Assembly (NCBI RefSeq): GCF_004087835.1
Contig: NZ_CP035119.1
Span: 1,178,001 to 1,242,000 of the forward strand
Length of the DNA: 64,000 nt
Source: Halorussus pelagicus
Lineage (GTDB): Archaea; Halobacteriota; Halobacteria; Halobacteriales; Haladaptataceae
Direction: 5' to 3'
Numbering within the stretch: the stretch's first letter is position 1; each line of letters opens with the position of its first letter. Positions 1 to 64,000 of this stretch are shown one piece after another. The notes beneath the pieces are model-generated. The model ran no database searches, was not told the origin of the DNA, and was given only the letters and a program-made list of their open reading frames with translations. Both the position numbers and the translations under genes were made by a program.

Positions 1-699
1 TTTGGTCGGGGAGGGACCGCCGACGAGGATGCCGTCTAACTCGCCGCGCTTGGGGACCATCAGGTCGTTAGCCATCTCGGCGACCTCTTGGTAGAAGTTG
101 TCGATGGCTTCGAGTCGCAGGCGAGCGAACCGTTGGGCGGACTGACCACCTTTGCGCTGTTTGCCCGGCACCAGCGAGGAAGCGGACTTGACGGGTTCGA
201 CGCGCTTGCCCTTCAGCCACCCGACGTTGGCCTCGCGCCGGTCTAAGACGATGAGACCGTACAGCCCCTTGTCCGCGAGCATGCCCTCAAGGGGTTCGGT
301 GAGGAACGCCGAGTCGCAGTGGTAGCGGAACGACTGGACGGGGTCCGGCGGATTTTCGAGGACCTTCGTGACCATGTCGGTCCGGCCGCCGCCGCTGTCT
401 ATCGCGCCGCTGAAGATGACGATGCCGTTGTCCGGCGGGAACACGTCGTAGTAGCGCAGGCGGTCCTTGATGGACGTGAGCGCGTCTTGGACGTTCGTCC
501 GGGTCTGCTTGGACTTGATGTTGCTCGCCTCGCTGTGCTCTTGGGTGACGTGCGCGACCACGTCGCTAATCTGCTTGTCCGGCGGGATGTAGATGGTGAC
601 GAGCTGAGTCCCGGAGCCCTCGTAGTCTTTGAGGTCCTCGATGACCTTCTGGAACTCGTACTTTTTCCTGTCGGACTGCTCGCCTTCCTGCTCGCTCAT
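1..699 (-). CDS. prf1: Peptide chain release factor aRF1, N-terminal 233 residues (partial)
   Basis: Archaeal class-1 release factor, which reads all three stop codons in the ribosomal A site and triggers peptide release. The visible part carries the NIKS stop-recognition motif (residues 60-63), the YxCxxxF motif (126-132) and the catalytic GGQ loop (184-186) inside KGGQSAQRFARLR. The ATG is at 697-699 on the minus strand with a TTACTTAC-like TATA element about 30 bases upstream. The 3' part, roughly the last 180 residues of a ~415-residue family, lies outside the window. It is divergent from the MinD-like gene. The motifs leave little doubt. Confidence 0.97.
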   Translation of the reverse strand, partial: MSEQEGEQSDRKKYEFQKVIEDLKDYEGSGTQLVTIYIPPDKQISDVVAHVTQEHSEASNIKSKQTRTNVQDALTSIKDRLRYYDVFPPDNGIVIFSGAIDSGGGRTDMVTKVLENPPDPVQSFRYHCDSAFLTEPLEGMLADKGLYGLIVLDRREANVGWLKGKRVEPVKSASSLVPGKQRKGGQSAQRFARLRLEAIDNFYQEVAEMANDLMVPKRGELDGILVGGPSPTK

Positions 700-910
700 T
701 ACTACGTTCTAGCCCCTCCGAAGGGTAAGTAACCTTTGACCTCGCGTCTAAGCCGATAGTGTCTGCGAGCGAGGCGTCGTCTCCGAATCGTTCCCTGTCA
801 ATTTCGGGGGACAAGTTCGTACGATTCATCTGCGATTATTCTCGCGTTCGGAACCGACGCGCTCACAGTCACCCCAAACACCCAAATATGTCGCCTCCGA
901 CGGACTAACT

Positions 911-916
911 TTATAT
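911..916 (+). promoter_or_regulatory. TATA-like box for the MinD4-like gene
   Basis: TTATAT lies 34 bases before the ATG at 950, the usual distance for a haloarchaeal promoter with a very short leader. Inferred from sequence and spacing only. Confidence 0.5.
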
Positions 917-949
917 GCGTGTCATGGTTCGATTGGGACAACGAGTATC

Positions 950-2743
950 ATGTCCGACACGGTTTACGCGATAGCGAGCGGCAAAGGAGGTGTCGGGAAG
1001 ACGACGACTGCGATCAACCTCGGGGCGATGCTGGCCGACCGGGGCAACTCCGTCGTCGTCGTGGACACCGACCTCGGGATGGCGAACCTCGCGGACTTCC
1101 TCGATTTCGAGATCGAGACGCCGACGCTCCACGAGGTGCTGGCGGGCGAGGCCGATGTCGAGGAGGCCGTCTACCGAGCGCCCGGCGACATCGACGTGCT
1201 ACCGAGCGCGACCGACATCGAGGCGTTCGTCAAGTCCGACCCCGCGAACTTGCAGGGCGTCGTGGAATCGCTCCGCGAGACGTACGACTACATCCTGCTC
1301 GACACGGGCGCTGGCGTCAGCTTCGACACGCTCGTTCCGCTGGCGCTCGCGGACGGCGTCCTCCTCGTGGCGACCCCCGACGTGGCTTCGGTCCGGGATA
1401 CCGCCAAGACCGGCGAACTCGCCGAGCGCGTCGAGAGCGAGGTCCGCGGCGCGGTCCTGACCCAGCGAAGTAGCGACATTCTGAACGCCGACGACGTGGA
1501 GGAAACCCTCGGCGCGGAAGTCCTGGGCGTCGTCCCGCAGGACGAGGCGGTTCCGATGGGTATCGACGCCGGGCGACCGCTCGCCGCGTTCGCCCCCAAC
1601 GCGCCCGCCGGGCAGGCCTACCGCGACCTCGCGGCGATCCTCATCGGCGAAGCCGACCCCGACCCCGAACTCGAAGCGGTCGCCGACGGGGAGACCGACG
1701 AAGGAGTCGGTCCCGCCGACGGCCGCGGCGCTACCGACGAAGACGCCGACGAGAACGCTGGCAGCGCCACCGACCCGACGGAGAGCGATGCATTCGACAT
1801 GGCGTCGGCGGGCAACGCGGTATCGACGGATAGCGCGACAGCGGACGGCGCATCCTCGTCGGACGCCGAGTCGTCTGCGAGCGAGGCGGTAGAGACCAAC
1901 GCCGACGACCCGCTCAGTGCCGACGCCGCCCAGAACGTCCGGCGGGCGCTCGGCGACGAGTCCGGCGACGCTGACGCGCTGTTCGGCGGCCAGTCAACCG
2001 ACGAAGAGACGGAAGCGAGTTCCGAGAGCGCCGCCGCAGAATCGGCGGACACCGACGAAACCGACGAGACCGGCGGCGACTCGGCGGACGCCAGCGAGGC
2101 ACGGAGCGTGGACGACCTGATAAGCGAACACATCAGCGACGAGCGCCTCGGTGAGGCCTCCGACGGCGACGACCGGTTAGCCGGGATGGGTGACGATTTC
2201 GCAGGCGATAGCTCCGACGACCCGCTCGCTGGCGACGAGGAAAATGACCCCCTCGCTGGCGACGAGCAAGACGACCCCCTCGCTGGCGGCGTGAGCGGCG
2301 ACTCGCCGGACGGCGACGCGAGCATCCCGTTCGGGAACGACGACCCTCTCGGCGCCGGAGACAGCCGAGAGAACGACGTTACCGGGGAGGACAGTGACGA
2401 GCCGAGCGAGCGAAGCGACTCCGAGGCAGTTCCCTTCGAGGACCGCGGCGGTTCGGCGAAGGGCGACCGAGCGCAGTCGGGGAGGTCCGCGGACGGCGAC
2501 TCCGAAGTCGGTGAGTCTTCAACCGACGGGTCCGCGGACGGTGACTCCCTCGATAGCGACGCTCCGATTGGCGACACCGAGGAGACACAGGACGACCGTG
2601 ACGAGACTGCGCGCGAGACGCTCGCGGACGAGGCGCGGGCCGACCCCGAACTAGACGAAATTCCGGCATCCGACAGTTCGGAGGACGACGACTCCGAGGA
2701 GAGCGGCGGCGTGCTGGGCCGCATCGGGTCGCTGTTCAAGTGA
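950..2743 (+). CDS. minD4: MinD/ParA-family ATPase with long acidic tail (MinD4-like)
   Basis: 597 residues. Residues 1-245 form a MinD/ParA ATPase with a deviant Walker A motif (KGGVGKTT, residues 12-19) and a DTDLGMANL switch. Residues ~250-597 are a disordered, very acidic S/T/D/E/A-rich tail with a threefold D-P-L-A-G repeat (about nt 2215-2288). The extreme C-terminus (GVLGRIGSLFK) could be an amphipathic membrane-targeting helix. In Haloferax volcanii the MinD4 paralogue, which also has a long C-terminal extension, oscillates between the poles and positions archaella and chemoreceptor arrays. The assignment to MinD4 rather than another MinD paralogue rests on this architecture. No ATPase partner such as MinE is nearby. 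Confidence 0.85.
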   Translation: MSDTVYAIASGKGGVGKTTTAINLGAMLADRGNSVVVVDTDLGMANLADFLDFEIETPTLHEVLAGEADVEEAVYRAPGDIDVLPSATDIEAFVKSDPANLQGVVESLRETYDYILLDTGAGVSFDTLVPLALADGVLLVATPDVASVRDTAKTGELAERVESEVRGAVLTQRSSDILNADDVEETLGAEVLGVVPQDEAVPMGIDAGRPLAAFAPNAPAGQAYRDLAAILIGEADPDPELEAVADGETDEGVGPADGRGATDEDADENAGSATDPTESDAFDMASAGNAVSTDSATADGASSSDAESSASEAVETNADDPLSADAAQNVRRALGDESGDADALFGGQSTDEETEASSESAAAESADTDETDETGGDSADASEARSVDDLISEHISDERLGEASDGDDRLAGMGDDFAGDSSDDPLAGDEENDPLAGDEQDDPLAGGVSGDSPDGDASIPFGNDDPLGAGDSRENDVTGEDSDEPSERSDSEAVPFEDRGGSAKGDRAQSGRSADGDSEVGESSTDGSADGDSLDSDAPIGDTEETQDDRDETARETLADEARADPELDEIPASDSSEDDDSEESGGVLGRIGSLFK

Positions 2744-2785
2744 CGGCGCGAACCAATAAGGGGCTTCGCGGCGGAACGTATCAGT

Positions 2786-2920
2786 ATGGCAGAGCGTACC
2801 GCGGTGCCGTTCTGGTGGATCGTGGTTTTCGTGATACTGACGCTCGGAGTCGCCGCGGGAGCGATTCTATTCGTCGGCGGAGAGTTGGTCGGGTCGGTTG
2901 GCGTCCTGCTCCCGGTGTGA
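2786..2920 (+). CDS. 44-residue single-pass membrane protein
   Basis: A short open frame with ATG at 2786 and TGA at 2918-2920, ending one base before the convergent argS stop. It begins MAERTAVPFWW and has one hydrophobic helix (about residues 9-31, WWIVVFVILTLGV core) followed by a second weakly hydrophobic stretch. It follows the MinD4-like gene by 42 bases on the same strand, so co-transcription is possible. I do not recognise a family. The clean fit between flanking genes and the conserved membrane-protein character support it as real, but a chance ORF cannot be excluded. Confidence 0.6.
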   Translation: MAERTAVPFWWIVVFVILTLGVAAGAILFVGGELVGSVGVLLPV

Positions 2921-4696
2921 CTACATCGACCGCGGCGCGGCGACGCCCAGCACTTGCAGGGCGTTGCCGACCGCGTGTTTCGACGCCGCGACGAGCGCGA
3001 GGCGAGCGTCGCGCAGGTCGTCGTCCACGTCGTTGGCCAGCACGGGGCACTCCCGGTAGAAGGTGTTGAACGTCTCGGCTATTTCGCGGGTGTAGGTCGC
3101 AACGACGTGGGGTTCGAGGTCTTCGGCGGCCTCCTCGATGACCGCAGGGAAGCGCGCGATGACTTCCAGCAGTTCGCGCTCGGCCGCCGTCTCCAGCAGG
3201 GAGGCGTCGAAGCCCTCCGCGACCGGGTCCGAGGAGACGGGGTCGATGCCCGCCTCTTCGAGAATCCCGCAACAGCGCGCGTGGACGTACTGGACGTAGG
3301 GTGCGCTCTGGGCCTCAAAGTCGAGCGCGCGGTCCCACTCGAAGGTGATTGCCTTCGTCGGTTGCTTGGAAACGATGTCGTACCGGACCGCGCCGATGCC
3401 GACCTGCTCGGCGATGCGCTCTACGTCCTCCTCGGTGAGGTCGTCGTCGCGGATGCGGTCGTCGAGTCGGGTCTCGACCTCTTCGCGGGCGCGGTCGATG
3501 GCCTCGTCAAGCAGGTCGTCCAAGTCGATGCCGGTGCCTGCGCGAGTGGACATCTTCCCCTCGGGGAGGTTGACGTAGGAGTAGATAACCTGCCGCAACT
3601 GGTCGGTGTCGTTGCCGAGCAGGTCGAGCGTGGCGTTCATCTGGCGGGCCTGTAGCTTGTGGTCCTCGCCGAGGACGGTGACGGCGCGGTCGTAGTTGTC
3701 GAACTTCCACTCGTGGTGCGCGAGGTCGCGGGTCGCGTACAGTGTGGTGTCGTCCGACCGGAGGAACACGAAGTTCTTCTCGATGTCGAACTCCGCCAAG
3801 TCGAGTTGCCACGCCTCGTCCTCGTAGACGGCCTCGTCGAGTTCCTTCAGGCGCTCGACCACGTCGTCGGCCGACCCGTCGCGGAGGAACCGGGTCTCCT
3901 TGACGAACTCGTCGAACTCGGCGGGCAGGCGGTCGAGACTCTCGCGCATCCCGCCGAGGACGGTGTCCACGACGTTCTGCACGCGCTTGTAGGTCTCCTC
4001 GTCGCCCGCTTCGAGACCCTGCATGATGGCCTGAATCTCGTCTTCGGCCTCCTCGACCTCGTCGGGGTCGCCGTTTTCGAGGAAGTCGTTGCCCTTGCGG
4101 TAGTAGCGCACGAGGTCGTAGTCGTCCTTGTCACGCTCGGGGTCGGCGTCGAGGTCCGCCTCGTCGAAGGTCTCGTAGGCCCATGTAAAGACGGCCATCT
4201 GACGGCCCGCGTCGTTGACGTAGTAGTGGCGGTCCACGTCGTGGCCCGCGAACGAGAGGACCCGCGCCACCGCGTCGCCGACGATGGGGTTGCGCGCCCG
4301 GCCGACGTGGACCGGGCCGGTCGGGTTCGCGGACGTGTGTTCGACCACGACTTCCTCGCCGGTCGGTTCGAGGTGGCCGAAGTCCGCCTGCTGGGCCTCC
4401 TCGGCGGTGCCCTCGTAGTAGGCGTCGCTCGGCGCGAAGTTGACGTAGGGACCCTGCGGCGTCGCGGCGGCGATGAGGTCGTACTCGCTCGCGTCGATTT
4501 CGTCGGCGATCTGGCCCGCGACCTGCGGCGGGGGCGCGCCGACCTCGCCCGCGAGTCGGAACGCCGCGCTGGAAGCCAACACAGCGTTGACGCCCTCCGG
4601 CGGGTCCTCGACGCCGAGGTCGTCGGTCGGGAGGTCGAGCGCTTCGAGCGCGGAGACGAGCGCGTCCTCCACGTCGTCCCGGAACTGGAGATACAT
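2921..4696 (-). CDS. argS: Arginyl-tRNA synthetase
   Basis: Class I aminoacyl-tRNA synthetase that charges tRNA-Arg in the cytoplasm. 591 residues, full length for the family. The HIGH-type signature appears as HVGR (130-133) after [10 protein letters not shown], and the KMSKS loop appears as KMSTR (381-385). The C-terminal DALR-type anticodon-binding domain ends with [12 protein letters not shown]. The ATG at 4696 sits 27 bases downstream of a TATA-like element on the minus strand, so a leaderless transcript is likely. It converges on the 44-residue membrane protein gene. Confidence 0.97.
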
Positions 4697-4722
4697 GTTA
4701 CCCGATGATTTTCGACCGGCGG

Positions 4723-4728
4723 ATAAAT
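4723..4728 (-). promoter_or_regulatory. TATA-like box for argS
   Basis: On the minus strand the sequence reads ATTTAT, 27-32 bases before the argS ATG. Spacing fits a leaderless haloarchaeal promoter. Confidence 0.45.
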
Positions 4729-4830
4729 GGGTTTCTGAAGCGTGTGAGTCCGTCCGCGAGACCGTCGGTTCGGTCGCGTCTCTCCGGGCGCGAGGACTGC
4801 GTGCGAAAAAATGAAACCGCGTTCGAACAA

Positions 4831-6393
4831 TCAGTCGGCGTCCGAGCCGAACACGCGCGGCATCCTGACCGTGGTATGTTCCGAGAGACCGTACGCCGCG
4901 GCTCCGAGGAGAACGACGCCCACCGCGAGGAGCGGGAGCGGCGAGATATTGTATCCGCTTGCGAGGAACAGCAACGTCGCAACGGTCCCACAGAGGACGG
5001 CATACGGAATCTGGGTGTTGACGTGGTCAACGTGGTCCGCTCCGGCGAACATCGACGACAGCACCGTCGTGTCGCTGATGGGCGAACAGTGGTCGCCGAA
5101 CAGCGACCCCGTGAGAATGGCACCGACTGCGCCCGGAAGCGGTGCGCCGAGGTTGAACGCCAGCGGCACGGCAACGGGGAACATGATTCCCATCGTTCCC
5201 CACGAGGTGCCGATGCTGAACGAGATGACGGCCGCCGCGAGGAAGACGACCGCGGGGAGCAGTTCGGCGGTGATGACGCCCTCGGAGACGGAGACGACGT
5301 AGGGACCGACGCCGAGCGCTTCGCTGACCGACCCGATGGTCCACGCCAGCGAGAGAATGGCGACCGGGAACATCACCATCTTGAATCCCTCGAAGATGGA
5401 GTCGCTGATGTCGTCGAGTCCGACGCGCGCGTGCCCGACGAGAATCGCCAGTAGCAGGCCGCAGGCCGAGAAGACGCCCCAGAGGATGGCGTCGGCCGTC
5501 GCGGCGTCCTTCAGCGCTTCGACCGGGCCGACGCCCGGCCATCCGCCGGAAGTGAGCAGTCCGAGACCCGTGACGGCCACGAGCGCAACGATGGGGGCCG
5601 CGAAGTACCACCAGCGCGAATCGACGTGGTCGGGCGTGACGATATCCTCCTCGCGGGTCTCCAACAGCGGGTCCGCGTCGTCGCGGAGGACCTTTCCCGT
5701 CTCCTTCGCGCGGGTCTCCGCGCGCTTCATCGGCCCGAAGTTCCATCCGGTGATGACGACGATGAAGACGAGGACGACCGCGAGGAGACTGTAGAAGCGG
5801 AACGGGATGCTCTGGAGGAACACCACGAACGCGCTCTGGTCGATGCCGAGCGCCGTGAACTGCTCCCGGATGAGACCGACCTCGAAGCCGACCCACGTCG
5901 AGACGACGGCGACGCTAACGACGGGCGAGGTGGTCGAGTCGAGGAGATAGGCGAGTTTCTCTCGACTGATGTCGAACTGGTCGGTGATGGGGCGCATCAC
6001 TGACCCGGTTATCATCGTACTCGCGTAAGAGTCAACGAAGATGAGCATCCCGAGGATGCTCGTCCCGAGTTCGGCCTGTCGGCGCGTCCGAATCCGCGAG
6101 ATGATGCGCTCGGCGAGGGCTTTCATCCCTCCCGAGAGGAAGATCATCCCGAGCATCGCTCCCGAGAGGAACGTGAACAACAAGAGTTTGCTGTTGAACG
6201 ACGCCGTGATGTTATCGATAACCAACTGGAGGGAGTGGGCCGCACCGGTGACCGGATTCCAACCCACCAAGATGGTCGCACCTATCCAAATCCCAGCAAA
6301 CAGTGAGAGCAACACCTGTCTGCTCACCAGCGTCAGCACGATAGCGAACAGCGCTGGAAGCAGACTGATCATGCCGTACGTTTCTGATGCCAT
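4831..6393 (-). CDS. nhaC: NhaC-family Na+/H+ antiporter
   Basis: 520-residue polytopic membrane protein with about 11-12 hydrophobic helices, typical of the NhaC antiporter family (exchange of external H+ for internal Na+, or related organic-ion exchange). Recognisable stretches include the N-terminal [36 protein letters not shown] and [19 protein letters not shown], the family's discontinuous-helix motif. A TATA-like GTTTAA lies about 30 bases upstream of the ATG on the minus strand. Substrate is inferred from family; related proteins can exchange malate/lactate or amino acids. Confidence 0.87.
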
Positions 6394-6603
6394 TACGCTC
6401 GAAGCGTTTCCTAGGGCGGTGGGTTAAACCTTGTTCAATTATCCTGCCTAAAACAGCGTTATTGCCCTCAATTTTCACACGTTTCTCAACATCCGGTTGC
6501 TTCGAGGGGCGTCGAAAGACGCGCGACTCGGGAGCGAGGAAACGTGAGCAACGAGGGCGACGGAGGAAAGAACGTTTTACCGTTGGACTACATCCTACCC
6601 ACA

Positions 6604-7581
6604 ATGAGCGAATCGGACGGACCGAAACAGGTGGACTCGCCGGAGTACCACCACGAGAACCACACCGCCGCCCAGACTTGCGGATGGACCGCCAACGCCC
6701 TGCGAGGAGAGGGCAAGTGTTACAAGAACATCTTCTACGGCATCGAGTCTCACCGCTGTATCCAGATGACGCCCGTGGTCAAGTGCAACGAGCGCTGTGT
6801 CTTCTGCTGGCGCGACCACGCGGGCCACGCCTACGAACTCGGCGACGTAGAGTGGGACGACCCCGAAGCGGTCGTCGATGCCAGCATCGAACTCCAGAAG
6901 AAACTCCTCTCGGGGTTCGGCGGCAACGACGAGGTGCCCCGCGAGCGCTTCGAAGAAAGCATGGAACCGCGCCACGTCGCCATCAGCCTCGACGGCGAAC
7001 CGACGCTCTACCCCTATCTCCCGGAACTCATCGAGGCGTTCCACGACCGCGACATCACGACGTTCCTCGTGAGCAACGGCACCCGGCCCGACATCCTCAG
7101 GGAATGCGACCCGACGCAACTCTACGTCAGCGTGGACGCCCCCGAGCGCCACACCTTCGACGAGGTCGTGAAGGCGATGGAAGACGACGCGTGGGAGAAG
7201 TTGGTCGAGACGATGGACGTGCTGGCGGAGAAAGACGAGACTCGGACCGTCCTCCGAACCACGCTGGTCGGCGGTGAGAACGTCCATCATCCCGACTGGT
7301 ACGCCGGATTCTACCAGCGCGCGGACCCCGACTTCGTGGAGTTGAAATCCTACATGCACGTCGGCGAGTCGCGCGACCGGGTGGCCCGCGAGTCGATGCT
7401 CGACCACGAGGATGTCGTCGAGTTTACCGAGCGGATTCAGGAACACATGCCCGACCACGAGTATCTGAAGGACGTGCCGGTCTCGCGCGTGGCGTTACTG
7501 TCGAAAACCGACGATACGTGGGTGCCGAAGTTGAAGAAAGACAGCGAGTTCTGGGCGCGGGATGCCGTGAGTGGGGAGTAA
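6604..7581 (+). CDS. taw1: 4-demethylwyosine synthase TYW1/Taw1 (radical SAM)
   Basis: Builds the tricyclic imidazopurine ring of wyosine on m1G37 of tRNA-Phe from pyruvate and SAM. 325 residues from ATG 6604. The radical-SAM cysteines are C61, C65 and C68 in CNERCVFC; additional N-terminal cysteines (C26, C39, C52) fit the second Fe-S cluster of this family. [13 protein letters not shown] and [12 protein letters not shown] are family landmarks. An in-frame upstream start at 6544 would add 20 residues, but the ATG at 6604 is better placed behind a TTTTACC TATA-like element near 6573. Taw2, which acts later in this pathway, is at 43.5-44.5 kb. Confidence 0.93.
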
Positions 7582-7582
7582 A

Positions 7583-7801
7583 TCAAACCCGCTCTAACTT
7601 GTCTTCGGTCTCCTCACTCTCGACGTTTCCCGTATTCTTTGTCTCAGTCGGGTCAAAGAGCAACACCTCGGCCTCACCCTCGTCGGCGACCGGGCGGTGT
7701 TCGACCCCTGCCGGAATGACTCCGGAAGAAACAGGTACGAGAAGTCCAAAGCTCCAAACCGAATCGAGGTTCGTCGTTCCGGTCCCGGCACACCATTCCA
7801 T
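7583..7801 (-). pseudogene. Truncated cupin-domain gene (3' remnant)
   Basis: On the minus strand the last ~45 codons read like the end of a small cupin: [19 protein letters not shown] followed by [12 protein letters not shown], a typical cupin second motif and tail. Upstream of this (7700-7801, starting MEWCAGTG) there is no first cupin motif (the HxH-containing part), and the next gene's promoter follows. It therefore looks like the 3' third of a cupin gene left after deletion, convergent with taw1 (stop codons two bases apart). The longer open frame to 8107 is antisense to ribK and is not real. Confidence 0.55.
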
Positions 7802-7859
7802 TTCTGAGAACCGTACCGCATCCGTTATCCTTAAACCGAGCGCGGCCCGAGTGTCGAGT

Positions 7860-8567
7860 ATGTCAACCACACGGCCGCGTGCAGTCGGGTACGACGAACT
7901 CGCGGCACTCAAACTCCTCGCGCTCGACGGCGGGTTGGAGGGCGAGGTGAAGGTCTCTTGCTCGGGTCTCTCGGACCGACTCGACGCCTCGAACCAGACC
8001 GCCTCGCGGCGACTCCAGCGGCTAGACGACGCCGGACTCGTTGAGCGCGAGATGGTCAGCGACGGCCAGTGGGTCACCATCACCGAGGACGGCGAGTGGT
8101 CGCTCAAGCGCGAGTACGAGGACTACCGTCGCATCTTCGAGATGCCCGCTGGCGTCGATTTGACGGGGACCGTCACCAGCGGAATGGGCGAAGGACGCCA
8201 CTACATCTCCCTGCCCGGATACATGGAGCAGTTCGAGGACCGACTGGGGTACGAACCGTTCCTCGGCACGCTGAACGTCGAGTTGACCGACGAGAGCCTG
8301 CGCGCGCGGTCGGCGATGGAGGCGCTGGACCCCGTACCCATAGACGGGTGGGAGGACGACGACCGGACCTACGGTCCTGCGGTGTGTTACCCCGCGGTGG
8401 TCGAGACCCAAGACGGGGAGGTGTACGAGGAGGCTCACACCATCGCGCCCGAGCGCACCCACCACGACGACGACCAGTTGGAAATCATCGCGCCCATCAA
8501 ACTCCGCGAAGAACTGGGACTAGAGGACGGCGACCACGTAACCGTTCACATCGAGGAGAACCCATGA
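7860..8567 (+). CDS. ribK: CTP-dependent riboflavin kinase with N-terminal HTH
   Basis: Archaeal RibK phosphorylates riboflavin to FMN using CTP. 235 residues: a winged-helix domain (about 10-85, with [25 protein letters not shown]) and the DUF120 kinase domain (about 100-232, with [15 protein letters not shown] and [14 protein letters not shown]). The HTH fusion is typical of the RbkR type, which also regulates riboflavin genes. The ATG at 7860 follows a TTAAAC TATA-like box near 7830. The stop codon overlaps the ribB start (ATGA). Confidence 0.95.
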
Positions 8568-9262
8568 GTCAGGCCGCCGCAGGCGTCAAGGCCGCTGTCG
8601 AGGCGTTCCGCGAGGGGTCGCCGGTCCTCGTTCACGACGCCGCCGACCGCGAGGGCGAGACCGACCTGATTTACCCCGCGGGCGCGGTCACGCCCGAGGA
8701 CGTGTCGCGGATGCGCAACGACGCCGGGGGTCTCATCTGCGTCGCGCTCTCGGACGAAGTGGCCACTGCTTTCGACCTGCCGTTCTTGGAGGAGACGCTG
8801 GACCACCCCGCGAGCGCGGCCCACGAGTTGGGCTACGACGAGCGCTCGTCGTTCTCGCTCCCGGTGAACCATCGGGACACCTACACCGGCATCACCGACG
8901 AGGACCGCACGACGACGATTACCGAACTGGCCGCGGCCGCTAGCGAGGTGCAAAGCACCTCGAATGCGAGCGGTGAAACCGCGAGCGCCCCCACCGAGAT
9001 CGACTTCGCCGCGGAGTTTCGCGCGCCGGGCCACATCCACCTGCTCCGGGCCGCCCCGGACCTGCTGGCCGACCGCGAGGGTCACACCGAGTTGGGAATC
9101 GCGCTGGCCGCGGCCGCCGGGCGGGAACCCGCAGTCGTCGTCTGCGAGATGCTTGATGACGAGACCGGCGAGGCGCTCGCGCCCGAGGACGCGAAGGCCT
9201 ACGCCGAGCGCCACGGACTCGCGTACGTGGAAGGCTCGGAAGTCGTGGAGTACGTCGAGTAA
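8564..9262 (+). CDS. ribB: 3,4-dihydroxy-2-butanone-4-phosphate synthase
   Basis: Makes the four-carbon precursor of riboflavin from ribulose 5-phosphate. 232 residues, a stand-alone RibB. Seen: [12 protein letters not shown] near the N-terminus (acidic metal-binding residues), [29 protein letters not shown] and [10 protein letters not shown]. It overlaps ribK by four bases, so the two are translationally coupled, and RibK may control the pair. A ~20-residue low-complexity insert ([13 protein letters not shown]) precedes the GHIHLL motif and is common in haloarchaeal versions. Confidence 0.94.
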
Positions 9263-9409
9263 GTCGGGCCGCGCTCGTCGCGCAAGCAGACGACGGCGAG
9301 GCTCACAACGATTTTGCGGCAATGCGTTCCGGAAGATGCCGGGGATTTCGGTCATCGTCCGTGACGAACCGTGAACACTCTTAACGGAGGCGTCCGTTCG
9401 TCCGCACGT

Positions 9410-10345
9410 ATGAGCTTCGACGAGATGGACGTGGACACGATCTGGATGGACGGCGAGTTCGTCGATTGGGACGAGGCGCAGATCCACGTCCTCACGCACG
9501 GCCTGCACTACGGGAGCGGCGTGTTCGAGGGCGTTCGGTGTTACGACACCGAGAACGGACCGGCACTCTTCCGCTGGGAAGAGCACTTGGAGCGACTGTA
9601 CGACTCCTGCAAGCCCTACGACCTCGAAATCGACCACGACCCGGAGGAACTGACCGAGGCGACCGAGACGCTCATCCGCGAGCAGGACTTGGCGTCCTGC
9701 TACGTCCGACCCATCGCGTTCTACGGCTACGAGAGCCTCGGCGTGAGTCCGGGCGACTGCCCGACCAAGACCGCCATCGCGGCGTGGCCGTGGGGCGCGT
9801 ATCTCGGCGACGACGCGCTGGAAAACGGCGTCGAGGTCATGATTTCGTCGTGGCGCAAGCACGCCTCCAGCCAGATTCCGACCAACGCAAAGACGACCGG
9901 CCTGTACGTCAACAGCATGCTCGCGGGCGAAGAGGCCCGCCGGAACGGCTTCGCGGAGGCCATCGTCCTGAACAAGGAGGGCAACGTCGCGGAGGGTCCC
10001 GGCGAGAACCTGTTCATGGTCAAGGACGGCGAACTCTACACGCCCGGTCTCGCCGAGAGCATCCTCGACGGCATCACCCGCGACTCGGTGATTACGCTGG
10101 CCGAGGAGATGGGCTACGAGGTCCACGACGAAGCGACTATCTCGCGGGGCGAACTCAACACCGCCGACGAACTGTTCTTCACCGGGTCGGCCGCGGAGGT
10201 CACGCCCATCCGGCAGGTGGACAACGTGGAAATCGGCGAGGGTGGCCGCGGTCCCGTCACCGAGGAGATTCAGTCGCGCTTTTTCGATATCGTGAACCGC
10301 CGGACCGACGACTACGAAGAGTGGTTCGAGTACGTCGAAGAGTAG
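9410..10345 (+). CDS. ilvE: Branched-chain amino acid aminotransferase
   Basis: PLP-dependent class IV aminotransferase for Leu/Ile/Val. 311 residues from ATG 9410. The Schiff-base lysine is K161 (TNAKTTGLYVNS); HGLHYGSGVFEGVR at 30-43 and EGPGENLFMV near 200 are family signatures. A possible TATA-like TCTTAACG lies about 32 bases upstream. An earlier in-frame start at 9371 would only add 13 unconserved residues. Single-gene unit between ribB and a convergent DUF502 gene. Confidence 0.95.
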   Translation: MSFDEMDVDTIWMDGEFVDWDEAQIHVLTHGLHYGSGVFEGVRCYDTENGPALFRWEEHLERLYDSCKPYDLEIDHDPEELTEATETLIREQDLASCYVRPIAFYGYESLGVSPGDCPTKTAIAAWPWGAYLGDDALENGVEVMISSWRKHASSQIPTNAKTTGLYVNSMLAGEEARRNGFAEAIVLNKEGNVAEGPGENLFMVKDGELYTPGLAESILDGITRDSVITLAEEMGYEVHDEATISRGELNTADELFFTGSAAEVTPIRQVDNVEIGEGGRGPVTEEIQSRFFDIVNRRTDDYEEWFEYVEE

Positions 10346-10377
10346 CGCGCGAGCGGGTTTCGGCCGGATAACGCCGC

Positions 10378-10986
10378 CTACTGGGGCGGCGGCGACTGTT
10401 TTTCTTTCTCGTCCTGCACGTCGATAGGGATACCCGCCTCGCTGGTCTCGCCGAATCCGGCGCTCAGAACGCGGGTCAGCGCGTCCTCGACGCTCTCGTC
10501 GGTCTCCTCGAAGTCGGCGGGTTCGACCTCAACGACGAACCCGGTCGTGATGTTCGGTGCGGTGGGGAGAAAGAGTAGTTCGCGGCCGTCGTCGGTCGAT
10601 TTACCGGTTTTGAACGCGGTCATCCGCATTCCGTCCCACACTTCGACTTTGACGGGGGCCTGTAGGTCCGTCGTGTCCGAGAGCGCCGTCTCGGCCGCCA
10701 TCTTCGAGGCGTTGTAGATGACGCGGAGACCCGGCACCTGATTCATCACGCCGTCGATGGCGTTCTCCACGAGCGACCCGACCGCTGTCCGCATCATGTA
10801 GCCGACGCTGAGGACCAGCATCGAGAAGACGGTGAGGACCGTCAGCACGCGAAGCGGCGGGTCGATGTCCTGAAGGACGGGAATCCCCGCGATGGCCGAG
10901 TAGAGGTACGCGATAATGTACGCCGAAACGAGGAGGGGAAGGATGACGATGAGACCGCTCGCAACGTCGCGTTTCCACGAGGACAT
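10378..10986 (-). CDS. DUF502 family membrane protein
   Basis: 202 residues with two N-terminal membrane helices (about 8-30 and 46-68) and a soluble C-terminal domain. The motif NAIDGVMNQVPGLRVIYNASKMAAE and the FLPTAPNITTGFVVEV stretch identify the DUF502 family, which is widespread in bacteria and haloarchaea and has no established biochemical function. The C-terminus is short, charged and proline-rich. Convergent with ilvE. Confidence 0.85.
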   Translation of the reverse strand: MSSWKRDVASGLIVILPLLVSAYIIAYLYSAIAGIPVLQDIDPPLRVLTVLTVFSMLVLSVGYMMRTAVGSLVENAIDGVMNQVPGLRVIYNASKMAAETALSDTTDLQAPVKVEVWDGMRMTAFKTGKSTDDGRELLFLPTAPNITTGFVVEVEPADFEETDESVEDALTRVLSAGFGETSEAGIPIDVQDEKEKQSPPPQ

Positions 10987-11117
10987 TTGTCGGAGGTATC
11001 CGAGCGCAGGATTATAAACTAGATGTTATCCGTTCGACTAGCGAGACAGAATCGGTGCGACCGGTCCCGAGTCGGCCACCGTCGAGAAGTCTCGGAGAAA
11101 AGCGAACCGAGGCGCTC

Positions 11118-11954
11118 TCACCGACCGATGACCGCCCGGAGCGCAAACAGCATGTTTTCCTTGCGCTCCATCGCTCGCCGGTAGAAGTACGAGAGCCACT
11201 TGTCGCCGTAGGGGACGTACTGCCAGACCTCGTACTCCTCGGCGAGGTCGTACTGAGCGTCCTCGCGCACGCCCATCAGCATCTGAACCTCGAAGTCGGT
11301 GCCATACTCCTCGTGAAGGTCCGTCGCGTACTCGATCATCTCGGGGTCGTGGCTCCCGACGGCGATACCGCCCTCGAAATGCTCGAACATGTATTCGAGG
11401 TGGCGCTTGTACGCGGCGTTGACCTTCGACTTCTCCGTAAGCGCGACTTCGGCGGGCGGGTCGTAGGCACCCTTGACGAGTCGAATCTTGCCGGGGAGAT
11501 CAGCGAGGCGTTCGAGGTCGTCGCCGGTCCGCTTGAGGTTCGACTGCACGCAGAGACCGACGCCGCCCTCGTGTTTCCGGGCCACTTTCTCGAAGATGTC
11601 GAGGGTCACGTCGGTCGTGTCGTGGTCCTCCATGTCTATCCAGACGAATACTCCGCGGTCGGCGGCGTAGTCGGCGATGCGCTCGACGTTTTCGTGGAAC
11701 ACTTCCGTCCCAACGTCGAGACCGACCTGCGAGGGCTTGACCGAGATGCAGGCCTCCGCGTCCGCGCTCTCGATGTCGTCCACCAGACGGAGATACGCCT
11801 CCGCGTCCTCGTCGGCGGGGGCGCGCTCGTGGTAGTGTTCGCCGAGCAGGTTCAGGATGGCCTTCACGTTCCGGTCGTTCAGGTCCCGCGTGTGTTCGAT
11901 TGCCTCGGCGGGCGACTCGCCAGCGACGAACTTGCTAGCGATAGGTGGTATCAT
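11118..11954 (-). CDS. putA: Proline dehydrogenase (FAD-dependent)
   Basis: 278-residue monofunctional proline dehydrogenase, oxidising L-proline to pyrroline-5-carboxylate with FAD. TIM-barrel landmarks: ISVKPSQVGLDVG, VFVWIDMEDHDTTD, KIRLVKGAYDPPAEVAL, GSHDPEMIEYA and the C-terminal YVPYGDKWLSYFYRR substrate motif. Start ATG at 11954. No pyrroline-5-carboxylate dehydrogenase is in the window. Confidence 0.95.
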   Translation of the reverse strand: MIPPIASKFVAGESPAEAIEHTRDLNDRNVKAILNLLGEHYHERAPADEDAEAYLRLVDDIESADAEACISVKPSQVGLDVGTEVFHENVERIADYAADRGVFVWIDMEDHDTTDVTLDIFEKVARKHEGGVGLCVQSNLKRTGDDLERLADLPGKIRLVKGAYDPPAEVALTEKSKVNAAYKRHLEYMFEHFEGGIAVGSHDPEMIEYATDLHEEYGTDFEVQMLMGVREDAQYDLAEEYEVWQYVPYGDKWLSYFYRRAMERKENMLFALRAVIGR

Positions 11955-12153
11955 TAATCGGGGCTTGTGACCGGTGGGTCTTTAACTTGGCCGATTCGTC
12001 GCCGATAGTGCGCCGAGCAGTAAATTTCCGGGCGGGAGACATCCGAAGACGTTCGTTCCGGACTCGAACGCCCGGCGACTTCGGGGCGAAAACGCGTCGG
12101 GACGCTGCCAGCGAACCACCCGCGTTAAGGTCCCGGCCTTCGCGTACCGAGAC

Positions 12154-12699
12154 ATGGGTGTCTTCGAAACAGTCGCAATCGCGCTGTGGGCGATGTTGCC
12201 CGCGTACGTCCCGAACAACGCCGCGGTGCTGGCGGGCGGCGGCCGCCCCATCGACGGCGGGCGAACGTGGAACGGACGCCGAGTCCTCGGCGACGGCAAG
12301 ACGTGGCGGGGGACCGCGGTAGGAACCCTCGTGGGCGCGGCGCTCGGACTGGTCCTCAACGCAGTCGCGTCGAACGCATCGGACCTGCTCGGGGTCTCGC
12401 TGCCGACGTTCCCGGCAACGGTCCTGCTGGCGCTCCCGGCGGGTGCGATGGCTGGCGACATCGCGGCGTCGTTCCTCAAGCGACGGACCGGCCGCCAGCG
12501 CGGCGCGGCGTTCCCCGGCGTGGACCAACTCGACTTCGTGGTGTTCGCGCTCCTGTTCGCGTTTCTGGCCGCGCCCGCGTGGTTCGGCGACGTGTTCACC
12601 CTCCCAGTGGTCGCCGTCGTCGTCGTCGTGACGCCGCTGTTGCATCTGGTGACGAACGCCATCGCCTACGCCCTCGGTCTGAAAGACGAACCGTGGTAG
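12154..12699 (+). CDS. carS: CDP-archaeol synthase
   Basis: Transfers CMP from CTP to digeranylgeranylglyceryl phosphate in archaeal lipid synthesis. 181 residues with about five membrane helices. The cytoplasmic loop GRPIDGGRTWNGRRVLGDGKTWRG is cut here by its key residues GDGKTWRG (about 47-54), the catalytic metal-binding motif of the CarS/CdsA fold. A GTTAAGG TATA-like element lies ~27 bases before the ATG. Confidence 0.93.
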   Translation: MGVFETVAIALWAMLPAYVPNNAAVLAGGGRPIDGGRTWNGRRVLGDGKTWRGTAVGTLVGAALGLVLNAVASNASDLLGVSLPTFPATVLLALPAGAMAGDIAASFLKRRTGRQRGAAFPGVDQLDFVVFALLFAFLAAPAWFGDVFTLPVVAVVVVVTPLLHLVTNAIAYALGLKDEPW

Positions 12700-12713
12700 A
12701 GGACCATTTTATT

Positions 12714-12746
12714 GCGAGCGCAGTCGCCGACGGCGATTGCGCTCGC
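12714..12746. repeat. Long imperfect palindrome (16-base arms)
   Basis: Arms of 16 bases around a single central base; one mismatch, which would be a G-U pair in one RNA. Left arm begins GCGAGCGCAG and right arm ends TTGCGCTCGC. It starts 15 bases after carS. It may be a transcription terminator or a REP-like element. There is no T-run after the stem in either direction. Confidence 0.6.
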
Positions 12747-12822
12747 TAACACACGCGGCGAAATCTCCTGCAAATCGCGGTGCGTTCGGAGGCCGACGTT
12801 CGACCGAACTAGAACTTCGACA

Positions 12823-12845
12823 GTAGGTTTCGAGAAGTTACCTAC
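12823..12845 (+). promoter_or_regulatory. Candidate operator: inverted GTAGGT / ACCTAC
   Basis: GTAGGT and ACCTAC are separated by 11 bases, and a further half-site-like AACCTA follows at 12856-12861. The site sits 55-78 bases before the HxlR regulator ATG, next to its presumed promoter, as expected for autoregulation by a dimeric winged-helix protein. Function is inferred. Confidence 0.5.
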
Positions 12846-12900
12846 TTCTAGTCGGAACCTATTTGTGGACTTGCCGATGATACGGAGAGTAGCTACTACT

Positions 12901-13260
12901 ATGTCGTCCATCCACTCCCAGTCCGAGACGACCGAGACGAAGAACGCCGAGGCCTGCCCGGTGGTCGAAGCCATCGAGCAAATCGGCTCGCAGTGGCGAC
13001 TCATCATCCTCCACGACCTCCACGGCGACGGCGAGAAGCGGTTCAACGAACTCCAGCGTTCGACCGACGCGAGTTCACGGACGCTCTCGCGCGTCCTCGA
13101 CGACTTGGAGGAAGTGGGTCTCGTGAACCGCCGCGTCGAGGACAAGCCCATCGCCACCTACTACAGTCTGACCGAGAAAAGCCGACAGCTCTGTCCCGTC
13201 TTCGCGGAACTGGAAGGCTGGGCCGACGAGTGGGTCGAGACCTGCGCCGCCGAGCAGTAG
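12901..13260 (+). CDS. HxlR-family winged-helix transcriptional regulator
   Basis: 119 residues from ATG 12901. Signature of the family: CPVVEAIEQIGSQWRLIIL followed by EKRFNELQRSTDASSRTLSRVLDDLEEVGL, the recognition helix, and a beta-wing (RRVEDKPIATYYSLTEK). The N-terminal Cys19 just before the first helix is the redox- or quinone-sensing position in several HxlR proteins such as HypR and QorR. A longer frame back to 12712 is not supported: it would read through the putative operator. The target genes are unknown. Confidence 0.9.
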   Translation: MSSIHSQSETTETKNAEACPVVEAIEQIGSQWRLIILHDLHGDGEKRFNELQRSTDASSRTLSRVLDDLEEVGLVNRRVEDKPIATYYSLTEKSRQLCPVFAELEGWADEWVETCAAEQ

Positions 13261-13350
13261 GGTCGCGCTCGCCCGAACGCGACCGTCGGAGCGGCGTCGC
13301 TTCGCGGCAAACGGAACTCCTTATCACTCCCGCCGCCCCGAGTCCTCCAC

Positions 13351-13896
13351 ATGACGAGCGAGGACCACACCGCGGTGACGAACGACGAACTCATCGCGGC
13401 GCTCCGTGACGCTGAAGCGGTCAAGTACGGCGAATTCGAACTCTCCCACGGCGGCACCAGCGACTACTACGTGGACAAGTACCTCTTCGAGACCGACCCT
13501 CACTGTCTCGAACGCATCGCCGAAGCGTTCGCCGAGCGCGTCCACGACGAAAAGTTGGCTGGCGTCGCGCTCGGAGGGGTCCCGCTCGTGGCGGTTACGA
13601 GCGTCGAGACTGGCACGCCCTACGTCATCGCCCGGAAACAGCAAAAGGAGTACGGGACAGCCAACCTCGTGGAGGGCCGACTGGACGAGGGCGAGGAGGT
13701 TGTCGTCCTCGAAGACATCGCCACGACCGGCCAGAGCGCCGCCGACGCCGTGGAAGCCCTGCGCGACGCCGGAGCGACGGTGAACCGCGTCCTCGTCGTC
13801 GTGGACCGCGAGGAGGGCGCGGCCGAGAATCTGGCCGCCCACGACGTGGAACTCGAATCGCTGTTGACCGCGAGCGAACTGCTCGACGCCGAGTAA
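13351..13896 (+). CDS. pyrE: Orotate phosphoribosyltransferase
   Basis: Joins orotate to PRPP to give OMP in pyrimidine synthesis. 181 residues. Seen: [20 protein letters not shown] at the N-terminus, [10 protein letters not shown] (catalytic loop) and the PRPP-binding motif [14 protein letters not shown] (about 121-134). The reading direction and distance suggest it may be separately transcribed from the HxlR gene 90 bases upstream. The family and length match haloarchaeal PyrE2. Confidence 0.94.
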
Positions 13897-14058
13897 CCGC
13901 GATTTCGATATTTCGACTGCGCGCGACGACGCGCGGTTACGCACTCACGAAGATGCACGATCACGTAACCGCGCCTACACATGATTGCGCACTTCTGCCA
14001 AAATCCTTGGCATCGCCTATCGGTCTATTCAAGTTCGTGGAATACGACTGAACGGGAT

Positions 14059-14775
14059 ATGAACCGCGCAGAGAAGGCGACCCTGCAGTTGCAGGCGGTC
14101 GCCGTCCTCCGAATGTTAAAAGAGACGCGAACGTACGACGAACTCGCGGAGGTGACCGACCTCCCGGCGGGCGATTTGAACCGCTACGTCAACGGCCACG
14201 TCCTGCCGAGCGTGGACCGTGCGGAGGACATCGTCGGCGGTGTCGGCCGCGACGAACTCGCCGCCGAGCTGGAGGCCCGGATTCGAATCGACGACGAGGG
14301 GTACGTGGACAACTCCAGCGTCGTCTTCGACCAGTCGTTTCTCGACCTCGTGGCTCCCGTCGCGGCCGAAAGCCTCGGTTTCGAGCGCCCGGACGTGGTG
14401 CTGACCGCGGCCACCGACGGCATCACTCTGGGGGCCGCGATGGCCCGGAACTTCGACGCGCGGGTCGCCTACGCCAAGAAGTCCAAGGAGACCGCCGTCG
14501 AGGAGTTCATCGAGTCGCGCCAGCGCCTCCAGTCGGGCATCGAACTCACCTACTACCTGCCGTCCTCGGCCATCGACGCCGGAGAGACCGTACTAGTCGT
14601 GGACGACCTCATCCGGTCGGGCGAGACCCAAGAGCTACTGCTGGACATCGTGGACCGCGCGGACGCCCGCGTCGGCGGCGTCTTCGCGCTCATCGCGGCC
14701 GGAGACGAGGGACTTGACCGCGCGAAAGGCCGAACCGACGCCCCGGTGGGCGCGCTGACGACCTACGAGGCGTAG
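14059..14775 (+). CDS. gfcR: GfcR-like transcriptional regulator (HTH plus phosphoribosyltransferase domain)
   Basis: 238 residues from ATG 14059. Residues ~5-60 are an HTH (TYDELAEVTDLPAGDLNRYVNGHVLP) and ~80-235 a PRTase-like domain with a PRPP-type loop (ETVLVVDDLIRSGET). This is the architecture of haloarchaeal GfcR, the activator of semi-phosphorylative Entner-Doudoroff and other sugar genes in Haloferax, formerly annotated as a second PyrE. No sugar-catabolic gene is adjacent; the next gene is a purine permease, so a nucleotide-related role in this organism remains possible. Confidence 0.85.
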   Translation: MNRAEKATLQLQAVAVLRMLKETRTYDELAEVTDLPAGDLNRYVNGHVLPSVDRAEDIVGGVGRDELAAELEARIRIDDEGYVDNSSVVFDQSFLDLVAPVAAESLGFERPDVVLTAATDGITLGAAMARNFDARVAYAKKSKETAVEEFIESRQRLQSGIELTYYLPSSAIDAGETVLVVDDLIRSGETQELLLDIVDRADARVGGVFALIAAGDEGLDRAKGRTDAPVGALTTYEA

Positions 14776-14921
14776 TCGAAGCGCCGAGTATAGGCACGTC
14801 CGTGCAGACTTTCGGGTTTCATCACGGAATTCATCCAAAATATACCCACACTTGTGCATACGTGACGGGTTCCGATGGGAATTTTTAAGTACGCCTTCGG
14901 GACTATGCCCAGTCGTGCAAC

Positions 14922-16343
14922 ATGGGGCTTGAAGAAACCACGGACTCTCGCTCCGACTCGGGTGCGACCGGTGCGCTCGCGGAGTACTTCGGCTTCGAAG
15001 AACACGGTACAGACCTTCGGACGGAGATTCTCGCGGGCGTGACCACGTTCCTGACGATGAGCTACATCGTCGTGGTCAACCCCTCCATCCTCGCGCAGGC
15101 CATCCAACTACAGGGATACTCCGCGAGCCAGACCCAGTCGATGCTGGCGGTCGTGACCCTCATCTCCGCCGCGGTGGCGACGCTGGTGATGGCGTTCTAC
15201 GCGAACCGCCCGTTCGCGCAAGCGCCGGGACTCGGCCTGAACGCCTTCTTCGCGTTCACCGTCGTCCTCGGGATGGGAATCTCGTGGCAGACGGCCTTAG
15301 CGGCCGTCGTCGTCGAGGGAATCGTCTTCATCGCGCTCACCGCGGTCGGGGCGCGCGAGTACGTCATTCGGTTGTTTCCGGAACCGGTGAAACTGGCGGT
15401 GGGAACCGGTATCGGACTCTTTCTCGCAATCATCGGACTCGAAGCGATGGGCATCATCACGGGCGATGCCGGAACCATCGTCGCGCTCGCCCCTATCGGA
15501 CAGAGTCCAGTCGCAATCGTCTCAGTCGTCGGTCTGTTCGTCACCTTCGCGCTGTACGCCCGCGGGACTCCCGGCTCCATCATCCTCGGTATCATCTTTA
15601 CGTCCGCGCTGGGGTACGGTCTGGAGTGGTTCGGCGTCGTGCCCGGCGGAACGCTGACTCCCGGTTCGACGCAAGCGACGTACAACATCGCGCCGCTGGC
15701 AGGCGCCTTCCTCACCGGCATCGAGAACATCGAGGCGTTCTCGTTTTCGCTCGTCGTCTTCACGTTCTTCTTCGTGGACTTCTTCGACACCGCGGGCACC
15801 CTCACGGGCGTCTCGCAGATGGCGGGCTTCCTTGACGAGGACGGGAATCTCCCGGACATCGACAGGCCGCTGATGGCCGACGCCGTCGGAACCACGGTCG
15901 GCGGGATGCTCGGCACCTCGACGGTCACGACCTACATCGAGTCGGCCTCCGGCGTCGAGGAGGGCGGTCGAACCGGCATGACCGCACTCACCGTCGCAAT
16001 CCTGTTCTTGCTCGCGCTGGCGTTCATCCCCATCGCGGCGGCGATTCCGATGTACGCTTCCCACATCGCGCTGGTCGTCATCGGCGTCGTGATGTTCCAG
16101 AACGTAGTGGATATCGACTGGAACGACATCACCAACGTCGTCCCCGCGGGCATGACCATCCTGCTGATGCCGTTCGCGTTCTCCATCGCCTACGGCATCG
16201 CCGCGGGCATCGTCTCGTACCCCATCGTCAAACTCGCCGCGGGCGAACTCGAGGACACCCGGCCCGGCCACTGGGCGCTGGCGGCCGCGTTCGTCCTCTA
16301 CTTTTTCGTCCGGACGAGCGGGATACTGCAAGGTAACGTCTAA
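14922..16343 (+). CDS. NCS2-family purine permease (AzgA-like)
   Basis: 473 residues, about 12-14 membrane segments. The N-terminus (LAEYFGFEEHGTDLRTEILAG), ANRPFAQAPGLGLNAFFAF and FFVDFFDTAGTLTGV are characteristic of the AzgA/GhxP branch, which imports adenine, guanine or hypoxanthine with protons. A TTTTTAAG TATA-like element lies 33-40 bases before the ATG. It follows gfcR by 146 bases on the same strand. Confidence 0.88.
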   Translation: MGLEETTDSRSDSGATGALAEYFGFEEHGTDLRTEILAGVTTFLTMSYIVVVNPSILAQAIQLQGYSASQTQSMLAVVTLISAAVATLVMAFYANRPFAQAPGLGLNAFFAFTVVLGMGISWQTALAAVVVEGIVFIALTAVGAREYVIRLFPEPVKLAVGTGIGLFLAIIGLEAMGIITGDAGTIVALAPIGQSPVAIVSVVGLFVTFALYARGTPGSIILGIIFTSALGYGLEWFGVVPGGTLTPGSTQATYNIAPLAGAFLTGIENIEAFSFSLVVFTFFFVDFFDTAGTLTGVSQMAGFLDEDGNLPDIDRPLMADAVGTTVGGMLGTSTVTTYIESASGVEEGGRTGMTALTVAILFLLALAFIPIAAAIPMYASHIALVVIGVVMFQNVVDIDWNDITNVVPAGMTILLMPFAFSIAYGIAAGIVSYPIVKLAAGELEDTRPGHWALAAAFVLYFFVRTSGILQGNV

Positions 16344-16380
16344 TCGACGCCCGCCGTCGGGTTCCCCGCCGGACACCCAA

Positions 16381-16388
16381 TTTTAATT
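16381..16388 (+). promoter_or_regulatory. TATA-like box that decides the arylsulfotransferase start
   Basis: TTTTAATT lies 24-31 bases before ATG 16412. This spacing favours 16412 as the leaderless start over an in-frame GTG at 16400. Confidence 0.5.
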
Positions 16389-16411
16389 CGGTCGCTTTCG
16401 TGGTCGGTGAC

Positions 16412-17848
16412 ATGACCCCGTCTTCTCGCCCCGACTCGCTCCGCGACGTTTCGCGCCGGTGGGTCGTCCGCGGCGTCGCGGCCCTGCTGGTCGTCTCGCT
16501 GGTCGCGCCCGCGGCCATCTCCGGCGCAACCCACGTCGCCACGACGGAGAACCCGACGAACCTCCGCGCATCCGTGGACGACCCCGCAAACGGCACGACC
16601 ATCATCTCGATTCAGGGCTTTCACTTTCAGGGGATGGCCAACGAGGACAAACCGGCGCGCCTCGTCGCGGTCGGTCCCCGCGGGAACGTAAAGTGGGTCC
16701 ACGACGGCTCAGGCTTCGACGCCCGCTGGTTCTACGACGTGGACCCACTCGAAAATCGGAATCTCCTCGTGACCGCGACGACGCCGAACGCGACGCTTGT
16801 CTACGAACTCGACCCCGAAACCCAAGAGCGCGTCTGGACCGAGCGCCTGCCCATTCACGATACTCACGACGTGGACCTCATCAACGGCGACCAACTGCTG
16901 GTCGCCAACATGCGCGCGCCGGACCGCGAGGACCGCATCTTCGTCTACAACCGAACGACCGACGAAACGGTCTGGGAGTGGCAGTTCAAGACCCACGGCT
17001 ACGAGACTTCGGGCGGCGGCGGGAAAGCTGACTGGACCCACGTCAACGACGTGGACAAAATCGGGGAGGGCGAGTATCTGGTCTCGCCGCGGAACTTCGA
17101 CCAAGTCATCGTCGTGAACCGCTCGACCGACAGCGTGACGACGCGACTGGGGAGCGACGGCGACTACGACACGCTGTACGAACAGCACAACCCCCAGTAC
17201 CTCGAAAGCGAGAACGGAACCCCGACGATGCTCGTCGCCGACAGCGAGAACGACCGCCTCGTGGAGTACGCCAAGACCGACGGCGACGCCGCGGTCGGAA
17301 GCGGATGGACCGAGACGTGGAGCGTCGGCACGCGCGGTCTCAACTGGCCGCGGGACGCCGACCGCCTGCCCAACGGGAACACGCTCGTCGTGGACACGAT
17401 GCACCACCGCGTCTTCGAGACGACGCCCGAGGGCGAAATCGTCTGGGAGTTCCACGCGCCGTGGGCACCCTACGACGTAGAGCGCATCCAGTACGGCGAC
17501 GAACCCGGCGGGCCGACGATGCGTGACCTCGGGAAATCGGGCGACTACAACCTCAGCGGGAGCGGCCTGAAGGTCACGGGCGAGGACAGCAAGACGGTCT
17601 CGTTCTGGCTTGACGAGACGTTTGAGGGGACGCCAGTCGCCACGCAGGCCGACGAACTTGCCCGGACGTGGGCGCACGTCACGCCGTGGATTCGCCCGAT
17701 ATGGATGACGAGTTGGGAGTTCCTTGGGGCAGTTTTGGCGGGCGGCGTCCTCCTCGTGTGGGGTCTCGGCGAGGCGGTGTATCAGCGACGGCGGATTCGC
17801 CGCGGGCTTTCGGGACTGGCCGGTCGGGTCCGGCGAGCGACCGAGTGA
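16412..17848 (+). CDS. Arylsulfotransferase (ASST)-like membrane-anchored beta-propeller
   Basis: 478 residues. An N-terminal signal/anchor helix (about 18-43) precedes a beta-propeller built of repeated blades (NVKWVHD, QERVWTERL, ETVWEWQF, GEIVWEF) with the histidine-bearing strands HDTHDVDLINGDQLLV, WTHVNDVDKI and VVDTMHHRVF. A C-terminal membrane helix (about 433-455) and basic tail follow, so the propeller should face outside. Bacterial ASSTs transfer sulfate between phenols through a sulfated histidine; haloarchaeal members are unstudied as far as I know, so the activity is inferred. Confidence 0.75.
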   Translation: MTPSSRPDSLRDVSRRWVVRGVAALLVVSLVAPAAISGATHVATTENPTNLRASVDDPANGTTIISIQGFHFQGMANEDKPARLVAVGPRGNVKWVHDGSGFDARWFYDVDPLENRNLLVTATTPNATLVYELDPETQERVWTERLPIHDTHDVDLINGDQLLVANMRAPDREDRIFVYNRTTDETVWEWQFKTHGYETSGGGGKADWTHVNDVDKIGEGEYLVSPRNFDQVIVVNRSTDSVTTRLGSDGDYDTLYEQHNPQYLESENGTPTMLVADSENDRLVEYAKTDGDAAVGSGWTETWSVGTRGLNWPRDADRLPNGNTLVVDTMHHRVFETTPEGEIVWEFHAPWAPYDVERIQYGDEPGGPTMRDLGKSGDYNLSGSGLKVTGEDSKTVSFWLDETFEGTPVATQADELARTWAHVTPWIRPIWMTSWEFLGAVLAGGVLLVWGLGEAVYQRRRIRRGLSGLAGRVRRATE

Positions 17849-17898
17849 GGGGTTCCTCGGCGTGCGCTCTCCGGAACGTCTCAGGCCCGGCGCGTGGG

Positions 17899-17921
17899 GC
17901 GCGGCCCCTCGTGGGCCGCGC
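17899..17921 (+). terminator. Hairpin downstream of ASST-like gene
   Basis: Perfect inverted repeat GCGCGGCCC / GGGCCGCGC with a five-base loop, 51 bases after the stop codon. A hairpin is not required for archaeal termination, so its function is uncertain. Confidence 0.4.
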
Positions 17922-17990
17922 CAACCGCGCGAGGGACGAGTAGCGCAGGTCGGAGCGAAGCGGAGACCGAGCAACGCAGGAGGTTGGGGA

Positions 17991-18061
17991 GGTATGAGGC
18001 TGATGCGGTGCTGTGCGGTGCGGCGCAGTTGCGGTTTGATTGGCGTCGGCAGTAGCTAGCG
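17991..18061 (+). repeat. Dispersed GTGCGGT-rich intergenic element, copy 1
   Basis: Starts GGTATGAGGC, contains GCGGTGC-TG-CGGTGCGG-GCAGT-GCGGT blocks and ends at AGCTAGCG. The same blocks occur in the same order at 50476-50555. Both copies lie downstream of a plus-strand gene. Confidence 0.6.
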
Positions 18062-18203
18062 CCGACGAGTCAGCTTCATTCTTCACAGCGACAACTTCTC
18101 GGCGTCGAAAGCAACCAGCACCACCAAAACCGCGTCTCCCGAGTTCGCGTCACACCCTTCCGCGACCACCACGCTCTTGCCCACAACGTTCCTACGCACA
18201 AAC

Positions 18204-18461
18204 ATGGCGAATCTCGAACTGTACGAACTCGACGGCTGTCCGTACTGCGCGAAAGTGGTAGACAAACTCAACGAACTCGGTCTCGACTACGAGTCGCACA
18301 AGGTCGCCGGTCCCAAGTCCGAGCGCGACGAAGTGGAGGCAGTCAGCGGACAGCGCGGGGTCCCCGTGCTGGTGGACAACGAGAACGGCGTCGAAGGGAT
18401 GCCCGAGAGCGACGACATCGTGGAGTACCTCGACGAGGAGTACGGTAGCGGCGCGGCGTAA
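18204..18461 (+). CDS. Glutaredoxin
   Basis: 85 residues from ATG 18204. The thioredoxin-fold active site is CPYC (residues 12-15) in LYELDGCPYCAKV; the cis-Pro motif is GVPVLVD and the C-terminal GMPESDDIVEYLDEEY is typical of glutathione-S-transferase-N/glutaredoxin domains. Haloarchaea use gamma-glutamylcysteine rather than glutathione, so it probably works with that thiol or with thioredoxin reductase. A nine-residue upstream extension (start 18177) is not conserved-looking. Confidence 0.92.
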   Translation: MANLELYELDGCPYCAKVVDKLNELGLDYESHKVAGPKSERDEVEAVSGQRGVPVLVDNENGVEGMPESDDIVEYLDEEYGSGAA

Positions 18462-18487
18462 TAACCGCTTACCACATTAATCATTTT

Positions 18488-19996
18488 TTAATTAGATTTA
18501 TCTTTATGTTCGCGGAGTAAGTCGACCAGTTCTTCAATTTTGACTTTCTTCTCCGATCCAAGATTTGAATCTTTTATCCAAGAGTCAATTTCTTCAAATT
18601 CCCATGCTGTAGAAAATTCTTTCTCACAAAAGTCCCGATACTCATCTTCTTCCTCGCCGGTTATATCTTCCCCAGTTGCTATTCTCGATATAAGTCGAAG
18701 GAGTGTTCCTGATGCAATGTGTTCTATTGATTCACTCTCCTCTTTTATTTTGGCTGCATCCTGCTCTGCTTTCTTAAACTTATTCGCTTGTATTCTTGCC
18801 TCCGCGCGGTTATGGAGGACGAATGTTGGGTCAGCCCCGAACTCTATTGCCCTGCTGTAGTCCTTAATTGCCCCCTCATAGTTACCTAGTTTATGTTTTG
18901 CAAGTCCACGCTGGCCATAAGCGTCGCCAAATTCGGGATCTTCTTCAAGAACTTCGTTACAAAGATTAATTGCTTCTTTACATTCTCCCTTCTTAATAAG
19001 GGTTTCACACTGCCAGAGCCTTGATATTTTACTTATATACTCTTCTTCTTCATCGTCAGTTGCTGCTTCTTTACTTTCCTCCAAAGTTCCTTTTAGCATA
19101 TCGGCTCTTTGTTCAGCTCTTTCAATAATTTCATCTGGCTTAGGAGGTTCGAGATCATTAATTCGGCTCCCGAATTTTCTCATCAAGCTTCCAAATCCAT
19201 CAATTTCCACCAAGTATGTGTTTGGTTGTTCTAGCAGTTTTCCTGCCTTCTTAGAAACAGCGTTAGAATCCAGGACACACCAGTAAATGCCATACTCTGA
19301 AAGTTCAGCTTCAATAAGAGGATCCATAATTGAGTCATCTTCCCCACTATAGCCAACAACTACTAACCCATATTCCTCTACTGTTTGTTGAAGCGCATCT
19401 TTCATCGCTTCGTCTAATGCATTTGATCCTGTCTCGTTAGTAGTATTTCGGAGATTGTCATAAAGGTAATCCCCGTGGAGTTTCACAATTGCCGATTTAC
19501 TATGTGTGAGTCTAAACTCGGGCGCAATAGCCCGATGATCTATCACTTGCGGTTTATCTTCCAAGTATAAATAAAACGCTTTGAACAGCAAATCATCGAA
19601 ATTCGGTGTGAGAGTATGGGGAACAAAATTCTCAGCCATCAAAGAAGCAAGAATGACGTGTTCGAAATTTGGATCCGCATCCTTTACAAGTTTTTGAATC
19701 CTTTCTCTTCGTTCTCCGCGAGTTGGATGACGTTGTTCAAACCAAAACCCATATCTACTTTTGTCATAATCTATCTCTTTCTGTTTATTACCAACCCAGT
19801 TATCAAATTCAACCTTAGGATTTTCATGATCATAGCATTCTTTCTGCCAGATTTCGATTAGTTCGCCGCCAGTAGGAATTTCAGCTGGACGAGGTCGTGA
19901 CGTCCCAGCACCTATAAGAAATGCGTAGTTTTTGCGTTCTTTCACAGCTCTGATTAACTGTGTTACAGTTGCTGTATTAATCTCCCCATCAGTCAT
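18488..19996 (-). CDS. SIR2-like NADase domain fused to TPR region; candidate antiviral defence protein
   Basis: 502 residues. The SIR2-like (SIR2_2 type) domain spans about 10-275: GAGTS (29-33), TPNFDDLL (130-137), KLHGD (172-176) and GYSGEDDSIMD (215-225), i.e. the NAD-binding GAGxS, TxNxD and KLHG motifs. Residues ~276-325 are a charged linker; ~335-420 hold TPR-like helices (GDAYGQRGLAKHKLGNYEGAIKDYSRAI). In DSR, Thoeris, Avs5 and SIR2-HerA systems such domains deplete NAD+ on phage sensing. The gene is AT-rich, lysine/asparagine-rich and flanked by core genes, so it was probably acquired. AAAGGAG lies six bases before the ATG, an unusual clear Shine-Dalgarno sequence, with a TATA-like region near 20035. 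No partner gene is visible, so it would act alone. Confidence 0.85.
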   Translation of the reverse strand: MTDGEINTATVTQLIRAVKERKNYAFLIGAGTSRPRPAEIPTGGELIEIWQKECYDHENPKVEFDNWVGNKQKEIDYDKSRYGFWFEQRHPTRGERRERIQKLVKDADPNFEHVILASLMAENFVPHTLTPNFDDLLFKAFYLYLEDKPQVIDHRAIAPEFRLTHSKSAIVKLHGDYLYDNLRNTTNETGSNALDEAMKDALQQTVEEYGLVVVGYSGEDDSIMDPLIEAELSEYGIYWCVLDSNAVSKKAGKLLEQPNTYLVEIDGFGSLMRKFGSRINDLEPPKPDEIIERAEQRADMLKGTLEESKEAATDDEEEEYISKISRLWQCETLIKKGECKEAINLCNEVLEEDPEFGDAYGQRGLAKHKLGNYEGAIKDYSRAIEFGADPTFVLHNRAEARIQANKFKKAEQDAAKIKEESESIEHIASGTLLRLISRIATGEDITGEEEDEYRDFCEKEFSTAWEFEEIDSWIKDSNLGSEKKVKIEELVDLLREHKDKSN

Positions 19997-20079
19997 TGTT
20001 AACTCCTTTATAGATGCTGAGCGTAAAAATCTTATTATGCAGTTGGTAGTCGAGAGTATGAGATCTTCAAAAGCAACTG

Positions 20080-21039
20080 TTACGCCGGGTTCTTGCCGCG
20101 TTCCCGAATCAACTCGCGCAGTTCGTCGGGGTCGTCGATGTCCTCTAACTCCTCGCGCTCGACCAAGCCCGTGCCATCGACGCTCTCGCGTTTGGCCTCG
20201 TCCACGAAGTAGACCGAGCGCGTCTGGGCGACCTCACCGATGGAGGACATGATGCGGGCGCGCTTCTCGGCGGCCTTGGTGAACGCAGAGTGACCCGTCA
20301 GGACGTTCTCCTCGCTATCGTTGTCCTCGCTGACGGTCTTGAAGGGCGCGCGGACTGTGGGGTGGACTTCGAAGCCCGCGCGGGTCAGCACCGTGACGAT
20401 GCGCTCGTCGTCGTCCTCGGGTTCGGGGTCGTCTGGCGTGGGGTCGCCCTCGCGGACCTCGTCGGCCCCGTCGAGTACGTCCACGGGGCTGGTCAGGTCG
20501 CCCTCGAACATGTCTTCGAGTTCGAGCGCGACCTCCACGCTGGCGTTCATGCCGTCCTCGTACTTCGAGACGGTTCGCCGCGAGACGCCCAGTTCCTTGG
20601 CGAGGCGGCCGAGGCTCCAGCCGCGTTCCTCGCGCTCGTCGCGCAGTACGTCGCCGTCGATGGTGACGTAGAGACCGCCGGGCGCGGCGTAAATCAGCGG
20701 CGACATTCCTTCCACGAACAGTTCCATCGCCGTGTCAGGACTCAATACCGGGACGCCGTGTCGGAAGTAGACGACGCCCGGTTCCAGTTCCTCGTCGCGG
20801 GTCCGAAGGCCGACGACAACCGGCGTGGCGTTGAGGTATTCGCCGAGTCGTCGCATCTCCAGACCGGTCGCTCCGTCGAACGCGTCCACGTTCGCCAGAA
20901 CCTTCAACAAGAGCAGGTCGCGTCCGCGCCGCGCGGCCACGTCGAAGCTCTTGGGTCGGATTGCGCACCGGTCACTTACGGTGAATCCCGCGTCCTCCAG
21001 CATCGCGGTCACGTTCCCGACCAGTGCAGACCGGGACAT
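20080..21039 (-). CDS. Archaeal HTH-type transcriptional regulator (N-terminal nuclease-like fold plus XRE HTH)
   Basis: 319 residues. The N-terminal ~125 residues ([19 protein letters not shown]) resemble a restriction-endonuclease-like fold; an XRE/Cro-type HTH follows at about 130-190 ([28 protein letters not shown]), then an acidic linker and a C-terminal domain ([23 protein letters not shown]-like). This matches the conserved archaeal 'putative HTH-type transcriptional regulatory protein' family found in nearly all Euryarchaeota. Targets unknown. Divergent from tiaS. Confidence 0.88.
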
Positions 21040-21189
21040 ACCCGCATGTAAGTGATTCCCCTATAAATGCGTTGTGCTGGCCGTATCACCGCTCCTGCTT
21101 GCGATTGGCCGGACGAGCGGCGATAGTTTGATAACCATAGACGTGACCGCTCCGAAAACCGTTAGTCCGGGACGCGCCAAGCGAGAGCA

Positions 21190-22521
21190 GTGACAGTCAT
21201 CGGTATCGACGACACCGACTCCCGCGAACTGGGGATGTGTACGACGTATCTCGCGGCCGAAATCGCCGACCGCGTCAGTGCGGAGGCCGCCGTCGAGCGG
21301 TCGCTCCTCGTCCGCCTCAACCCCGCGGTCGAGCACAAGACCCGCGGAAACGCCGCGCTCGCGGTTCACACCGACGCCGACCCCGAGACCGCCTTCGAAA
21401 TCGCCCGCGAGGAGGTCGCGGCGGTCGCCGAGACCGACGACCCGCGGACCAATCCCGGTCTCGTCGTCGCGCCGGAGTCTCCCGAGGAGGTTCCCGACTC
21501 GGTGGCCGAGTTCGCCTGTGAGGCGGTCCGCGACCGACTCGCGGTCGCGGACGCCGAGGAGCTAATCGAGACCGCGGGCTACCGGAGCGCGGGGTGGAAG
21601 GTGGGCCGCGGGAAAATCGGGGCGCTCGCGGCGGTCGGCGCGTGGGCGGCGTTCGGCGGCGGAGACGACGCTCGCCCTGCGACTGACGAGGGCGACTCCG
21701 GCGGAGTCGCCCGCGCCGACTGGACCTACGAGTGCATCTCGTATCGGGACCCCGAGCGCGTCGGGACGCCCCGCGAGGTGGACGCCGAATCGGTTTTCGA
21801 CGCCGCGACCGCGGCGTATCCCGCGGCGTGGGACACCGTGGACCGCGAGACCGGCGAGTTGGTCTGTGTTCCGCACACGCCCGGCCCGATTCTCCACGGC
21901 ATCCGCGGCGACGACCCCGAGACCGTCCGAGAGGTGGCCGAGGCCATCGAGAGCGAACCGGTCTCGCACAGGGCGCTGTTCGTGACGAATCAGGGGACCG
22001 ACGCGCATCTCCGAGACGGAGCGATTGGCGAGGTTGAGGACGGCCGGGCCTACCGCGTCGAGGGCACGGTCGCAGACGCGCCCGAGACCCGGCGCGGCGG
22101 CCACGTCTTCTTCGAACTGGCGGACCCCGAGTCGGACGCAGAGATTCGGTGCGCCGCCTTTGAACCGACCAAACGCTTCCGGGACCGAGTGCGCGCGCTC
22201 CGGCCCGGCGACCGCATCGCGGCCTGCGGCGAGGTCTCGGACGGCACCCTCAAACTCGAAAAGTTCGCGGTCCGCGAGTTGAATCGGACCGAACTCGCCA
22301 CGCCGGACTGCCCGGACTGTGGCCGGTCGATGAAGAGCGCCGGGACCGGACAGGGCTACCGCTGTCGGGACTGCAAGACGAGTGCTGACGGGAAGGTAGA
22401 GTGCGAGGTCGAACGGGAGTTGGCGGTCGGATGGTACGAGGTGCCCCCGGAGGCGCGCAGACACATCGCCAAGCCCCTGATTCGGGGCGGGTTCGACGCG
22501 CCGATTCACCCCGAGAAGTAG
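21190..22521 (+). CDS. tiaS: tRNA(Ile2) agmatinylcytidine synthetase TiaS
   Basis: Modifies C34 of the tRNA-Ile CAU anticodon with agmatine and ATP so that it reads AUA. 443 residues starting at GTG 21190. Seen: IGIDDTDSRELGMCTTYLA at the N-terminus, RSAGWKVGRGKIGALAAVGAW in the kinase-like core, an OB-fold (about 285-375) and a C-terminal zinc ribbon (CPDCGRSMKSAG then CRDC). Full length. A ~20-residue acidic insert (DARPATDEGDSGGVAR) interrupts the central domain. Confidence 0.94.
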   Translation: MTVIGIDDTDSRELGMCTTYLAAEIADRVSAEAAVERSLLVRLNPAVEHKTRGNAALAVHTDADPETAFEIAREEVAAVAETDDPRTNPGLVVAPESPEEVPDSVAEFACEAVRDRLAVADAEELIETAGYRSAGWKVGRGKIGALAAVGAWAAFGGGDDARPATDEGDSGGVARADWTYECISYRDPERVGTPREVDAESVFDAATAAYPAAWDTVDRETGELVCVPHTPGPILHGIRGDDPETVREVAEAIESEPVSHRALFVTNQGTDAHLRDGAIGEVEDGRAYRVEGTVADAPETRRGGHVFFELADPESDAEIRCAAFEPTKRFRDRVRALRPGDRIAACGEVSDGTLKLEKFAVRELNRTELATPDCPDCGRSMKSAGTGQGYRCRDCKTSADGKVECEVERELAVGWYEVPPEARRHIAKPLIRGGFDAPIHPEK

Positions 22522-23046
22522 CTATCCCAGACTGTCCCACGCCTTTCGGAATCGCTCGCCGTGTGGCGGCAGGAAGGCCTCGCCGGTCTCGGCGAACGAG
22601 TCGGGCGTGACCCACCGAACGTCCGTCACCTCCGTCCCCGCGTGGGGTTCGCCGTCGGTGTCCTCACGTTGAACCGCGAACCCGACGGAGACGACTCGCT
22701 TGCCCTCGAACTGCGTGACCGAGAACGTATCGAGGAGCGTCAGGTCCGCGGGGTCGGCGCGGACGCCGGTCTCCTCGCGGAGTTCGCGGACCGCGGCTTC
22801 TCGCGGGGACTCTTCGAGTTCGAGATGACCGCCGGGGACCGCCCAGTCACCGACGCCCGGTTCGACCGCACGCTCGGTGAGCAAAACGCCCTGACTTCCG
22901 ACGACGGCGACGCCCGCCGTCGGGACCGGATTCCGCCAGATAGCGCGCTCGCAGTCCGGGCAGAACTGGCGCTCGCGCCCCTCGATTTCGCGGGTCGAGA
23001 GCGCCGTCCCGCAGTGCGGACAGAAGTTCGCGGGATAGGTCGTCAC
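22522..23046 (-). CDS. Nudix hydrolase with N-terminal zinc ribbon (NudC/NUDT-like)
   Basis: 174 residues. A zinc ribbon (CPHCG and CPDC, residues 9-30) precedes a complete Nudix box (GGHLELEESPREAAVRELREE, about 72-92, with the REEETG core following) that binds Mg2+ for pyrophosphate hydrolysis. The zinc ribbon plus Nudix layout resembles NADH pyrophosphatases, but the SQPWPFPxS substrate motif is absent, so the substrate is open. Convergent with tiaS with no gap. Confidence 0.88.
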   Translation of the reverse strand: MTTYPANFCPHCGTALSTREIEGRERQFCPDCERAIWRNPVPTAGVAVVGSQGVLLTERAVEPGVGDWAVPGGHLELEESPREAAVRELREETGVRADPADLTLLDTFSVTQFEGKRVVSVGFAVQREDTDGEPHAGTEVTDVRWVTPDSFAETGEAFLPPHGERFRKAWDSLG

Positions 23047-23059
23047 GCCCTCTCACCCC

Positions 23060-24220
23060 TCATGATTTCAATCCGCTCCCCGTCAGCGGAACCACCACGT
23101 CGTCGTCCGGCGCTATCGCGCCGCGCTCGCGGAACTGTGCGAGGGCGGCGGGCGCGACCGCGCAGGTCGGTTCGGTGTAGAACCCGCCGCGGCGGAGGCA
23201 GTCGAGCGCGTCGGCGACCGGCTCGGCGTCAAGCGCGATTGCGTCGCCGCCGGTCGCCTCGATGGCGTCGAGAATCTGGCTCTTTCTGGCGGGGTTGAGA
23301 ATCTGGATGCCGTCGGCGACCGAGTTGTCGCCGCTGGCTTCGTCAGCACCGTGGCGTTCCGCGGCGATTGGCGCGTACCCGGCGGCCTGCGCGCCGAACA
23401 GGCGGGGCATCCGGTCGGTCCAGCCAGCGTCCTTCAGGGCGCGAAAGCCCCGGTAAGCCCCGAGAAAGAGCGTGCCGTGGCCCAGCGGCGTGACCACGGC
23501 GTCGGGAACCTCCCAGTCGCGCTGTGCCGCGACTTCGAAGGCGAACGTCGCGGTGCCCGCGAAGAACGCCGGGTTCCACGCGTGGCTGGCGTACCAGCCA
23601 GCCTCGTCGTCGGATTCGACGGCTTCGATACAGGCGTCGGTCACGTCCTGTCGCGTACCCTCGACTCGGACTGGTGTCGCCCCGACGCGCTCGATGGCGG
23701 CGAGTTTCGACTGCTTGGCGTCGGCCGGGACGTAGATGTCGGCGTCGATTCCCGCGCGGGCGGCGTACTGGGCGATGGCCGCGCCCGCGTTGCCCGACGA
23801 GTCCTCGACGACCTTTTCGACGCCGAGTTGGGCAGCGCGCGAGAGCGTCGTGGTCGCGCCGCGGTCCTTGAAACTCCCGGAGGGGAAGACGTACTCCAGT
23901 TTGAACTGGACGTTCTCACCCCACGATTTGGAGTCAGGGGTTTGCAGGGGCGTGAACCCCTCGCCGAGCGTGACCGCGGCCGAGAACGGGAGGAACTTCT
24001 CGAAGGCCCACAGGCCAGCGCGGGTGTCGAGGTCTGTGAAGTCGGGCGCGGGACCCTCGGGAAGCGGTCGGGCGGCGAGTTCGAGGGGATGGCCGCAGTC
24101 ACAGCGCCACGGTTCGTCCGGTCCAGCGTCGTAGCTTCGGCCGCAGTCGGGGCAGGTGAGGTCGGGGCAAGCAGGGTCGCCAGCGGCCGCGTCCTCAGTG
24201 TCGGAGCGGTCTCTCGACAT
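23060..24220 (-). CDS. thrC: Threonine synthase (PLP-dependent)
   Basis: 386 residues from the ATG at 24220, just after the stop of the upstream gene; an alternative ATG at 24235 would add MTSSD and overlap that gene. An N-terminal zinc ribbon (CPDCGRSYDA then CDCG, about 23-43) is typical of archaeal threonine synthases. The PLP lysine is K118 in SGSFKDRGA; SSGNAGAAIAQYAARAG and PLGHGTLFLGAYRGF (the phosphate-binding part of which reads GHGT) follow. Converts O-phosphohomoserine to threonine. A related threonine dehydratase-like activity cannot be excluded. Confidence 0.88.
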   Translation of the reverse strand: MSRDRSDTEDAAAGDPACPDLTCPDCGRSYDAGPDEPWRCDCGHPLELAARPLPEGPAPDFTDLDTRAGLWAFEKFLPFSAAVTLGEGFTPLQTPDSKSWGENVQFKLEYVFPSGSFKDRGATTTLSRAAQLGVEKVVEDSSGNAGAAIAQYAARAGIDADIYVPADAKQSKLAAIERVGATPVRVEGTRQDVTDACIEAVESDDEAGWYASHAWNPAFFAGTATFAFEVAAQRDWEVPDAVVTPLGHGTLFLGAYRGFRALKDAGWTDRMPRLFGAQAAGYAPIAAERHGADEASGDNSVADGIQILNPARKSQILDAIEATGGDAIALDAEPVADALDCLRRGGFYTEPTCAVAPAALAQFRERGAIAPDDDVVVPLTGSGLKS

Positions 24221-24221
24221 A

Positions 24222-25178
24222 TCAGAACTCGTCAACGCTGGTGCCGACCGAACAAACGTACTCGCCGGTCGCCACTTGGGGCAGTCGGCGCGAGCGCCAG
24301 AAGACGCCGCTGTCGTCGGCGGTGACTTCGGCCTTCAACTGGCCGAAGGGGTCAGTCACCTCGAAGAGAACGTCGCCGACCGTGACCCGGTCGCCGAGGT
24401 CCTTCCGGAATCGGACGAGACCGCCCGAGGGCGACCCGTAGCGGTCGAAGCCGGTCGCGCGCGTCTGGGGTTCGAGGTCCACGTCACCGTCGAGGAAGCC
24501 GTAGTAGCGCAGGACGTTGAACACACCTTCGACGCCGTACTGGATACTTTCTTCGTCCCACCCGACACAGCCGCCGAGTTCGGGGTCGATGGTCGGGATT
24601 CCCTCGTCGGGACCGGCGCGGGCGAGTTGGCCGTCCGGTCCCTTCTGGTCGAGGACGTGCCCGCACCCGAACACCTTGGCGAGTTCGAGACACTCCTCGT
24701 GGAGGCGATGGCGCTGGCCACAGCGAACGCGGACCTCGTTGAGCATCTGGCTCGTAGAGCCTTGATGCAGGTCCAGAATCAGATCGGCCCGCGACGCGGC
24801 CTCGAAGGTGGCGGCCGCGATGCGCTCGCTGGAGGACCCCGACTCGTCGCCGGGGTAGGTGCGATTCATCTTGGTGTCGTCGATGGGGTTGCGGTGTTCG
24901 GCGACCTGAAAGGCGTGGTAGTTGACGATGCCGACCACGAGAATTGTGCCTGAAAGGTCAGCGGGCGAAATTTGGGGGATGGCCCGCTGAATCACGCCGA
25001 GACCGTTCAGTTCGTCGCCGTCGCTGACGGCCTGCACGTACAGCGTCGGCCCGTCCGCGGCACCGTTGATGACTGCGACGGGGAGACCGAACTCGCCGCC
25101 GTCGCGCGTTTCGCCAACCTGCAACCGCCCGGTGTCGATTTCGCCGGGGGCCGCACTCGCCGTTCCGAGCGTCTTCAT
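24222..25178 (-). CDS. Succinylglutamate desuccinylase/aspartoacylase family deacylase
   Basis: 318 residues, M14-like zinc-hydrolase family (COG3608). The usual first zinc motif HGDE reads SDGDE here (VQAVSDGDELNG, near residue 52), so one canonical ligand is not histidine; the second region (NYHAFQVAEHRNPIDDTKMNR) and the histidine of LILDLHQGS are present. The C-terminal part holds a lipoyl-like barrel (LGDRVTVGDVLFEVTDPFG). The substrate is unknown; ectoine-degradation and amino-acylase relatives exist. It runs one base ahead of thrC and is probably co-transcribed with it. Confidence 0.82.
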   Translation of the reverse strand: MKTLGTASAAPGEIDTGRLQVGETRDGGEFGLPVAVINGAADGPTLYVQAVSDGDELNGLGVIQRAIPQISPADLSGTILVVGIVNYHAFQVAEHRNPIDDTKMNRTYPGDESGSSSERIAAATFEAASRADLILDLHQGSTSQMLNEVRVRCGQRHRLHEECLELAKVFGCGHVLDQKGPDGQLARAGPDEGIPTIDPELGGCVGWDEESIQYGVEGVFNVLRYYGFLDGDVDLEPQTRATGFDRYGSPSGGLVRFRKDLGDRVTVGDVLFEVTDPFGQLKAEVTADDSGVFWRSRRLPQVATGEYVCSVGTSVDEF

Positions 25179-25270
25179 TACCCATAACGGACGCCTACAC
25201 GCCCTTTAGCGGTTCGGTCTTGGCGAAGTGAGAGTCATATAAGCATCGAAAAATAGAGGTACTAACTAAT

Positions 25271-26053
25271 TTATTCTACTGCTGTATGTGTGGCATCCAC
25301 ATATGAACTCCACTTTTGAGCACTACCAGTAATACCGACATCGAATGAGTTAGCACCCGGAAGACCCCAGCTAACGCTCCAATTAGACGGTGCGCAGAAA
25401 GGATCCCAAGTATGGATGAACTGACCGTAAATGGTTGTATCCGAACCCTGTTCATCGTCTCGAGCATCTACTTCGCATTCGATAAAGCCTGTTTTCGGTG
25501 TGTAAGAGCCGACTTTGTTTCCTGTCTTAATTTTGGCGTAGTAGCCATGTACGGATGTCTTCTTTTCAGCGATAAGACCGTCTGATCCAGTTTGGGTATC
25601 GGGAATGTTTCGATAGATATCCTCCGAGAACGAGATTGCGGCCCCGTCGTAAGGACCGTGACAATCAACGCCACGTGCGGATGCAAGGTCCCACTGGAAG
25701 ACAAAGTGTTGATGACCGTCGCCGTTATCATTACCGACAGAATACCCACCGATACTAATACTGGAGTCAGGGTCATCATCTGGGTCAGCAAACCTTTTTT
25801 CAGTCGAGACATCACCATTCGACTTCTTATTGTGCCTCTTTACTTTCTGCGAGAACGGTTTTGTATTATAAGTGTAATTGATTCCGTGCTGATCACAGAG
25901 CTTATTTGCCTGCTCGGTCTTCCCGTTTCGCAAAAGCTGTTTTAAAGCAGCGTATATACCTTTCTCGGGCGAGGCCGAAACGGTTGACGTGCTAAGAGCA
26001 CTGGTTGTAAGTCCTGCACTACCAATTGATTTTATGAATCTTCTACGATTCAT
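25271..26053 (-). CDS. Tat-exported protein of unknown function
   Basis: 260 residues. The N-terminus MNRRRFIKSIGSAGLTTSAL is a twin-arginine signal peptide with cleavage likely after VSA near residue 27. The mature part is glycine/aspartate/serine-rich, with two cysteine-containing stretches (ARGVDCHGPYDGAAISF and FIHTWDPFCAPSNWSVSWG) that suggest a secreted beta-rich fold. Base composition is much lower in GC than the core. It is divergent from a Tat lipoprotein gene with a shared 110-base promoter region. I do not recognise the family. Confidence 0.75.
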   Translation of the reverse strand: MNRRRFIKSIGSAGLTTSALSTSTVSASPEKGIYAALKQLLRNGKTEQANKLCDQHGINYTYNTKPFSQKVKRHNKKSNGDVSTEKRFADPDDDPDSSISIGGYSVGNDNGDGHQHFVFQWDLASARGVDCHGPYDGAAISFSEDIYRNIPDTQTGSDGLIAEKKTSVHGYYAKIKTGNKVGSYTPKTGFIECEVDARDDEQGSDTTIYGQFIHTWDPFCAPSNWSVSWGLPGANSFDVGITGSAQKWSSYVDATHTAVE

Positions 26054-26133
26054 ATTCCTATCTTTTTCTATTCTATATTATATCTTTCTAAATGAATTAT
26101 CTATAATGTTTTTTGACTATGGAGCTGATAATC

Positions 26134-26145
26134 TTTTTATATATA
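26134..26145 (+). promoter_or_regulatory. TATA box that decides the lipoprotein start
   Basis: TTTTTATATATA lies 19-30 bases before ATG 26164, which favours this ATG over an in-frame ATG at 26116 that would place the TATA box inside the gene. Confidence 0.55.
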
Positions 26146-26163
26146 CCTCCCGTAGGAATTTCC

Positions 26164-26601
26164 ATGCGTCGAAGAACAGTTGCCCGTCTATCCGGAGTTG
26201 GAATTATAACATGCCTCAGTGGTTGCAGTTCATTATTCAAAGACGATAGAGTAGAACCTAAAGTAAATTCTACATTTACTTGGACTAGTACACAATGTGG
26301 TGAAGGTGAGCCGAATACACAGGCAGATTGGGATGAATCCGGCGTGGAGATTACCGGTACTGCCGTACTCCCAAAGGGATGCTATAAAACAATCATCGAA
26401 TCGCTCGGACCTAGTGACGAATCTACCGCAACTATAGAAATAAAGTTCGAACAGACCCCCGAGGGAGAACACTGCGTCAACTGTGACTCGATAGTCACTT
26501 ATGAATTAATAGTTAATTCTATTAACTCGTCTATTTCATCTGTAGATATTATTCATAATACACCTCTCAAAGAGGAAGTAGTTGCAACCCATTCGAGATA
26601 A
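26164..26601 (+). CDS. Tat lipoprotein of a cysteine-bearing haloarchaeal family
   Basis: 145 residues. MRRRTVARLSGVGII is a twin-arginine signal and LSGC (18-21) a lipobox, so the protein should be lipid-anchored outside the membrane. The mature domain (VEITGTAVLPKGCYKTIIE, then EHCVNCDSIVTYELIV) matches a common haloarchaeal pattern of small lipoproteins with a GC-x-A and C-x2-C-bearing beta-sandwich; function unknown. AT-rich like its divergent neighbour. Confidence 0.75.
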   Translation: MRRRTVARLSGVGIITCLSGCSSLFKDDRVEPKVNSTFTWTSTQCGEGEPNTQADWDESGVEITGTAVLPKGCYKTIIESLGPSDESTATIEIKFEQTPEGEHCVNCDSIVTYELIVNSINSSISSVDIIHNTPLKEEVVATHSR

Positions 26602-26945
26602 CGGTAGCTCTTAACTCGATAGTATCGAGAGCCCCAGATTTCCGGATACTAGTCAGTATAGGCGCTGTTATCCGAAAGTGCGGAGTGTAACGGCTCTCTT
26701 CAGCCGTTCCTATAGGATTATATCCACCCACATCAATTTATTCATCTATAATCTATATTGTAATTTTAGATTGTACCGATTCGAAGGTCATGCTGACCGC
26801 CTTCATTATCAGCGAAAAAGGACGAGCGTTCGCAGACAACCGACTACGAAGCTATACTCAAAAACAAGGCAGACGCCGAGACGACGAACAAAGAAAAAGC
26901 GACGAGGAGCGACGGAATGGTGTTCGGTGCGAGCGGTCGGGCGTC
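26602..26945. other. 344-base intergenic stretch at the edge of an AT-rich patch
   Basis: AT-rich up to about 26880, then GC-rich. No ORF with protein-like features was found: the frame starting MLTAFIISEKG at 26790 overlaps the next gene antisense and loses hydrophobic pattern. It probably marks a recombination junction. Confidence 0.5.
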
Positions 26946-27632
26946 CTACAGGCCGAACCAGACCGTCGAGCAGTCGTCGTCCGGGAAGTGCCAGCGTTGC
27001 TCCGGGCGGCCGTTTTTCTCGCGGAGTTCGATTCGCGCGTCGAACAGCGGGCCGAATCGCTGGACTGGCTTCGAGTCGTCGGCGACCGGCAGGTGGTAGT
27101 GGGCCATCCCGCCGACGCCGCGGACGTGGTCGCCGAGCGCGCTGAGGAATCGGTCTATCGCCGTCTCGTCGTGGCGGTTCACGAGATACGAGAGCGTGTA
27201 TAGCGAGAGGCGGAACTCGGCGGGTTCGAGACCCGACTGGGCTATCTTGGCGGTCGTCATCGCGTTGCAGAGCGCGGTCTGAAAGCCGTCGAGGTCGCAC
27301 GCGGACTGGGACGCGTCGGTAGCGACCGACTCGGAAGCGACCGAGGACGCCGCGGTCCGCGTGTCACAGTCGTATCCGACGAAGCGCACGCGCTCGTCAG
27401 TCACGCCGACATCGTCGGGGAGCAGGGAGACCGCATCCTCTCTGTCGCGGTCGGTCAGCGCGAGGAGGCGACTGCGCGAGACCTCGGGCGCACCGAGGAG
27501 TTTCCGCGTCGCGCGCCGAGACACCTCTTCGCGGACGTTTCCGGTCACGAGCAGGTTACAGCCCCGCTGTTTCAACCGTCGGAGTTTCAAACGCACCTCG
27601 CCTATCGGAACACCGGTCGTGTCGTCGCTCAT
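26946..27632 (-). CDS. Degenerate RecA/KaiC-like protein (DUF7504-type)
   Basis: 228 residues. The beginning (IGEVRLKLRRLKQRGCNLLVTGNV) resembles the first strand of KaiC/RecA-fold proteins, but where a Walker A loop (GxxGxGKT) should be there is NVREEVSRRATRKLLG, so ATP binding is doubtful. The middle (GFQTALCNAMTTAKIAQSGLEPAEFRLSLYTL, positions ~115-150) and GGMAHYHLPVADDS fit what I recall as haloarchaeal DUF7504. A TATA-like TTTAAATA lies about 25 bases upstream. It sits next to a small membrane protein and a CHAT protease. Family name from memory. Confidence 0.7.
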   Translation of the reverse strand: MSDDTTGVPIGEVRLKLRRLKQRGCNLLVTGNVREEVSRRATRKLLGAPEVSRSRLLALTDRDREDAVSLLPDDVGVTDERVRFVGYDCDTRTAASSVASESVATDASQSACDLDGFQTALCNAMTTAKIAQSGLEPAEFRLSLYTLSYLVNRHDETAIDRFLSALGDHVRGVGGMAHYHLPVADDSKPVQRFGPLFDARIELREKNGRPEQRWHFPDDDCSTVWFGL

Positions 27633-27825
27633 ATAGAACTATAAACTACTACATATTATTTAAAATTTGTTACCCAGAGTGTAGACATAATATCAATAGT
27701 GGGTGAGTTCAGGCGATGGCCGCGACGAGGAGTTACGTGGTGGGTAAAATAGTCAGTAACTTGTCCATCATTTCGGACGTGAATTTTAAGGAAAAGATTT
27801 TGCCGGTGGTTGTGTGAGTACGAAC

Positions 27826-27960
27826 ATGGTCAGAGGCAAAATTGGTACGTGGTTAGAACGACATCCGTGGGCGATTGGGGTTATTTTCTCTTTCGGAGTT
27901 TACCTGTCTGAGATTGTTGAACCATTGGGTTGTGCCAAGTGCGGCGTGAGGGGACCCTAA
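27826..27960 (+). CDS. 44-residue single-pass membrane protein (DUF7503-like)
   Basis: ATG 27826 to TAA 27958-27960. It begins MVRGKIGTWLERHPWAIGVIF: a short amphipathic start, the WLERHP motif and one membrane helix (about 15-33), then a C-terminal CxxC (C36/C39) and terminal RGP. The WLE-x-HP...GP outline resembles the short haloarchaeal membrane proteins I recall as DUF7503, often near DUF7504. A TTTTAAG element lies ~37 bases upstream. Its last four bases overlap the stop region of the convergent CHAT gene. Confidence 0.65.
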   Translation: MVRGKIGTWLERHPWAIGVIFSFGVYLSEIVEPLGCAKCGVRGP

Positions 27961-30017
27961 ATATCATCTAGCTTGATTTCATCAGTCCAACGAATTTTAC
28001 CGTCAATCCAGACTGGGTCCGACGATTCATTAAAAAACTCTCTCAGAGACTCATCATCAATTTTTGTCTGAAAAACTGTGGAGTTTAAGAAACAGTATTT
28101 ATGGTTGCCCATTTTTAGTGTCGCAAGTGAGCCTACTGGATAGTTTAGATTAGGATACGGACCCATTTCGACTGAGATTTTTTCGCCGTTTCTATTCGGT
28201 TTTATAACCGATGGACTTCCACATTTCGGTTTAACAAGCTCAACACTTCCATCCCCAATAATCACGTACTGACGCTCAAGCGTGTTCACGTTCGTCACCA
28301 CCGACAGCGCGCTCTGCATCGAGAACCCGTGGTTCAGCAACCGCGCCAACTCCTTGCCCACGTCGGTGGCCGGTTCGTTGCCGACCTTCGTCAGCGTCAC
28401 GACGCCGACCTGACTCCCCTTCTCGACCAGCATCTCGCCCTGCTCGTAGGACCGACAGCCATTGAGGATGAATCCGCGGACGCCCGAGCGCGACAGTGTT
28501 CGGGCGTCGAGCATGCCGTCGGAACACTGGATGCCCTCGTCGGTAACGTGGCCGATGTAGTGGAGGAAATCCGTCGGGGATTCGAGCAAATCGCGGAGTT
28601 CGCCGGTCGTCAGGTCGTTGTGCAGCGACACGTCGAAGTCGTAGAGGTCCCGCGTCCCGTAGATGTCGCCCACCACGTCCTCCTCGCGCATGCGCTCGTC
28701 GTTGCAGACCACGTCCACCGAGATGTGGTGTTTCGGCGTCACGTCGAGGCGACGTTTCAGCGCCTCGGGCGTCGCCTTGCTCGCGCCGATTGGCATCTCC
28801 TCGCCGACCCAGACGTGTTCGATGGTATCAACCGGGTCCGGCTGAATCACGTCGCTGACGGGGGCGTCCTCGCCGTCGAACGAGCGATAGAACGCCTCCA
28901 ACTCGCTCGGTTCAGGCTTGACTGTCGAGGGGTCCGGTTCGCCCGGACACCGGACGAAGGCGAGTTCGTCCGCCGCGAACGGAAGCACCGCGACGTTCTC
29001 GTGGGTCGGCGATATGTCCATCGTGACCTTCCACTGGGGCAGGTGCGGTTCGACCACCTCGAAGGGAATTTCGAGATACCGGCGGAGCTGTTCGGCCAAC
29101 GGCTCGTCATACAGCGACTCGAAATCGAGGTCCACGTCGGGTTCGACCAGTTCGCGCTCGCGGAGGTCCACCTCGTAGTAGCCTTCGGTCCGGGTCACGC
29201 AGTCGAGGAAGAACACCTGCTGGAGAACGCGCCGGACCGCCGACTCGAACCCGTCGGGCGCATCGAGCGAGTAGGACAACTCGTCGGTCAGCAGGCGCGG
29301 TGTCTCGCCCGGCACCACGCTCGCGCCGAGGTAGAACGCCAGCGGCGCAGCGGCGTAAATCGCCTCTCGCCGCTCGGGAACCTCGATTTTGACCCCGGTG
29401 TCCGGTCTCTCGATGGTCCCCTCGACAGTGAACTCCTCGCCGGGTTCGAGTAGCGGCGGATGGCCCCGCAGCGTGGGGAACGACCGCTCGCAGGTCGTCG
29501 TCTTGAGCGCCGACCCCAACAGCGACACGGCGTCCATCAGCGCTCCGGTGTCGTCGGGCACCGTAATCGTCCCCGCGGGACTCTCGTGGAGCGACCGCGC
29601 ACCAACCTCGACGCGGGTCTCTCCGCCGAACGAAATCTCGATGGACTCGGTACTCCCCGAGACGGAGACCTCGCTCTCGACGGCCAGATACACCTTCATC
29701 TGCGTGTTGGCGAGTTCGAGGTTGTACGCGTCCACCGGGAGGTCGAGTTCGGACCCACCGCTCGACTGTCCGACCATCTCCCCGTCGGCGTCGCGGACGT
29801 ACACGTCGAGTCCCTTCGTCGTCCGGAGCGAGCGCGTCGAGAGAGAAACGACCGTATCGACCGGGAAATAGAACGACTCCGCGTCCGTCTCCCGTGGCGA
29901 GACGGCGGCCGGAGCGTGCAGGTCGAACTGCGTGCGCTCGATGGGGTCGGTGATTCGGACCCCGTCGGGTTCGACGAGAGCGGTGAACTCGGGATTCATT
30001 GACGAACGAGTAGTCAC
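27957..30017 (-). CDS. CHAT-domain (caspase-like) protease with large N-terminal region
   Basis: 686 residues. The CHAT domain lies at about 430-590 with the presumed catalytic His490 in FLHYIGHVTDEG and Cys521 in FILNGCRSYEQG, followed by VGVVTLTKVGNEPATDVG. Residues 1-420 form a beta-rich, acidic region with no family I can name. CHAT proteases act as effectors or processors in bacterial immunity (for example Craspase and gasdermin systems) and in other signalling. The last ~100 codons (27957-28265) are AT-rich and lysine/asparagine-rich while the rest is GC-rich and acidic, suggesting that the C-terminus was exchanged. A second in-frame ATG at codon 7 is an alternative start. Confidence 0.85.
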   Translation of the reverse strand: MTTRSSMNPEFTALVEPDGVRITDPIERTQFDLHAPAAVSPRETDAESFYFPVDTVVSLSTRSLRTTKGLDVYVRDADGEMVGQSSGGSELDLPVDAYNLELANTQMKVYLAVESEVSVSGSTESIEISFGGETRVEVGARSLHESPAGTITVPDDTGALMDAVSLLGSALKTTTCERSFPTLRGHPPLLEPGEEFTVEGTIERPDTGVKIEVPERREAIYAAAPLAFYLGASVVPGETPRLLTDELSYSLDAPDGFESAVRRVLQQVFFLDCVTRTEGYYEVDLRERELVEPDVDLDFESLYDEPLAEQLRRYLEIPFEVVEPHLPQWKVTMDISPTHENVAVLPFAADELAFVRCPGEPDPSTVKPEPSELEAFYRSFDGEDAPVSDVIQPDPVDTIEHVWVGEEMPIGASKATPEALKRRLDVTPKHHISVDVVCNDERMREEDVVGDIYGTRDLYDFDVSLHNDLTTGELRDLLESPTDFLHYIGHVTDEGIQCSDGMLDARTLSRSGVRGFILNGCRSYEQGEMLVEKGSQVGVVTLTKVGNEPATDVGKELARLLNHGFSMQSALSVVTNVNTLERQYVIIGDGSVELVKPKCGSPSVIKPNRNGEKISVEMGPYPNLNYPVGSLATLKMGNHKYCFLNSTVFQTKIDDESLREFFNESSDPVWIDGKIRWTDEIKLDDI

Positions 30018-30090
30018 CGAGATTACTTAATATGCGGTGCAGGTCGGCGAGACCTCCAACGTTTTGACGACCGACTTCGACTACTCCCAC

Positions 30091-31419
30091 ATGGCAACCG
30101 ACCGAGAACGGGCGGACCCCTTCGCGGCGTTCCGGCAGTTCCTCGCGCTGGAGCGCGACGTGCTGGTCCTCTCGCTGGCGATGTTCGCGTTCAGCCTCGG
30201 CTTCCAGATGACGGGTCGATACATGGGCCGGTACCTCGAAGTCCTCGGCGCGGAGAGCCTCGTCATCGGACTCTACGGGAGTCTCGGCAACCTCATCGGC
30301 GCGGTCTACCCCTATCCGGGCGGCGCGATTTCGGACCGAATCGGCTCCCGGACCGCGCTGACCGCCTTCGGTCTCGCTTCAACGTTCGGCTTTCTGCTGT
30401 GGTTTCTCGCCCCCGAGTTCGACCTCCTGCCGATTCCCGTCTGGGCGTGGATTTTCGTCGGTCTCCTACTCGCCCAAGCGTGGAAGTCGTTCGGTCTCGG
30501 CGCGACGTTCGCCATCGTCAAACAGAGCGTCCCGCCCGAGGAACTGGCGACCGGGTTCGCCAGCACCGAGACGTTCCGCCGGACCGCGTTCCTGCTGGGT
30601 CCCCTCGTCGCGGCGGGACTGCTCGCGGTCTACGAGTTCGAGGTTGGCTTCCGGTACGTGCTTGCGGTCGCGGCCGGGTTCGGTCTGCTCGCCACGCTGG
30701 TCCAGCACTTCCTCTACGACGCCAACGAGGACTCCTTGGGCAAGTCCTTCGAGGGCGTCGAACAGGTCGTCTCGGACCTCCGGGAGATGCCCGCGACGCT
30801 CCGGCCCCTGCTGGTCGGCGACACGCTCGTCCGCTTCGCCAACGGGATGGTCTACGTCTTCGTCGTCCTCGTGGTGACGAACGTGCTGGAGGTGAGCGCG
30901 ACCCTTCCAATCGTCGGGTTCCTCGGTCCCGACGCCTTCTTCGGCGTCCTGCTCGCCGTCGAGATGGCCGTCGCGCTACTCGTGATGATTCCCGTCTCGA
31001 AGGCCGCCCAGCGGTTCGGTCTCAAGCCGGTCGTCGCGCTCGGGTTCGTCGTCTACGCCGTCTTTCCGGCCCTGCTGGTCAACGCGCCCGAGGGCGGCCT
31101 GACCGTCGCCGGAATCGCCCTCTCGGAGACCGCGCTCGTCACGCTCCTGTTCGCGCTCTCGGGTCTCCGGTTCGCGGGACTCCCGGCGCACAAGGCGCTC
31201 ATCGTCGGCCCGGCCGAGGACGACGCCGGAGGCCGTGTCGTGGGTTCGTACTACCTCGCGCGCAACGCGGTGGTAATCCCGAGCGCCGCTCTCGGCGGGT
31301 GGCTGTACGGTCTCTCGCCGGGCGGCCCCCAGTTGGCGTTCGGACTGGCGACGGTAATCGGGTTAGTCGGGACGGGCTACTTCCTGCTCTTCGGGGAGGA
31401 GCTTCCGGCGTATCGGTGA
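30091..31419 (+). CDS. MFS transporter
   Basis: 442 residues with about 12 membrane helices. The loop after helix 2 reads GGAISDRIGSRTALTAFG, the MFS motif A (G-x3-D-R-x-G-x-R), and GLRFAGLPAHKALIVGPAE marks helix 10-11. ATG 30091 is preferred over a GTG at 30037 that would add 18 polar residues. Substrate unknown. Divergent from the CHAT gene. Confidence 0.88.
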   Translation: MATDRERADPFAAFRQFLALERDVLVLSLAMFAFSLGFQMTGRYMGRYLEVLGAESLVIGLYGSLGNLIGAVYPYPGGAISDRIGSRTALTAFGLASTFGFLLWFLAPEFDLLPIPVWAWIFVGLLLAQAWKSFGLGATFAIVKQSVPPEELATGFASTETFRRTAFLLGPLVAAGLLAVYEFEVGFRYVLAVAAGFGLLATLVQHFLYDANEDSLGKSFEGVEQVVSDLREMPATLRPLLVGDTLVRFANGMVYVFVVLVVTNVLEVSATLPIVGFLGPDAFFGVLLAVEMAVALLVMIPVSKAAQRFGLKPVVALGFVVYAVFPALLVNAPEGGLTVAGIALSETALVTLLFALSGLRFAGLPAHKALIVGPAEDDAGGRVVGSYYLARNAVVIPSAALGGWLYGLSPGGPQLAFGLATVIGLVGTGYFLLFGEELPAYR

Positions 31420-31469
31420 GATTGAGGCACCTTCCAAGAACTTATCTTTTTCCGACGAGCTGTCAAACT

Positions 31470-32438
31470 ATGGACCGACGAAAATTCCTCCGAGCAGGCG
31501 GCGTCGTCGCCGCATCGTCGCTAGCCGGTTGTACGGGTATGTTGGACGAGAGCCAGTCCGAGAACGACGACACGCAACCCGAGAAGGCGAGCGAACGCCT
31601 ATCGAGCGCCAACGAGAAGATATCGGCAAACACGGACAAACTGAACGATATCAGCCAGACGTTCGAGAACGACGAGGAACTCCCCAACGAGTTCGACGCC
31701 GCGGACGTTGGTTCTCGGATCGAGAAAGCGAACCTGAAACTGGACGAAGCCGAGGAGTACGCGACGGAAGACCAGCAATCGTACATCGATTCTCTTCGAA
31801 AGGTGGGAGAGTACCAGACGGCGCTCGCTAAGGCGTTCGAGGACATCGTCGCACTGAATCACAAAATCGACACGATGAACACGTACTTCGACAGCGAGCG
31901 ATACGACCAAGCACTCGAAGCGATAGATGAGGGTCGGACGCTTCTCTCCAATATTCGGACGCACGTCGGCGACGCCGACAATGCACTTACGTCCGTAGAC
32001 GCCGACTCGTTTGACGAGAGCGGCAAAATAACGTACGACAGTATCTCGGCCGACCTCTCGATGATCCGGGACCGACTGGACCTCTTGGAATCGACGCTGG
32101 ACGGATTCGAGCCGATGATAGAGGGAATGCAGGACTTTCTGTCAGCAGCCGAGACGTACGAGAACGAAAACTACGTCGAGGCGGCAGACCAGTTCGCGGA
32201 GGCCCAGAGCCACTTCCAGAACTCCGACGAGACGTTCACCGAAATCGAGGACGCTGACACCGCAGTCGGCAGTATCGAGTCCGACATTGCCGAGTTGACC
32301 TGCTACACGAGTGCGCTAGTGGACGGAACGCGACTATTTGAGGAGAGCGCGCGCGCCGCCGACAGAGGCGACACGGAACTCGCACAGCAGAAAGCGAGCG
32401 GAGCGCAGGACGCGCTCGACGGGTGTAACTTCGGGTGA
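31470..32438 (+). CDS. Tat lipoprotein with helical-bundle repeats
   Basis: 322 residues. MDRRKFLRAGGVVAASS is a twin-arginine signal and SLAGC (16-21) a lipobox. The mature protein is highly acidic and almost wholly alpha-helical, with repeated segments of the form YxxAxxxxxEAxxxF (ENENYVEAADQFAEAQSHF, near 230-250) that suggest coiled-coil or TPR-like hairpins. Two late cysteines (LTCYTS and DGCNFG) could form a disulfide. Unknown function. Starts 50 bases after the MFS gene. Confidence 0.82.
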   Translation: MDRRKFLRAGGVVAASSLAGCTGMLDESQSENDDTQPEKASERLSSANEKISANTDKLNDISQTFENDEELPNEFDAADVGSRIEKANLKLDEAEEYATEDQQSYIDSLRKVGEYQTALAKAFEDIVALNHKIDTMNTYFDSERYDQALEAIDEGRTLLSNIRTHVGDADNALTSVDADSFDESGKITYDSISADLSMIRDRLDLLESTLDGFEPMIEGMQDFLSAAETYENENYVEAADQFAEAQSHFQNSDETFTEIEDADTAVGSIESDIAELTCYTSALVDGTRLFEESARAADRGDTELAQQKASGAQDALDGCNFG

Positions 32439-32634
32439 CTCTATCGCCGAGAGTCGAAGTCCCTATCGGCGAACACTCCGACTGCTCCGAGAGCGACCGA
32501 CCGCAATAGTCGCAGGCGTCGCCCTCGACCACCGCGCCGCAGTCCGGGCAGTCCCCGGTCGGCGACTCGGCGGACCGGTCGCCGAGGGTGGCGCGGCGCG
32601 GGACTACCGCTCGGTTCCCGAACCGACGCGCCTT
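32439..32634 (-). pseudogene. Orphan zinc-ribbon coding fragment
   Basis: The minus strand encodes CPDCGAVVEGDACDYCGRSL (cysteine pairs at 32539-32550 and 32503-32514), an unmistakable C4 zinc ribbon. Upstream the frame runs back to a stop at 32635-32637 without any ATG, and downstream it stays open into the antisense of the lipoprotein gene. It is therefore either a remnant of a zinc-ribbon protein or a gene with a non-standard start. Its upstream end abuts the promoter of the divergent membrane protein. Confidence 0.45.
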
Positions 32635-32638
32635 TTAT
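32633..32638 (+). promoter_or_regulatory. TATA-like box for the 88-residue membrane protein
   Basis: TTTTAT lies 23-28 bases before the GTG at 32661, fitting leaderless transcription from that GTG. Confidence 0.5.
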
Positions 32639-32660
32639 CCGGCCGTCCTAATCTCCGAGC

Positions 32661-32927
32661 GTGTCCGAAAGCGTCCCCGAGCGACCGCGAGCGAACTTCG
32701 TGGCCGCGCTGAACGTCCGGCGAAACGCCATCCGCGGGTTCGGCTTCAGCCTGCTGTTCACCGCGGCGGTGCTGGCGGTGTTCGTCGTCCAACCGGGGAC
32801 CCGACAGCCGACCCCGTACTATCTGGGGCTGGCGTTCGTCCTCGTCACGTCGCTTGGTGCGCTGGCGACGACGGTGCTGACGCTGATTTCGGCGTATCGG
32901 TTGGCGCAGGAGACGGACCTCGATTGA
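32661..32927 (+). CDS. Small haloarchaeal membrane protein, two helices
   Basis: 88 residues from GTG 32661. A basic, polar N-terminus (RANFVAALNVRRNAIRGFGF) leads into two membrane helices (about 26-45 and 54-80) and a short acidic end (LAQETDLD). It is typical of small haloarchaeal-specific membrane protein families; function unknown. Confidence 0.78.
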   Translation: MSESVPERPRANFVAALNVRRNAIRGFGFSLLFTAAVLAVFVVQPGTRQPTPYYLGLAFVLVTSLGALATTVLTLISAYRLAQETDLD

Positions 32928-33113
32928 GGAAAACCTCTAAGGGACGAGAGGATAATGGTTCGAACGGAGCGCCGAGGTACCGGCGTTCGAAGCCCGTCGC
33001 ACCGCTCCTGCCATCCCGGTAAGACGCGGCCCGAACGGGGGACGCGACGTTTCGCGCCCTCGGACAGGTCCCGCGTGGAAACGGGGGCGGAGGCGGGAAT
33101 CCGTACCGTTTCA

Positions 33114-33941
33114 CTACTGGTCGTCAAGCCACGTAGCGATATCTGTACAGTCTAACGCCTCGAGTCGCCCGACTACGGGTGCAACTCCGTCACTGGTCGG
33201 TGGATGGGAATCGCGGTCCCCGAACGAACCGCGGAACCAACACGAAACGCGCTTTCGGAGCGAATCCGCGTATCGCTGTTCGAAGGTCGGCCGTTGCACG
33301 TCGCCCTCACTACGTGCGCTAGCAGAGTAGCCCCGTTCCCACCGGCCGTTTCGGGAGTTCGTCGTCGTATCTGCCACCGCTTCGACCGGACCTTCCGGAG
33401 AAACACGGGTGGCTACCATCGGGTCCGTCTCCACTTGGTCGGCGACGTTGCCTGCAATGAGGTCGGCCAGCAGGAGGTGTGGATAGTAAAACTCCGACTG
33501 CGTACAGTTTACGACCGCAGGGGGAACGATGTCGATTCCCGACGCCGCGTGATAGAGCAAATCCGCTCGGCTTCTGTCGCCATCGACGATAGCAATCGTA
33601 CCGTCCGTCGGGACGTTCAGTTCGGATAGAAGGATTGCAGAGTGAGTCGCCTCGGCGTATGAAAGCGTCACCTCGTCTTGATCGATGCAGATACCGATTC
33701 TCCCGGTACAGCGGCGCATTACGCTTCGAATCTCGTCAGACGACAGCGATAGGTCTCGGCTCTTGGTACGAAACGGGAGATAGCCGTCCTCGCCAAGTTC
33801 TTCGTACAGCGCGTCCAGAAGCATCGCCTCCTGCGTTCGGTTCACCAGAACCCCCACGGTGACGGTCAGGTTCTCGCGTTTCGTCGCGTCGAACCCGATG
33901 GATTGCGACGCCCTCACGTCGTCGACCACGAAATCCTGCAT
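33114..33941 (-). CDS. Haloarchaeal protein of unknown function, possible RNase H-like fold
   Basis: 275 residues from ATG 33941 (MQDFVVDDVRASQSIGFD). A TATA box at the leaderless distance sets this start; the open frame continues upstream to 34457 but there it is arginine-rich antisense of the PhoU/TrkA gene. Strands such as LTVTVGVLVN, TGRIGICIDQDEV and GTIAIVDGD and the late YPHLLLADLIAGNVAD helix faintly recall DUF3800/RNase H-like proteins, but I cannot confirm it. Codon use is less GC-biased than in the neighbours. The C-terminal ~90 residues look disordered and arginine/serine-rich. Confidence 0.65.
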   Translation of the reverse strand: MQDFVVDDVRASQSIGFDATKRENLTVTVGVLVNRTQEAMLLDALYEELGEDGYLPFRTKSRDLSLSSDEIRSVMRRCTGRIGICIDQDEVTLSYAEATHSAILLSELNVPTDGTIAIVDGDRSRADLLYHAASGIDIVPPAVVNCTQSEFYYPHLLLADLIAGNVADQVETDPMVATRVSPEGPVEAVADTTTNSRNGRWERGYSASARSEGDVQRPTFEQRYADSLRKRVSCWFRGSFGDRDSHPPTSDGVAPVVGRLEALDCTDIATWLDDQ

Positions 33942-33972
33942 CCTATTCGTCAGTGTGTGGACACGGCGGACA

Positions 33973-33980
33973 ATTATATT
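33973..33980 (-). promoter_or_regulatory. TATA-like box for the 275-residue unknown gene
   Basis: Minus-strand AATATAAT lies 32-39 bases before ATG 33941. Confidence 0.5.
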
Positions 33981-34030
33981 CGGTGAATTAGATAAGGCCG
34001 AAGAGCTGGCGCAAGTGATACCGACACCTG

Positions 34031-35248
34031 TCACTCCGCCGAATACTCCGCGCTGGTCAACGTCGCCAGTCGCTCTGTCCCCGAGCGCGTCCCCTTTGCG
34101 AGGAACACGTCGCCAGCGCGCAGTTCCGTCTCCGGTCCGGGTTGAATCACCCAGTCGCGTTCGCCGTCCACGGAGCGCCGGACCGCGATGACGCGCATTC
34201 CGGTCTCGGTCTTGACCTCCCGGTCGCCCAGCGTCACGCCGTCGAACTCGCTTCCCGGCGCGACCGTCAGGCGGACGATGACCTCGTCGCTCTCCTGAAC
34301 TGCCTGCTCGACGACCGGGTGGGTGCCCAGTCCGCGGAGGACGCCCTCGCTGATTTCGACCGCGGCGTCGCTGATGACCTCGGTGGCGTTGGCGAGGTGG
34401 ACGAGACCGCGGAGCGAGACGGGGTCGTCCACGCGTGCGGCAGCGCGGAGCGTCCACGCCTCGAACCGCGACTGGAGGGCGTCCACCTCGGCTTCGAGTT
34501 CGACCACCTCCTCGGCGACCTCCGCGCTGTCGAAGAGGACGCTCCCGTAGGCCAAGTCTACCGCGAGTTCGCTGATATTCTTCATCAGGACGATGGAATC
34601 GACGGCCCGCTCCAAGTCCTCGTCGCCGGGTTCCGGCGGTGACGGTGGTTCGTAGGCGTCGCCGGTCGCGCGACGATACAGGTCAGCGATGCCCTCGTTG
34701 GGACCGCGCAGGAGAACGGTGTCGTCCGCTTCAAGGGCGGTGTCGCGGTCCGGGTTCGTGAGCCAGTCGTCCCGCCGTCGGATGGCGATGATTCGGACGC
34801 CGGTTTCGGTCTCGACGTTCAACTCCCCGAGGGTCCGGCCCGCGAGGACCGAATCGTCGGCGACTTCCGCGCGGACGAGCGTCTCGACGGCCTCGGGGAG
34901 CGCGGCCCGCATCGCCTCGGGCAGGCCGATGTCCTCCAAGACGACCTTGGCCACATCGCCCGCGGCGTCGCTTATTTTCTCGGCCGCGCCGACGACGCCA
35001 AGCACGGGAGCCAACTGCTCGGCGTCGTCCGTGCTTCTGGCGGCCATCAGGAGGCTCATCCTGGCGCGCATCTGTAGCACGTCCATCCGGGCTTCGAGGG
35101 CCAGCACCTCGGCGGCGATATCGTTGCTCCCGTTGAGGACGGCCGAAAACGAGAGGTCGATGAGGAGTTCCGCGGTGTCTTTCATCTCCGCCAGCACCTG
35201 CTTGACGCTAACGGGTTCGTACTCGACCTCGCCGCCGGACGGTTCCAT
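34031..35248 (-). CDS. PhoU-domain plus TrkA-C protein (duplicated), K+ channel/transport regulator
   Basis: 405 residues built from two similar halves, each a PhoU-like helical domain (KDTAELLIDLSFSAVLNGSNDIAAEV; KNISELAVDLAYGSVLFDSAEVAEEV) followed by a TrkA-C domain (GRTLGELNVETETGVRIIAIRR; GVTLGDREVKTETGMRVIAVRR). TrkA-C domains bind c-di-AMP or other ligands and gate K+ uptake, so a cytoplasmic regulator of ion transport is likely. No channel gene is adjacent. Confidence 0.9.
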   Translation of the reverse strand: MEPSGGEVEYEPVSVKQVLAEMKDTAELLIDLSFSAVLNGSNDIAAEVLALEARMDVLQMRARMSLLMAARSTDDAEQLAPVLGVVGAAEKISDAAGDVAKVVLEDIGLPEAMRAALPEAVETLVRAEVADDSVLAGRTLGELNVETETGVRIIAIRRRDDWLTNPDRDTALEADDTVLLRGPNEGIADLYRRATGDAYEPPSPPEPGDEDLERAVDSIVLMKNISELAVDLAYGSVLFDSAEVAEEVVELEAEVDALQSRFEAWTLRAAARVDDPVSLRGLVHLANATEVISDAAVEISEGVLRGLGTHPVVEQAVQESDEVIVRLTVAPGSEFDGVTLGDREVKTETGMRVIAVRRSVDGERDWVIQPGPETELRAGDVFLAKGTRSGTERLATLTSAEYSAE

Positions 35249-35363
35249 AGGCCGGTGTTGGACGCCATTCGGTAAAAACGTTCGTCGCTACACCTTGGAT
35301 GGGACCGGTTTCAAAGAGAAACGAAAGATAATGCTTTTCCGCTCATGACGAGAATTTCAACGC

Positions 35364-36503
35364 ATGTCAGAAGAGGTCAAGAAAGGGCTAGAGGGCGTCG
35401 TCGTCGCAGAATCAGGACTCAGCTTCATCAATGGCGACGAGGGTCGCCTTATTTATCGCGGCTACGCAATCGAGGACCTCGCTCGTGACGCGAGCTACGA
35501 AGAGGTTCTTTACCTGCTCTGGCACGGCGAACTCCCCACACAGGACGAACTCGACGAGTTCTCCGGCGAGATGGCCGCCGAGCGCGAACTCGACGAGGAC
35601 GTACTGGATACCGTGCGGAAACTCGCCGAGGCCGACGAACAACCGATGGCCGCGCTCCGGACGGCGGTGTCGATGCTCTCGGCCAACGACCCCGACGACT
35701 CGGACGCCGACCCGACCGACCGCGAGGTCAACCTCCGGAAGGGTCGTCGCATCACCGCGAAGATTCCGACCATCATCGCGGCGTTCAAGCGCATCCGCGA
35801 CGGCGACGACCCGGTCGAACCCCGCGAAGACCTCGACCACGCCGAGAACTTCCTCTACATGCTCAATGGCGAGGAACCCGACGAGGTGCTGGCCGAGACG
35901 TTCGACATGGCGCTGGTTCTCCACGCCGACCACGGCCTGAACGCCTCGACGTTCTCCTCGATGGTCACCTCCTCGACGCTGTCGGACCTCCACAGCGCGG
36001 TCACGAGCGCGGTCGGGACGCTCGCGGGACCGCTCCACGGCGGAGCGAACGCCAACGTCATGAAGATGCTGAAGGAACTCGACGAGAGCGGCAAGGACGC
36101 CAAGACGTGGGTTGACGACGCCTTGGACCGCGGCGAGCGCATCATGGGCTTCGGTCACCGCGTCTACAACGTCAAGGACCCCCGCGCGAAGATTCTCGGC
36201 GAGAAGAGCGAGGAGTTGGGCGAGGCCGCGGGCGACACCAAGTGGTACGAGATGTCGGCGGACATTGAAGAGTACATGCAAAACGAGAAGGGTCTCGCGC
36301 CGAACGTGGACTTCTACTCGGCCTCGACGTACTACCAGATGGGCATCCCCATCGACCTCTACACCCCCATCTTCGCCATGTCGCGGGTCGGCGGTTGGAT
36401 CGGTCACGTCCTCGAACAGTACGACGACAACCGCCTGATTCGGCCGCGCGCGAAGTACACCGGGTCGAAGGACGAAGAGTGGGTGCCGATTAGCGAGCGG
36501 TAA
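35364..36503 (+). CDS. gltA: Citrate synthase
   Basis: Condenses acetyl-CoA with oxaloacetate at the entry of the TCA cycle. 379 residues. Seen: GLSFINGDEGRLIYRGYAIEDLA, the catalytic His region LHADHGLNASTFSSM, LAGPLHGGANANVMKML, GFGHRVYNVKDPRA and NVDFYSASTYYQMGIP with the catalytic Asp. Divergent from the PhoU/TrkA gene. The stop is 37 bases before a MITE. Confidence 0.97.
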   Translation: MSEEVKKGLEGVVVAESGLSFINGDEGRLIYRGYAIEDLARDASYEEVLYLLWHGELPTQDELDEFSGEMAAERELDEDVLDTVRKLAEADEQPMAALRTAVSMLSANDPDDSDADPTDREVNLRKGRRITAKIPTIIAAFKRIRDGDDPVEPREDLDHAENFLYMLNGEEPDEVLAETFDMALVLHADHGLNASTFSSMVTSSTLSDLHSAVTSAVGTLAGPLHGGANANVMKMLKELDESGKDAKTWVDDALDRGERIMGFGHRVYNVKDPRAKILGEKSEELGEAAGDTKWYEMSADIEEYMQNEKGLAPNVDFYSASTYYQMGIPIDLYTPIFAMSRVGGWIGHVLEQYDDNRLIRPRAKYTGSKDEEWVPISER

Positions 36504-36539
36504 GTCAGAACAACTGGCGCAGTGTTCCAGTAGAAGGGT

Positions 36540-36650
36540 ACTGTTCAGATAAGCAGTGAAGAATGAGGCGGTGGGATTCGTAGTGTTCTATGCAGGACTT
36601 CGACCGCCTCAACGAATGTAGCGACTGAGTCGAGTTAGAATCTGAACAAT
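36540..36650 (+). mobile_element. ~110-base MITE derived from an IS6-type haloarchaeal element
   Basis: Terminal inverted repeats (A[C/T]TGTTCAGAT at 36540-36550 and its complement ATCTGAACA[A]T at 36640-36650) bound the element. Inside, an ATG at 36590 starts MQDFDRLNECSD and then a stop; this matches the first residues of haloarchaeal IS6-family transposases (from memory: DRL-x-ECSDWIDL). It thus looks like an internally deleted IS. It lies between gltA and dps, with its right end at the dps leader. Confidence 0.7.
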
Positions 36651-36711
36651 GGCGTCGGCCACGCCCGAACCTTCTTGTCCGGCGTCGTTGTCCTCGCACT
36701 GGGGAGAGAGA

Positions 36712-37500
36712 ATGACACAGAGACAGTCACGACGCCGACGGAGCGGCGAGCAGTGGCAGAGGAGCCAGCGAGCGCAGTCCGGGCAGTCTCAGGGACGGTC
36801 CGGTCAGACTCAGCGACAGTCCGAGCAGTTTTACGGACTGTCCGGCCGGTCTCACGGCCGGATGTACCGGAGCGCGGTGGGGCTTCCCGACGAGACCCGG
36901 CAGGCGATGGTGGGGATGCTCAACCAGAGCCTCGCCGACACCACCGACCTGATGACCCAGTGCAAGTTCGCTCACTGGAACGTCAAGGGGATGAACTTCT
37001 ACCAGTTGCATCTCCTGTTCGACGAACTCGCCGAGACGTTCGAGGACCACGCGGACATCGTCGCCGAGCGAACGACCGCACTAGGCGGCGAGGCGACCGG
37101 CACCGTCCGGAATGCTGCGAGCGCGACCCGGATTCCCGAGATTCCGCCGGACGCGACCACGGGACCGGAGTACGTCGCGGCACTGGTCGAGCGCGTGGGC
37201 ATCCACGCCAACAACCTCCGGCGCGAAATCGAGATTGCGGTCGAACGCGACGACGAGGATACCGCCGACATGTACACCGAACTGTCCCGCGAGGTGGACA
37301 AGCAACTCTACTTCCTCGAAGCGCACCTGCAAGCGGTGGCTCCCGACGCGATTCCCGACAGTCCGGGCGCGTCAGTGCAGGGCGGCCAGCAATCCGACGG
37401 AGGAACGCCGTCCCAGTACCGTGAGCAGTTGGGGACAAACACTCAGCGACAGGCGGGACGGACGACGCACCAGCGTCGATACGGCGGAAGCAGAAGGTAG
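36712..37500 (+). CDS. dps: Dps/ferritin-like protein with long basic Q/S/R-rich ends
   Basis: 262 residues from ATG 36712, which follows GGGGAGAGAGA; an ATG at 36649 would start inside the MITE end. The Dps core (about 60-220) has the ferroxidase motif CKFAHWNVKGMNFYQLHLLFDELAETFEDHADIVAER, cut here by its key residues H/W and D/E. The N-terminal ~50 residues (RRRRSGEQWQRSQ...) and last ~45 (QSDGGTPSQYREQLG...) are basic, glutamine- and serine-rich and probably disordered, likely for DNA binding. The family is usually ~180 residues. Confidence 0.87.
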   Translation: MTQRQSRRRRSGEQWQRSQRAQSGQSQGRSGQTQRQSEQFYGLSGRSHGRMYRSAVGLPDETRQAMVGMLNQSLADTTDLMTQCKFAHWNVKGMNFYQLHLLFDELAETFEDHADIVAERTTALGGEATGTVRNAASATRIPEIPPDATTGPEYVAALVERVGIHANNLRREIEIAVERDDEDTADMYTELSREVDKQLYFLEAHLQAVAPDAIPDSPGASVQGGQQSDGGTPSQYREQLGTNTQRQAGRTTHQRRYGGSRR

Positions 37501-37554
37501 CTTGGGCGCGGACGCCCCGAATCCACTTCGCCTCTCGCACAATCTTTCGCGCCG

Positions 37555-38718
37555 TCAGGTCGCCAGTCCCAGCACTCGCTCGGCGGCGGCCTCGACCTCG
37601 GGAAGCGACTCCTCGGGCGCGTAGACACCCAGTCGCCACTGCGCTCGTCCGGCCGCGCGCAGGCCCTCGACCAGCGGTGACTCGTCGGCGAGTCGCCGAA
37701 TCTCGCCGTCCACGACCACGCGCGTCGAGGTTTCGGGCATGCTCGGTTCGCCGGGCGTATCGACCAGTACGTCCTCCGGGGCCACATCCGCGACCGAGGC
37801 GATGTCGCGCTCGAACGCGCGGACCTCCTCGCAGTCGGCCGCCACGACATCCTCGGGCACCGCCTCAAGTTTGGCCCAGACCGCGCGCTTGTGGAGGTCC
37901 CGGTATTCGAGTCGCCGGGCGGCGTCGGCCGTCGCCGGACAGTCCCGCAACGCCCCGAGAAGACGGTCGTCGGTCATCCGGGCGAACTGGTCGGCGTCGA
38001 GGTCCGTCGCATCGAGCAGGCGCTCGCCCGCGCGTTCGAGCATCGCGCCAGCGATGCGCGAGACGTGATGTCGATAGACCGTCGCGTTCATCAGCGTCCG
38101 CGCCACGAGCGTCCCCTCGGCGGTCTGCACGTTGCCCTCCGAGAGGACGAGGTCGTCGTCGCGGAACTGGAGCGCCGCAAGCAGGCGCGAGTGGTCGATG
38201 GTGCCGTAGGGGACACCGGTGTGGTGGGCGTCCCGGACGAGGTAGTCCATCCGGTCCACGTCGAGTTCCCCGGCGACCAACTGGCCGAGTCGCCCGCGGC
38301 CCTCGACCAGCGCGGCGACCTCCGCGGGGTCGAGTCCGTGGCGCTCCAGCACCTCGGCGAGTCGGCCAGACCCGAGCAGGTCGGCCACCTCGTCGTGGTG
38401 CCTGCCGAGTCGGCGCTCGATGATGCCCTCGGTCTGGTGACCGTAGGGTCCGTGGCCCACGTCGTGAAGGAGCGCGGCCGCCCGGACCGCCAGCGCCCGG
38501 TCGCCCTCGATACCGAGGAGCGAGCAGGCCTTTCGAGCGAGGTGGTAGACGCCGAGACTGTGTTCGAACCGGGTGTGGTTCGCGGAGGGGTAGACGAGTC
38601 GGACCGTGCTGAGTTGCTTGATGTGGCGCAGTCGTTGGAGTTCGGGCGTGTCGAGCAGGTCGGACGCGAGGTCGCAGATGGGGACGTGGTCGTGGACGCT
38701 GTCCTTGATGGCCTTCAT
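37555..38718 (-). CDS. HD-domain phosphohydrolase (dGTPase-like)
   Basis: 387 residues. HD signature: SANHTRFEHSLGVYHLA (H and R contacts), LLHDVGHGPYGH (HD pair near residue 86) and GELDVDRMDYLVRDAHHTG. This is the SAMHD1/dGTPase-like branch common in archaea, which hydrolyses dNTPs or related nucleotides. ATG at 38718. The exact substrate is unknown. Confidence 0.88.
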   Translation of the reverse strand: MKAIKDSVHDHVPICDLASDLLDTPELQRLRHIKQLSTVRLVYPSANHTRFEHSLGVYHLARKACSLLGIEGDRALAVRAAALLHDVGHGPYGHQTEGIIERRLGRHHDEVADLLGSGRLAEVLERHGLDPAEVAALVEGRGRLGQLVAGELDVDRMDYLVRDAHHTGVPYGTIDHSRLLAALQFRDDDLVLSEGNVQTAEGTLVARTLMNATVYRHHVSRIAGAMLERAGERLLDATDLDADQFARMTDDRLLGALRDCPATADAARRLEYRDLHKRAVWAKLEAVPEDVVAADCEEVRAFERDIASVADVAPEDVLVDTPGEPSMPETSTRVVVDGEIRRLADESPLVEGLRAAGRAQWRLGVYAPEESLPEVEAAAERVLGLAT

Positions 38719-38863
38719 TGCGTTCGGATTGATAGACCGATGCCAAAAGTGGCCCGTCTCGTCGCGGGCGGGTCGGCGAGTCGAGTCGGTCAGCGAGGCG
38801 ACTCACTCCCGAATGCCGGACCGAGACGTTTTTCGGTTGACAACTAGTAGCTGGAACAACTCC

Positions 38864-39394
38864 GTGGCGTCGCGCGAACCTTCGAAATCCGAATTTGCAG
38901 GTGGCTTATTGCTGTTCGGAGCCACCGCAGTCGTCGGTCTCGCGTCCGTGTCCGGCGTGTACGCGCCGTCTGATAGCGTACGCAGGGTCGTCGCTACATG
39001 GGCACTCTTGGGTACCTTTCATACGTTGCGGGCCGGGTCCTCGCGCTTCCGGCGGCTCTGGTTCGACCCGCGCGTCCGAACCGTCATCGCGCTCGTTGCG
39101 TTCGCGGCCGCGGGTCTCTACGCGAAGAACGGCCAAGTCGGGGCGGTCTTTCCGGCGTTCTTCGGCGTCCTGTTCGCCGTGGGCGCGGCCGTCGAGTCCT
39201 ACAAGCGCGGTTCGCTCCTGACCAATCGCTTCGTCCACCTGCTCGCCGGGGTGGGCGGTCTCGGCTTCGTCGCGTTCGCGGGGTACCTCCGGGCGACGTA
39301 CCCCTTCTTCGGCGTCACCGTCATCGCGGCGACCAGCGCCATTACTGGACTCGCGCTTCTCGCGTGGGCGATTCTGATGACGACGCGCGGCTAA
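38864..39394 (+). CDS. Haloarchaeal membrane protein, about five helices
   Basis: 176 residues from GTG 38864; a TTTTT tract 31 bases upstream favours this over ATG 38813 (which would add 17 residues). Helices at about 13-31, 38-52, 70-85, 92-105 and 120-175. A charged loop (FRRLWFDPRVRTV, SYKRGSLLTNRFVHLL) separates them. No recognised family. Divergent from the HD gene. Confidence 0.7.
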   Translation: MASREPSKSEFAGGLLLFGATAVVGLASVSGVYAPSDSVRRVVATWALLGTFHTLRAGSSRFRRLWFDPRVRTVIALVAFAAAGLYAKNGQVGAVFPAFFGVLFAVGAAVESYKRGSLLTNRFVHLLAGVGGLGFVAFAGYLRATYPFFGVTVIAATSAITGLALLAWAILMTTRG

Positions 39395-39438
39395 CCCGGA
39401 GCGAACCACTGAAACGCCCCGGTCCCGAATCTCCGGCC

Positions 39439-40251
39439 ATGCCTTACGCGGACAACGACGGCGTCTCCGTTCACTACGAGGTCGGCGGCGACGGCGCAGT
39501 CGAGAGCGACGCGCCGGTCGTCCTGCTGGCCGACGCGGGCTACGGCCCGTGGCAATGGGGCTGGCAGTTCTCGGCGCTCGCCGGACCCTTCGAAGTCGTC
39601 GTCCCCAGCACGCGCGGGACCGGCGACTCGGACGCCCCGGACGCCACCGACTCGTACAGCATCGACCCGATGGCCGCGGACCTCGAAGCGGTTCTCGCCG
39701 ACCACGGCGCTCGTAAGGCCCACCTCGTCGGCGCGGGGATGGGCGGGATGGTCGCGCTCCGGTACGCGCTTGAGTTCTCGCGCGCCCGGTCGCTTTCCCT
39801 GCTTGGCACCTCACCGGGTGGTCCGCGCGCGACGCCCATCGACGACGGCGTGCGCAAGCGACTGCTGGCGAGTCCCGACGACTCGGCCGCGCTCCGACAG
39901 TCGCTCGAACCGGTCGCCAGCGCGGAACTGATGGAGAGCAACGACCTCGTGGAGCGAATCGTCGGGTGGCGGCGCGAGGAAGACGCCACGAAGGCAGTCC
40001 AACGCGCGCACTTCGACGCGATGGCCGAGTTCGACGCCAGCGACAGCCTCTACGAGATTACGATTCCCGCGCTCGTCTGCCACGGCGCGGACGACCGCGT
40101 GATTCCGGCCGACGACGGCCGCATGCTGGCCGAGGGGCTTCCGAAGGGCGAGTTCGAGGAGTTCCCCGGCGAGCGCCTGTTCTACGTCGAACGCTCGCGG
40201 GAGGTCAACGACTCGCTGGTCGGGTTCCTGACCGACCAAGTCGAGGAGTGA
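39439..40251 (+). CDS. Alpha/beta-hydrolase fold protein lacking catalytic Ser and His
   Basis: 270 residues with a complete alpha/beta-hydrolase layout (VHYEVGGDG, VVVPSTRGTGDSD, LVGAGMGGMVALRYALEF, CHGADDRVIP). The nucleophile elbow GxSxG is GAGMG (residues 98-102), with glycine in place of serine, and the terminal histidine motif reads GERLFYVERSREVND where GH-x-FFxE is usual. Only the acidic residue is kept. It is probably a non-catalytic binding or scaffold protein, although the fold can be reused for other chemistry. Confidence 0.85.
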   Translation: MPYADNDGVSVHYEVGGDGAVESDAPVVLLADAGYGPWQWGWQFSALAGPFEVVVPSTRGTGDSDAPDATDSYSIDPMAADLEAVLADHGARKAHLVGAGMGGMVALRYALEFSRARSLSLLGTSPGGPRATPIDDGVRKRLLASPDDSAALRQSLEPVASAELMESNDLVERIVGWRREEDATKAVQRAHFDAMAEFDASDSLYEITIPALVCHGADDRVIPADDGRMLAEGLPKGEFEEFPGERLFYVERSREVNDSLVGFLTDQVEE

Positions 40252-40260
40252 AAAACAACC

Positions 40261-40300
40261 TCTGCCTCGGCAGAGTGGGTAATAGTGGGTAATACTTATT
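40261..40300 (+). promoter_or_regulatory. Toxin-antitoxin promoter with palindrome and direct repeat
   Basis: TCTGCCTCGGCAGA palindrome (40261-40274), a perfect tandem repeat AGTGGGTAAT (40274-40283 and 40284-40293) and a TATA-like ATACTTATT 28-36 bases before the antitoxin ATG. The repeats overlap the promoter as expected for conditional autoregulation by the TA complex. Confidence 0.5.
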
Positions 40301-40327
40301 CGTCGGCAGAACGTCCGTAAGCGTACG

Positions 40328-40561
40328 ATGAAGGTGAACACTGACGATCTCCGAACCAACGAGACGGACGACCGAGGTCGAATCTATCTCGGTACTGAGT
40401 ATGCCAACAAACGCGTAACAGTCGCCGTAGTCGAAGTTGAAGCGGACAACCCTGACGAAGAGGAACTGGCCGCCGCGTACCGCGATGCGTCTGAGAGTGC
40501 TAAGAAGCTCACCGAAGAGTGGGAGGACACATCAAGCGAAGCGTGGGGCGACTTAGAGTGA
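40328..40561 (+). CDS. Antitoxin of a MazEF-type module
   Basis: 77 residues: an N-terminal beta-rich DNA-binding-like part (DRGRIYLGTEYANKRVTVAVVEV) and an acidic helical tail (EEELAAAYRDASESAKKLTEEWED) suited to wrap the toxin. Stop and toxin start overlap by one base (TGATG), so they are translationally coupled. Sequence is short and the exact antitoxin family is uncertain. Confidence 0.8.
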   Translation: MKVNTDDLRTNETDDRGRIYLGTEYANKRVTVAVVEVEADNPDEEELAAAYRDASESAKKLTEEWEDTSSEAWGDLE

Positions 40562-40920
40562 TGACCGGCGACACCGAACCCGAGGTTCGTCGGGGTGATG
40601 TCGTAATCGTCCGACTGGACCCCGCCGAAGGAAGCGAGATGAAGAAGACCAGACCCGCCGTCATCGTACAGAACGATATCGGTAACCGAAACGCCAACAC
40701 GACCATAATTGCTCCGGCGACGAGGACTCACCGGGGGTACCCCTTCGAGGTACTGGTAGAAGCGGACGATTCACCGTTTGAATCGGACTCATCGGTTCGT
40801 CTTGACCAAATTCGAGTCGTTTCCGTCGACTCTCGAATCCACTCCGTTGTCGGTCGTCTCGACGAACAGCGAATGGCCGAGATAGACGATGCACTGAAAC
40901 TGAGTCTCGGTCTCGACTGA
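40561..40920 (+). CDS. mazF: MazF/PemK-family endoribonuclease toxin
   Basis: 119 residues from ATG 40561. The family pattern is clear: RRGDVVIVRLDPAEGSEMKKTRPAVIVQND at 10-39 (key residues R, D and K-x-RP), IAPATRTHRGYPFEV and SVRLDQIRVVSVDSR. MazF toxins cut mRNA or rRNA at short motifs; the arginine in RP and the threonine/serine of the following strand are the catalytic region. Directly coupled to its antitoxin. Confidence 0.9.
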   Translation: MTGDTEPEVRRGDVVIVRLDPAEGSEMKKTRPAVIVQNDIGNRNANTTIIAPATRTHRGYPFEVLVEADDSPFESDSSVRLDQIRVVSVDSRIHSVVGRLDEQRMAEIDDALKLSLGLD

Positions 40921-40987
40921 CGAATCGGCAACTAGCCGAACCCGACTTCGCAACAACGCCTACGGTCGGTGACGCCGAACCTCCGGT

Positions 40988-42373
40988 ATGACGCTCTCGC
41001 TCGAACGCCGGGCCGCGCTCTGGGGGGACCGAACTGCGGTGGTGGACGCGAGCGCCGACCGCCGGGTAAGCTACGCCGACCTCGATTCGGAGACCGACGC
41101 GATGGCGCGGAAACTGTCGGCGCTCGGGGTCGGACCCGGCGACACCGTGGCGGTCCTCTCGCGCAACCGCGTCGAGACGCTGGCGCTCTTCTTCGCCGTC
41201 CGGCGACTCGGCGGCGTCTTCGCGCCGATTTCTCATCGACTCACGCCCGCGACCGTCGAGGGACCGCTGAACGCCGTGGACCCTGAGGTCGTCGTCCACG
41301 AGGCGGCACAGCGCGACCTCGTTCGAGAGTTGCCCGACGAGCGGACACATTCCTTCGAGGAGTTGGGCCGTGACGACGGTGAAGAGTACAAGCGCACTGA
41401 CCGCGACCCCGACGAGTCGCTGCTCTACCTTCACACGAAGGCCGAGACCGACCGTCGCGTGGTCGGGGAAGACGCCGTCGAACACGGTTCGACGACCCCT
41501 CGTTCGCAGACTCATGAGGACGAGGAGCGCGAGCGGCGCGACGAGTCGCTGAGCGAGGGAGCGACGGAGGCGACGCGCGTGGTCGATTTCCCGGCGCGAG
41601 CGGTCGAGTGGAACTGCATCACCGCGGCGGCCGCGTGGGGACTGGGCCGGGACGACTGCGCGCCCTCGCTGCTCCCCTTCTCGGACGCCGACGGACTCCT
41701 CGGCCTCACGCTTCCGCTTCTCTACGTCGGCGGGCGAGTCGCGCTTCTCCGGGCGTTCAGCCCCGCGGACGCGCTGGCCGCGGTCGCCGAGGAGGGCGCG
41801 AGCGCGCTGTTCGCCGGGGCGACCGAGTACCGCGAACTCGTCGCTGGCGACGAGTTCGCGGCGACCGACTTCGACGGCGTCGAGTGGATCGCCACGCGGT
41901 CGGCGCTCCCAGCGGACGCCCGCGAGGAACTGGCCCGGCGCGCGCCCGTGGTCCGGACCTACGGCCGGGTCGAGACCGGACCGAACAACCTGTTCGTGCC
42001 CCCGGAAATCGAGGAGCGAGCGCAGGGCGTACGGAACGTACCGGGAGCGCACAAGGCAGCGAAAGCGCCGGACGCCGACCGCGTGGGCCGACCGGTCCCT
42101 GACTGCGAGGTCCGCGTCGCGGGCGACGACGGAACCCCCCTGGCGGAGGGCGAGGTCGGGGAACTCCGGTTCCGCGGAGCCGTGACGCCGCGGGGGTATC
42201 TGGAGCGCGACGGCGGAGACGACGCGACCGAGGCGTTCCCCGAGTGGGTGCCGTCGGGCGACCTCGGCTACCGCGAGGGTGGCGACTACTACCTGCTCGG
42301 CGACGCTGGCGAATTAGACCGGGCGGCGCTCCGGCGGCAACTGAGCGGCGAGGAGCGCTTTGACGGGGAGTGA
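40988..42373 (+). CDS. Degenerate AMP-binding (ANL superfamily) protein
   Basis: 461 residues. The N-terminal fold is ANL-like (VSYADLDSETDAMARKLSALGVGPGDTVAVL, RLGGVFAPI), YGRVETGP is the A5 motif and SGDLGYREGGDYYLLG the A7 motif. But the A3 phosphate loop (STGTTGxPK) is replaced by an acidic, variable stretch (LHTKAETDRRVVGEDAVEHG..., residues ~150-200) and the C-terminal domain with the adenylating lysine is missing. Adenylation is therefore unlikely. It might be a relic of an acyl-CoA ligase or have a binding role. Confidence 0.75.
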   Translation: MTLSLERRAALWGDRTAVVDASADRRVSYADLDSETDAMARKLSALGVGPGDTVAVLSRNRVETLALFFAVRRLGGVFAPISHRLTPATVEGPLNAVDPEVVVHEAAQRDLVRELPDERTHSFEELGRDDGEEYKRTDRDPDESLLYLHTKAETDRRVVGEDAVEHGSTTPRSQTHEDEERERRDESLSEGATEATRVVDFPARAVEWNCITAAAAWGLGRDDCAPSLLPFSDADGLLGLTLPLLYVGGRVALLRAFSPADALAAVAEEGASALFAGATEYRELVAGDEFAATDFDGVEWIATRSALPADAREELARRAPVVRTYGRVETGPNNLFVPPEIEERAQGVRNVPGAHKAAKAPDADRVGRPVPDCEVRVAGDDGTPLAEGEVGELRFRGAVTPRGYLERDGGDDATEAFPEWVPSGDLGYREGGDYYLLGDAGELDRAALRRQLSGEERFDGE

Positions 42374-42396
42374 GGCGCTTCGCTCTCGGTCGGTCA

Positions 42397-42415
42397 GTCG
42401 GGCGAGTCGCCCGAC
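42397..42415 (+). terminator. Perfect hairpin after the AMP-binding gene
   Basis: GTCGGGCG and CGCCCGAC with a three-base loop, 24 bases after the stop. A termination role is inferred. Confidence 0.35.
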
Positions 42416-42501
42416 CGGCGAGTATTGCCAGCCGAAAGGAGTACCGGCAGCACTCCCCACAGGGGAACACCTTTTGGCACCGAAGCGTTTGGTGTCCGGT
42501 A

Positions 42502-43218
42502 ATGAGCCGATTGCGAATCGCGTTCGTCAACGCTGCCCACGAGGGCGCGGACACCCGGCGGAACTTCCGGCGGGAGTTGGACGCCGACCTCGTGGAGTTC
42601 GACGCGACCGGCGGCGAGTTGCCCGAGACCACCGACTTCGACGGTGTGGTAATCTCCGGCTCGCGGTCGTCGGTCTACTGGGACGAAGAGTGGATAGAAC
42701 CGACCAAAGAATGGGTCGGCAAGGCCATCGACGCCGGACTCCCCTGTCTCGGTATCTGTTGGGGCCACCAACTGCTCGCGGACGTGCTGGGCGGCGAAGT
42801 CGCCGACATGGGCGAGTACGAAATCGGCTACCGGGAGGTCGAACACACCGGCGACTCGCGCCTGTTCGACGGCATCGACGACCGATTCACGGTGTTCACA
42901 ACCCACTCCGACGCCGTGACCGAACTCCCGCCGGGCGCGGCGGAAATCGCGGTGAACGACTACTCGAACCACGGCTTCCGCAAAGACCGCGTGTTCGGCC
43001 TACAGTTCCACCCCGAGTACGACGCCGAGACCGCCGAGTCGGTGACGAAGGACAAGGATTTGGCCGACGACCGAATGGACGACGTGCTGGCGGGCATCAC
43101 CGACGAGAACTATCGGGCGGCCTGCGAGGCGAAACTCGTCTTCGAGAACTTCGGCGACTTCGTGCGCGAGGTCCGGGACGACGACGCCGAGCGCGAGAGC
43201 GGACCCGTCTCGGCGTAG
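42502..43218 (+). CDS. Class I glutamine amidotransferase (GMP-synthase-like)
   Basis: 238 residues. Cys nucleophile in GLPCLGICWGHQLLA (near residue 90) and the His-Glu pair in GLQFHPEYD (near 170) complete the GATase triad. It is a stand-alone GATase similar to YfeJ/GuaA-related domains, which may supply ammonia to a partner or hydrolyse gamma-glutamyl compounds. ATG 42502 follows CCTTTTGG about 30 bases upstream; the frame extending 44 residues upstream is not protein-like. Confidence 0.88.
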   Translation: MSRLRIAFVNAAHEGADTRRNFRRELDADLVEFDATGGELPETTDFDGVVISGSRSSVYWDEEWIEPTKEWVGKAIDAGLPCLGICWGHQLLADVLGGEVADMGEYEIGYREVEHTGDSRLFDGIDDRFTVFTTHSDAVTELPPGAAEIAVNDYSNHGFRKDRVFGLQFHPEYDAETAESVTKDKDLADDRMDDVLAGITDENYRAACEAKLVFENFGDFVREVRDDDAERESGPVSA

Positions 43219-43259
43219 TGGCGAGCGTTTTATCTTTTTAACCAGACACGTCGTCATTA

Positions 43260-43475
43260 ATGACCCCGTCCGAGAAGTTCGACGCGTGGTTAGAGTGCGA
43301 GTGGCTTCTGACGAGGGTCACGCTCGTCCTCGTCGTGGGGGTTTGGACCGTGAAGCAACTCGTCGGCTACGTGGTGAGCCTTCCGCTCGGTCTCACGGAG
43401 TTCGCGTTCTACCTCGTCGCGCTCTGTCTCGGCACGCTCGTCCTGTTGCTGTGGTGGGCCGGGAACTACGACTGA
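43260..43475 (+). CDS. Small two-helix haloarchaeal membrane protein
   Basis: 71 residues: a charged N-terminus (MTPSEKFDAWLECEW), helices at about 17-38 and 44-66, and the end WWAGNYD. A TTTTTAACC TATA-like element lies about 25 bases upstream. Function unknown. Confidence 0.75.
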   Translation: MTPSEKFDAWLECEWLLTRVTLVLVVGVWTVKQLVGYVVSLPLGLTEFAFYLVALCLGTLVLLLWWAGNYD

Positions 43476-43506
43476 CTGTCTCCACCTCGGTGCAGGCGGC
43501 CGACCC

Positions 43507-44547
43507 TCACTCCACTCGGGCGTCCACGACGACGTGCCAGACGCCCTCGCTGTGGCTCTTGACCTTCCGGCGGTCCAGCACCTCGATTTCCCGGTCGGCG
43601 TCCGCGGCCGCCTCGCGCAGGCGCGAGACCGGCCGCTCCCAGAGCAGGTCTTCGGGAGTCGCCTCGTGCATGTGGACGACGCCGCCGGGTTTCAGCGCCG
43701 CGAGCGCCGCGTCGAGATACTCCCACGCGTCGTAGTAGCCCATGACCACGCGGTCCGCTCGCGGGTCCATCTCGACATCACGGCAGTCCGAGCGGAACGC
43801 CGAAACGCGCTCGGACACGTCGTTGAGCATCGCGTTCTCGACGAGGAAGCGGAACGCCGCAGGGTTGCGCTCGACCGCGGTCACGTCGGCCCCGGCGCGG
43901 GCCATCGGCAGGGTGAAGTAGCCGATACCGGCGAACATGTCGAAGACGCGCTCGTCCGACTCGACGGTTTCGCCCATTCGGGCGCGCTCGGCCTTGTTGC
44001 CCGGCGAGAACATGACCTCCGAGAAGTCGAGGGCGTAGCGCGTACCGTGTTCGGTGTGGACCGTCTCGGTGTCGCCCGCGCCAGCGACGACCGACACGGT
44101 CGGTTCGCGGTGGTCGCCCGAGACGCCCTCGTGGGCGAGGACGGTGTCGGCCTCGCCGTGGAGCGCGAGGAGAGCTTCACCGACCTCCTCGCGGTCGAGT
44201 CGTTCCTCCTCGGGGGCGTCCTCGTCCCCGAACGTGACGAGGACGACGCTTCCGACGACCGCCCACGACCCCGGCGCGCGCGCTATCTCCTCGTCGGTCC
44301 ACCCCATCTCGCGGAGGTGCGATTCGAGGTCCGACAGGCGGCGCTCAGGGGCGACCTGCTCGACCACATCGAGAACGTCGGTCTCGCTGGGTGGGTCGGT
44401 GACGGGGAGTTCGACCAGTTCCTCGGCGTGTTCCCGGACTTTCCGGGTCGCGTCGTAGACGCCTTCGGCTTGCAGGGCCGCGATGGTCGCCTCGCTGTCG
44501 GGTTTGCGAACGAGGGCGGCGAGCGCGAGTTCGTCGTTTTCCTCCAT
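43507..44547 (-). CDS. taw2: tRNA wybutosine-synthesis protein Taw2 (Trm5/TYW2-type)
   Basis: 346 residues. The Rossmann methyltransferase core has FDMFAGIGYFTLPMARAGADVTAVERNP (motif I/II, near 205-232). VMFSPGNKAERARM, cut here at its key residues SPGN, is characteristic of Taw2 (3-amino-3-carboxypropyl transferase to the wyosine precursor) rather than Trm5 m1G37 methylases, which have a NPRL-type motif there. It acts after Taw1 on tRNA-Phe. It overlaps no gene but is only one base away from nmd3 upstream, so the two form an operon. Confidence 0.85.
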   Translation of the reverse strand: MEENDELALAALVRKPDSEATIAALQAEGVYDATRKVREHAEELVELPVTDPPSETDVLDVVEQVAPERRLSDLESHLREMGWTDEEIARAPGSWAVVGSVVLVTFGDEDAPEEERLDREEVGEALLALHGEADTVLAHEGVSGDHREPTVSVVAGAGDTETVHTEHGTRYALDFSEVMFSPGNKAERARMGETVESDERVFDMFAGIGYFTLPMARAGADVTAVERNPAAFRFLVENAMLNDVSERVSAFRSDCRDVEMDPRADRVVMGYYDAWEYLDAALAALKPGGVVHMHEATPEDLLWERPVSRLREAAADADREIEVLDRRKVKSHSEGVWHVVVDARVE

Positions 44548-44548
44548 G

Positions 44549-45676
44549 TTACTCGTCAGGGACGACGTGGAGACCCGCGCGACTCTTCAGCACCGGGACC
44601 ATCTCGGCGTCGGTGTCCATGTAGTCGGGTCGCGCGATGGTCTTCGTCCGGTAGGTCTCGGGGTCCAGCACTTGGACCGCGCGCTCGTCTTCGACGGCGA
44701 CGAGCGTCGTCTCCTCGGCGTCTTCGACCCGGCCCAGTCGCCGGGCGTCGGGCGCGTCGCCCTCCTCGAATCTGGCCTCGTAGTCCTCGCCGGTGGTGAG
44801 TCGCGTCCCCTTCAGGTTCCCGCGGACGCTCCTGACGACGACCGGACCATCGTCGTCGTCCTGCAAATCGATGATTTCGCCGGGCGAGTACGGCGGCAGG
44901 TGGACCGCGTACGTGACGCGATAGACTTCTTCGCCGTCCTCGTCCTCGGTCACGAGCGTCTCGGAGTCGGAGTAGTTACCACCGAACTCCTCTATCATCT
45001 TCGCTGCGATTTTCTTCCCGATGTTGGTGGTCGAGACCTTGATGTTCACGCCGTCGTCGGTCTCGCTGACCTCGGTGACGAAGGCGTTGCGGTCGCCGGT
45101 CTCCTCCATCTCCTCGACGATTTCGTTGGCGATTTCCTCGGCGCGTTCGACCTCCTCGCTGGTCGGGTCGCGCTCGCGCGCCCGGACCTGTACCGTGCTG
45201 GCGTAGTAGTCGCCCGCGATGCGACCGCACCGCGTGCAGGTCTGGCGCGAAATCTTGACCGGGACGACGACCTCCTCCTCGACGAACGTCTCGCGGACGA
45301 TGCCCGAGAACTGACAGTGCATCCGGATGGTGTTCTGGTCTACCTGCTCGGGGTCTACCTGCCACGACACGTCGTAGGCGTCGAGGTGGACGCCCAACGA
45401 CTCGCTGACCTCCTCGATGGCGATATCGGTGTAGTCGCGGGCGTCAATGTCCACCCAGCGGTTGCCGCGGTGGACCGCACCGCACCGCGCACAGACCAGC
45501 ACCTCGATGCGGTCGGGCGCTTCCACGAGGTCGAATCGGTCGAAGTAACACGAATCGCAGAGCTTCTGCTCCTTGCCACGCTTGCCGACGGCGTCGGGCA
45601 GGGGCGTCCGCTCGGCGGGGTCGTTTTCGATGGGGTCCCCGCAGTTCGGACAGAACTCGCGGGCATCGGTAGTCAT
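44549..45676 (-). CDS. nmd3: Archaeal NMD3-family protein
   Basis: 375 residues with four zinc-binding Cys pairs: CPNCGDP (9-15), CDSCYFDRF, CARCGAVHRG and CTRCGRIAGDYYAS. The C-terminal part is beta-rich (eIF5A-like and OB-like domains in eukaryotic NMD3). In eukaryotes NMD3 binds the 60S subunit during export; the archaeal protein presumably binds the large ribosomal subunit in biogenesis or quality control. In an operon with taw2. Confidence 0.92.
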   Translation of the reverse strand: MTTDAREFCPNCGDPIENDPAERTPLPDAVGKRGKEQKLCDSCYFDRFDLVEAPDRIEVLVCARCGAVHRGNRWVDIDARDYTDIAIEEVSESLGVHLDAYDVSWQVDPEQVDQNTIRMHCQFSGIVRETFVEEEVVVPVKISRQTCTRCGRIAGDYYASTVQVRARERDPTSEEVERAEEIANEIVEEMEETGDRNAFVTEVSETDDGVNIKVSTTNIGKKIAAKMIEEFGGNYSDSETLVTEDEDGEEVYRVTYAVHLPPYSPGEIIDLQDDDDGPVVVRSVRGNLKGTRLTTGEDYEARFEEGDAPDARRLGRVEDAEETTLVAVEDERAVQVLDPETYRTKTIARPDYMDTDAEMVPVLKSRAGLHVVPDE

Positions 45677-45988
45677 GGAAGTGGATAGGAGGTTGGCGGG
45701 TTTAAGTCTGAAGAAGGGAACTCCGTTCGGAGTACAGTGGAGATGTGACTCTTGGTGAAAGGTTCAGAAAGGTATGCGTTCTGACTCAGACTCCCCACTG
45801 CGAATGCAGTGAGTCGCCCCTGCCAGTTCTGACGACAGTACAATATACATGTGGACCATATAAAAGGATAATGGTCTAAAAATATAAATCGAGACTATTT
45901 TGGTGTCGGACACAGCAGAACTACCCACCGGGGTGGTAGCCCCTGCCAGTTCTGGTCCAGTGGCGAAGCCCCGGTCGGAGTCGAGAAT
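45677..45988. repeat. 312-base intergenic region with shuffled repeats and two TATA boxes
   Basis: TATGCGTTCTGAC occurs at 45773-45785 and again at 45988-46000 (the start of the next small gene). GCCCCTGCCAGTTCTG occurs at 45816-45831 and 45939-45954. The first copy begins an aborted frame (MRSDSDSPLRMQ, then stop) similar to the start of the real small protein (MRSDNDDTAVPERLP). TATA-like CCATATAAAAGG (45857-45868) and AAATATAAATC (45880-45890) follow, then a CCACC/GGTGG palindrome near 45925. It looks like a decayed partial duplication. Confidence 0.55.
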
Positions 45989-46111
45989 ATGCGTTCTGAC
46001 AACGACGACACGGCAGTACCTGAGCGACTTCCCAAGTGGGCCCGCACAGTGGCGTACGTCCTCATGGCGGCCTACTACGGAGGACGACTGGTCCTTCTGG
46101 GCGTCTACTAA
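45989..46111 (+). CDS. 40-residue membrane protein
   Basis: ATG 45989 to TAA 46109-46111, starting MRSDNDDTAVPERLPKWAR and continuing into one membrane helix (about 20-38, VAYVLMAAYYGGRLVLLG). A polar acidic start, a PKWAR membrane-boundary motif and a single helix indicate a genuine small membrane protein. A truncated homologous start lies 215 bases upstream. Function unknown. Confidence 0.55.
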   Translation: MRSDNDDTAVPERLPKWARTVAYVLMAAYYGGRLVLLGVY

Positions 46112-46177
46112 GGGAACCCACCCCGGTACTCCAGAGCTGGGTCCTTTCGTGTTTGATAGCTATCTCATTTATAGACC

Positions 46178-46399
46178 CTACCGCGTCACCACCAGAATCC
46201 CCACGCCCGAAATCAGCAGACTCGCGCCGACTCGGTGGGGATTGAACGCCTGCGTGCCGTGAACGGCGTCGTGACTCTCCAGCACGTAGTGGTCCACGAC
46301 GCCGTCGAAGACGGTGAACAGTCCGGCACCGACGAGCAGACCTCCGAGCGTTCCGCTCCCGAGGACCAGGCGGCGCTCGCGGCCGTTTCGAGGACTCAC
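46178..46399 (-). CDS. DUF2243-like small membrane protein
   Basis: 73 residues with two membrane helices (about 12-36 and 52-70). The motif GAGLFTVFDGVVDHYVLESHD resembles the DUF2243 signature (G-x-GLGGFFDGIVLHQ-x-L-x-WHH) and HGTQAFNPHRVG follows as in haloarchaeal members. Function unknown. Confidence 0.65.
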   Translation of the reverse strand: MSPRNGRERRLVLGSGTLGGLLVGAGLFTVFDGVVDHYVLESHDAVHGTQAFNPHRVGASLLISGVGILVVTR

Positions 46400-46612
46400 A
46401 CGCCGAGTTCGGTCGGACCCGTCAAAATGTCCGTGGCCGGGGTCAGTGGGGACGACGGTCGCTGTGGCTTAGGCCAAGAACTGTCGAAGTACGGAGAGTG
46501 AGTCAGCGGTCGTTCGAGGACGCCACAAGACGCACGAATCCGACGAGCAAGGCATCGTCGCCGGGAGAGCGGGCGACGAACGTTTAAACGGTGTGAGACC
46601 CTACGGGCGGAT

Positions 46613-47473
46613 ATGAAGTGGAAAGCAGATTGGGGACTTCGGGGGCGGATGGCCCTGACGATGTTCCTCCTGTTCGCGCTGTACGTCGCCTTCATCGGCA
46701 TCCTGAGTACGCAGTTCATGGACATCTTCCTCGCGGTCGCGCTACTGGGTAGTTTCTCCATCGCCCAGTTCTTCTTCAGCGACAAACTGGCGCTATGGAG
46801 TATGGGTGCAAAGGAGGTCACCGAAGACGAGTATCCGGAACTCCACCGGACGCTCGGCCGCCTCTCCCAGCAGGCCGACCTGCCGAAACCGAAGGTCGCC
46901 GTCGTCGATAGCCGCGTGCCCAACGCCTTCGCCACCGGGCGCTCGCAGAAGAACGCCGCCGTGGCGGTCACGACCGGCCTGATGAACACGCTCGACAGCG
47001 ACGAGTTAGAGGGCGTGTTGGCCCACGAACTCGCCCACGTCAAGAACCGCGACATGATGGTGATGACCGTCGCGTCGTTCCTCTCGACCATCGCGTTCCT
47101 CGTGGTCCGGTGGGGTTGGTGGTTCGGCGGCGACGACGAAGGCCAACCGCAGGTTTGGGTCGCCATCGCGGCGTCGCTGGTCGTCTGGATACTCAGCTTT
47201 ATCCTCATCCGGGCGCTCTCGCGCTACCGCGAGTTCGCGGCCGACCGCGGGGGCGCGACCATCACGGGCAAGCCCTCGGCGCTGGCCTCCGCGCTGATGA
47301 CAATCGACGGCAAGATGAGCAAGGTGCCCAAGCAGGACATCCGCGAGCAGTCCGAGATGAACGCGTTCTTCATCATCCCGTTCAAGAGCGACTTCATCGG
47401 CAAGGTGTTCAGCACGCACCCCAGTACCGAGAAGCGCGTCGAGCGACTGCGGGACCTCGAACGCCAGATGTAG
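46613..47473 (+). CDS. htpX: HtpX-like membrane zinc metalloprotease (M48)
   Basis: 286 residues. Two N-terminal helices (about 10-60), the zinc motif HELAH (138-142) in LAHELAHVKNRDMM, two more helices (about 150-205) and the third-ligand region SRYREFAADRGGA, with FSTHPSTEKRVERL near the end. Cleaves misfolded membrane proteins. A near-palindromic GTTTAAAC lies about 30 bases upstream. Followed by pspAB as in many haloarchaea. Confidence 0.93.
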   Translation: MKWKADWGLRGRMALTMFLLFALYVAFIGILSTQFMDIFLAVALLGSFSIAQFFFSDKLALWSMGAKEVTEDEYPELHRTLGRLSQQADLPKPKVAVVDSRVPNAFATGRSQKNAAVAVTTGLMNTLDSDELEGVLAHELAHVKNRDMMVMTVASFLSTIAFLVVRWGWWFGGDDEGQPQVWVAIAASLVVWILSFILIRALSRYREFAADRGGATITGKPSALASALMTIDGKMSKVPKQDIREQSEMNAFFIIPFKSDFIGKVFSTHPSTEKRVERLRDLERQM

Positions 47474-47542
47474 GCGGCGGACTGTAACGGGACCGCGAAC
47501 TGTAGAACGACCCTTTTTATCCGCGAACCCGAAGAGAGTGAC

Positions 47543-48166
47543 ATGGGACTGTTCGACGGACTGCGAGAAGTGCTGGGTATCCGGGCCGAGACCGACGCGA
47601 CTCGGAAGGCCGACCCCGAGGACCTGTTCGGGATGAGTACGGCCTACGTCACCATGGAGGCTGAGTTAGGCTACGAGGCAGTCGGCGAGGCGGCGCTCTG
47701 TTTCTCAGAGGTCGATAGCGCCGACTTCTCGGACGCCGTTGAGGAGGTCCACGAGATTCTGGAAGTCGGTGCCGAAGAGACCGGCACCGAGACCGAGGCC
47801 CGCACCGACGACTACGGCTACTCGTGGGTGATTCTGCGGGACGACGACTTCGAGGACCTCGTGACTAGCCTCAACTTCGCCGCCGACACGCTGATGGAGC
47901 GCGGATACGGGTCCAGACTCCTCGCGGCGCTGTTCGCCTTCGAAGACACCTCCGGCCGACAGAAGGGCGGCCAGTACGCTTACTGGGTGTATTCGTTCCG
48001 CCGGGGCGCGTACTACCCCCTCGCGCCGAAGGGGACCGACGACCGCGACTCCAGCGCGGAGTTCAAACTGGAGAGCAACCTCGACGGCGAACTCGACATC
48101 GAGGGAAACAAAGAATACTGGTACGCGCTTCTGCCGAGTACGTCCGGCAGGCATCCGTGGGAGTAG
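47543..48166 (+). CDS. pspAB: PspA-associated protein PspAB
   Basis: 207 residues, acidic soluble protein. The N-terminal LFDGLREVLGIRAETDATRKADPEDLFGMSTAYVTME and the C-terminal KEYWYALLPSTSGRHPWE, cut here to their key parts, are typical of the PspAB family that travels with htpX in haloarchaea and actinobacteria and is linked to the phage-shock membrane stress response. The mechanism is unknown. 69 bases after htpX, possible operon. Confidence 0.82.
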   Translation: MGLFDGLREVLGIRAETDATRKADPEDLFGMSTAYVTMEAELGYEAVGEAALCFSEVDSADFSDAVEEVHEILEVGAEETGTETEARTDDYGYSWVILRDDDFEDLVTSLNFAADTLMERGYGSRLLAALFAFEDTSGRQKGGQYAYWVYSFRRGAYYPLAPKGTDDRDSSAEFKLESNLDGELDIEGNKEYWYALLPSTSGRHPWE

Positions 48167-48272
48167 CGCGGGACGAACCGGTTCGACGCTTCTCGTTTTA
48201 AACCTCGTGGGACGAACGTCACGACCTCGACTCCCTCCGCCATTTTCACTTTCACTTTGGTGTTAGCGGGGG

Positions 48273-48278
48273 TTTATA
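48273..48278 (+). promoter_or_regulatory. TATA-like box for radA
   Basis: TTTATA 28-33 bases before the radA ATG, with a purine-rich BRE-like stretch (GCGGGGG) immediately before it. Confidence 0.5.
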
Positions 48279-48305
48279 TGAAGAGGCGCACAAGGCACAG
48301 ATACG

Positions 48306-49340
48306 ATGGCAGCAGACGTAGACCTCGAAGAACTGCCGGGCGTCGGTCCGGCGACCGCAGAAAAGCTCCGAGACGCAGGCTACGACTCCTACGAGGGCCT
48401 CGCAGTCGCGGCCCCGAGCGAACTCTCAAACACCGCCGACGTGGGTGACTCCACCGCCGCCGACATCGTGCAGGCGGCCCGCGACGCCGCCGACGTGGGC
48501 GGATTCGAGACCGGCGCGACAGTGCTGGAGCGCCGTGAGAAGATCGGGAAGTTGAAGTGGAAAATCGACGAGGTGGACGAACTCCTCGGCGGCGGCGTCG
48601 AGACCCAGTCGATTACGGAAGTGTACGGCGAGTTCGGTGCCGGGAAGTCACAGGTCACCCACCAACTCTCGGTCAACGTCCAACTGCCGCGCGAACACGG
48701 CGGTCTCGGCGGGAGCGCCATGTTCGTGGACAGCGAAGACACCTTCCGGCCCGAGCGAATCGACGACATGGTTCGGGGACTCCCCGACGAGGCGCTTCAG
48801 GCCGCGATGGACGAGCGCGAAATCGAGGGCACGCCCGACGACGACGAGGCGATGGACGACCTCGTCGAGGACTTCCTCGACAAGATTCACGTCGCCAAGG
48901 CGTTCAACTCCAACCACCAGATGTTGCTGGCGGAGAAGGCCCAAGAGTTGGCCAACGAGACCCAAGACGACGAGTACCCGGTCAGACTCCTCTGCGTGGA
49001 CTCGCTCACGGCCCACTTCCGGGCGGAGTACGTCGGCCGCGGCGAACTCGCCGAGCGCCAGCAGAAACTCAACAAGCACCTCCACGACCTCGACAAGGTG
49101 GGCAACCTCCACAACACCGCCGTCGTCGTGACGAATCAGGTCGCCTCGAACCCCGATTCGTTCTTCGGCGACCCGACCCAGCCTATCGGTGGCAACATCC
49201 TCGGCCACAAATCGACGTTCCGGATGTATCTCCGTAAGTCGAAGGGCGACAAGCGTATCGTCCGCCTCGTGGACGCGCCGAATCTCGCCGACGGCGAGGC
49301 GGTCATGCGCGTCGAAGACGCCGGACTGAAGCCCGAGTAA
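48306..49340 (+). CDS. radA: DNA repair and recombination protein RadA
   Basis: Archaeal RecA/Rad51 homologue that forms filaments on ssDNA and drives strand exchange. 344 residues. An N-terminal HhH domain ([24 protein letters not shown]), the Walker [10 protein letters not shown] (108-116), Walker B region [17 protein letters not shown], and the conserved [20 protein letters not shown] near the end. Full length, no intein. Confidence 0.97.
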
Positions 49341-49438
49341 GCGACGTTCTAGTTTCCTTCCTCTCGCGGTTCAACGTTTCTCCGGACGCTCGAATCGGCC
49401 GCTTGGCCTTTAGGCCGCGATAGCGTCCGTGCGGATAC

Positions 49439-50428
49439 ATGAAGGCGCGGACCGTGTTCGCCGCCACTCTGGTCGGCGTTCTCGCGTGGCTATCGGTTCT
49501 CGTCGTCAGACCGTTTCTCACCTACGTCCTCGGAGCGATGCTACTGGCGTTCGTCCTCAGGCCCGCCCAGCGCCGACTCGCGCCGGAAATCGGCCCGCGA
49601 CTCTCGGCGCTCGCGCTCGTCACGCTGACCGTCGTGCTGTTCGTCGGCCCGGTCGGCCTGTTCCTGCGGGTCGCGCTCGCGGATGTGGGTAATCTGCCGA
49701 CCAGCGTGAGCGACCTGCCGACGTATCGGTCCATCGAGGGAGTGGTCGAGAACGTCGTCGGCATCCGAATCGGCGCACGGTTCGACCAACTGCTCGGGAG
49801 TTTCACCTCCGCGGTCGCCGAGCGGAGTTCCGGACTGGCGAGCGCCGGGATTCACTTCACGCTCGGTATTCTGCTGTTGCTGTTTCTGTTCTACTACCTG
49901 CTCAGAGACGGCGGCACGCTGGTCCGATGGGCCAAGAATGTCACCCCACTTCCGCGAGATGTGCAAGACAACCTCTACGCCGAGGCCGAGGAAGCGACGT
50001 GGGCAGTGCTGAAGGGTCACGTCCTCGTCGCGTCCATTCAGGGGTTCGTGTCGGGTCTCGGACTCATCGCGCTCGGGATTCCGAACGCGGAGTTCTGGAC
50101 GGTCGTGATGATGTTTCTGGCGATGATTCCCATCGTCGGCGTCGCGCCGGTCCTCGGCGGCGCGACCATCTATCTCGTCGCGGACGGGCGACTGCTCGGG
50201 GCGACACTGCTGGTCGTCTACGGCATGACCGTCGTCGCGGTGACCGACGACTACCTCCGGGCGCTAGTCATCGACAAGGAGTCGTCGCTCCACTCGGGAG
50301 TCGTCCTGCTGGGGGTGTTCGGCGCGGCGTACTTCCTCGGCGCTATCGGCATCTTCGTCGGTCCCATCATCCTCGCGCTGTTCAAAGAGACCATCGAGGT
50401 GTTCAGCGAGTATTACGACCTCGAATAG
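49439..50428 (+). CDS. AI-2E family transporter (UPF0118/PerM)
   Basis: 329 residues, about eight membrane helices in the 3+3+2 arrangement of the family. Seen: LAWLSVLVVRPFLTYVLGAMLLAF at the start, LLLFLFYYLLRDGGTLVRW in the middle, and FLAMIPIVGVAPVLGGATIYLVADG followed by the family-specific C-terminal GPIILALFKETIEVF. Some members export autoinducer-2 or act as Na+/H+ antiporters; the substrate here is unknown. Confidence 0.9.
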   Translation: MKARTVFAATLVGVLAWLSVLVVRPFLTYVLGAMLLAFVLRPAQRRLAPEIGPRLSALALVTLTVVLFVGPVGLFLRVALADVGNLPTSVSDLPTYRSIEGVVENVVGIRIGARFDQLLGSFTSAVAERSSGLASAGIHFTLGILLLLFLFYYLLRDGGTLVRWAKNVTPLPRDVQDNLYAEAEEATWAVLKGHVLVASIQGFVSGLGLIALGIPNAEFWTVVMMFLAMIPIVGVAPVLGGATIYLVADGRLLGATLLVVYGMTVVAVTDDYLRALVIDKESSLHSGVVLLGVFGAAYFLGAIGIFVGPIILALFKETIEVFSEYYDLE

Positions 50429-50475
50429 CGCACCGACTCTTGCGAACGACTCGGCGCGCGCTGGCGCGGCCTCGC

Positions 50476-50555
50476 GGTGTGAGGCCTGCTGTCGCGGTGC
50501 GATGTGGGCGGTGCGGTCGCAGTGCGGTATCATTTGCTCACGCCTGAAGCTAGCG
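50476..50555 (+). repeat. Dispersed GTGCGGT-rich intergenic element, copy 2
   Basis: Same ordered blocks as copy 1 at 18 kb (TGAGGC, GCGGTGC, CGGTGCGG, GCAGT, GCGGT, then AGCTAGCG after about 25 bases), with small insertions. It lies between the convergent AI-2E transporter and sufU genes. Confidence 0.6.
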
Positions 50556-50632
50556 TCCTCGTAGCATCCTCGAAACACCCTCGACGTTTTCGGGAAAATG
50601 TAACTAGCGAGACCCGAAACCGACCCGCTCGC

Positions 50633-51061
50633 TTATTCCTCGTCGTCTTCGGTCGTCGTCTTCTCCAACTGCTTTTCGCCCTCGTAGATGTCCGCGCCGT
50701 CCTGTACCACCTTCTCGGCGAGGACCGCACACTTGACACGCATCGGGGAGATGTCCACCCCGAGCATGTCGATTACGTCGTCGCGGTCGAGGTCCTGCAT
50801 CTCCTCGACGGTCATGCCCTGCAACTCGCCGGACAGCATGCTCGCGCTGGCCTGACTGATGGCACAGCCGTCGCCGCGGAACGCGACGCCCTCGATGACC
50901 TCGTCGTCCTCGTCGAGTTGCACGTCTATCGTTATCTCGTCGCCGCACATCGGGTTCTCGCCAGCGTGGGAGAAGGTCTTCTCCTCCAGTTCCCCGTAGT
51001 TTCGGGGACTCTTGTAGTGGTCAAGAATCTGCTGGCGATACATATCCGAGCCCATGCCCAT
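50633..51061 (-). CDS. sufU: Fe-S cluster assembly scaffold SufU/IscU-like
   Basis: 142 residues from ATG 51061 (MGMGSDMYRQQILDHYKSP); an ATG at 51073 would add four residues. The three conserved cysteines are in NPMCGDEITIDV, DGCAISQASASM and MRVKCAVL, and the aspartate next to the first matches the SufU type, which binds zinc and accepts sulfur from SufS. Its normal partner sufS is 3.5 kb away on the same strand. Confidence 0.92.
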   Translation of the reverse strand: MGMGSDMYRQQILDHYKSPRNYGELEEKTFSHAGENPMCGDEITIDVQLDEDDEVIEGVAFRGDGCAISQASASMLSGELQGMTVEEMQDLDRDDVIDMLGVDISPMRVKCAVLAEKVVQDGADIYEGEKQLEKTTTEDDEE

Positions 51062-51115
51062 TGTTACTGCCATCTAGGCCGGTCCGGACCAAAAGGGTTC
51101 CGCAGACCGGTTGCG

Positions 51116-51562
51116 CTACACCACGTAGCCGATGAGCGCGGCGTCCACGACGAGCAGCATGGCGACCAGCGAGTTCATCCGGAACGACATCTTCAGTCGC
51201 GTCGGGAGTTCCCGGACGCCGTCCTCGCGGGCGCTCTTGGTCTCGTACCACGACCAGACGCTCGTCAGCGCGAAGATACCGTAGAGGGTCATCATCACTA
51301 TCAGGGCGGTCCCGCGCGTCCCCTCGGGGAGTTCGTTGTTGTAGAGGAGCCAGAGCGCGCCGCCGCCCGACGCGCCCATCACGACGATACCGCCGAGTGC
51401 GAACCACTTCAGCGAGTCCAGCACGTCGAGCGCGAACTCCGGCGCGTTGTTGCGCCGGGCCGCGGGCAAGACCAACATTCCCGTCACGAGATAGCCGCCG
51501 GTCCAGAGGACCGCCATCAGTACGTGAATCGCCATCACGGCCGCAATCGTCCAATCTACCAT
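51116..51562 (-). CDS. CopD-like four-helix membrane protein
   Basis: 148 residues with four membrane helices (about 4-28, 48-69, 83-103, 128-147). HVLMAVLWTGGYLVTGMLVLP and the second-helix region resemble the CopD/copper-resistance and related haloarchaeal membrane families. ATG 51562 with a TTTTTTGG-like element about 30 bases upstream. Copper transport is only inferred. Confidence 0.7.
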   Translation of the reverse strand: MVDWTIAAVMAIHVLMAVLWTGGYLVTGMLVLPAARRNNAPEFALDVLDSLKWFALGGIVVMGASGGGALWLLYNNELPEGTRGTALIVMMTLYGIFALTSVWSWYETKSAREDGVRELPTRLKMSFRMNSLVAMLLVVDAALIGYVV

Positions 51563-51605
51563 GTCGGGAGGATGTGACGGAACCGCCAAAAAGCGGCCGG
51601 TTCTG

Positions 51606-51638
51606 GAGAGAGGTGAGATAATTAGATCTCCCTCTTTC
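51606..51638. repeat. Imperfect inverted repeat at an island edge
   Basis: GAGAGAGGTGAGAT pairs with ATCTCCCTCTTTC with one mismatch and one bulge across a six-base loop. It sits between the CopD-like gene and the AT-richer lipoprotein gene. Role unknown. Confidence 0.35.
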
Positions 51639-51710
51639 GCCAGAGTTAGCAAAAATACTCCACTCTACGGATAAAAAAAGCATATGTTGGGAAGAAGAGA
51701 TAGTAGATAC

Positions 51711-52163
51711 ATGCTCTCTCGACGAGCGGTGCTTCGAACATTGTTCGCTGGTAGTGCCGCTAGCCTTGCAGGTTGTCAAAGAAATCCCGAGTCCTCGCTT
51801 GAGACTCGAACCCAACGGCCGCCCCAAAAGATTCGTGCGAGTATCCCGAAATCGATAGACCAGACGTTCGACGCGACGGTCGAAGAATGGTCCGACTCCG
51901 GAATCAAAATCGGCGTGACGACGACGCTAACCGGAGCTACTGAGGATATCGAACCGAGCGAGATGGTCGTTAGATTCAACGAAGATAACGAATTACAGGG
52001 CGAAGCCGTCGTCTCGAATCCTAGCTTCGGCGACCCGATTTCCGTCACACTAGAGGGTGAAATCGGCCAGAGCGAGAACGATGTCAGTCTGAGTAGCCAC
52101 ACAGAGTTCAAGCCTTCCGGTTCGCTGTCTATCCATTACACTAAGCTCCTTCCGAAAAAATAG
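51711..52163 (+). CDS. Tat lipoprotein of unknown function
   Basis: 150 residues from ATG 51711 (MLSRRAVLRTLFAGSAASLAGC): a twin-arginine signal and a lipobox (LAGC, 19-22). The mature part is beta-rich (FDATVEEWSDSGIKIGVTTTL, PISVTLEGEI) and hydrophilic. ATG 51684 would add nine residues but puts the TATA-like ATAAAAAAAGC (51671-51681) only a few bases from the start. Convergent with a Tat-exported protein gene. Confidence 0.75.
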   Translation: MLSRRAVLRTLFAGSAASLAGCQRNPESSLETRTQRPPQKIRASIPKSIDQTFDATVEEWSDSGIKIGVTTTLTGATEDIEPSEMVVRFNEDNELQGEAVVSNPSFGDPISVTLEGEIGQSENDVSLSSHTEFKPSGSLSIHYTKLLPKK

Positions 52164-52188
52164 TTTGCCGGTCAAACTGCGCTATCTC

Positions 52189-53361
52189 TCAGTACTCGGC
52201 CGACCAAATGATAGACGCGTTCACTTCTTTCGTGCTTCCATCCCAATCGTCCCAGAACTTCGTGGTGAAGTCCGTCCCACCAGCAGGTGCATAGCTGTCC
52301 CGGATGTTGTCGACTTGGTCGTCAAGCCAACAGACGCTGCCGGGGTTAACGAGGAAGTTAGTGTGGTTGTCCTCGTTATATTTAAATCGCCAGAAGGCGT
52401 CGTTATTGTGTCCTGCTGCGTCTACCAGAACGTTCGTGTCCATCTTCGGCTGTCGGTACGTCCACGAGACGGCACCACCGGCCGTACCGCCGCTCGAACT
52501 GGCACTCGCTCCGATTTCAACGGTAGTACCAGTGATTCGACCATAGTCGGACGTACTTGGCACGTAGTTGGATACTTCTGGCTCTTTGACTTCGATGGTG
52601 GACGACGACCAAGCCTGATTCACTTCGGCGTCCTTGATAGTTCGGTCACCCCAACAGCTGCTACAAGCGTTGTTGTTCGCCTGATACGTTCCGACCATCG
52701 CCCAAGCGTCCTTGCTGTCATACGCTTCATAATCCTCGGAAAGATGGAATAATTCGCCTTGAATGGTGACCTCGCCCCAATCCGACGCCTCACCGGAACC
52801 GGTGACGACGCCGTGAGAGTTCCACCCTTCGCCGGACGTTACGTCTTGGTCAGCTGCCGTACTAACGTCGCCAGACGCATCCGGACTTATACTGTAGGTT
52901 CCTGCCGAACCCGAAGACTCGAACTGCTTGGCCTGCTGTTTCGCCCGTTTGTGGCCGGGGACGGCGCTAGTAGTGGTCGTGATGCTATCGGTTGAGGCAT
53001 CGCCGCTCGGTTCCCCAATAGGATAGCCATAACTGACGTGCGCCATCGGGAGGCCGTCGGAGCCGATATAATAGACGTATCCAGAGACGTACTGGTCGCT
53101 ATCGTCGAAGTCAGGAGAAGGGAAGCCCTTAGGCGACTTCTCACCGGTCGCCTGTCGGTACTCGTTCTTGTATCGCTTTACTGCGGAAGTGATATCTCCG
53201 CGAGTGAGCGGGTTGTCTTCGTCGCCAAGAACAACTACTGGGCTCGGAGTCGAATTCGATCCGTTCGCCGAAACGGCCCCGCTGAACGCGGTGAGACCGG
53301 CTGCACTACCTGCAATCGTCTTAAGCGTGTTACGCCTCGTGAAAGTTCCTTCATCTACCAT
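52189..53361 (-). CDS. Large Tat-exported protein of unknown function
   Basis: 390 residues. FTRRNTLKTIAGSAAGLTAFSGAVSA at 7-32 is a twin-arginine signal with cleavage likely after VSA. The mature part is serine/threonine/glycine/aspartate-rich and contains a C-x2-C (NNACSSCWGD) and a distal cysteine (SVCWLDDQ). Beta-strand patterns such as VEIGASASSSGGTAGGAVSW suggest an extracellular beta fold. Lower GC than core genes; an AT-rich promoter region follows upstream. No family recognised. Confidence 0.75.
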   Translation of the reverse strand: MVDEGTFTRRNTLKTIAGSAAGLTAFSGAVSANGSNSTPSPVVVLGDEDNPLTRGDITSAVKRYKNEYRQATGEKSPKGFPSPDFDDSDQYVSGYVYYIGSDGLPMAHVSYGYPIGEPSGDASTDSITTTTSAVPGHKRAKQQAKQFESSGSAGTYSISPDASGDVSTAADQDVTSGEGWNSHGVVTGSGEASDWGEVTIQGELFHLSEDYEAYDSKDAWAMVGTYQANNNACSSCWGDRTIKDAEVNQAWSSSTIEVKEPEVSNYVPSTSDYGRITGTTVEIGASASSSGGTAGGAVSWTYRQPKMDTNVLVDAAGHNNDAFWRFKYNEDNHTNFLVNPGSVCWLDDQVDNIRDSYAPAGGTDFTTKFWDDWDGSTKEVNASIIWSAEY

Positions 53362-53489
53362 TGCAATATAACAAAAGCAGAGATGATAAATTAATCTTTT
53401 ATCTAATTAATATAATATTATCTATCCTTATGTTGGTTTTTATACCAAATAATTTAAACCTAAATCACCAGGTCAACTGCAGAGCGTCC

Positions 53490-54134
53490 TCACCGCTTGC
53501 CCATCGCCTCGCGGTCAAGTCGCTCCGCGAACTCGGCGACGTAGGCGTGGCGCTCGTCGGCTACCTCTCGGCCAGCGTCGGTGTACATCCGGTCGCGGAG
53601 CGAGAGGATTTTCTCGTGGAGGTGGTTGAACTGGGTCGCTCCGGCGGACGAATCGTCCGCCTCGGGCGGGAGGTCCGGGTCGTGGATGGGTTGGCCGAGT
53701 TCGCCGCCGTAACTGAACGTGCGTGCGATGCCGACCGCACCGAGCGCGTCCAAGTTGTCGGCGTCCGAGAGAATCTCGGCCTCTCGCGTCTCCGGTTCCA
53801 CGTCGTTGGAGTAGCGGTGCGCCCGGATGCAGTGTTGGACCGCCTCGACGGTGTCGTCGTCCGCGCCGAGGTCCCCGAGAATGTCGGCGGCCTCCCTCGC
53901 GCCCCACTCGGCGTGGTCCTCGATTTCGCCGCGGTCCTCCTTCGTCCGGCCAACGTCGTGAAGCCAGACAGCGGCGAAGAGTACGTCCTCGTTCACGGCC
54001 TCTGCTCCGCTCTCTTTGTCCGACTCAACGAGCGTCTCGGCGAGTCTGGCGACTCGCCGGACGTGGTGCCAGTCGTGGGCGGGGGACGCGCCCTCGAAGT
54101 AGGGTTCGGCGCGCTCGCGTACCTCGTCGTGCAT
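53490..54134 (-). CDS. HD-domain phosphohydrolase (YedJ/YpgQ-type)
   Basis: 214 residues. Metal-binding motifs: PAHDWHHVRRVARLAE (first His), VWLHDVGRTKED (HD pair near residue 57), CIRAHRYSND and ILSDADNLDALGAVGIAR (distal Asp). This is the short bacterial/archaeal HD type acting on nucleotides or phosphoesters; the substrate is unknown. GC-rich and core-like, inside the stretch that splits sufS from sufU. Confidence 0.88.
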   Translation of the reverse strand: MHDEVRERAEPYFEGASPAHDWHHVRRVARLAETLVESDKESGAEAVNEDVLFAAVWLHDVGRTKEDRGEIEDHAEWGAREAADILGDLGADDDTVEAVQHCIRAHRYSNDVEPETREAEILSDADNLDALGAVGIARTFSYGGELGQPIHDPDLPPEADDSSAGATQFNHLHEKILSLRDRMYTDAGREVADERHAYVAEFAERLDREAMGKR

Positions 54135-54246
54135 ACCCCATCCAGAGACGAGCGAGAGAAAAAACGCCCGACTCCTCGCCGGGTGTGAAGAGAGTAACCG
54201 CTTCCGGAGTCGTTCTGTCGGTCCGTTGCTGCCGGTTAGTGTCTGT

Positions 54247-54513
54247 TTAATAGGATTTAAATCCAGGTTCTGTGAAATATCCAGTGATTGCGACGTAGGA
54301 AAATACAGCTAGAAGCGCTCCGAGAAGAAGCAGAGAGATACCCGCTTTAGTGTGCTTAGGATTTGAAGCGATGTACCAGCGACCACCTTGGTAGAAAAGA
54401 TAAATCGTAACGGCTGGTGAAACAGGCGGAAAATAGAAACAACAACCAATTGCTAACACTCCAATAGCTACTCCCTTCGTGACTGGGTCGTCGATATTAA
54501 TTGTATCCAACAT
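54247..54513 (-). CDS. Small membrane protein, two to three helices
   Basis: 88 residues from ATG 54513 (MLDTINIDDPVTKGVAIG); an AT-rich TATA-like AAAAATAATA ends about 28 bases upstream, so the longer frame from 54567 is less likely. Helices at about 12-45 and 62-82, with the loop YQGGRWYIASNPKHTKAG between them. AT-richer than its neighbours. Unknown family. Confidence 0.65.
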   Translation of the reverse strand: MLDTINIDDPVTKGVAIGVLAIGCCFYFPPVSPAVTIYLFYQGGRWYIASNPKHTKAGISLLLLGALLAVFSYVAITGYFTEPGFKSY

Positions 54514-54583
54514 GAAGTAGAGTTCCGTCTCTACCCCACTATTATTTTTGTGTTGTTCCAACCCCAATAGCGATTCTACGCGA

Positions 54584-55828
54584 TCAGGCGAACAACTGCC
54601 GTGCGCTGTCGATGGCGTCCATCAGCGCGTCGATTTCGTCGGTCGTGTTGTAGAGGTAGAACGACGCTCGCGCGGAGGCGGCCACGCCGAGTTTGTCGTG
54701 AAGCGGTTGGGTGCAGTGGTCGCCCGCCCGGATGGCGACGGCGTGGTCGTTCATAATGGACGCGAGGTCGTGGGCGTGGACCGAATCGAGGTTGAACGAG
54801 ACCAGTCCGCCGCGGTCGGTCGGGTCCGTCGGGCCGTAGATGTCGATGTCGTCGAACTCGGCCATCTGGTCGAGCGCGTACTCGGCCAGCGTCTCCTCGT
54901 GGTTCTGAATCGCGCTCATTCCGATGTCGTCCAGATACTCGACGGCCTCGGCGAAGCCGATGCCCTGCGCGATGAGCGGCGTTCCGGGTTCGAACTTCCA
55001 CGGCAGGTCGTGCCACGTCGAGTCCTCGAACTCGACCTTTTCGATCATGCCGCCGCCGTACTGGAACGGCTCCATCGCTTCCAGAATTTCGCGCTTGCCG
55101 TAGAGACCGCCGATGCCGGTCGGTCCGGCCATCTTGTGAGCAGAGAAGGCGTAGAAGTCAGCGTCGATATCTTTCACGTCAACCGGGCGGTTGGGCACCG
55201 ATTGGGCACCGTCCACGAAGATATAGGAATCGTGGTCGTGGGCGATGTCCGCGAGTTCCGAGACCGGGTTGACGGTCCCGAGCGTGTTCGAGACGTGGAC
55301 GACGCTGACCATTTCGGTGTCGTCGGTGATGAGGTCCGCGGCGGCGTCCATGTCGAGGTACCCCTCCTCGGTGACGGGGATGTACTTCACGTCCGCGCCG
55401 GTGCGCTTGCCGATTTGTTGCCACGTCACCAGCGAGGCGTGGTGTTCCATCTCGGTCAGGACGATTTCGTCGCCCGGCCCGAGTTCGTTCAGTCCCCACG
55501 CGTAAGCCACCAAGTTCTCGGCCTCGGTAGTGTTTTTCGTGAACACCATCTCCTCGCGGCCGTCGGCCCCGACGAACTCCGCCACCGTGTCGTGGGCCTC
55601 CTCGTAGGCGATGGAGGCCTCTTGGCTCAGGTGGTGGATGCCGCGGTGGACGTTCGCGTTGTTCGTCCGGTAGTAGTCCGAGATGACGTCGATAACCTGA
55701 TTCGGCGTCTGACTCGTCGCGCCGTTGTCGAGATAGACGAGTTGATCGCCGTCGAACTCCCGCTGTAGGATGGGGAAGTCCTCCCGAATGCGCGCCACGT
55801 CGAGCGCGTCCGATTGTTGCAGTCCCAT
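54584..55828 (-). CDS. sufS: Cysteine desulfurase SufS
   Basis: 414 residues from ATG 55828. Class V aminotransferase fold: the PLP lysine is in FYAFSAHKMAGPTGIGGLYG, the persulfide-forming cysteine in RAGDHCTQPLHDKL, and HHASLVTWQQIGKRTGADV binds cofactor. Removes sulfur from cysteine and passes it to SufU. A 40-residue upstream extension (start 55948) is not conserved-looking. Confidence 0.95.
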   Translation of the reverse strand: MGLQQSDALDVARIREDFPILQREFDGDQLVYLDNGATSQTPNQVIDVISDYYRTNNANVHRGIHHLSQEASIAYEEAHDTVAEFVGADGREEMVFTKNTTEAENLVAYAWGLNELGPGDEIVLTEMEHHASLVTWQQIGKRTGADVKYIPVTEEGYLDMDAAADLITDDTEMVSVVHVSNTLGTVNPVSELADIAHDHDSYIFVDGAQSVPNRPVDVKDIDADFYAFSAHKMAGPTGIGGLYGKREILEAMEPFQYGGGMIEKVEFEDSTWHDLPWKFEPGTPLIAQGIGFAEAVEYLDDIGMSAIQNHEETLAEYALDQMAEFDDIDIYGPTDPTDRGGLVSFNLDSVHAHDLASIMNDHAVAIRAGDHCTQPLHDKLGVAASARASFYLYNTTDEIDALMDAIDSARQLFA

Positions 55829-56006
55829 TGGACAAAGGTAGGGGTTCGAGCAAGAACATTCCTTCGGTCCCGGCGACGTTCCGCAACCGGAATCGGTTTC
55901 GTGAGCGGCCGAGCGTCCGGGGGAGAAACCGAATCCAGCGCGCGCCACCGGAGGGCACGACCGCCCGCGGGAACGGGATTAAAAGCCTGCGACCCGATGA
56001 CACCGT

Positions 56007-56231
56007 ATGGTCTCGAAACGACGACTCGGTGCGAGTCTGCTTTTGCTCGGTCTCGCGTTCGTCGGCGCGGCCCACGCGGTTCTGGCGGTTGCCTACGACA
56101 CGGGGTTGGCCTCCGTCGGTGCGGGCGTGACGGGCGTCGCCGTGCTGTCGCTGATGGTCGTCAACTTCCCGGCGCTCGGCGAAGGAAGCGGCGACGGTAG
56201 AGATGGTGAAAATGACGAGACTGCAAAATAG
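56007..56231 (+). CDS. Small membrane protein, two helices
   Basis: 74 residues: helices at about 9-29 and 35-54, then an acidic glycine-rich tail (GEGSGDGRDGENDETAK). The stop abuts the stop of the convergent DUF424 gene. GC-rich, haloarchaeal-type composition. Function unknown. Confidence 0.7.
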   Translation: MVSKRRLGASLLLLGLAFVGAAHAVLAVAYDTGLASVGAGVTGVAVLSLMVVNFPALGEGSGDGRDGENDETAK

Positions 56232-56522
56232 CTACATCCGGACGAACTGCGCGTGGCGCGTCGATTCCACGTCGAGGACGTTCTCCTCGTCCACGAATCC
56301 CTCCCGAATCGCCAGTTCGACCGCCTCGGTCCCCACGAGATTCGCCACGGAGGCGCGGGCGAGACTGTCCACGACGGCCTGCTCGTCTGCTTCCTCGCCG
56401 CCGTAGAACTCCTCGGTGACGGTCATCGAGACGCCGTCGTCCTCAAAGGTCTCGCCGAGTACGTCGTCGTCGCAGACGGCCACGAGCAGGCCCTCGTCGG
56501 TTCGGCGCTCGTTCAGTATCAT
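56232..56522 (-). CDS. DUF424 family protein
   Basis: 96 residues starting MILNERRTDEGLLVAVCDDDVLG; the ATG overlaps the stop of the upstream TPR gene (ATGA). The pattern YGGEEADEQAVVDSLARASVANLVGTEAVELA, cut here by its key parts, is typical of the archaeal DUF424 family, a small conserved protein found throughout Euryarchaeota whose role is not established. Confidence 0.85.
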   Translation of the reverse strand: MILNERRTDEGLLVAVCDDDVLGETFEDDGVSMTVTEEFYGGEEADEQAVVDSLARASVANLVGTEAVELAIREGFVDEENVLDVESTRHAQFVRM

Positions 56523-57274
56523 CGCTCCTGGCGCTGTGCCTGCTCCTCGTCGATGAGTTCCTGCTCGGCCTGCTCGCGCAACTCCTCGGCCTCCTCGGCG
56601 ATTTCCTCGGCCTCGTCGTACTGGCCGAGTTCTTCGAGGGCGCGGGCCTTCTCGTCCAGCACCTGCGAGTTCCGCAGGCCGAGGCGAATGGCGTTTTCGA
56701 GGCTGTTCAGCGCGTCCTCGGCGAGACCGCGTTCGAGCAGGAAGAACCCGCGGTTGAACCACGCCTCGGCGAATCGCTCGTCGATTTCGACCGCCTTCTC
56801 GGCGTGTTCGAGCGCCTGCTCGCTCTGGCCCGCCTCCCAGAGCGCGAAGGCCAGATTCGTCTCGGCGGTGGCGGCGTGTTCGCTCTCCTCGTCGATGCGA
56901 ATCGCTTCGCGGTAGTCACCGATAGCGGCGTCCCACTCGTCGAGTTCGGCGTGGGCCGCGCCCTTGTTCGTCCACGCCTCCTGTTCGAGCTTGCTGTCGT
57001 CGGGCGCGAACTGGGCGGCGCGCTCGAAAGTGTCGGCGGCCTGCTCGAAGCGATTGATTTTCATGTAGCTCAGGCCCACGTCCACGAGTTCTTCCACGTC
57101 TACCTCGTCGGCGGGGACGCTTTGGTCGTCCAGCAGGTCGGCGACGACGCGCGAGTCCACCGGGTCCACCTTGTCGGGGTCCACGTCGAGTTCGGGCGGG
57201 TCGAGGTCGAACCCCTCGTAGGGGTCGTCGAACCGGTCGTCCTCGGAGAAGTTGTGGTCCTCGGGGTCAGTCAT
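56519..57274 (-). CDS. TPR-repeat protein
   Basis: 251 residues. After an acidic N-terminal ~80 residues, at least four TPR units follow (YMKINRFEQAADTFERAA, AHAELDEWDAAIGDYREA, ALWEAGQSEQALEHAEKA, GFFLLERGLAEDALNSLENA), then a glutamate-rich helical C-terminus. A cytoplasmic protein-binding scaffold. Translationally coupled to DUF424, which suggests that they work together. Confidence 0.88.
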   Translation of the reverse strand: MTDPEDHNFSEDDRFDDPYEGFDLDPPELDVDPDKVDPVDSRVVADLLDDQSVPADEVDVEELVDVGLSYMKINRFEQAADTFERAAQFAPDDSKLEQEAWTNKGAAHAELDEWDAAIGDYREAIRIDEESEHAATAETNLAFALWEAGQSEQALEHAEKAVEIDERFAEAWFNRGFFLLERGLAEDALNSLENAIRLGLRNSQVLDEKARALEELGQYDEAEEIAEEAEELREQAEQELIDEEQAQRQER

Positions 57275-57382
57275 GTCTCGGTCTTTGGCGTTCGGCGGGG
57301 TTAAGAACTACGCTATCGATATTCGGGGGATAGTCGTTTCCGTCGAGAAATCGGGGCAGGACCCTGTCAGTGGGACCGTCGG

Positions 57383-57712
57383 CTACTCACTTCGCGTCCG
57401 AACCGCGGTGCCCGAGAGGTTGACCCACAGCATGCCCTCGGCCATCTCCTCGTAGTCGAACGACGCGCCGACGACGGCGTCAGCACCCAACTCCTCGGCG
57501 TCCGCCCGGAGGTCCTTGATGGCCTCCTCGCGGCCCGTCTCTATCTTCTTCTCGTAGGAGTCGCTTCGGCCGCCGACCACGTCGCGGATGCCCGCCGCGA
57601 TGTCGCTGACAACGTTCGCTCCGATGACCGCTTCGCCCGAGACGACGCCGAGATACTCCGATACTTCGCGTCCGTCAAGCCCGTCCGTCGTCGTGATAGT
57701 GATGTCTGTCAT
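57383..57712 (-). CDS. YbjQ/UPF0145 heavy-metal-binding-domain protein
   Basis: 109 residues. VSEYLGVVSGEAVIGANVVSDIAAGIRDVVGGRS, SYEKKIETGREEAIKDLRADAEELGADAVVG and the C-terminal VNLSGTAV pattern match the YbjQ (DUF74) family, which forms pentamers. Function is not established despite the heavy-metal label. Confidence 0.9.
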   Translation of the reverse strand: MTDITITTTDGLDGREVSEYLGVVSGEAVIGANVVSDIAAGIRDVVGGRSDSYEKKIETGREEAIKDLRADAEELGADAVVGASFDYEEMAEGMLWVNLSGTAVRTRSE

Positions 57713-57862
57713 ACGAATTGATGTTAGACGGACGAGGAGATAAATTCGCCGTGAGAACAGAAAGCACGGACCACTGAGAAGGCAAAGGAGGCTGTCCGAC
57801 CGACGGAGCGCCCGCTACGCTGACCACCCATCTTCAAGCCCTCGGCCGACCAGTAGACAACC

Positions 57863-58420
57863 ATGCGACTGTTCGTCAGCATCGACCTCCCCGACGAATT
57901 CACCGCGGACATCGAGACCGTCCAAGACGAGTTCGCGGACGCCTCGGGCCTCAGCTTCACCGACCCCGAACAGGCCCACGTCACGCTCAAGTTCCTCGGC
58001 GACGTGAATGGCGGCGAACTCCCGCGGGTGAAAAACGCGCTTCGGCGCGCAATCGAGAAGGCCGAGGTCGAACCGTTCGAGGCGACCTACGAGGGACTGG
58101 GCGTTTTTCCCGACCTCGGATACATTCAGGTCCTCTGGCTCGGCGTCGGCGACGGGAGCGAAGAGATGACGGCGCTCCACGAGGCCACCGAGCGCGAGGT
58201 GACGCGGCTCGGGTTCGACCCGGAGGACCACGACTTCACGCCCCACGTCACCCTCGCGCGGATGGAACACGCGGGCGGCAAGGAACTCGTCCAAGAGAAC
58301 GTCGAGCAACTGGACCCGACCGTGGGGACGACCGAGGTGCCCGAGATTCGGCTGACCGAGAGCGTCCTAACCGACGACGGCCCGGAATACTCGACCGTCG
58401 AGTCGTTCGCGCTGGAGTGA
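57863..58420 (+). CDS. thpR: RNA 2',3'-cyclic phosphodiesterase ThpR
   Basis: 185 residues. Two HxTx motifs, HVTLKFLG (near residue 39) and HVTLARM (near 128), form the 2H phosphodiesterase active site that opens 2',3'-cyclic phosphate ends. [12 protein letters not shown] is the family start. Probably works in RNA ligation or repair. Confidence 0.94.
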
Positions 58421-58493
58421 CCGCCAAGCGTACTTTCGGCGGGTGAGTCGTCGGTCACGGACCGACGACGCCGACCGGCCCCAAAGCAACACG

Positions 58494-58500
58494 ATTTTAA
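58494..58500 (+). promoter_or_regulatory. TATA-like box for the rpl39e operon
   Basis: ATTTTAA lies 27-33 bases before the rpl39e ATG. Confidence 0.5.
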
Positions 58501-58526
58501 GCTACGACGGGGAAGAGCATGGTACC

Positions 58527-58679
58527 ATGAGTAAGAAATCGAAGGCGAAGAAAAAGCGCCTGTCCAAGCTCGACCGGCAGAACAGCCGCGTTCCCGCGTG
58601 GGTCATCATGAAGACCGACCGCGAGACCCAGCGCAACCCCAAGCGCCGAAACTGGCGGCGTAACGACACCGACGAATAA
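58527..58679 (+). CDS. rpl39e: 50S ribosomal protein L39e
   Basis: 50 residues, very basic, with [19 protein letters not shown] and [12 protein letters not shown] characteristic of eL39, which lines the peptide exit tunnel. Stop overlaps the L31e start (TAATG), the usual archaeal L39e-L31e-aIF6 order. Confidence 0.97.
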
Positions 58680-58957
58680 TGAGTGCCAACGACTTCGAGG
58701 AGCGCGTTATCACTGTCCCGCTCCGCGACGCCAAGGCCGCGGCGAAGCACGAACGCGCCGACAAGGCGATGACGCTCGTCCGCGACCATCTCGCACAGCA
58801 TTTCAAAGTAGACGACGACGAAGTCCGCCTCGACCCCTCGATCAACGAGGAAGTCTGGTCGCGCGGTCGCAAGAAGCCCCCGAGCAAGCTTCGCGTCCGC
58901 GCCGCCCGATTCGAGGAAGAGGGCGAGACGGTCGTCGAAGCGGAACACGCCGAGTAG
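58679..58957 (+). CDS. rpl31e: 50S ribosomal protein L31e
   Basis: 92 residues. [24 protein letters not shown] at the start and the region [19 protein letters not shown] are typical of eL31, placed near the exit tunnel. Coupled to rpl39e by a one-base overlap. The acidic C-terminus is haloarchaeal. Confidence 0.97.
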
Positions 58958-58961
58958 AGCG

Positions 58962-59627
58962 TTGCTCCGCGCCGCTTTCGTCGGGTCGTCGTACGTCGGC
59001 GTTTTCGCTCGCGCCACTGACGAGTATCTGCTAGTTCGCCCCGACATAGACGACGAGATGATTGCCGACGCGAGCGACGAACTCGATGTAGACGCTATCG
59101 AGACCACGGTCGGCGGCTCTGCGACCGTCGGCGCGCTGGCGGTCGGCAACGAGAACGGCCTGCTGGTCAGCAGTCGCGCCACCGACCGCGAGTGCGACCG
59201 CATCGCTGAGACCGCGGACGTGGACGTAACCCAACTGCCGGGGAAAATCAACGCCGCGGGGAACGTCGTCCTCGCCAACGACAACGGCGCATACGTCCAT
59301 CCGGACCTCTCGCGGAACGCGGTCCAAGCCGTCAAGGACGCGTTGGAGGTCGATGTGGAACGCGGCGAACTCGCCGACGTTCGGACGGTCGGCACCGCCG
59401 CAGTCGCCACGAACCACGGCGTCCTCTGTCACCCGAAGACGACCGACGCCCAACTCGACCGACTGGAGGACCTACTGGACGTGCCCGCCGACATCGGCAC
59501 TATCAACTACGGTGCGCCGCTGGTCGGGTCGGGCCTGCTCGCCAACGAACACGGCTACGTCGTCGGACAGGAGACGACCGGGCCGGAGTTGGGCCGCATC
59601 GAGCAATCTCTGGGTTACATCGAGTAG
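58962..59627 (+). CDS. eif6: Translation initiation factor 6 (aIF6)
   Basis: 221 residues. Binds the large subunit and blocks premature joining. The five-fold pseudosymmetric repeats are visible, each with an NxxGxLV-like strand ([34 protein letters not shown]). The start is TTG at 58962, four bases after the L31e stop: no ATG or GTG is available in frame. Same operon as rpl39e and rpl31e. Confidence 0.95.
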
Positions 59628-59631
59628 CGTC

Positions 59632-59832
59632 TTACTCGGTGTGCCAGAGGAGATGAGCGCCGATTTTTTTGCTTTCGACTACGCCGTCTTCTTCAAGTCT
59701 ATTCAGGTGGTAGTACGCGGACCGATACTCGCGTCCGACCTCCTCAGCGACGTTCATCGTCGTTGCTAAGTCTACCGTTTCGATTGCGCTCACGAACTCG
59801 CTCGCCGAAGTCTCTTGCTGTCGAGTAGTCAC
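59632..59832 (-). CDS. Small winged-helix DNA-binding protein
   Basis: 66 residues. A compact wHTH (ATTMNVAEEVGREYRSAYYHLNRLEEDGVVESKKIGAHLLW, residues ~22-62 with the recognition helix SAYYHLNRLEEDG) without further domain, of the ArsR/MarR-like kind. It is convergent with eif6, four bases apart. Targets unknown; possibly binds its own promoter, which lies at 59833-59880. Confidence 0.8.
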   Translation of the reverse strand: MTTRQQETSASEFVSAIETVDLATTMNVAEEVGREYRSAYYHLNRLEEDGVVESKKIGAHLLWHTE

Positions 59833-59955
59833 GTCTCGTGCTTCTGGCGGGGAAGATATAACGTACCATTAAATTTATCTTTAACGGTCGGGTCGGGCGT
59901 AGAACCGGTCTCGTGGCTTCGACCACGTAATCACTGGCTACACGCTTTCGATGCG

Positions 59956-60135
59956 CTACTCCTCGTCAGATTCGTCATCCTCGCCGTCCCTGCGGCGCTC
60001 GCTCAGGTGTTCCCAGATTTCCGTACATCCCACACCGTCTTTCACGTCCGTCAGGTGGTCTCGTTCTACGTCGGCGTCCCCGTCGGCCGACTCCTCGCCC
60101 GCGGACTGCTCGTCGAGTGTTTCCTCGGTGGTCAT
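59956..60135 (-). CDS. 59-residue acidic haloarchaeal protein
   Basis: ATG at 60133-60135, TAG at 59956-59958. It begins MTTEETLDEQSAGEESAD and contains LTDVKDGVGCTEIWEHLSERR before an acidic end. The DVKDG-x-GC-x-E-x-WEHLSE core looks conserved and matches short haloarchaeal hypothetical proteins I recall. One cysteine, no membrane helix. The plus-strand frame over the same bases is arginine/serine-rich and not protein-like. Confidence 0.65.
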   Translation of the reverse strand: MTTEETLDEQSAGEESADGDADVERDHLTDVKDGVGCTEIWEHLSERRRDGEDDESDEE

Positions 60136-60383
60136 TGATACCAGATAAGGAGACGAACCGAATAAACCCGCGCTCAGGCGTAATCGCTACCGATGCTCTC
60201 GCTCGGAGGCGGTTCTTTCCGGTACCCGCGACGGCCGTCGGTCAGCACGAATAATCAGGAGAGCCTTCGAGCCGCCGGTTCGGGATAGTTTCGGCGTCGG
60301 GGAGCCGTCAACAAATTGCGTGACACTCGGCAACAGTCGCGGGCGACGACACGCTTACTCGCCGGGTCGCCCTCCACGGGAGC

Positions 60384-60719
60384 ATGGTCGTCTCTATCCA
60401 CCAGTTGGACGACGGCGCGTGGCTGAGCGTCAACGACTCGCGGTCGGTCCCGGTGAGCGAACTCTGGTTGCTCGCGCGCCACGACTTCTGCGACTGCGAC
60501 CTCGCCGATTTCCTCGCGGAGGGGTTCGTGGAAATCGGCGTCGATTGGCCCGACGTGGAGGGTCGCATCGCCGGGCAGTGCGTGCGCTGTGGCGCGAGCG
60601 GCGTCACCGGGTGGCTGGCGCTGGGTCGCGTCGAGCGCGAGACCGGGGAGTTCCGTCGAATCGACCCTTCTGGCGTCCACATCCCCGAGCGCCGGACCGA
60701 GTTGGCGACGCCGGAGTGA
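60384..60719 (+). CDS. Hypothetical protein with cysteine pairs (possible zinc site)
   Basis: 111 residues. CDCDLADF at 36-43 and CVRCGAS at 66-72 provide four cysteines, plausibly a zinc site. The first half (VSIHQLDDGAWLSVNDSRS) is beta-like, and WLALGRVERETGEFRRIDPSG follows the second pair. The ATG at 60384 is preceded by a CTTACTC TATA-like element near 60354. No known family recognised. Confidence 0.7.
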   Translation: MVVSIHQLDDGAWLSVNDSRSVPVSELWLLARHDFCDCDLADFLAEGFVEIGVDWPDVEGRIAGQCVRCGASGVTGWLALGRVERETGEFRRIDPSGVHIPERRTELATPE

Positions 60720-60857
60720 CCGAGCGCACCCGACCGGCCGCCCTCGGAGACCGAATCGGGCGTCTCGAACACCGGCAACGCCCGCCGATTGGCGGGAGCC
60801 TCGGGCAAGTTTGACGGAGCAATCGCGCCTTTACAGCCCCCTCGCGTTGGCATTCCC

Positions 60858-62633
60858 ATGCCGAGCAAAGTCGAAAGCTGGAAGGACGAACTCTACGGCG
60901 TCAACGTTCGGGACCACCTCGAACGCTTCGCCGACGAGGGGTGGGACGCCATCCCGGAGGACGAACACGACGCGTGGTTCGAGCGGTTCAAGTGGTGGGG
61001 CCTGTACCACCAGCGGAAGGGCCAAGAGAGCTACTTCATGATGCGGGTCGGCGTGCCGATGGGTCGCCTGACGCCCGAGCAGTTGCGCGTCGTCGGCGAA
61101 ATCGCCCGCGAGTACGCGACCGGCCCGGTCGAGAATCCGGAGTTCGGCGACGCGTACGCCGACTTCACGACGCGCCAGTCGATTCAGCTCCACTGGATAA
61201 CGGTCGAAGACGTGCCCGACATCTTCGAGAAGTTGGAGTCGGTCGGTCTCTCGACGATTCAGGCCTGCGGCGACTCGTGGCGCAACATCGTTGGCTCGCC
61301 GGTCGCAGGTCGGGACGCCGACGAACTGCTTGACGTGTGGCCAATCGTACAGGAGCTTCACGACGAGTTCAAGGGCAACGACCTCTACGAGAATCTGCCC
61401 CGCAAGTGGAAGGTCGCGGTGACGGGCGACACTCGCGGCGCGGGACAGGGCGACATCAACGACCTCGCGTTCGAACCGGCCGTTAAAACCGTCGAAGGCG
61501 AGGAAATCGAGGGCTTCAACGTCCGGGTCGGCGGCGGTCTCGCCCGGAAGGAACCCCGGTTCGCCCGCGACATCGACGTGTTCTGCCGCCCGGAGAACGC
61601 CAGCGAGGTCGCCGCGGGTCTCTCGGGGCTGTTCCGCGACTACGGCGACCGCGACGACCGCTTCAACGCCCGCATGAAGTTCCTCGTGGACGAGTGGGGC
61701 ACCGAGAAGGTCCGCGAGACGCTTCAAGAAGAGTACGTCGAGTACGAACTCCCGACCGCGGGCGAGAACCTGCGCGAGCAGTACGACTACAACGCCGGAC
61801 GCGCCGATTCGCCCGGCGACTACGTAGGCGTCCACGACCAGCACGACGGCGACAACTTCGTCGGTCTCTCGGTACTGGTCGGCCGGATGGCCGCCGAGGA
61901 TGTCATCGAACTCGCCGACCTCGCCGAGTCGTACGGCTCGGAGATGATCGGCGTCACCCAGCGCCAGAACCTCATCGTCGGCGACATCGCCGACAACGAC
62001 CTCGACGACTTCCTCGACGAACCGCTTCTCGACGACCACTCACCAGAACCCCATCCGTTCCTCCGGGGGTCCATCGCCTGCACCGGAACGGAATACTGCT
62101 CGCTCTCCATCGTGGAGACGAAGAATCGGATGGTCCGGTACGGCCGCTGGCTGAAGGAGAACGTGCCGGTTCCCGAGGGCGTCGAGGACTTCCACATCCA
62201 CCTCTCGGGCTGTACGGCCTCCTGCGCACAGCCCCAAATCGCGGACATCTCCCTGCGCGGCATGAAGGCTCGCAAGGACGGCGAACCGGTCGAAGCCTTC
62301 GACGTTGGTCTCGGCGGTGGTCTCGGCGAGAACCCCGAGTTCGCCGACTGGGTGGAGATGCGCGTCCCCGCCGACGAGGTGCCGGGCTACATCCGGAATC
62401 TGTTGGCGACCTACGAGGAGGACCGCGAGGAGGGCGAGAGCTTCCGTGACTTCGTTCGGGACCGCGACGAGGACGAAATGCAGGCCCTCGCCGACCCCGA
62501 GGAGACCGACTACGAGGACCCCTACATGCACAACACGAAGATGACGTGGTACCCCTACGCCGATGAGGACGCGATGGCCGACTCGCCAGCGCCGACCGAC
62601 GGGCAGGGAGCGCCGCTTTCGGGGGACGACTGA
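60858..62633 (+). CDS. nirA: Siroheme nitrite/sulfite reductase (ferredoxin type)
   Basis: 591 residues from ATG 60858. Two ferredoxin-like half-domains and two siroheme/4Fe-4S domains. The cluster cysteines are C408 and C414 (CTGTEYC) and C452 and C456 (HLSGCTASC). GLARKEPRFARDIDVFCRP and FTTRQSIQLHWI are family landmarks. The six-electron reductions of nitrite and sulfite use the same fold; haloarchaeal NirA is usually assimilatory nitrite reductase, but no nitrate genes are in view and sulfite reduction remains possible. First gene of an operon with DUF6360 and CbiX. Confidence 0.9.
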   Translation: MPSKVESWKDELYGVNVRDHLERFADEGWDAIPEDEHDAWFERFKWWGLYHQRKGQESYFMMRVGVPMGRLTPEQLRVVGEIAREYATGPVENPEFGDAYADFTTRQSIQLHWITVEDVPDIFEKLESVGLSTIQACGDSWRNIVGSPVAGRDADELLDVWPIVQELHDEFKGNDLYENLPRKWKVAVTGDTRGAGQGDINDLAFEPAVKTVEGEEIEGFNVRVGGGLARKEPRFARDIDVFCRPENASEVAAGLSGLFRDYGDRDDRFNARMKFLVDEWGTEKVRETLQEEYVEYELPTAGENLREQYDYNAGRADSPGDYVGVHDQHDGDNFVGLSVLVGRMAAEDVIELADLAESYGSEMIGVTQRQNLIVGDIADNDLDDFLDEPLLDDHSPEPHPFLRGSIACTGTEYCSLSIVETKNRMVRYGRWLKENVPVPEGVEDFHIHLSGCTASCAQPQIADISLRGMKARKDGEPVEAFDVGLGGGLGENPEFADWVEMRVPADEVPGYIRNLLATYEEDREEGESFRDFVRDRDEDEMQALADPEETDYEDPYMHNTKMTWYPYADEDAMADSPAPTDGQGAPLSGDD

Positions 62634-62963
62634 ATGGCCGACCGCGTGCTGAAGGTCAACGCGTACACGACGCTTGACCTCGTGGACGCCCGCGTGGAGG
62701 GCCACGGTTTCGAGGAGTCGGCGTACGCCACGCTGAACGCGACCGCGGCCCGCAACGCCCCCGAGCGCGTCGAGTTGCAACTCGAACTCGACAACACGGA
62801 CCTCGACGCGCTCCCGTCCCACGCCGACAGCGTGGCTCTCTCGCCCGAACAGGCCCGGACGCTCGCCGCCGACTTGGAGAAACACGCCGAGCGAGTCGAG
62901 CGAGCGCAGGCGAGTGCCGACGACAAGAGAGCCGAAAGCGGAACCACCGCCGACGATGACTGA
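62634..62963 (+). CDS. DUF6360 family protein
   Basis: 109 residues. The opening RVLKVNAYTTLDLVDARVEGHGFEESAY (cut by key residues NAYTTLDL and GHGF) and LSPEQARTLAADLEKHAERV match what I recall as the haloarchaeal DUF6360 family. No known function. It starts directly after the reductase stop and overlaps the next gene by eight bases, so tight coupling to siroheme enzymes is likely. Confidence 0.78.
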   Translation: MADRVLKVNAYTTLDLVDARVEGHGFEESAYATLNATAARNAPERVELQLELDNTDLDALPSHADSVALSPEQARTLAADLEKHAERVERAQASADDKRAESGTTADDD

Positions 62964-64000
62964 GCAGGCGTTGATAATCGCGGGCCACGGCTCCCACCGG
63001 AATCCCGATTCGGCGACCCCGGTCCACCGGGCGGTCGCCGCGGCCCGCGATGACGGTTCCTTCGCCGAGGTCCGCCCGGCGTTCTGGAAGGAAGCGCCGT
63101 CGCTCCGCGAAGTCGTCCACACCGTAGACGCCGCGGAGGCCATCGTCGTTCCGCTGTTCGTCAGCGAGGGCTACTTCGTCGAGCAGGTCCTCCCCCGAGA
63201 GTTCGGTCTCGGCGAGGAGGACCGCGCCGGGGAAGGCGACGACGCGCCGACGCTGCGCTACGCCGACCCCATCGGCACCCATCCCGCGATGACCGAAGTT
63301 ATCGCGGCGCGCGCTCGGCGAATGCTCGGCGGTGAGTCCGCCGACGCGTCGGCGGACGAGGCGGCCGCGTCGGCGGAAGACGCCGCGCTCGCCGTCGTCG
63401 GACACGGCACCGAGCGCAACCCGAACAGCGCGGACGCAGTGTACGACCACGTCGAGGCGCTCCGCGAGGGGAGCGAGTTCGCGGCGGTCGGCGCGCTGTT
63501 CATGGACGAAGCGCCCTACGTCGAGGACGTTCTCGACGAGTTCGACGCCGACGAAATCGCCGTCGTCCCGCTGTTCACCGCCGACGGGTTCCACACCCGC
63601 GACGAGATTCCGGAACTGCTCGGCCTGACCGACGACCCGAAGACGGGCTATCCCGTCCCCGGAACCGTCGAGGACCGCCGCATCTGGTACTCCTCGGCGG
63701 TCGGCACCGACCCGCTCGTCGTGGACGTGGTTCTCGAACGCGCCGCGGAGGCGGGCGGAAACGTGGACGCCTCCGCCACGCCGACCGACTCGCGCTTCGT
63801 CCGCGAGACGGCGGGCGAGGCCTTCGTCTCGTGGGTCGAAGGAATTCCCAACGCCCGCGTCTGGGGCGAACTCGCCGTCGGCATGGCCGACGGCGAGACC
63901 GAGGGCTACGACCTGCGCCACCGGAGCGACCGCGGCGTGCCCGAGGCGGACCTCGAATCGCGGTCCGTCGCCGACCTGCGCGAAGAGGTCCGGTACGCCG
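62956..64000 (+). CDS. cbiX: CbiX-type sirohydrochlorin chelatase (partial, tandem domains)
   Basis: 348 codons are visible from ATG 62956 and the frame is still open at the window end. Two chelatase repeats: ALIIAGHGSHRNPDSATPVHRAV (about 5-27) and LAVVGHGTERNPNSADAVYDHV (about 145-166), each with the catalytic GHG; VVPLFVSEGYFVEQVLP and VVPLFTADGFHTRDEIP carry the second metal ligand. A third region follows at the C-terminus. Inserts Fe2+ or Co2+ into sirohydrochlorin; next to the siroheme reductase it most likely supplies siroheme. Confidence 0.9.
   Translation, partial: MTEQALIIAGHGSHRNPDSATPVHRAVAAARDDGSFAEVRPAFWKEAPSLREVVHTVDAAEAIVVPLFVSEGYFVEQVLPREFGLGEEDRAGEGDDAPTLRYADPIGTHPAMTEVIAARARRMLGGESADASADEAAASAEDAALAVVGHGTERNPNSADAVYDHVEALREGSEFAAVGALFMDEAPYVEDVLDEFDADEIAVVPLFTADGFHTRDEIPELLGLTDDPKTGYPVPGTVEDRRIWYSSAVGTDPLVVDVVLERAAEAGGNVDASATPTDSRFVRETAGEAFVSWVEGIPNARVWGELAVGMADGETEGYDLRHRSDRGVPEADLESRSVADLREEVRYA

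Follow-up and report, generated by a model that had tools for sequence, protein, structure and literature searches.

The closest described counterparts of the gene reported here are antiviral SIR2 systems. DSR2 is a single protein in which a SIR2 domain is joined to a MID region and a C-terminal sensor (PMC10981675), and within this fold family the binding of a viral protein to the C-terminal sensor leads to NAD+ hydrolysis in both DSR2 (PMC10981675) and Avs5 (PMC12931631). In SPARSA, mutants demonstrated that N142 and H186 are needed for NAD+ hydrolysis (PMC10781750), and the counterpart residues of DSR2, in which mutants have also been described, are N133 and H171 (PMC10981675). SIR2-TPR architectures have already been mentioned among SIR2_2 proteins (PMC12700824). 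Moreover, the sirtuin of Halfgib1, an inducible provirus (PMC7911831), was listed in a 2022 survey as the only one from an archaeal virus (PMC9503650), and the site between the Q and A genes of P2-like phages is a demonstrated hotspot of antiphage systems where SIR2 genes are already on record (PMC9122126).

A lone SIR2-TPR gene

The window is the whole stretch of Halorussus pelagicus DNA that was analysed, with a length of 64,000 nucleotides. Its initial annotation had proposed a candidate single-gene antiviral system, whose features and surroundings are given below in window coordinates.

18488..19996, minus strand: SIR2-TPR gene of 502 residues, the whole system (ORF, Pfam SIR2_2 and TPR, AF2 model, full-length homologues)
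19154..19969, minus strand: predicted SIR2_2 NADase domain, residues 10-281 (Pfam, alignment with the SPARSA SIR2, Foldseek)
19601..19603, minus strand: codon of N132, the predicted catalytic Asn, corresponding to SPARSA N142 and DSR2 N133 (invariant in the alignment)
19475..19477, minus strand: codon of H174, the predicted catalytic His, corresponding to SPARSA H186 and DSR2 H171 (alignment)
18737..19054, minus strand: TPR helical repeat region, residues 315-420, with a copy number that differs among homologues (Pfam TPR, AF2 helices, repeat counts)
18491..18754, minus strand: C-terminal cap module, residues ~415-502, with no Pfam model (HMM from SIR2 proteins only, BLASTP)
20001..20008, minus strand: Shine-Dalgarno-like AAGGAGTT ahead of the ATG (sequence)
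18462..20079, no strand: inserted cassette of 1618 bp between convergent core genes (synteny with sister genomes)
20080..21039, minus strand: XRE-type regulator, a core neighbour outside the system (28/28 family genomes, Pfam HTH_3)
18204..18461, plus strand: glutaredoxin/GST_N-like core neighbour, outside the system (Pfam, synteny)

The ORF was found at exactly the annotated position and strand, intact and with an ATG start, and all the NAD-site motifs named for it are present: GAGTS at residues 29-33, TPNFDD at 130-135, KLHGD at 172-176, and GYSGED at 215-220. The claimed fusion of a SIR2-like domain to a TPR region is also borne out by Pfam, which matches SIR2_2 (PF13289) at residues 128-230 (E 3.3e-10, 40.7 bits, above the curated cut-off of 24.5) and TPR_1 at residues 358-385 (E 4.7e-10). 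The protein is thus laid out as a SIR2_2 domain, a short TPR solenoid with one strong TPR by sequence, and an unnamed C-terminal cap; in the AF2 model (mean pLDDT 89.4), the SIR2 domain is followed by eleven helices from residue 287 onward. The gene is a single copy in the 3.49-Mb assembly and is AT-rich, as had been noted (GC 0.41, GC3 0.33 versus 0.63 in the flanks), a property common to all haloarchaeal copies examined. The strong Shine-Dalgarno sequence pointed out earlier is present directly upstream of the ATG; however, it is not kept in the same-site copy of another genome of the genus (G013), being therefore uninformative.

Regarding the active site, N132 is kept in 114/114 aligned SIR2 domains and H174 in 107 of the 114, the exceptions having Asn, with 12/12 retaining His in the archaeal clade. 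The conserved pocket residues are N132, D134, H174, G175, D176, G215, and D220. Because N132 is invariant and the match to the SIR2 part of short-pAgo systems reaches E 1.8e-43, the SIR2 identity is not due to chance. With the catalytic Asn/His pair and the pocket motifs retained in the window protein, the NAD pocket is intact and the active site looks functional. The predicted structure agrees with this assignment: all of the 50 PDB matches listed by Foldseek belong to antiphage SIR2 systems (SPARSA, DSR2, Avs5, ThsA, and KomBC, with KomC as its SIR2 NADase), the first of them being the SPARSA SIR2 domain (E 2.9e-12). A BFVD fold search gave no close viral match.

Comparison with SPARSA and other SIR2 systems

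The closest solved SIR2 domain is that of SPARSA (e.g., from Geobacter sulfurreducens), by sequence (E 1.3e-14) as well as by fold, and the same Asn/His pair is found in both; therefore, the absence of APAZ and of a pAgo had to be demonstrated. This proximity, together with the SIR2-APAZ label given to relatives by PADLOC profiles and by a Vibrio phage record, would favor an orphan or degenerate SPARSA, that is, a SIR2-APAZ protein that lost its short Argonaute or uses one in trans. However, the PADLOC SIR2-APAZ profiles match the window protein only at residues 21-283 (profile positions 5-286 of 558). All matches of this kind end at residue ~283-300; the APAZ half is unmatched, and the TPR region and the cap stand in its place. 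Moreover, no short pAgo (MID-PIWI) is adjacent to the gene, and the Piwi family (PF02171) has no match in the whole 3.49-Mb genome. As a positive control, the neighbor of locus L196 is a genuine pAgo (E 6.6e-176); this locus, the single pAgo-linked one found, pairs with SPARSA in the SIR2 tree, outside the query's side. SPARSA membership is ruled out by the lack of both APAZ domain and pAgo, and an orphan derived from such a system is very unlikely.

The label itself looks over-applied, because a prophage relative annotated as 'pAgo__SIR2APAZ' (L038, Vibrio phage 10N.286.55.B4_PE002, corticovirus-like) has no Argonaute gene annotated in its 8.2-kb stretch; in this case, the label is likely an over-annotation. 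Judged from the profile matches, current tools appear to misfile the SIR2-TPR family as Argonaute-linked SIR2-APAZ.

Like DSR1 and DSR2, the window protein combines in one chain an N-terminal SIR2 NADase of the same fold family and a C-terminal sensor, both predicted here. Unlike DSR2, it is half as long and has TPRs instead of the MID and CTD; no Dsr family model matches it at E<=1, and its Foldseek alignment with full DSR2 gives a TMt of about 0.2 and an rmsd >20. In Avs5 (SIR2-STAND-TPR), the SIR2 effector is at one end and the TPR-type repeats are at the other (PMC12931631), as in the window protein, which lacks the STAND NTPase between them, no NTPase domain being detected by Pfam. The Thoeris ThsA features are also absent, with no SLOG in the Pfam scan and no TIR neighbor, and no HerA ATPase of the SIR2-HerA or Nezha type is adjacent, the neighbors being the glutaredoxin and XRE genes. 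The claimed lack of STAND, SLOG, HerA, or Argonaute partners holds, but a partnerless SIR2 protein is not new in principle because DSR2 is a single protein with its own sensor (PMC10981675) and the Halfgib1 sirtuin had already been listed (PMC9503650).

PDC-S65, a single-gene candidate of PADLOC for which no mention was found in the literature, comprises haloarchaeal SIR2 proteins of ~570 residues (L014-L028). It resembles the window gene in being a lone haloarchaeal SIR2 gene with a matching SIR2 part (E 6e-32). Nonetheless, the match covers only 18-299 of 592, whereas L014 matches 16-583 (E 1.5e-188), and both groups form separate clades. Membership in PDC-S65 is ruled out on these two grounds. 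Several PDC-S65 genes (e.g., L014 and L024) read NGD in place of HGD; a similar NG variant is reported to be active in Avs5 (PMC12931631).

In the SIR2-domain tree, the archaeal SIR2-TPR proteins are monophyletic (SH-aLRT 97, 12 rows), including the copies of a Thermoplasmata MAG and of the Halfgib1 virus, and this clade is surrounded by bacterial and phage relatives that lack a partner. With the bacterial relatives, the SIR2 domain alone is held in common, at about 30-35% identity, their C-termini being mostly unrelated in sequence; the AF2 model of one E. coli-type relative shows a SIR2 domain and an all-helical solenoid. Because relatives also come from phages and from many phyla of bacteria, the family is not a haloarchaeal speciality.

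A solo insertion between core genes

The core genes described on both sides were confirmed: the XRE-type regulator occurs in all 28 genomes of the family, in most of them with the glutaredoxin gene next to it. In three sister genomes with XRE proteins 95-96% identical (G017, G014, and G024), the site is empty and these two genes are about 60-70 bp apart. In the window, the gap of 1618 bp corresponds to the SIR2-TPR gene and its own upstream region. The gene is a solo insertion, placed between housekeeping genes and outside any defense island, which speaks against a defense role. The homologue of G013 occupies the same site, is 67% identical, and is longer by about four TPRs; the two copies may go back to a single old insertion that was later lost elsewhere, or to separate insertions.

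Three further ideas about this site were discarded. Integration via attachment repeats was rejected, as the cassette is not bounded by direct repeats of at least 8 bp, and so was an operon with the upstream XRE gene, which is in 28/28 family genomes when the SIR2 gene is in 3. Also, a role of the site as a defense hotspot is not supported, the inserts of G018, G019, G021, and G027 looking ordinary from their ORF sequence and being mostly not AT-rich, unlike the present one.

The gene is present in 3/28 genomes of the family and, as a full-length protein, in about 7/391 of the class, where the search returned 178 'positive' genomes that are mostly TPR-only or PDC-S65 matches. Truncated or broken copies were found in G026 (with a TAG), QS_1_68_20, and G170. 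The distribution of the gene is sporadic. TPR proteins are common and the flanking genes are core, which could suit a housekeeping regulator inserted here by chance, for example, a protein deacylase with a TPR scaffold. However, a gene that is sporadic, AT-rich, carried by viruses, and decayed in several strains, with a domain of the SIR2_2 class and not that of a canonical deacylase Sir2, makes this explanation extremely improbable.

Elsewhere in the window, a DUF7504 gene and an adjacent gene of 686 residues (26946-30017) have homologues (29% and 39%) in G026 at L043:4676-7419, near its truncated SIR2 gene. A second AT-rich island, at 25200-26640, contains two divergent ORFs, one of 260 residues that has a likely Tat signal but matches nothing in Pfam, the other of 162 residues with a likely lipoprotein signal.

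Relatives in viruses, prophages, and defense neighborhoods

The Halfgib1 protein HfxHg1_085, annotated as a TPR protein, is a full-length SIR2-TPR-cap homologue, with 40% identity across 82% of the window protein. Unlike the window gene, it rides on an inducible pleolipovirus, where it adjoins a wHTH gene near the integrase. Also, a related lone SIR2 gene is found beside the integrase or CI in two Vibrio prophages, one corticovirus-like and the other P2-like. A search of IMG/VR viral contigs with the single window sequence gave no match; with an alignment as query, it gave 44 loci, 14 of which have the SIR2 gene between the P2-like portal gene Q and gpA. A viral collection returns viral loci by necessity, and the inspection of E. 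coli copies is a less biased check, although small: four are in the P2-like Q-A site (L202, L203, L222, and L223) and two in the P-nin region of lambdoid prophages (L224 and L225). The E. coli Q-A genes are likewise lone and encode a SIR2 domain with a helical solenoid, but their protein has 864 residues and a C-terminus unrelated in sequence to that of the window protein.

Among the cellular loci, a Natronococcus relative is near a TmtA defense gene and the Thermoplasmata MAG relative is beside a serine recombinase. Restriction-modification, SoFic, AbiD, and integrase genes are among the immediate neighbors in 79 genome loci; these counts, made among the 25 families listed per search and without a random background, are indications only. 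The association of homologues with defense genes, expected from the initial annotation, is seen in accessory loci of viruses and prophages, including the published P2-like hotspot, again with no random background. Positions beside an integrase or repressor, in the Q-A site, and in the P-nin region are those in which temperate viruses keep genes against superinfection. Taken together, the locations of the relatives point to antiviral defense.

Two other explanations bear on these loci. A Thoeris-like effector, whose TPR/cap region would bind a nucleotide or other messenger from an enzyme encoded elsewhere in the genome, has its precedent in the ThsA-type SIR2 NADases, which are activated by a messenger. 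However, no conserved neighbor able to make a signal is found in about 150 loci, TPRs typically bind peptides or proteins, and transfer by viruses as a single gene implies self-sufficiency, so activation by such a signal is unlikely. On the other hand, an addiction-type or toxin-like NADase or ADP-ribosyltransferase that stabilizes the mobile element instead of defending the cell would fit a sporadic gene carried by temperate viruses, and macro-domain-linked SirTM sirtuins do perform ADP-ribosylation (PMC9503650). Here, no antitoxin or macro-domain gene is adjacent in the loci compared, the gene is kept as a lone chromosomal gene, and the nearest fold matches are defense NADases and not SirTM, which leaves this role improbable. 

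One member of the clade (L048:8026-10497, minus strand, G196) has the TPR/cap region replaced by an unrelated acidic C-terminus and is followed by a LeoA-like GTPase gene (E 1.6e-10), possibly as a two-gene variant.

The TPR arm and the C-terminal cap

The number of TPRs among homologues goes from 0 detectable to about 13 units, many of them nearly identical. For example, a SIR2-TPR protein of Halobacterium salinarum DSM 3754 (L128, 9980-12760) has ten near-identical units of 34 residues, which points to a recent repeat expansion. Among archaeal homologues, the mean identity is 37% for the cap and 51% for the SIR2 domain. Faster evolution was discarded as proof of an arms race: between G000 and G013, the SIR2 domain is 77% identical and the neighboring genes 71-94%. 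As the SIR2 divergence is within the range of the neighboring genes, only the relative difference between cap and SIR2 domain was retained, and the faster divergence of the cap may mean merely weaker constraint.

For the cap, an HMM was built from SIR2 proteins only, leaving the TPRs out. It matches the window protein with E 2.5e-34, this protein being part of the training set, and some members of the archaeal clade (L127 and L048) lack the cap. Further matches of the HMM are a stand-alone TPR-cap ORF in G103 (L211:5288-7116, plus strand, E 3e-21), two SIR2-TPR proteins of bacteria (E 7e-9 and 2e-5), the remains of a decayed copy in G170, and a P-loop NTPase-TPR-cap protein of the haloarchaeon G273 (E 5.7e-20), encoded as follows.

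L210:5338-7974, plus strand: NTPase-TPR-cap protein of 878 residues from G273 (P-loop APSGAGKS, Walker-B-like motif, TPRs, cap)

By BLASTP, the window cap and the G273 protein are 31% identical over 102 residues (E 4e-16). Its STAND match is weak (E 0.026), and 'STAND-like' is therefore a tentative term for this NTPase. A variable number of TPRs and a cap shared with an NTPase-TPR protein are as expected of a swappable sensor, and recognition is a plausible role for the C-terminal half.

The G273 gene is AT-rich relative to its flanks, has a phage-type integrase nearby, and encodes a protein whose first ~190 residues match no Pfam model. The G103 ORF directly follows a gene of the SUKH-1 (SMI1/KNR4) family, whose members are known as immunity proteins.

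Proposed function

Considering the fold, the pocket, the empty site, and the loci of the relatives, this locus is best interpreted as encoding an antiviral SIR2 NADase that acts without a partner. By analogy with DSR2, whose logic it would share, the window gene probably encodes a self-contained abortive-infection NADase, to which we give a probability of roughly 0.7. The initial proposal of such a system stands in this respect, but not as a trait peculiar to haloarchaea. The role of the TPR/cap region as sensor is plausible and is graded lower than the antiviral NADase itself.

In the proposed mechanism, the N-terminal SIR2_2 domain would be an NAD+ hydrolase held inactive, and the TPR solenoid together with the cap would recognize either a viral protein or some infection-induced change. 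Recognition would bring several SIR2 domains together, with activation based on oligomerization, and the loss of NAD+ would then halt virus production. The gene may spread on its own, both as cargo carried by temperate viruses and as an isolated cassette that settles between genes where insertions are tolerated. A broader and more speculative scenario, doubtful at present, is that these proteins are a cross-domain family of immune receptors, each encoded by one gene, whose SIR2 NADase carries a swappable TPR-cap arm that is also traded with NTPase (STAND-like) proteins, and that archaeal and bacterial temperate viruses move them between cells and use them against competing viruses.

Three things appear to be new: a cross-domain SIR2-TPR family that is carried by viruses in archaea, an unnamed cap that recurs on an NTPase protein, and evidence for the misassignment of the family to Argonaute-linked systems by current tools. 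If the proposed function is true, the window gene would be the archaeal equivalent of DSR2 and Avs5 in minimal form, with effector and sensor in one gene of 502 residues, and such a one-gene system would be easy to move and to test in Haloferax. Moreover, the common cap would help to find immune receptors of archaea that escape current tools or receive the wrong label of Argonaute-linked SIR2-APAZ, and the variable TPR arrays would make the sensed trigger directly testable through arm swaps.
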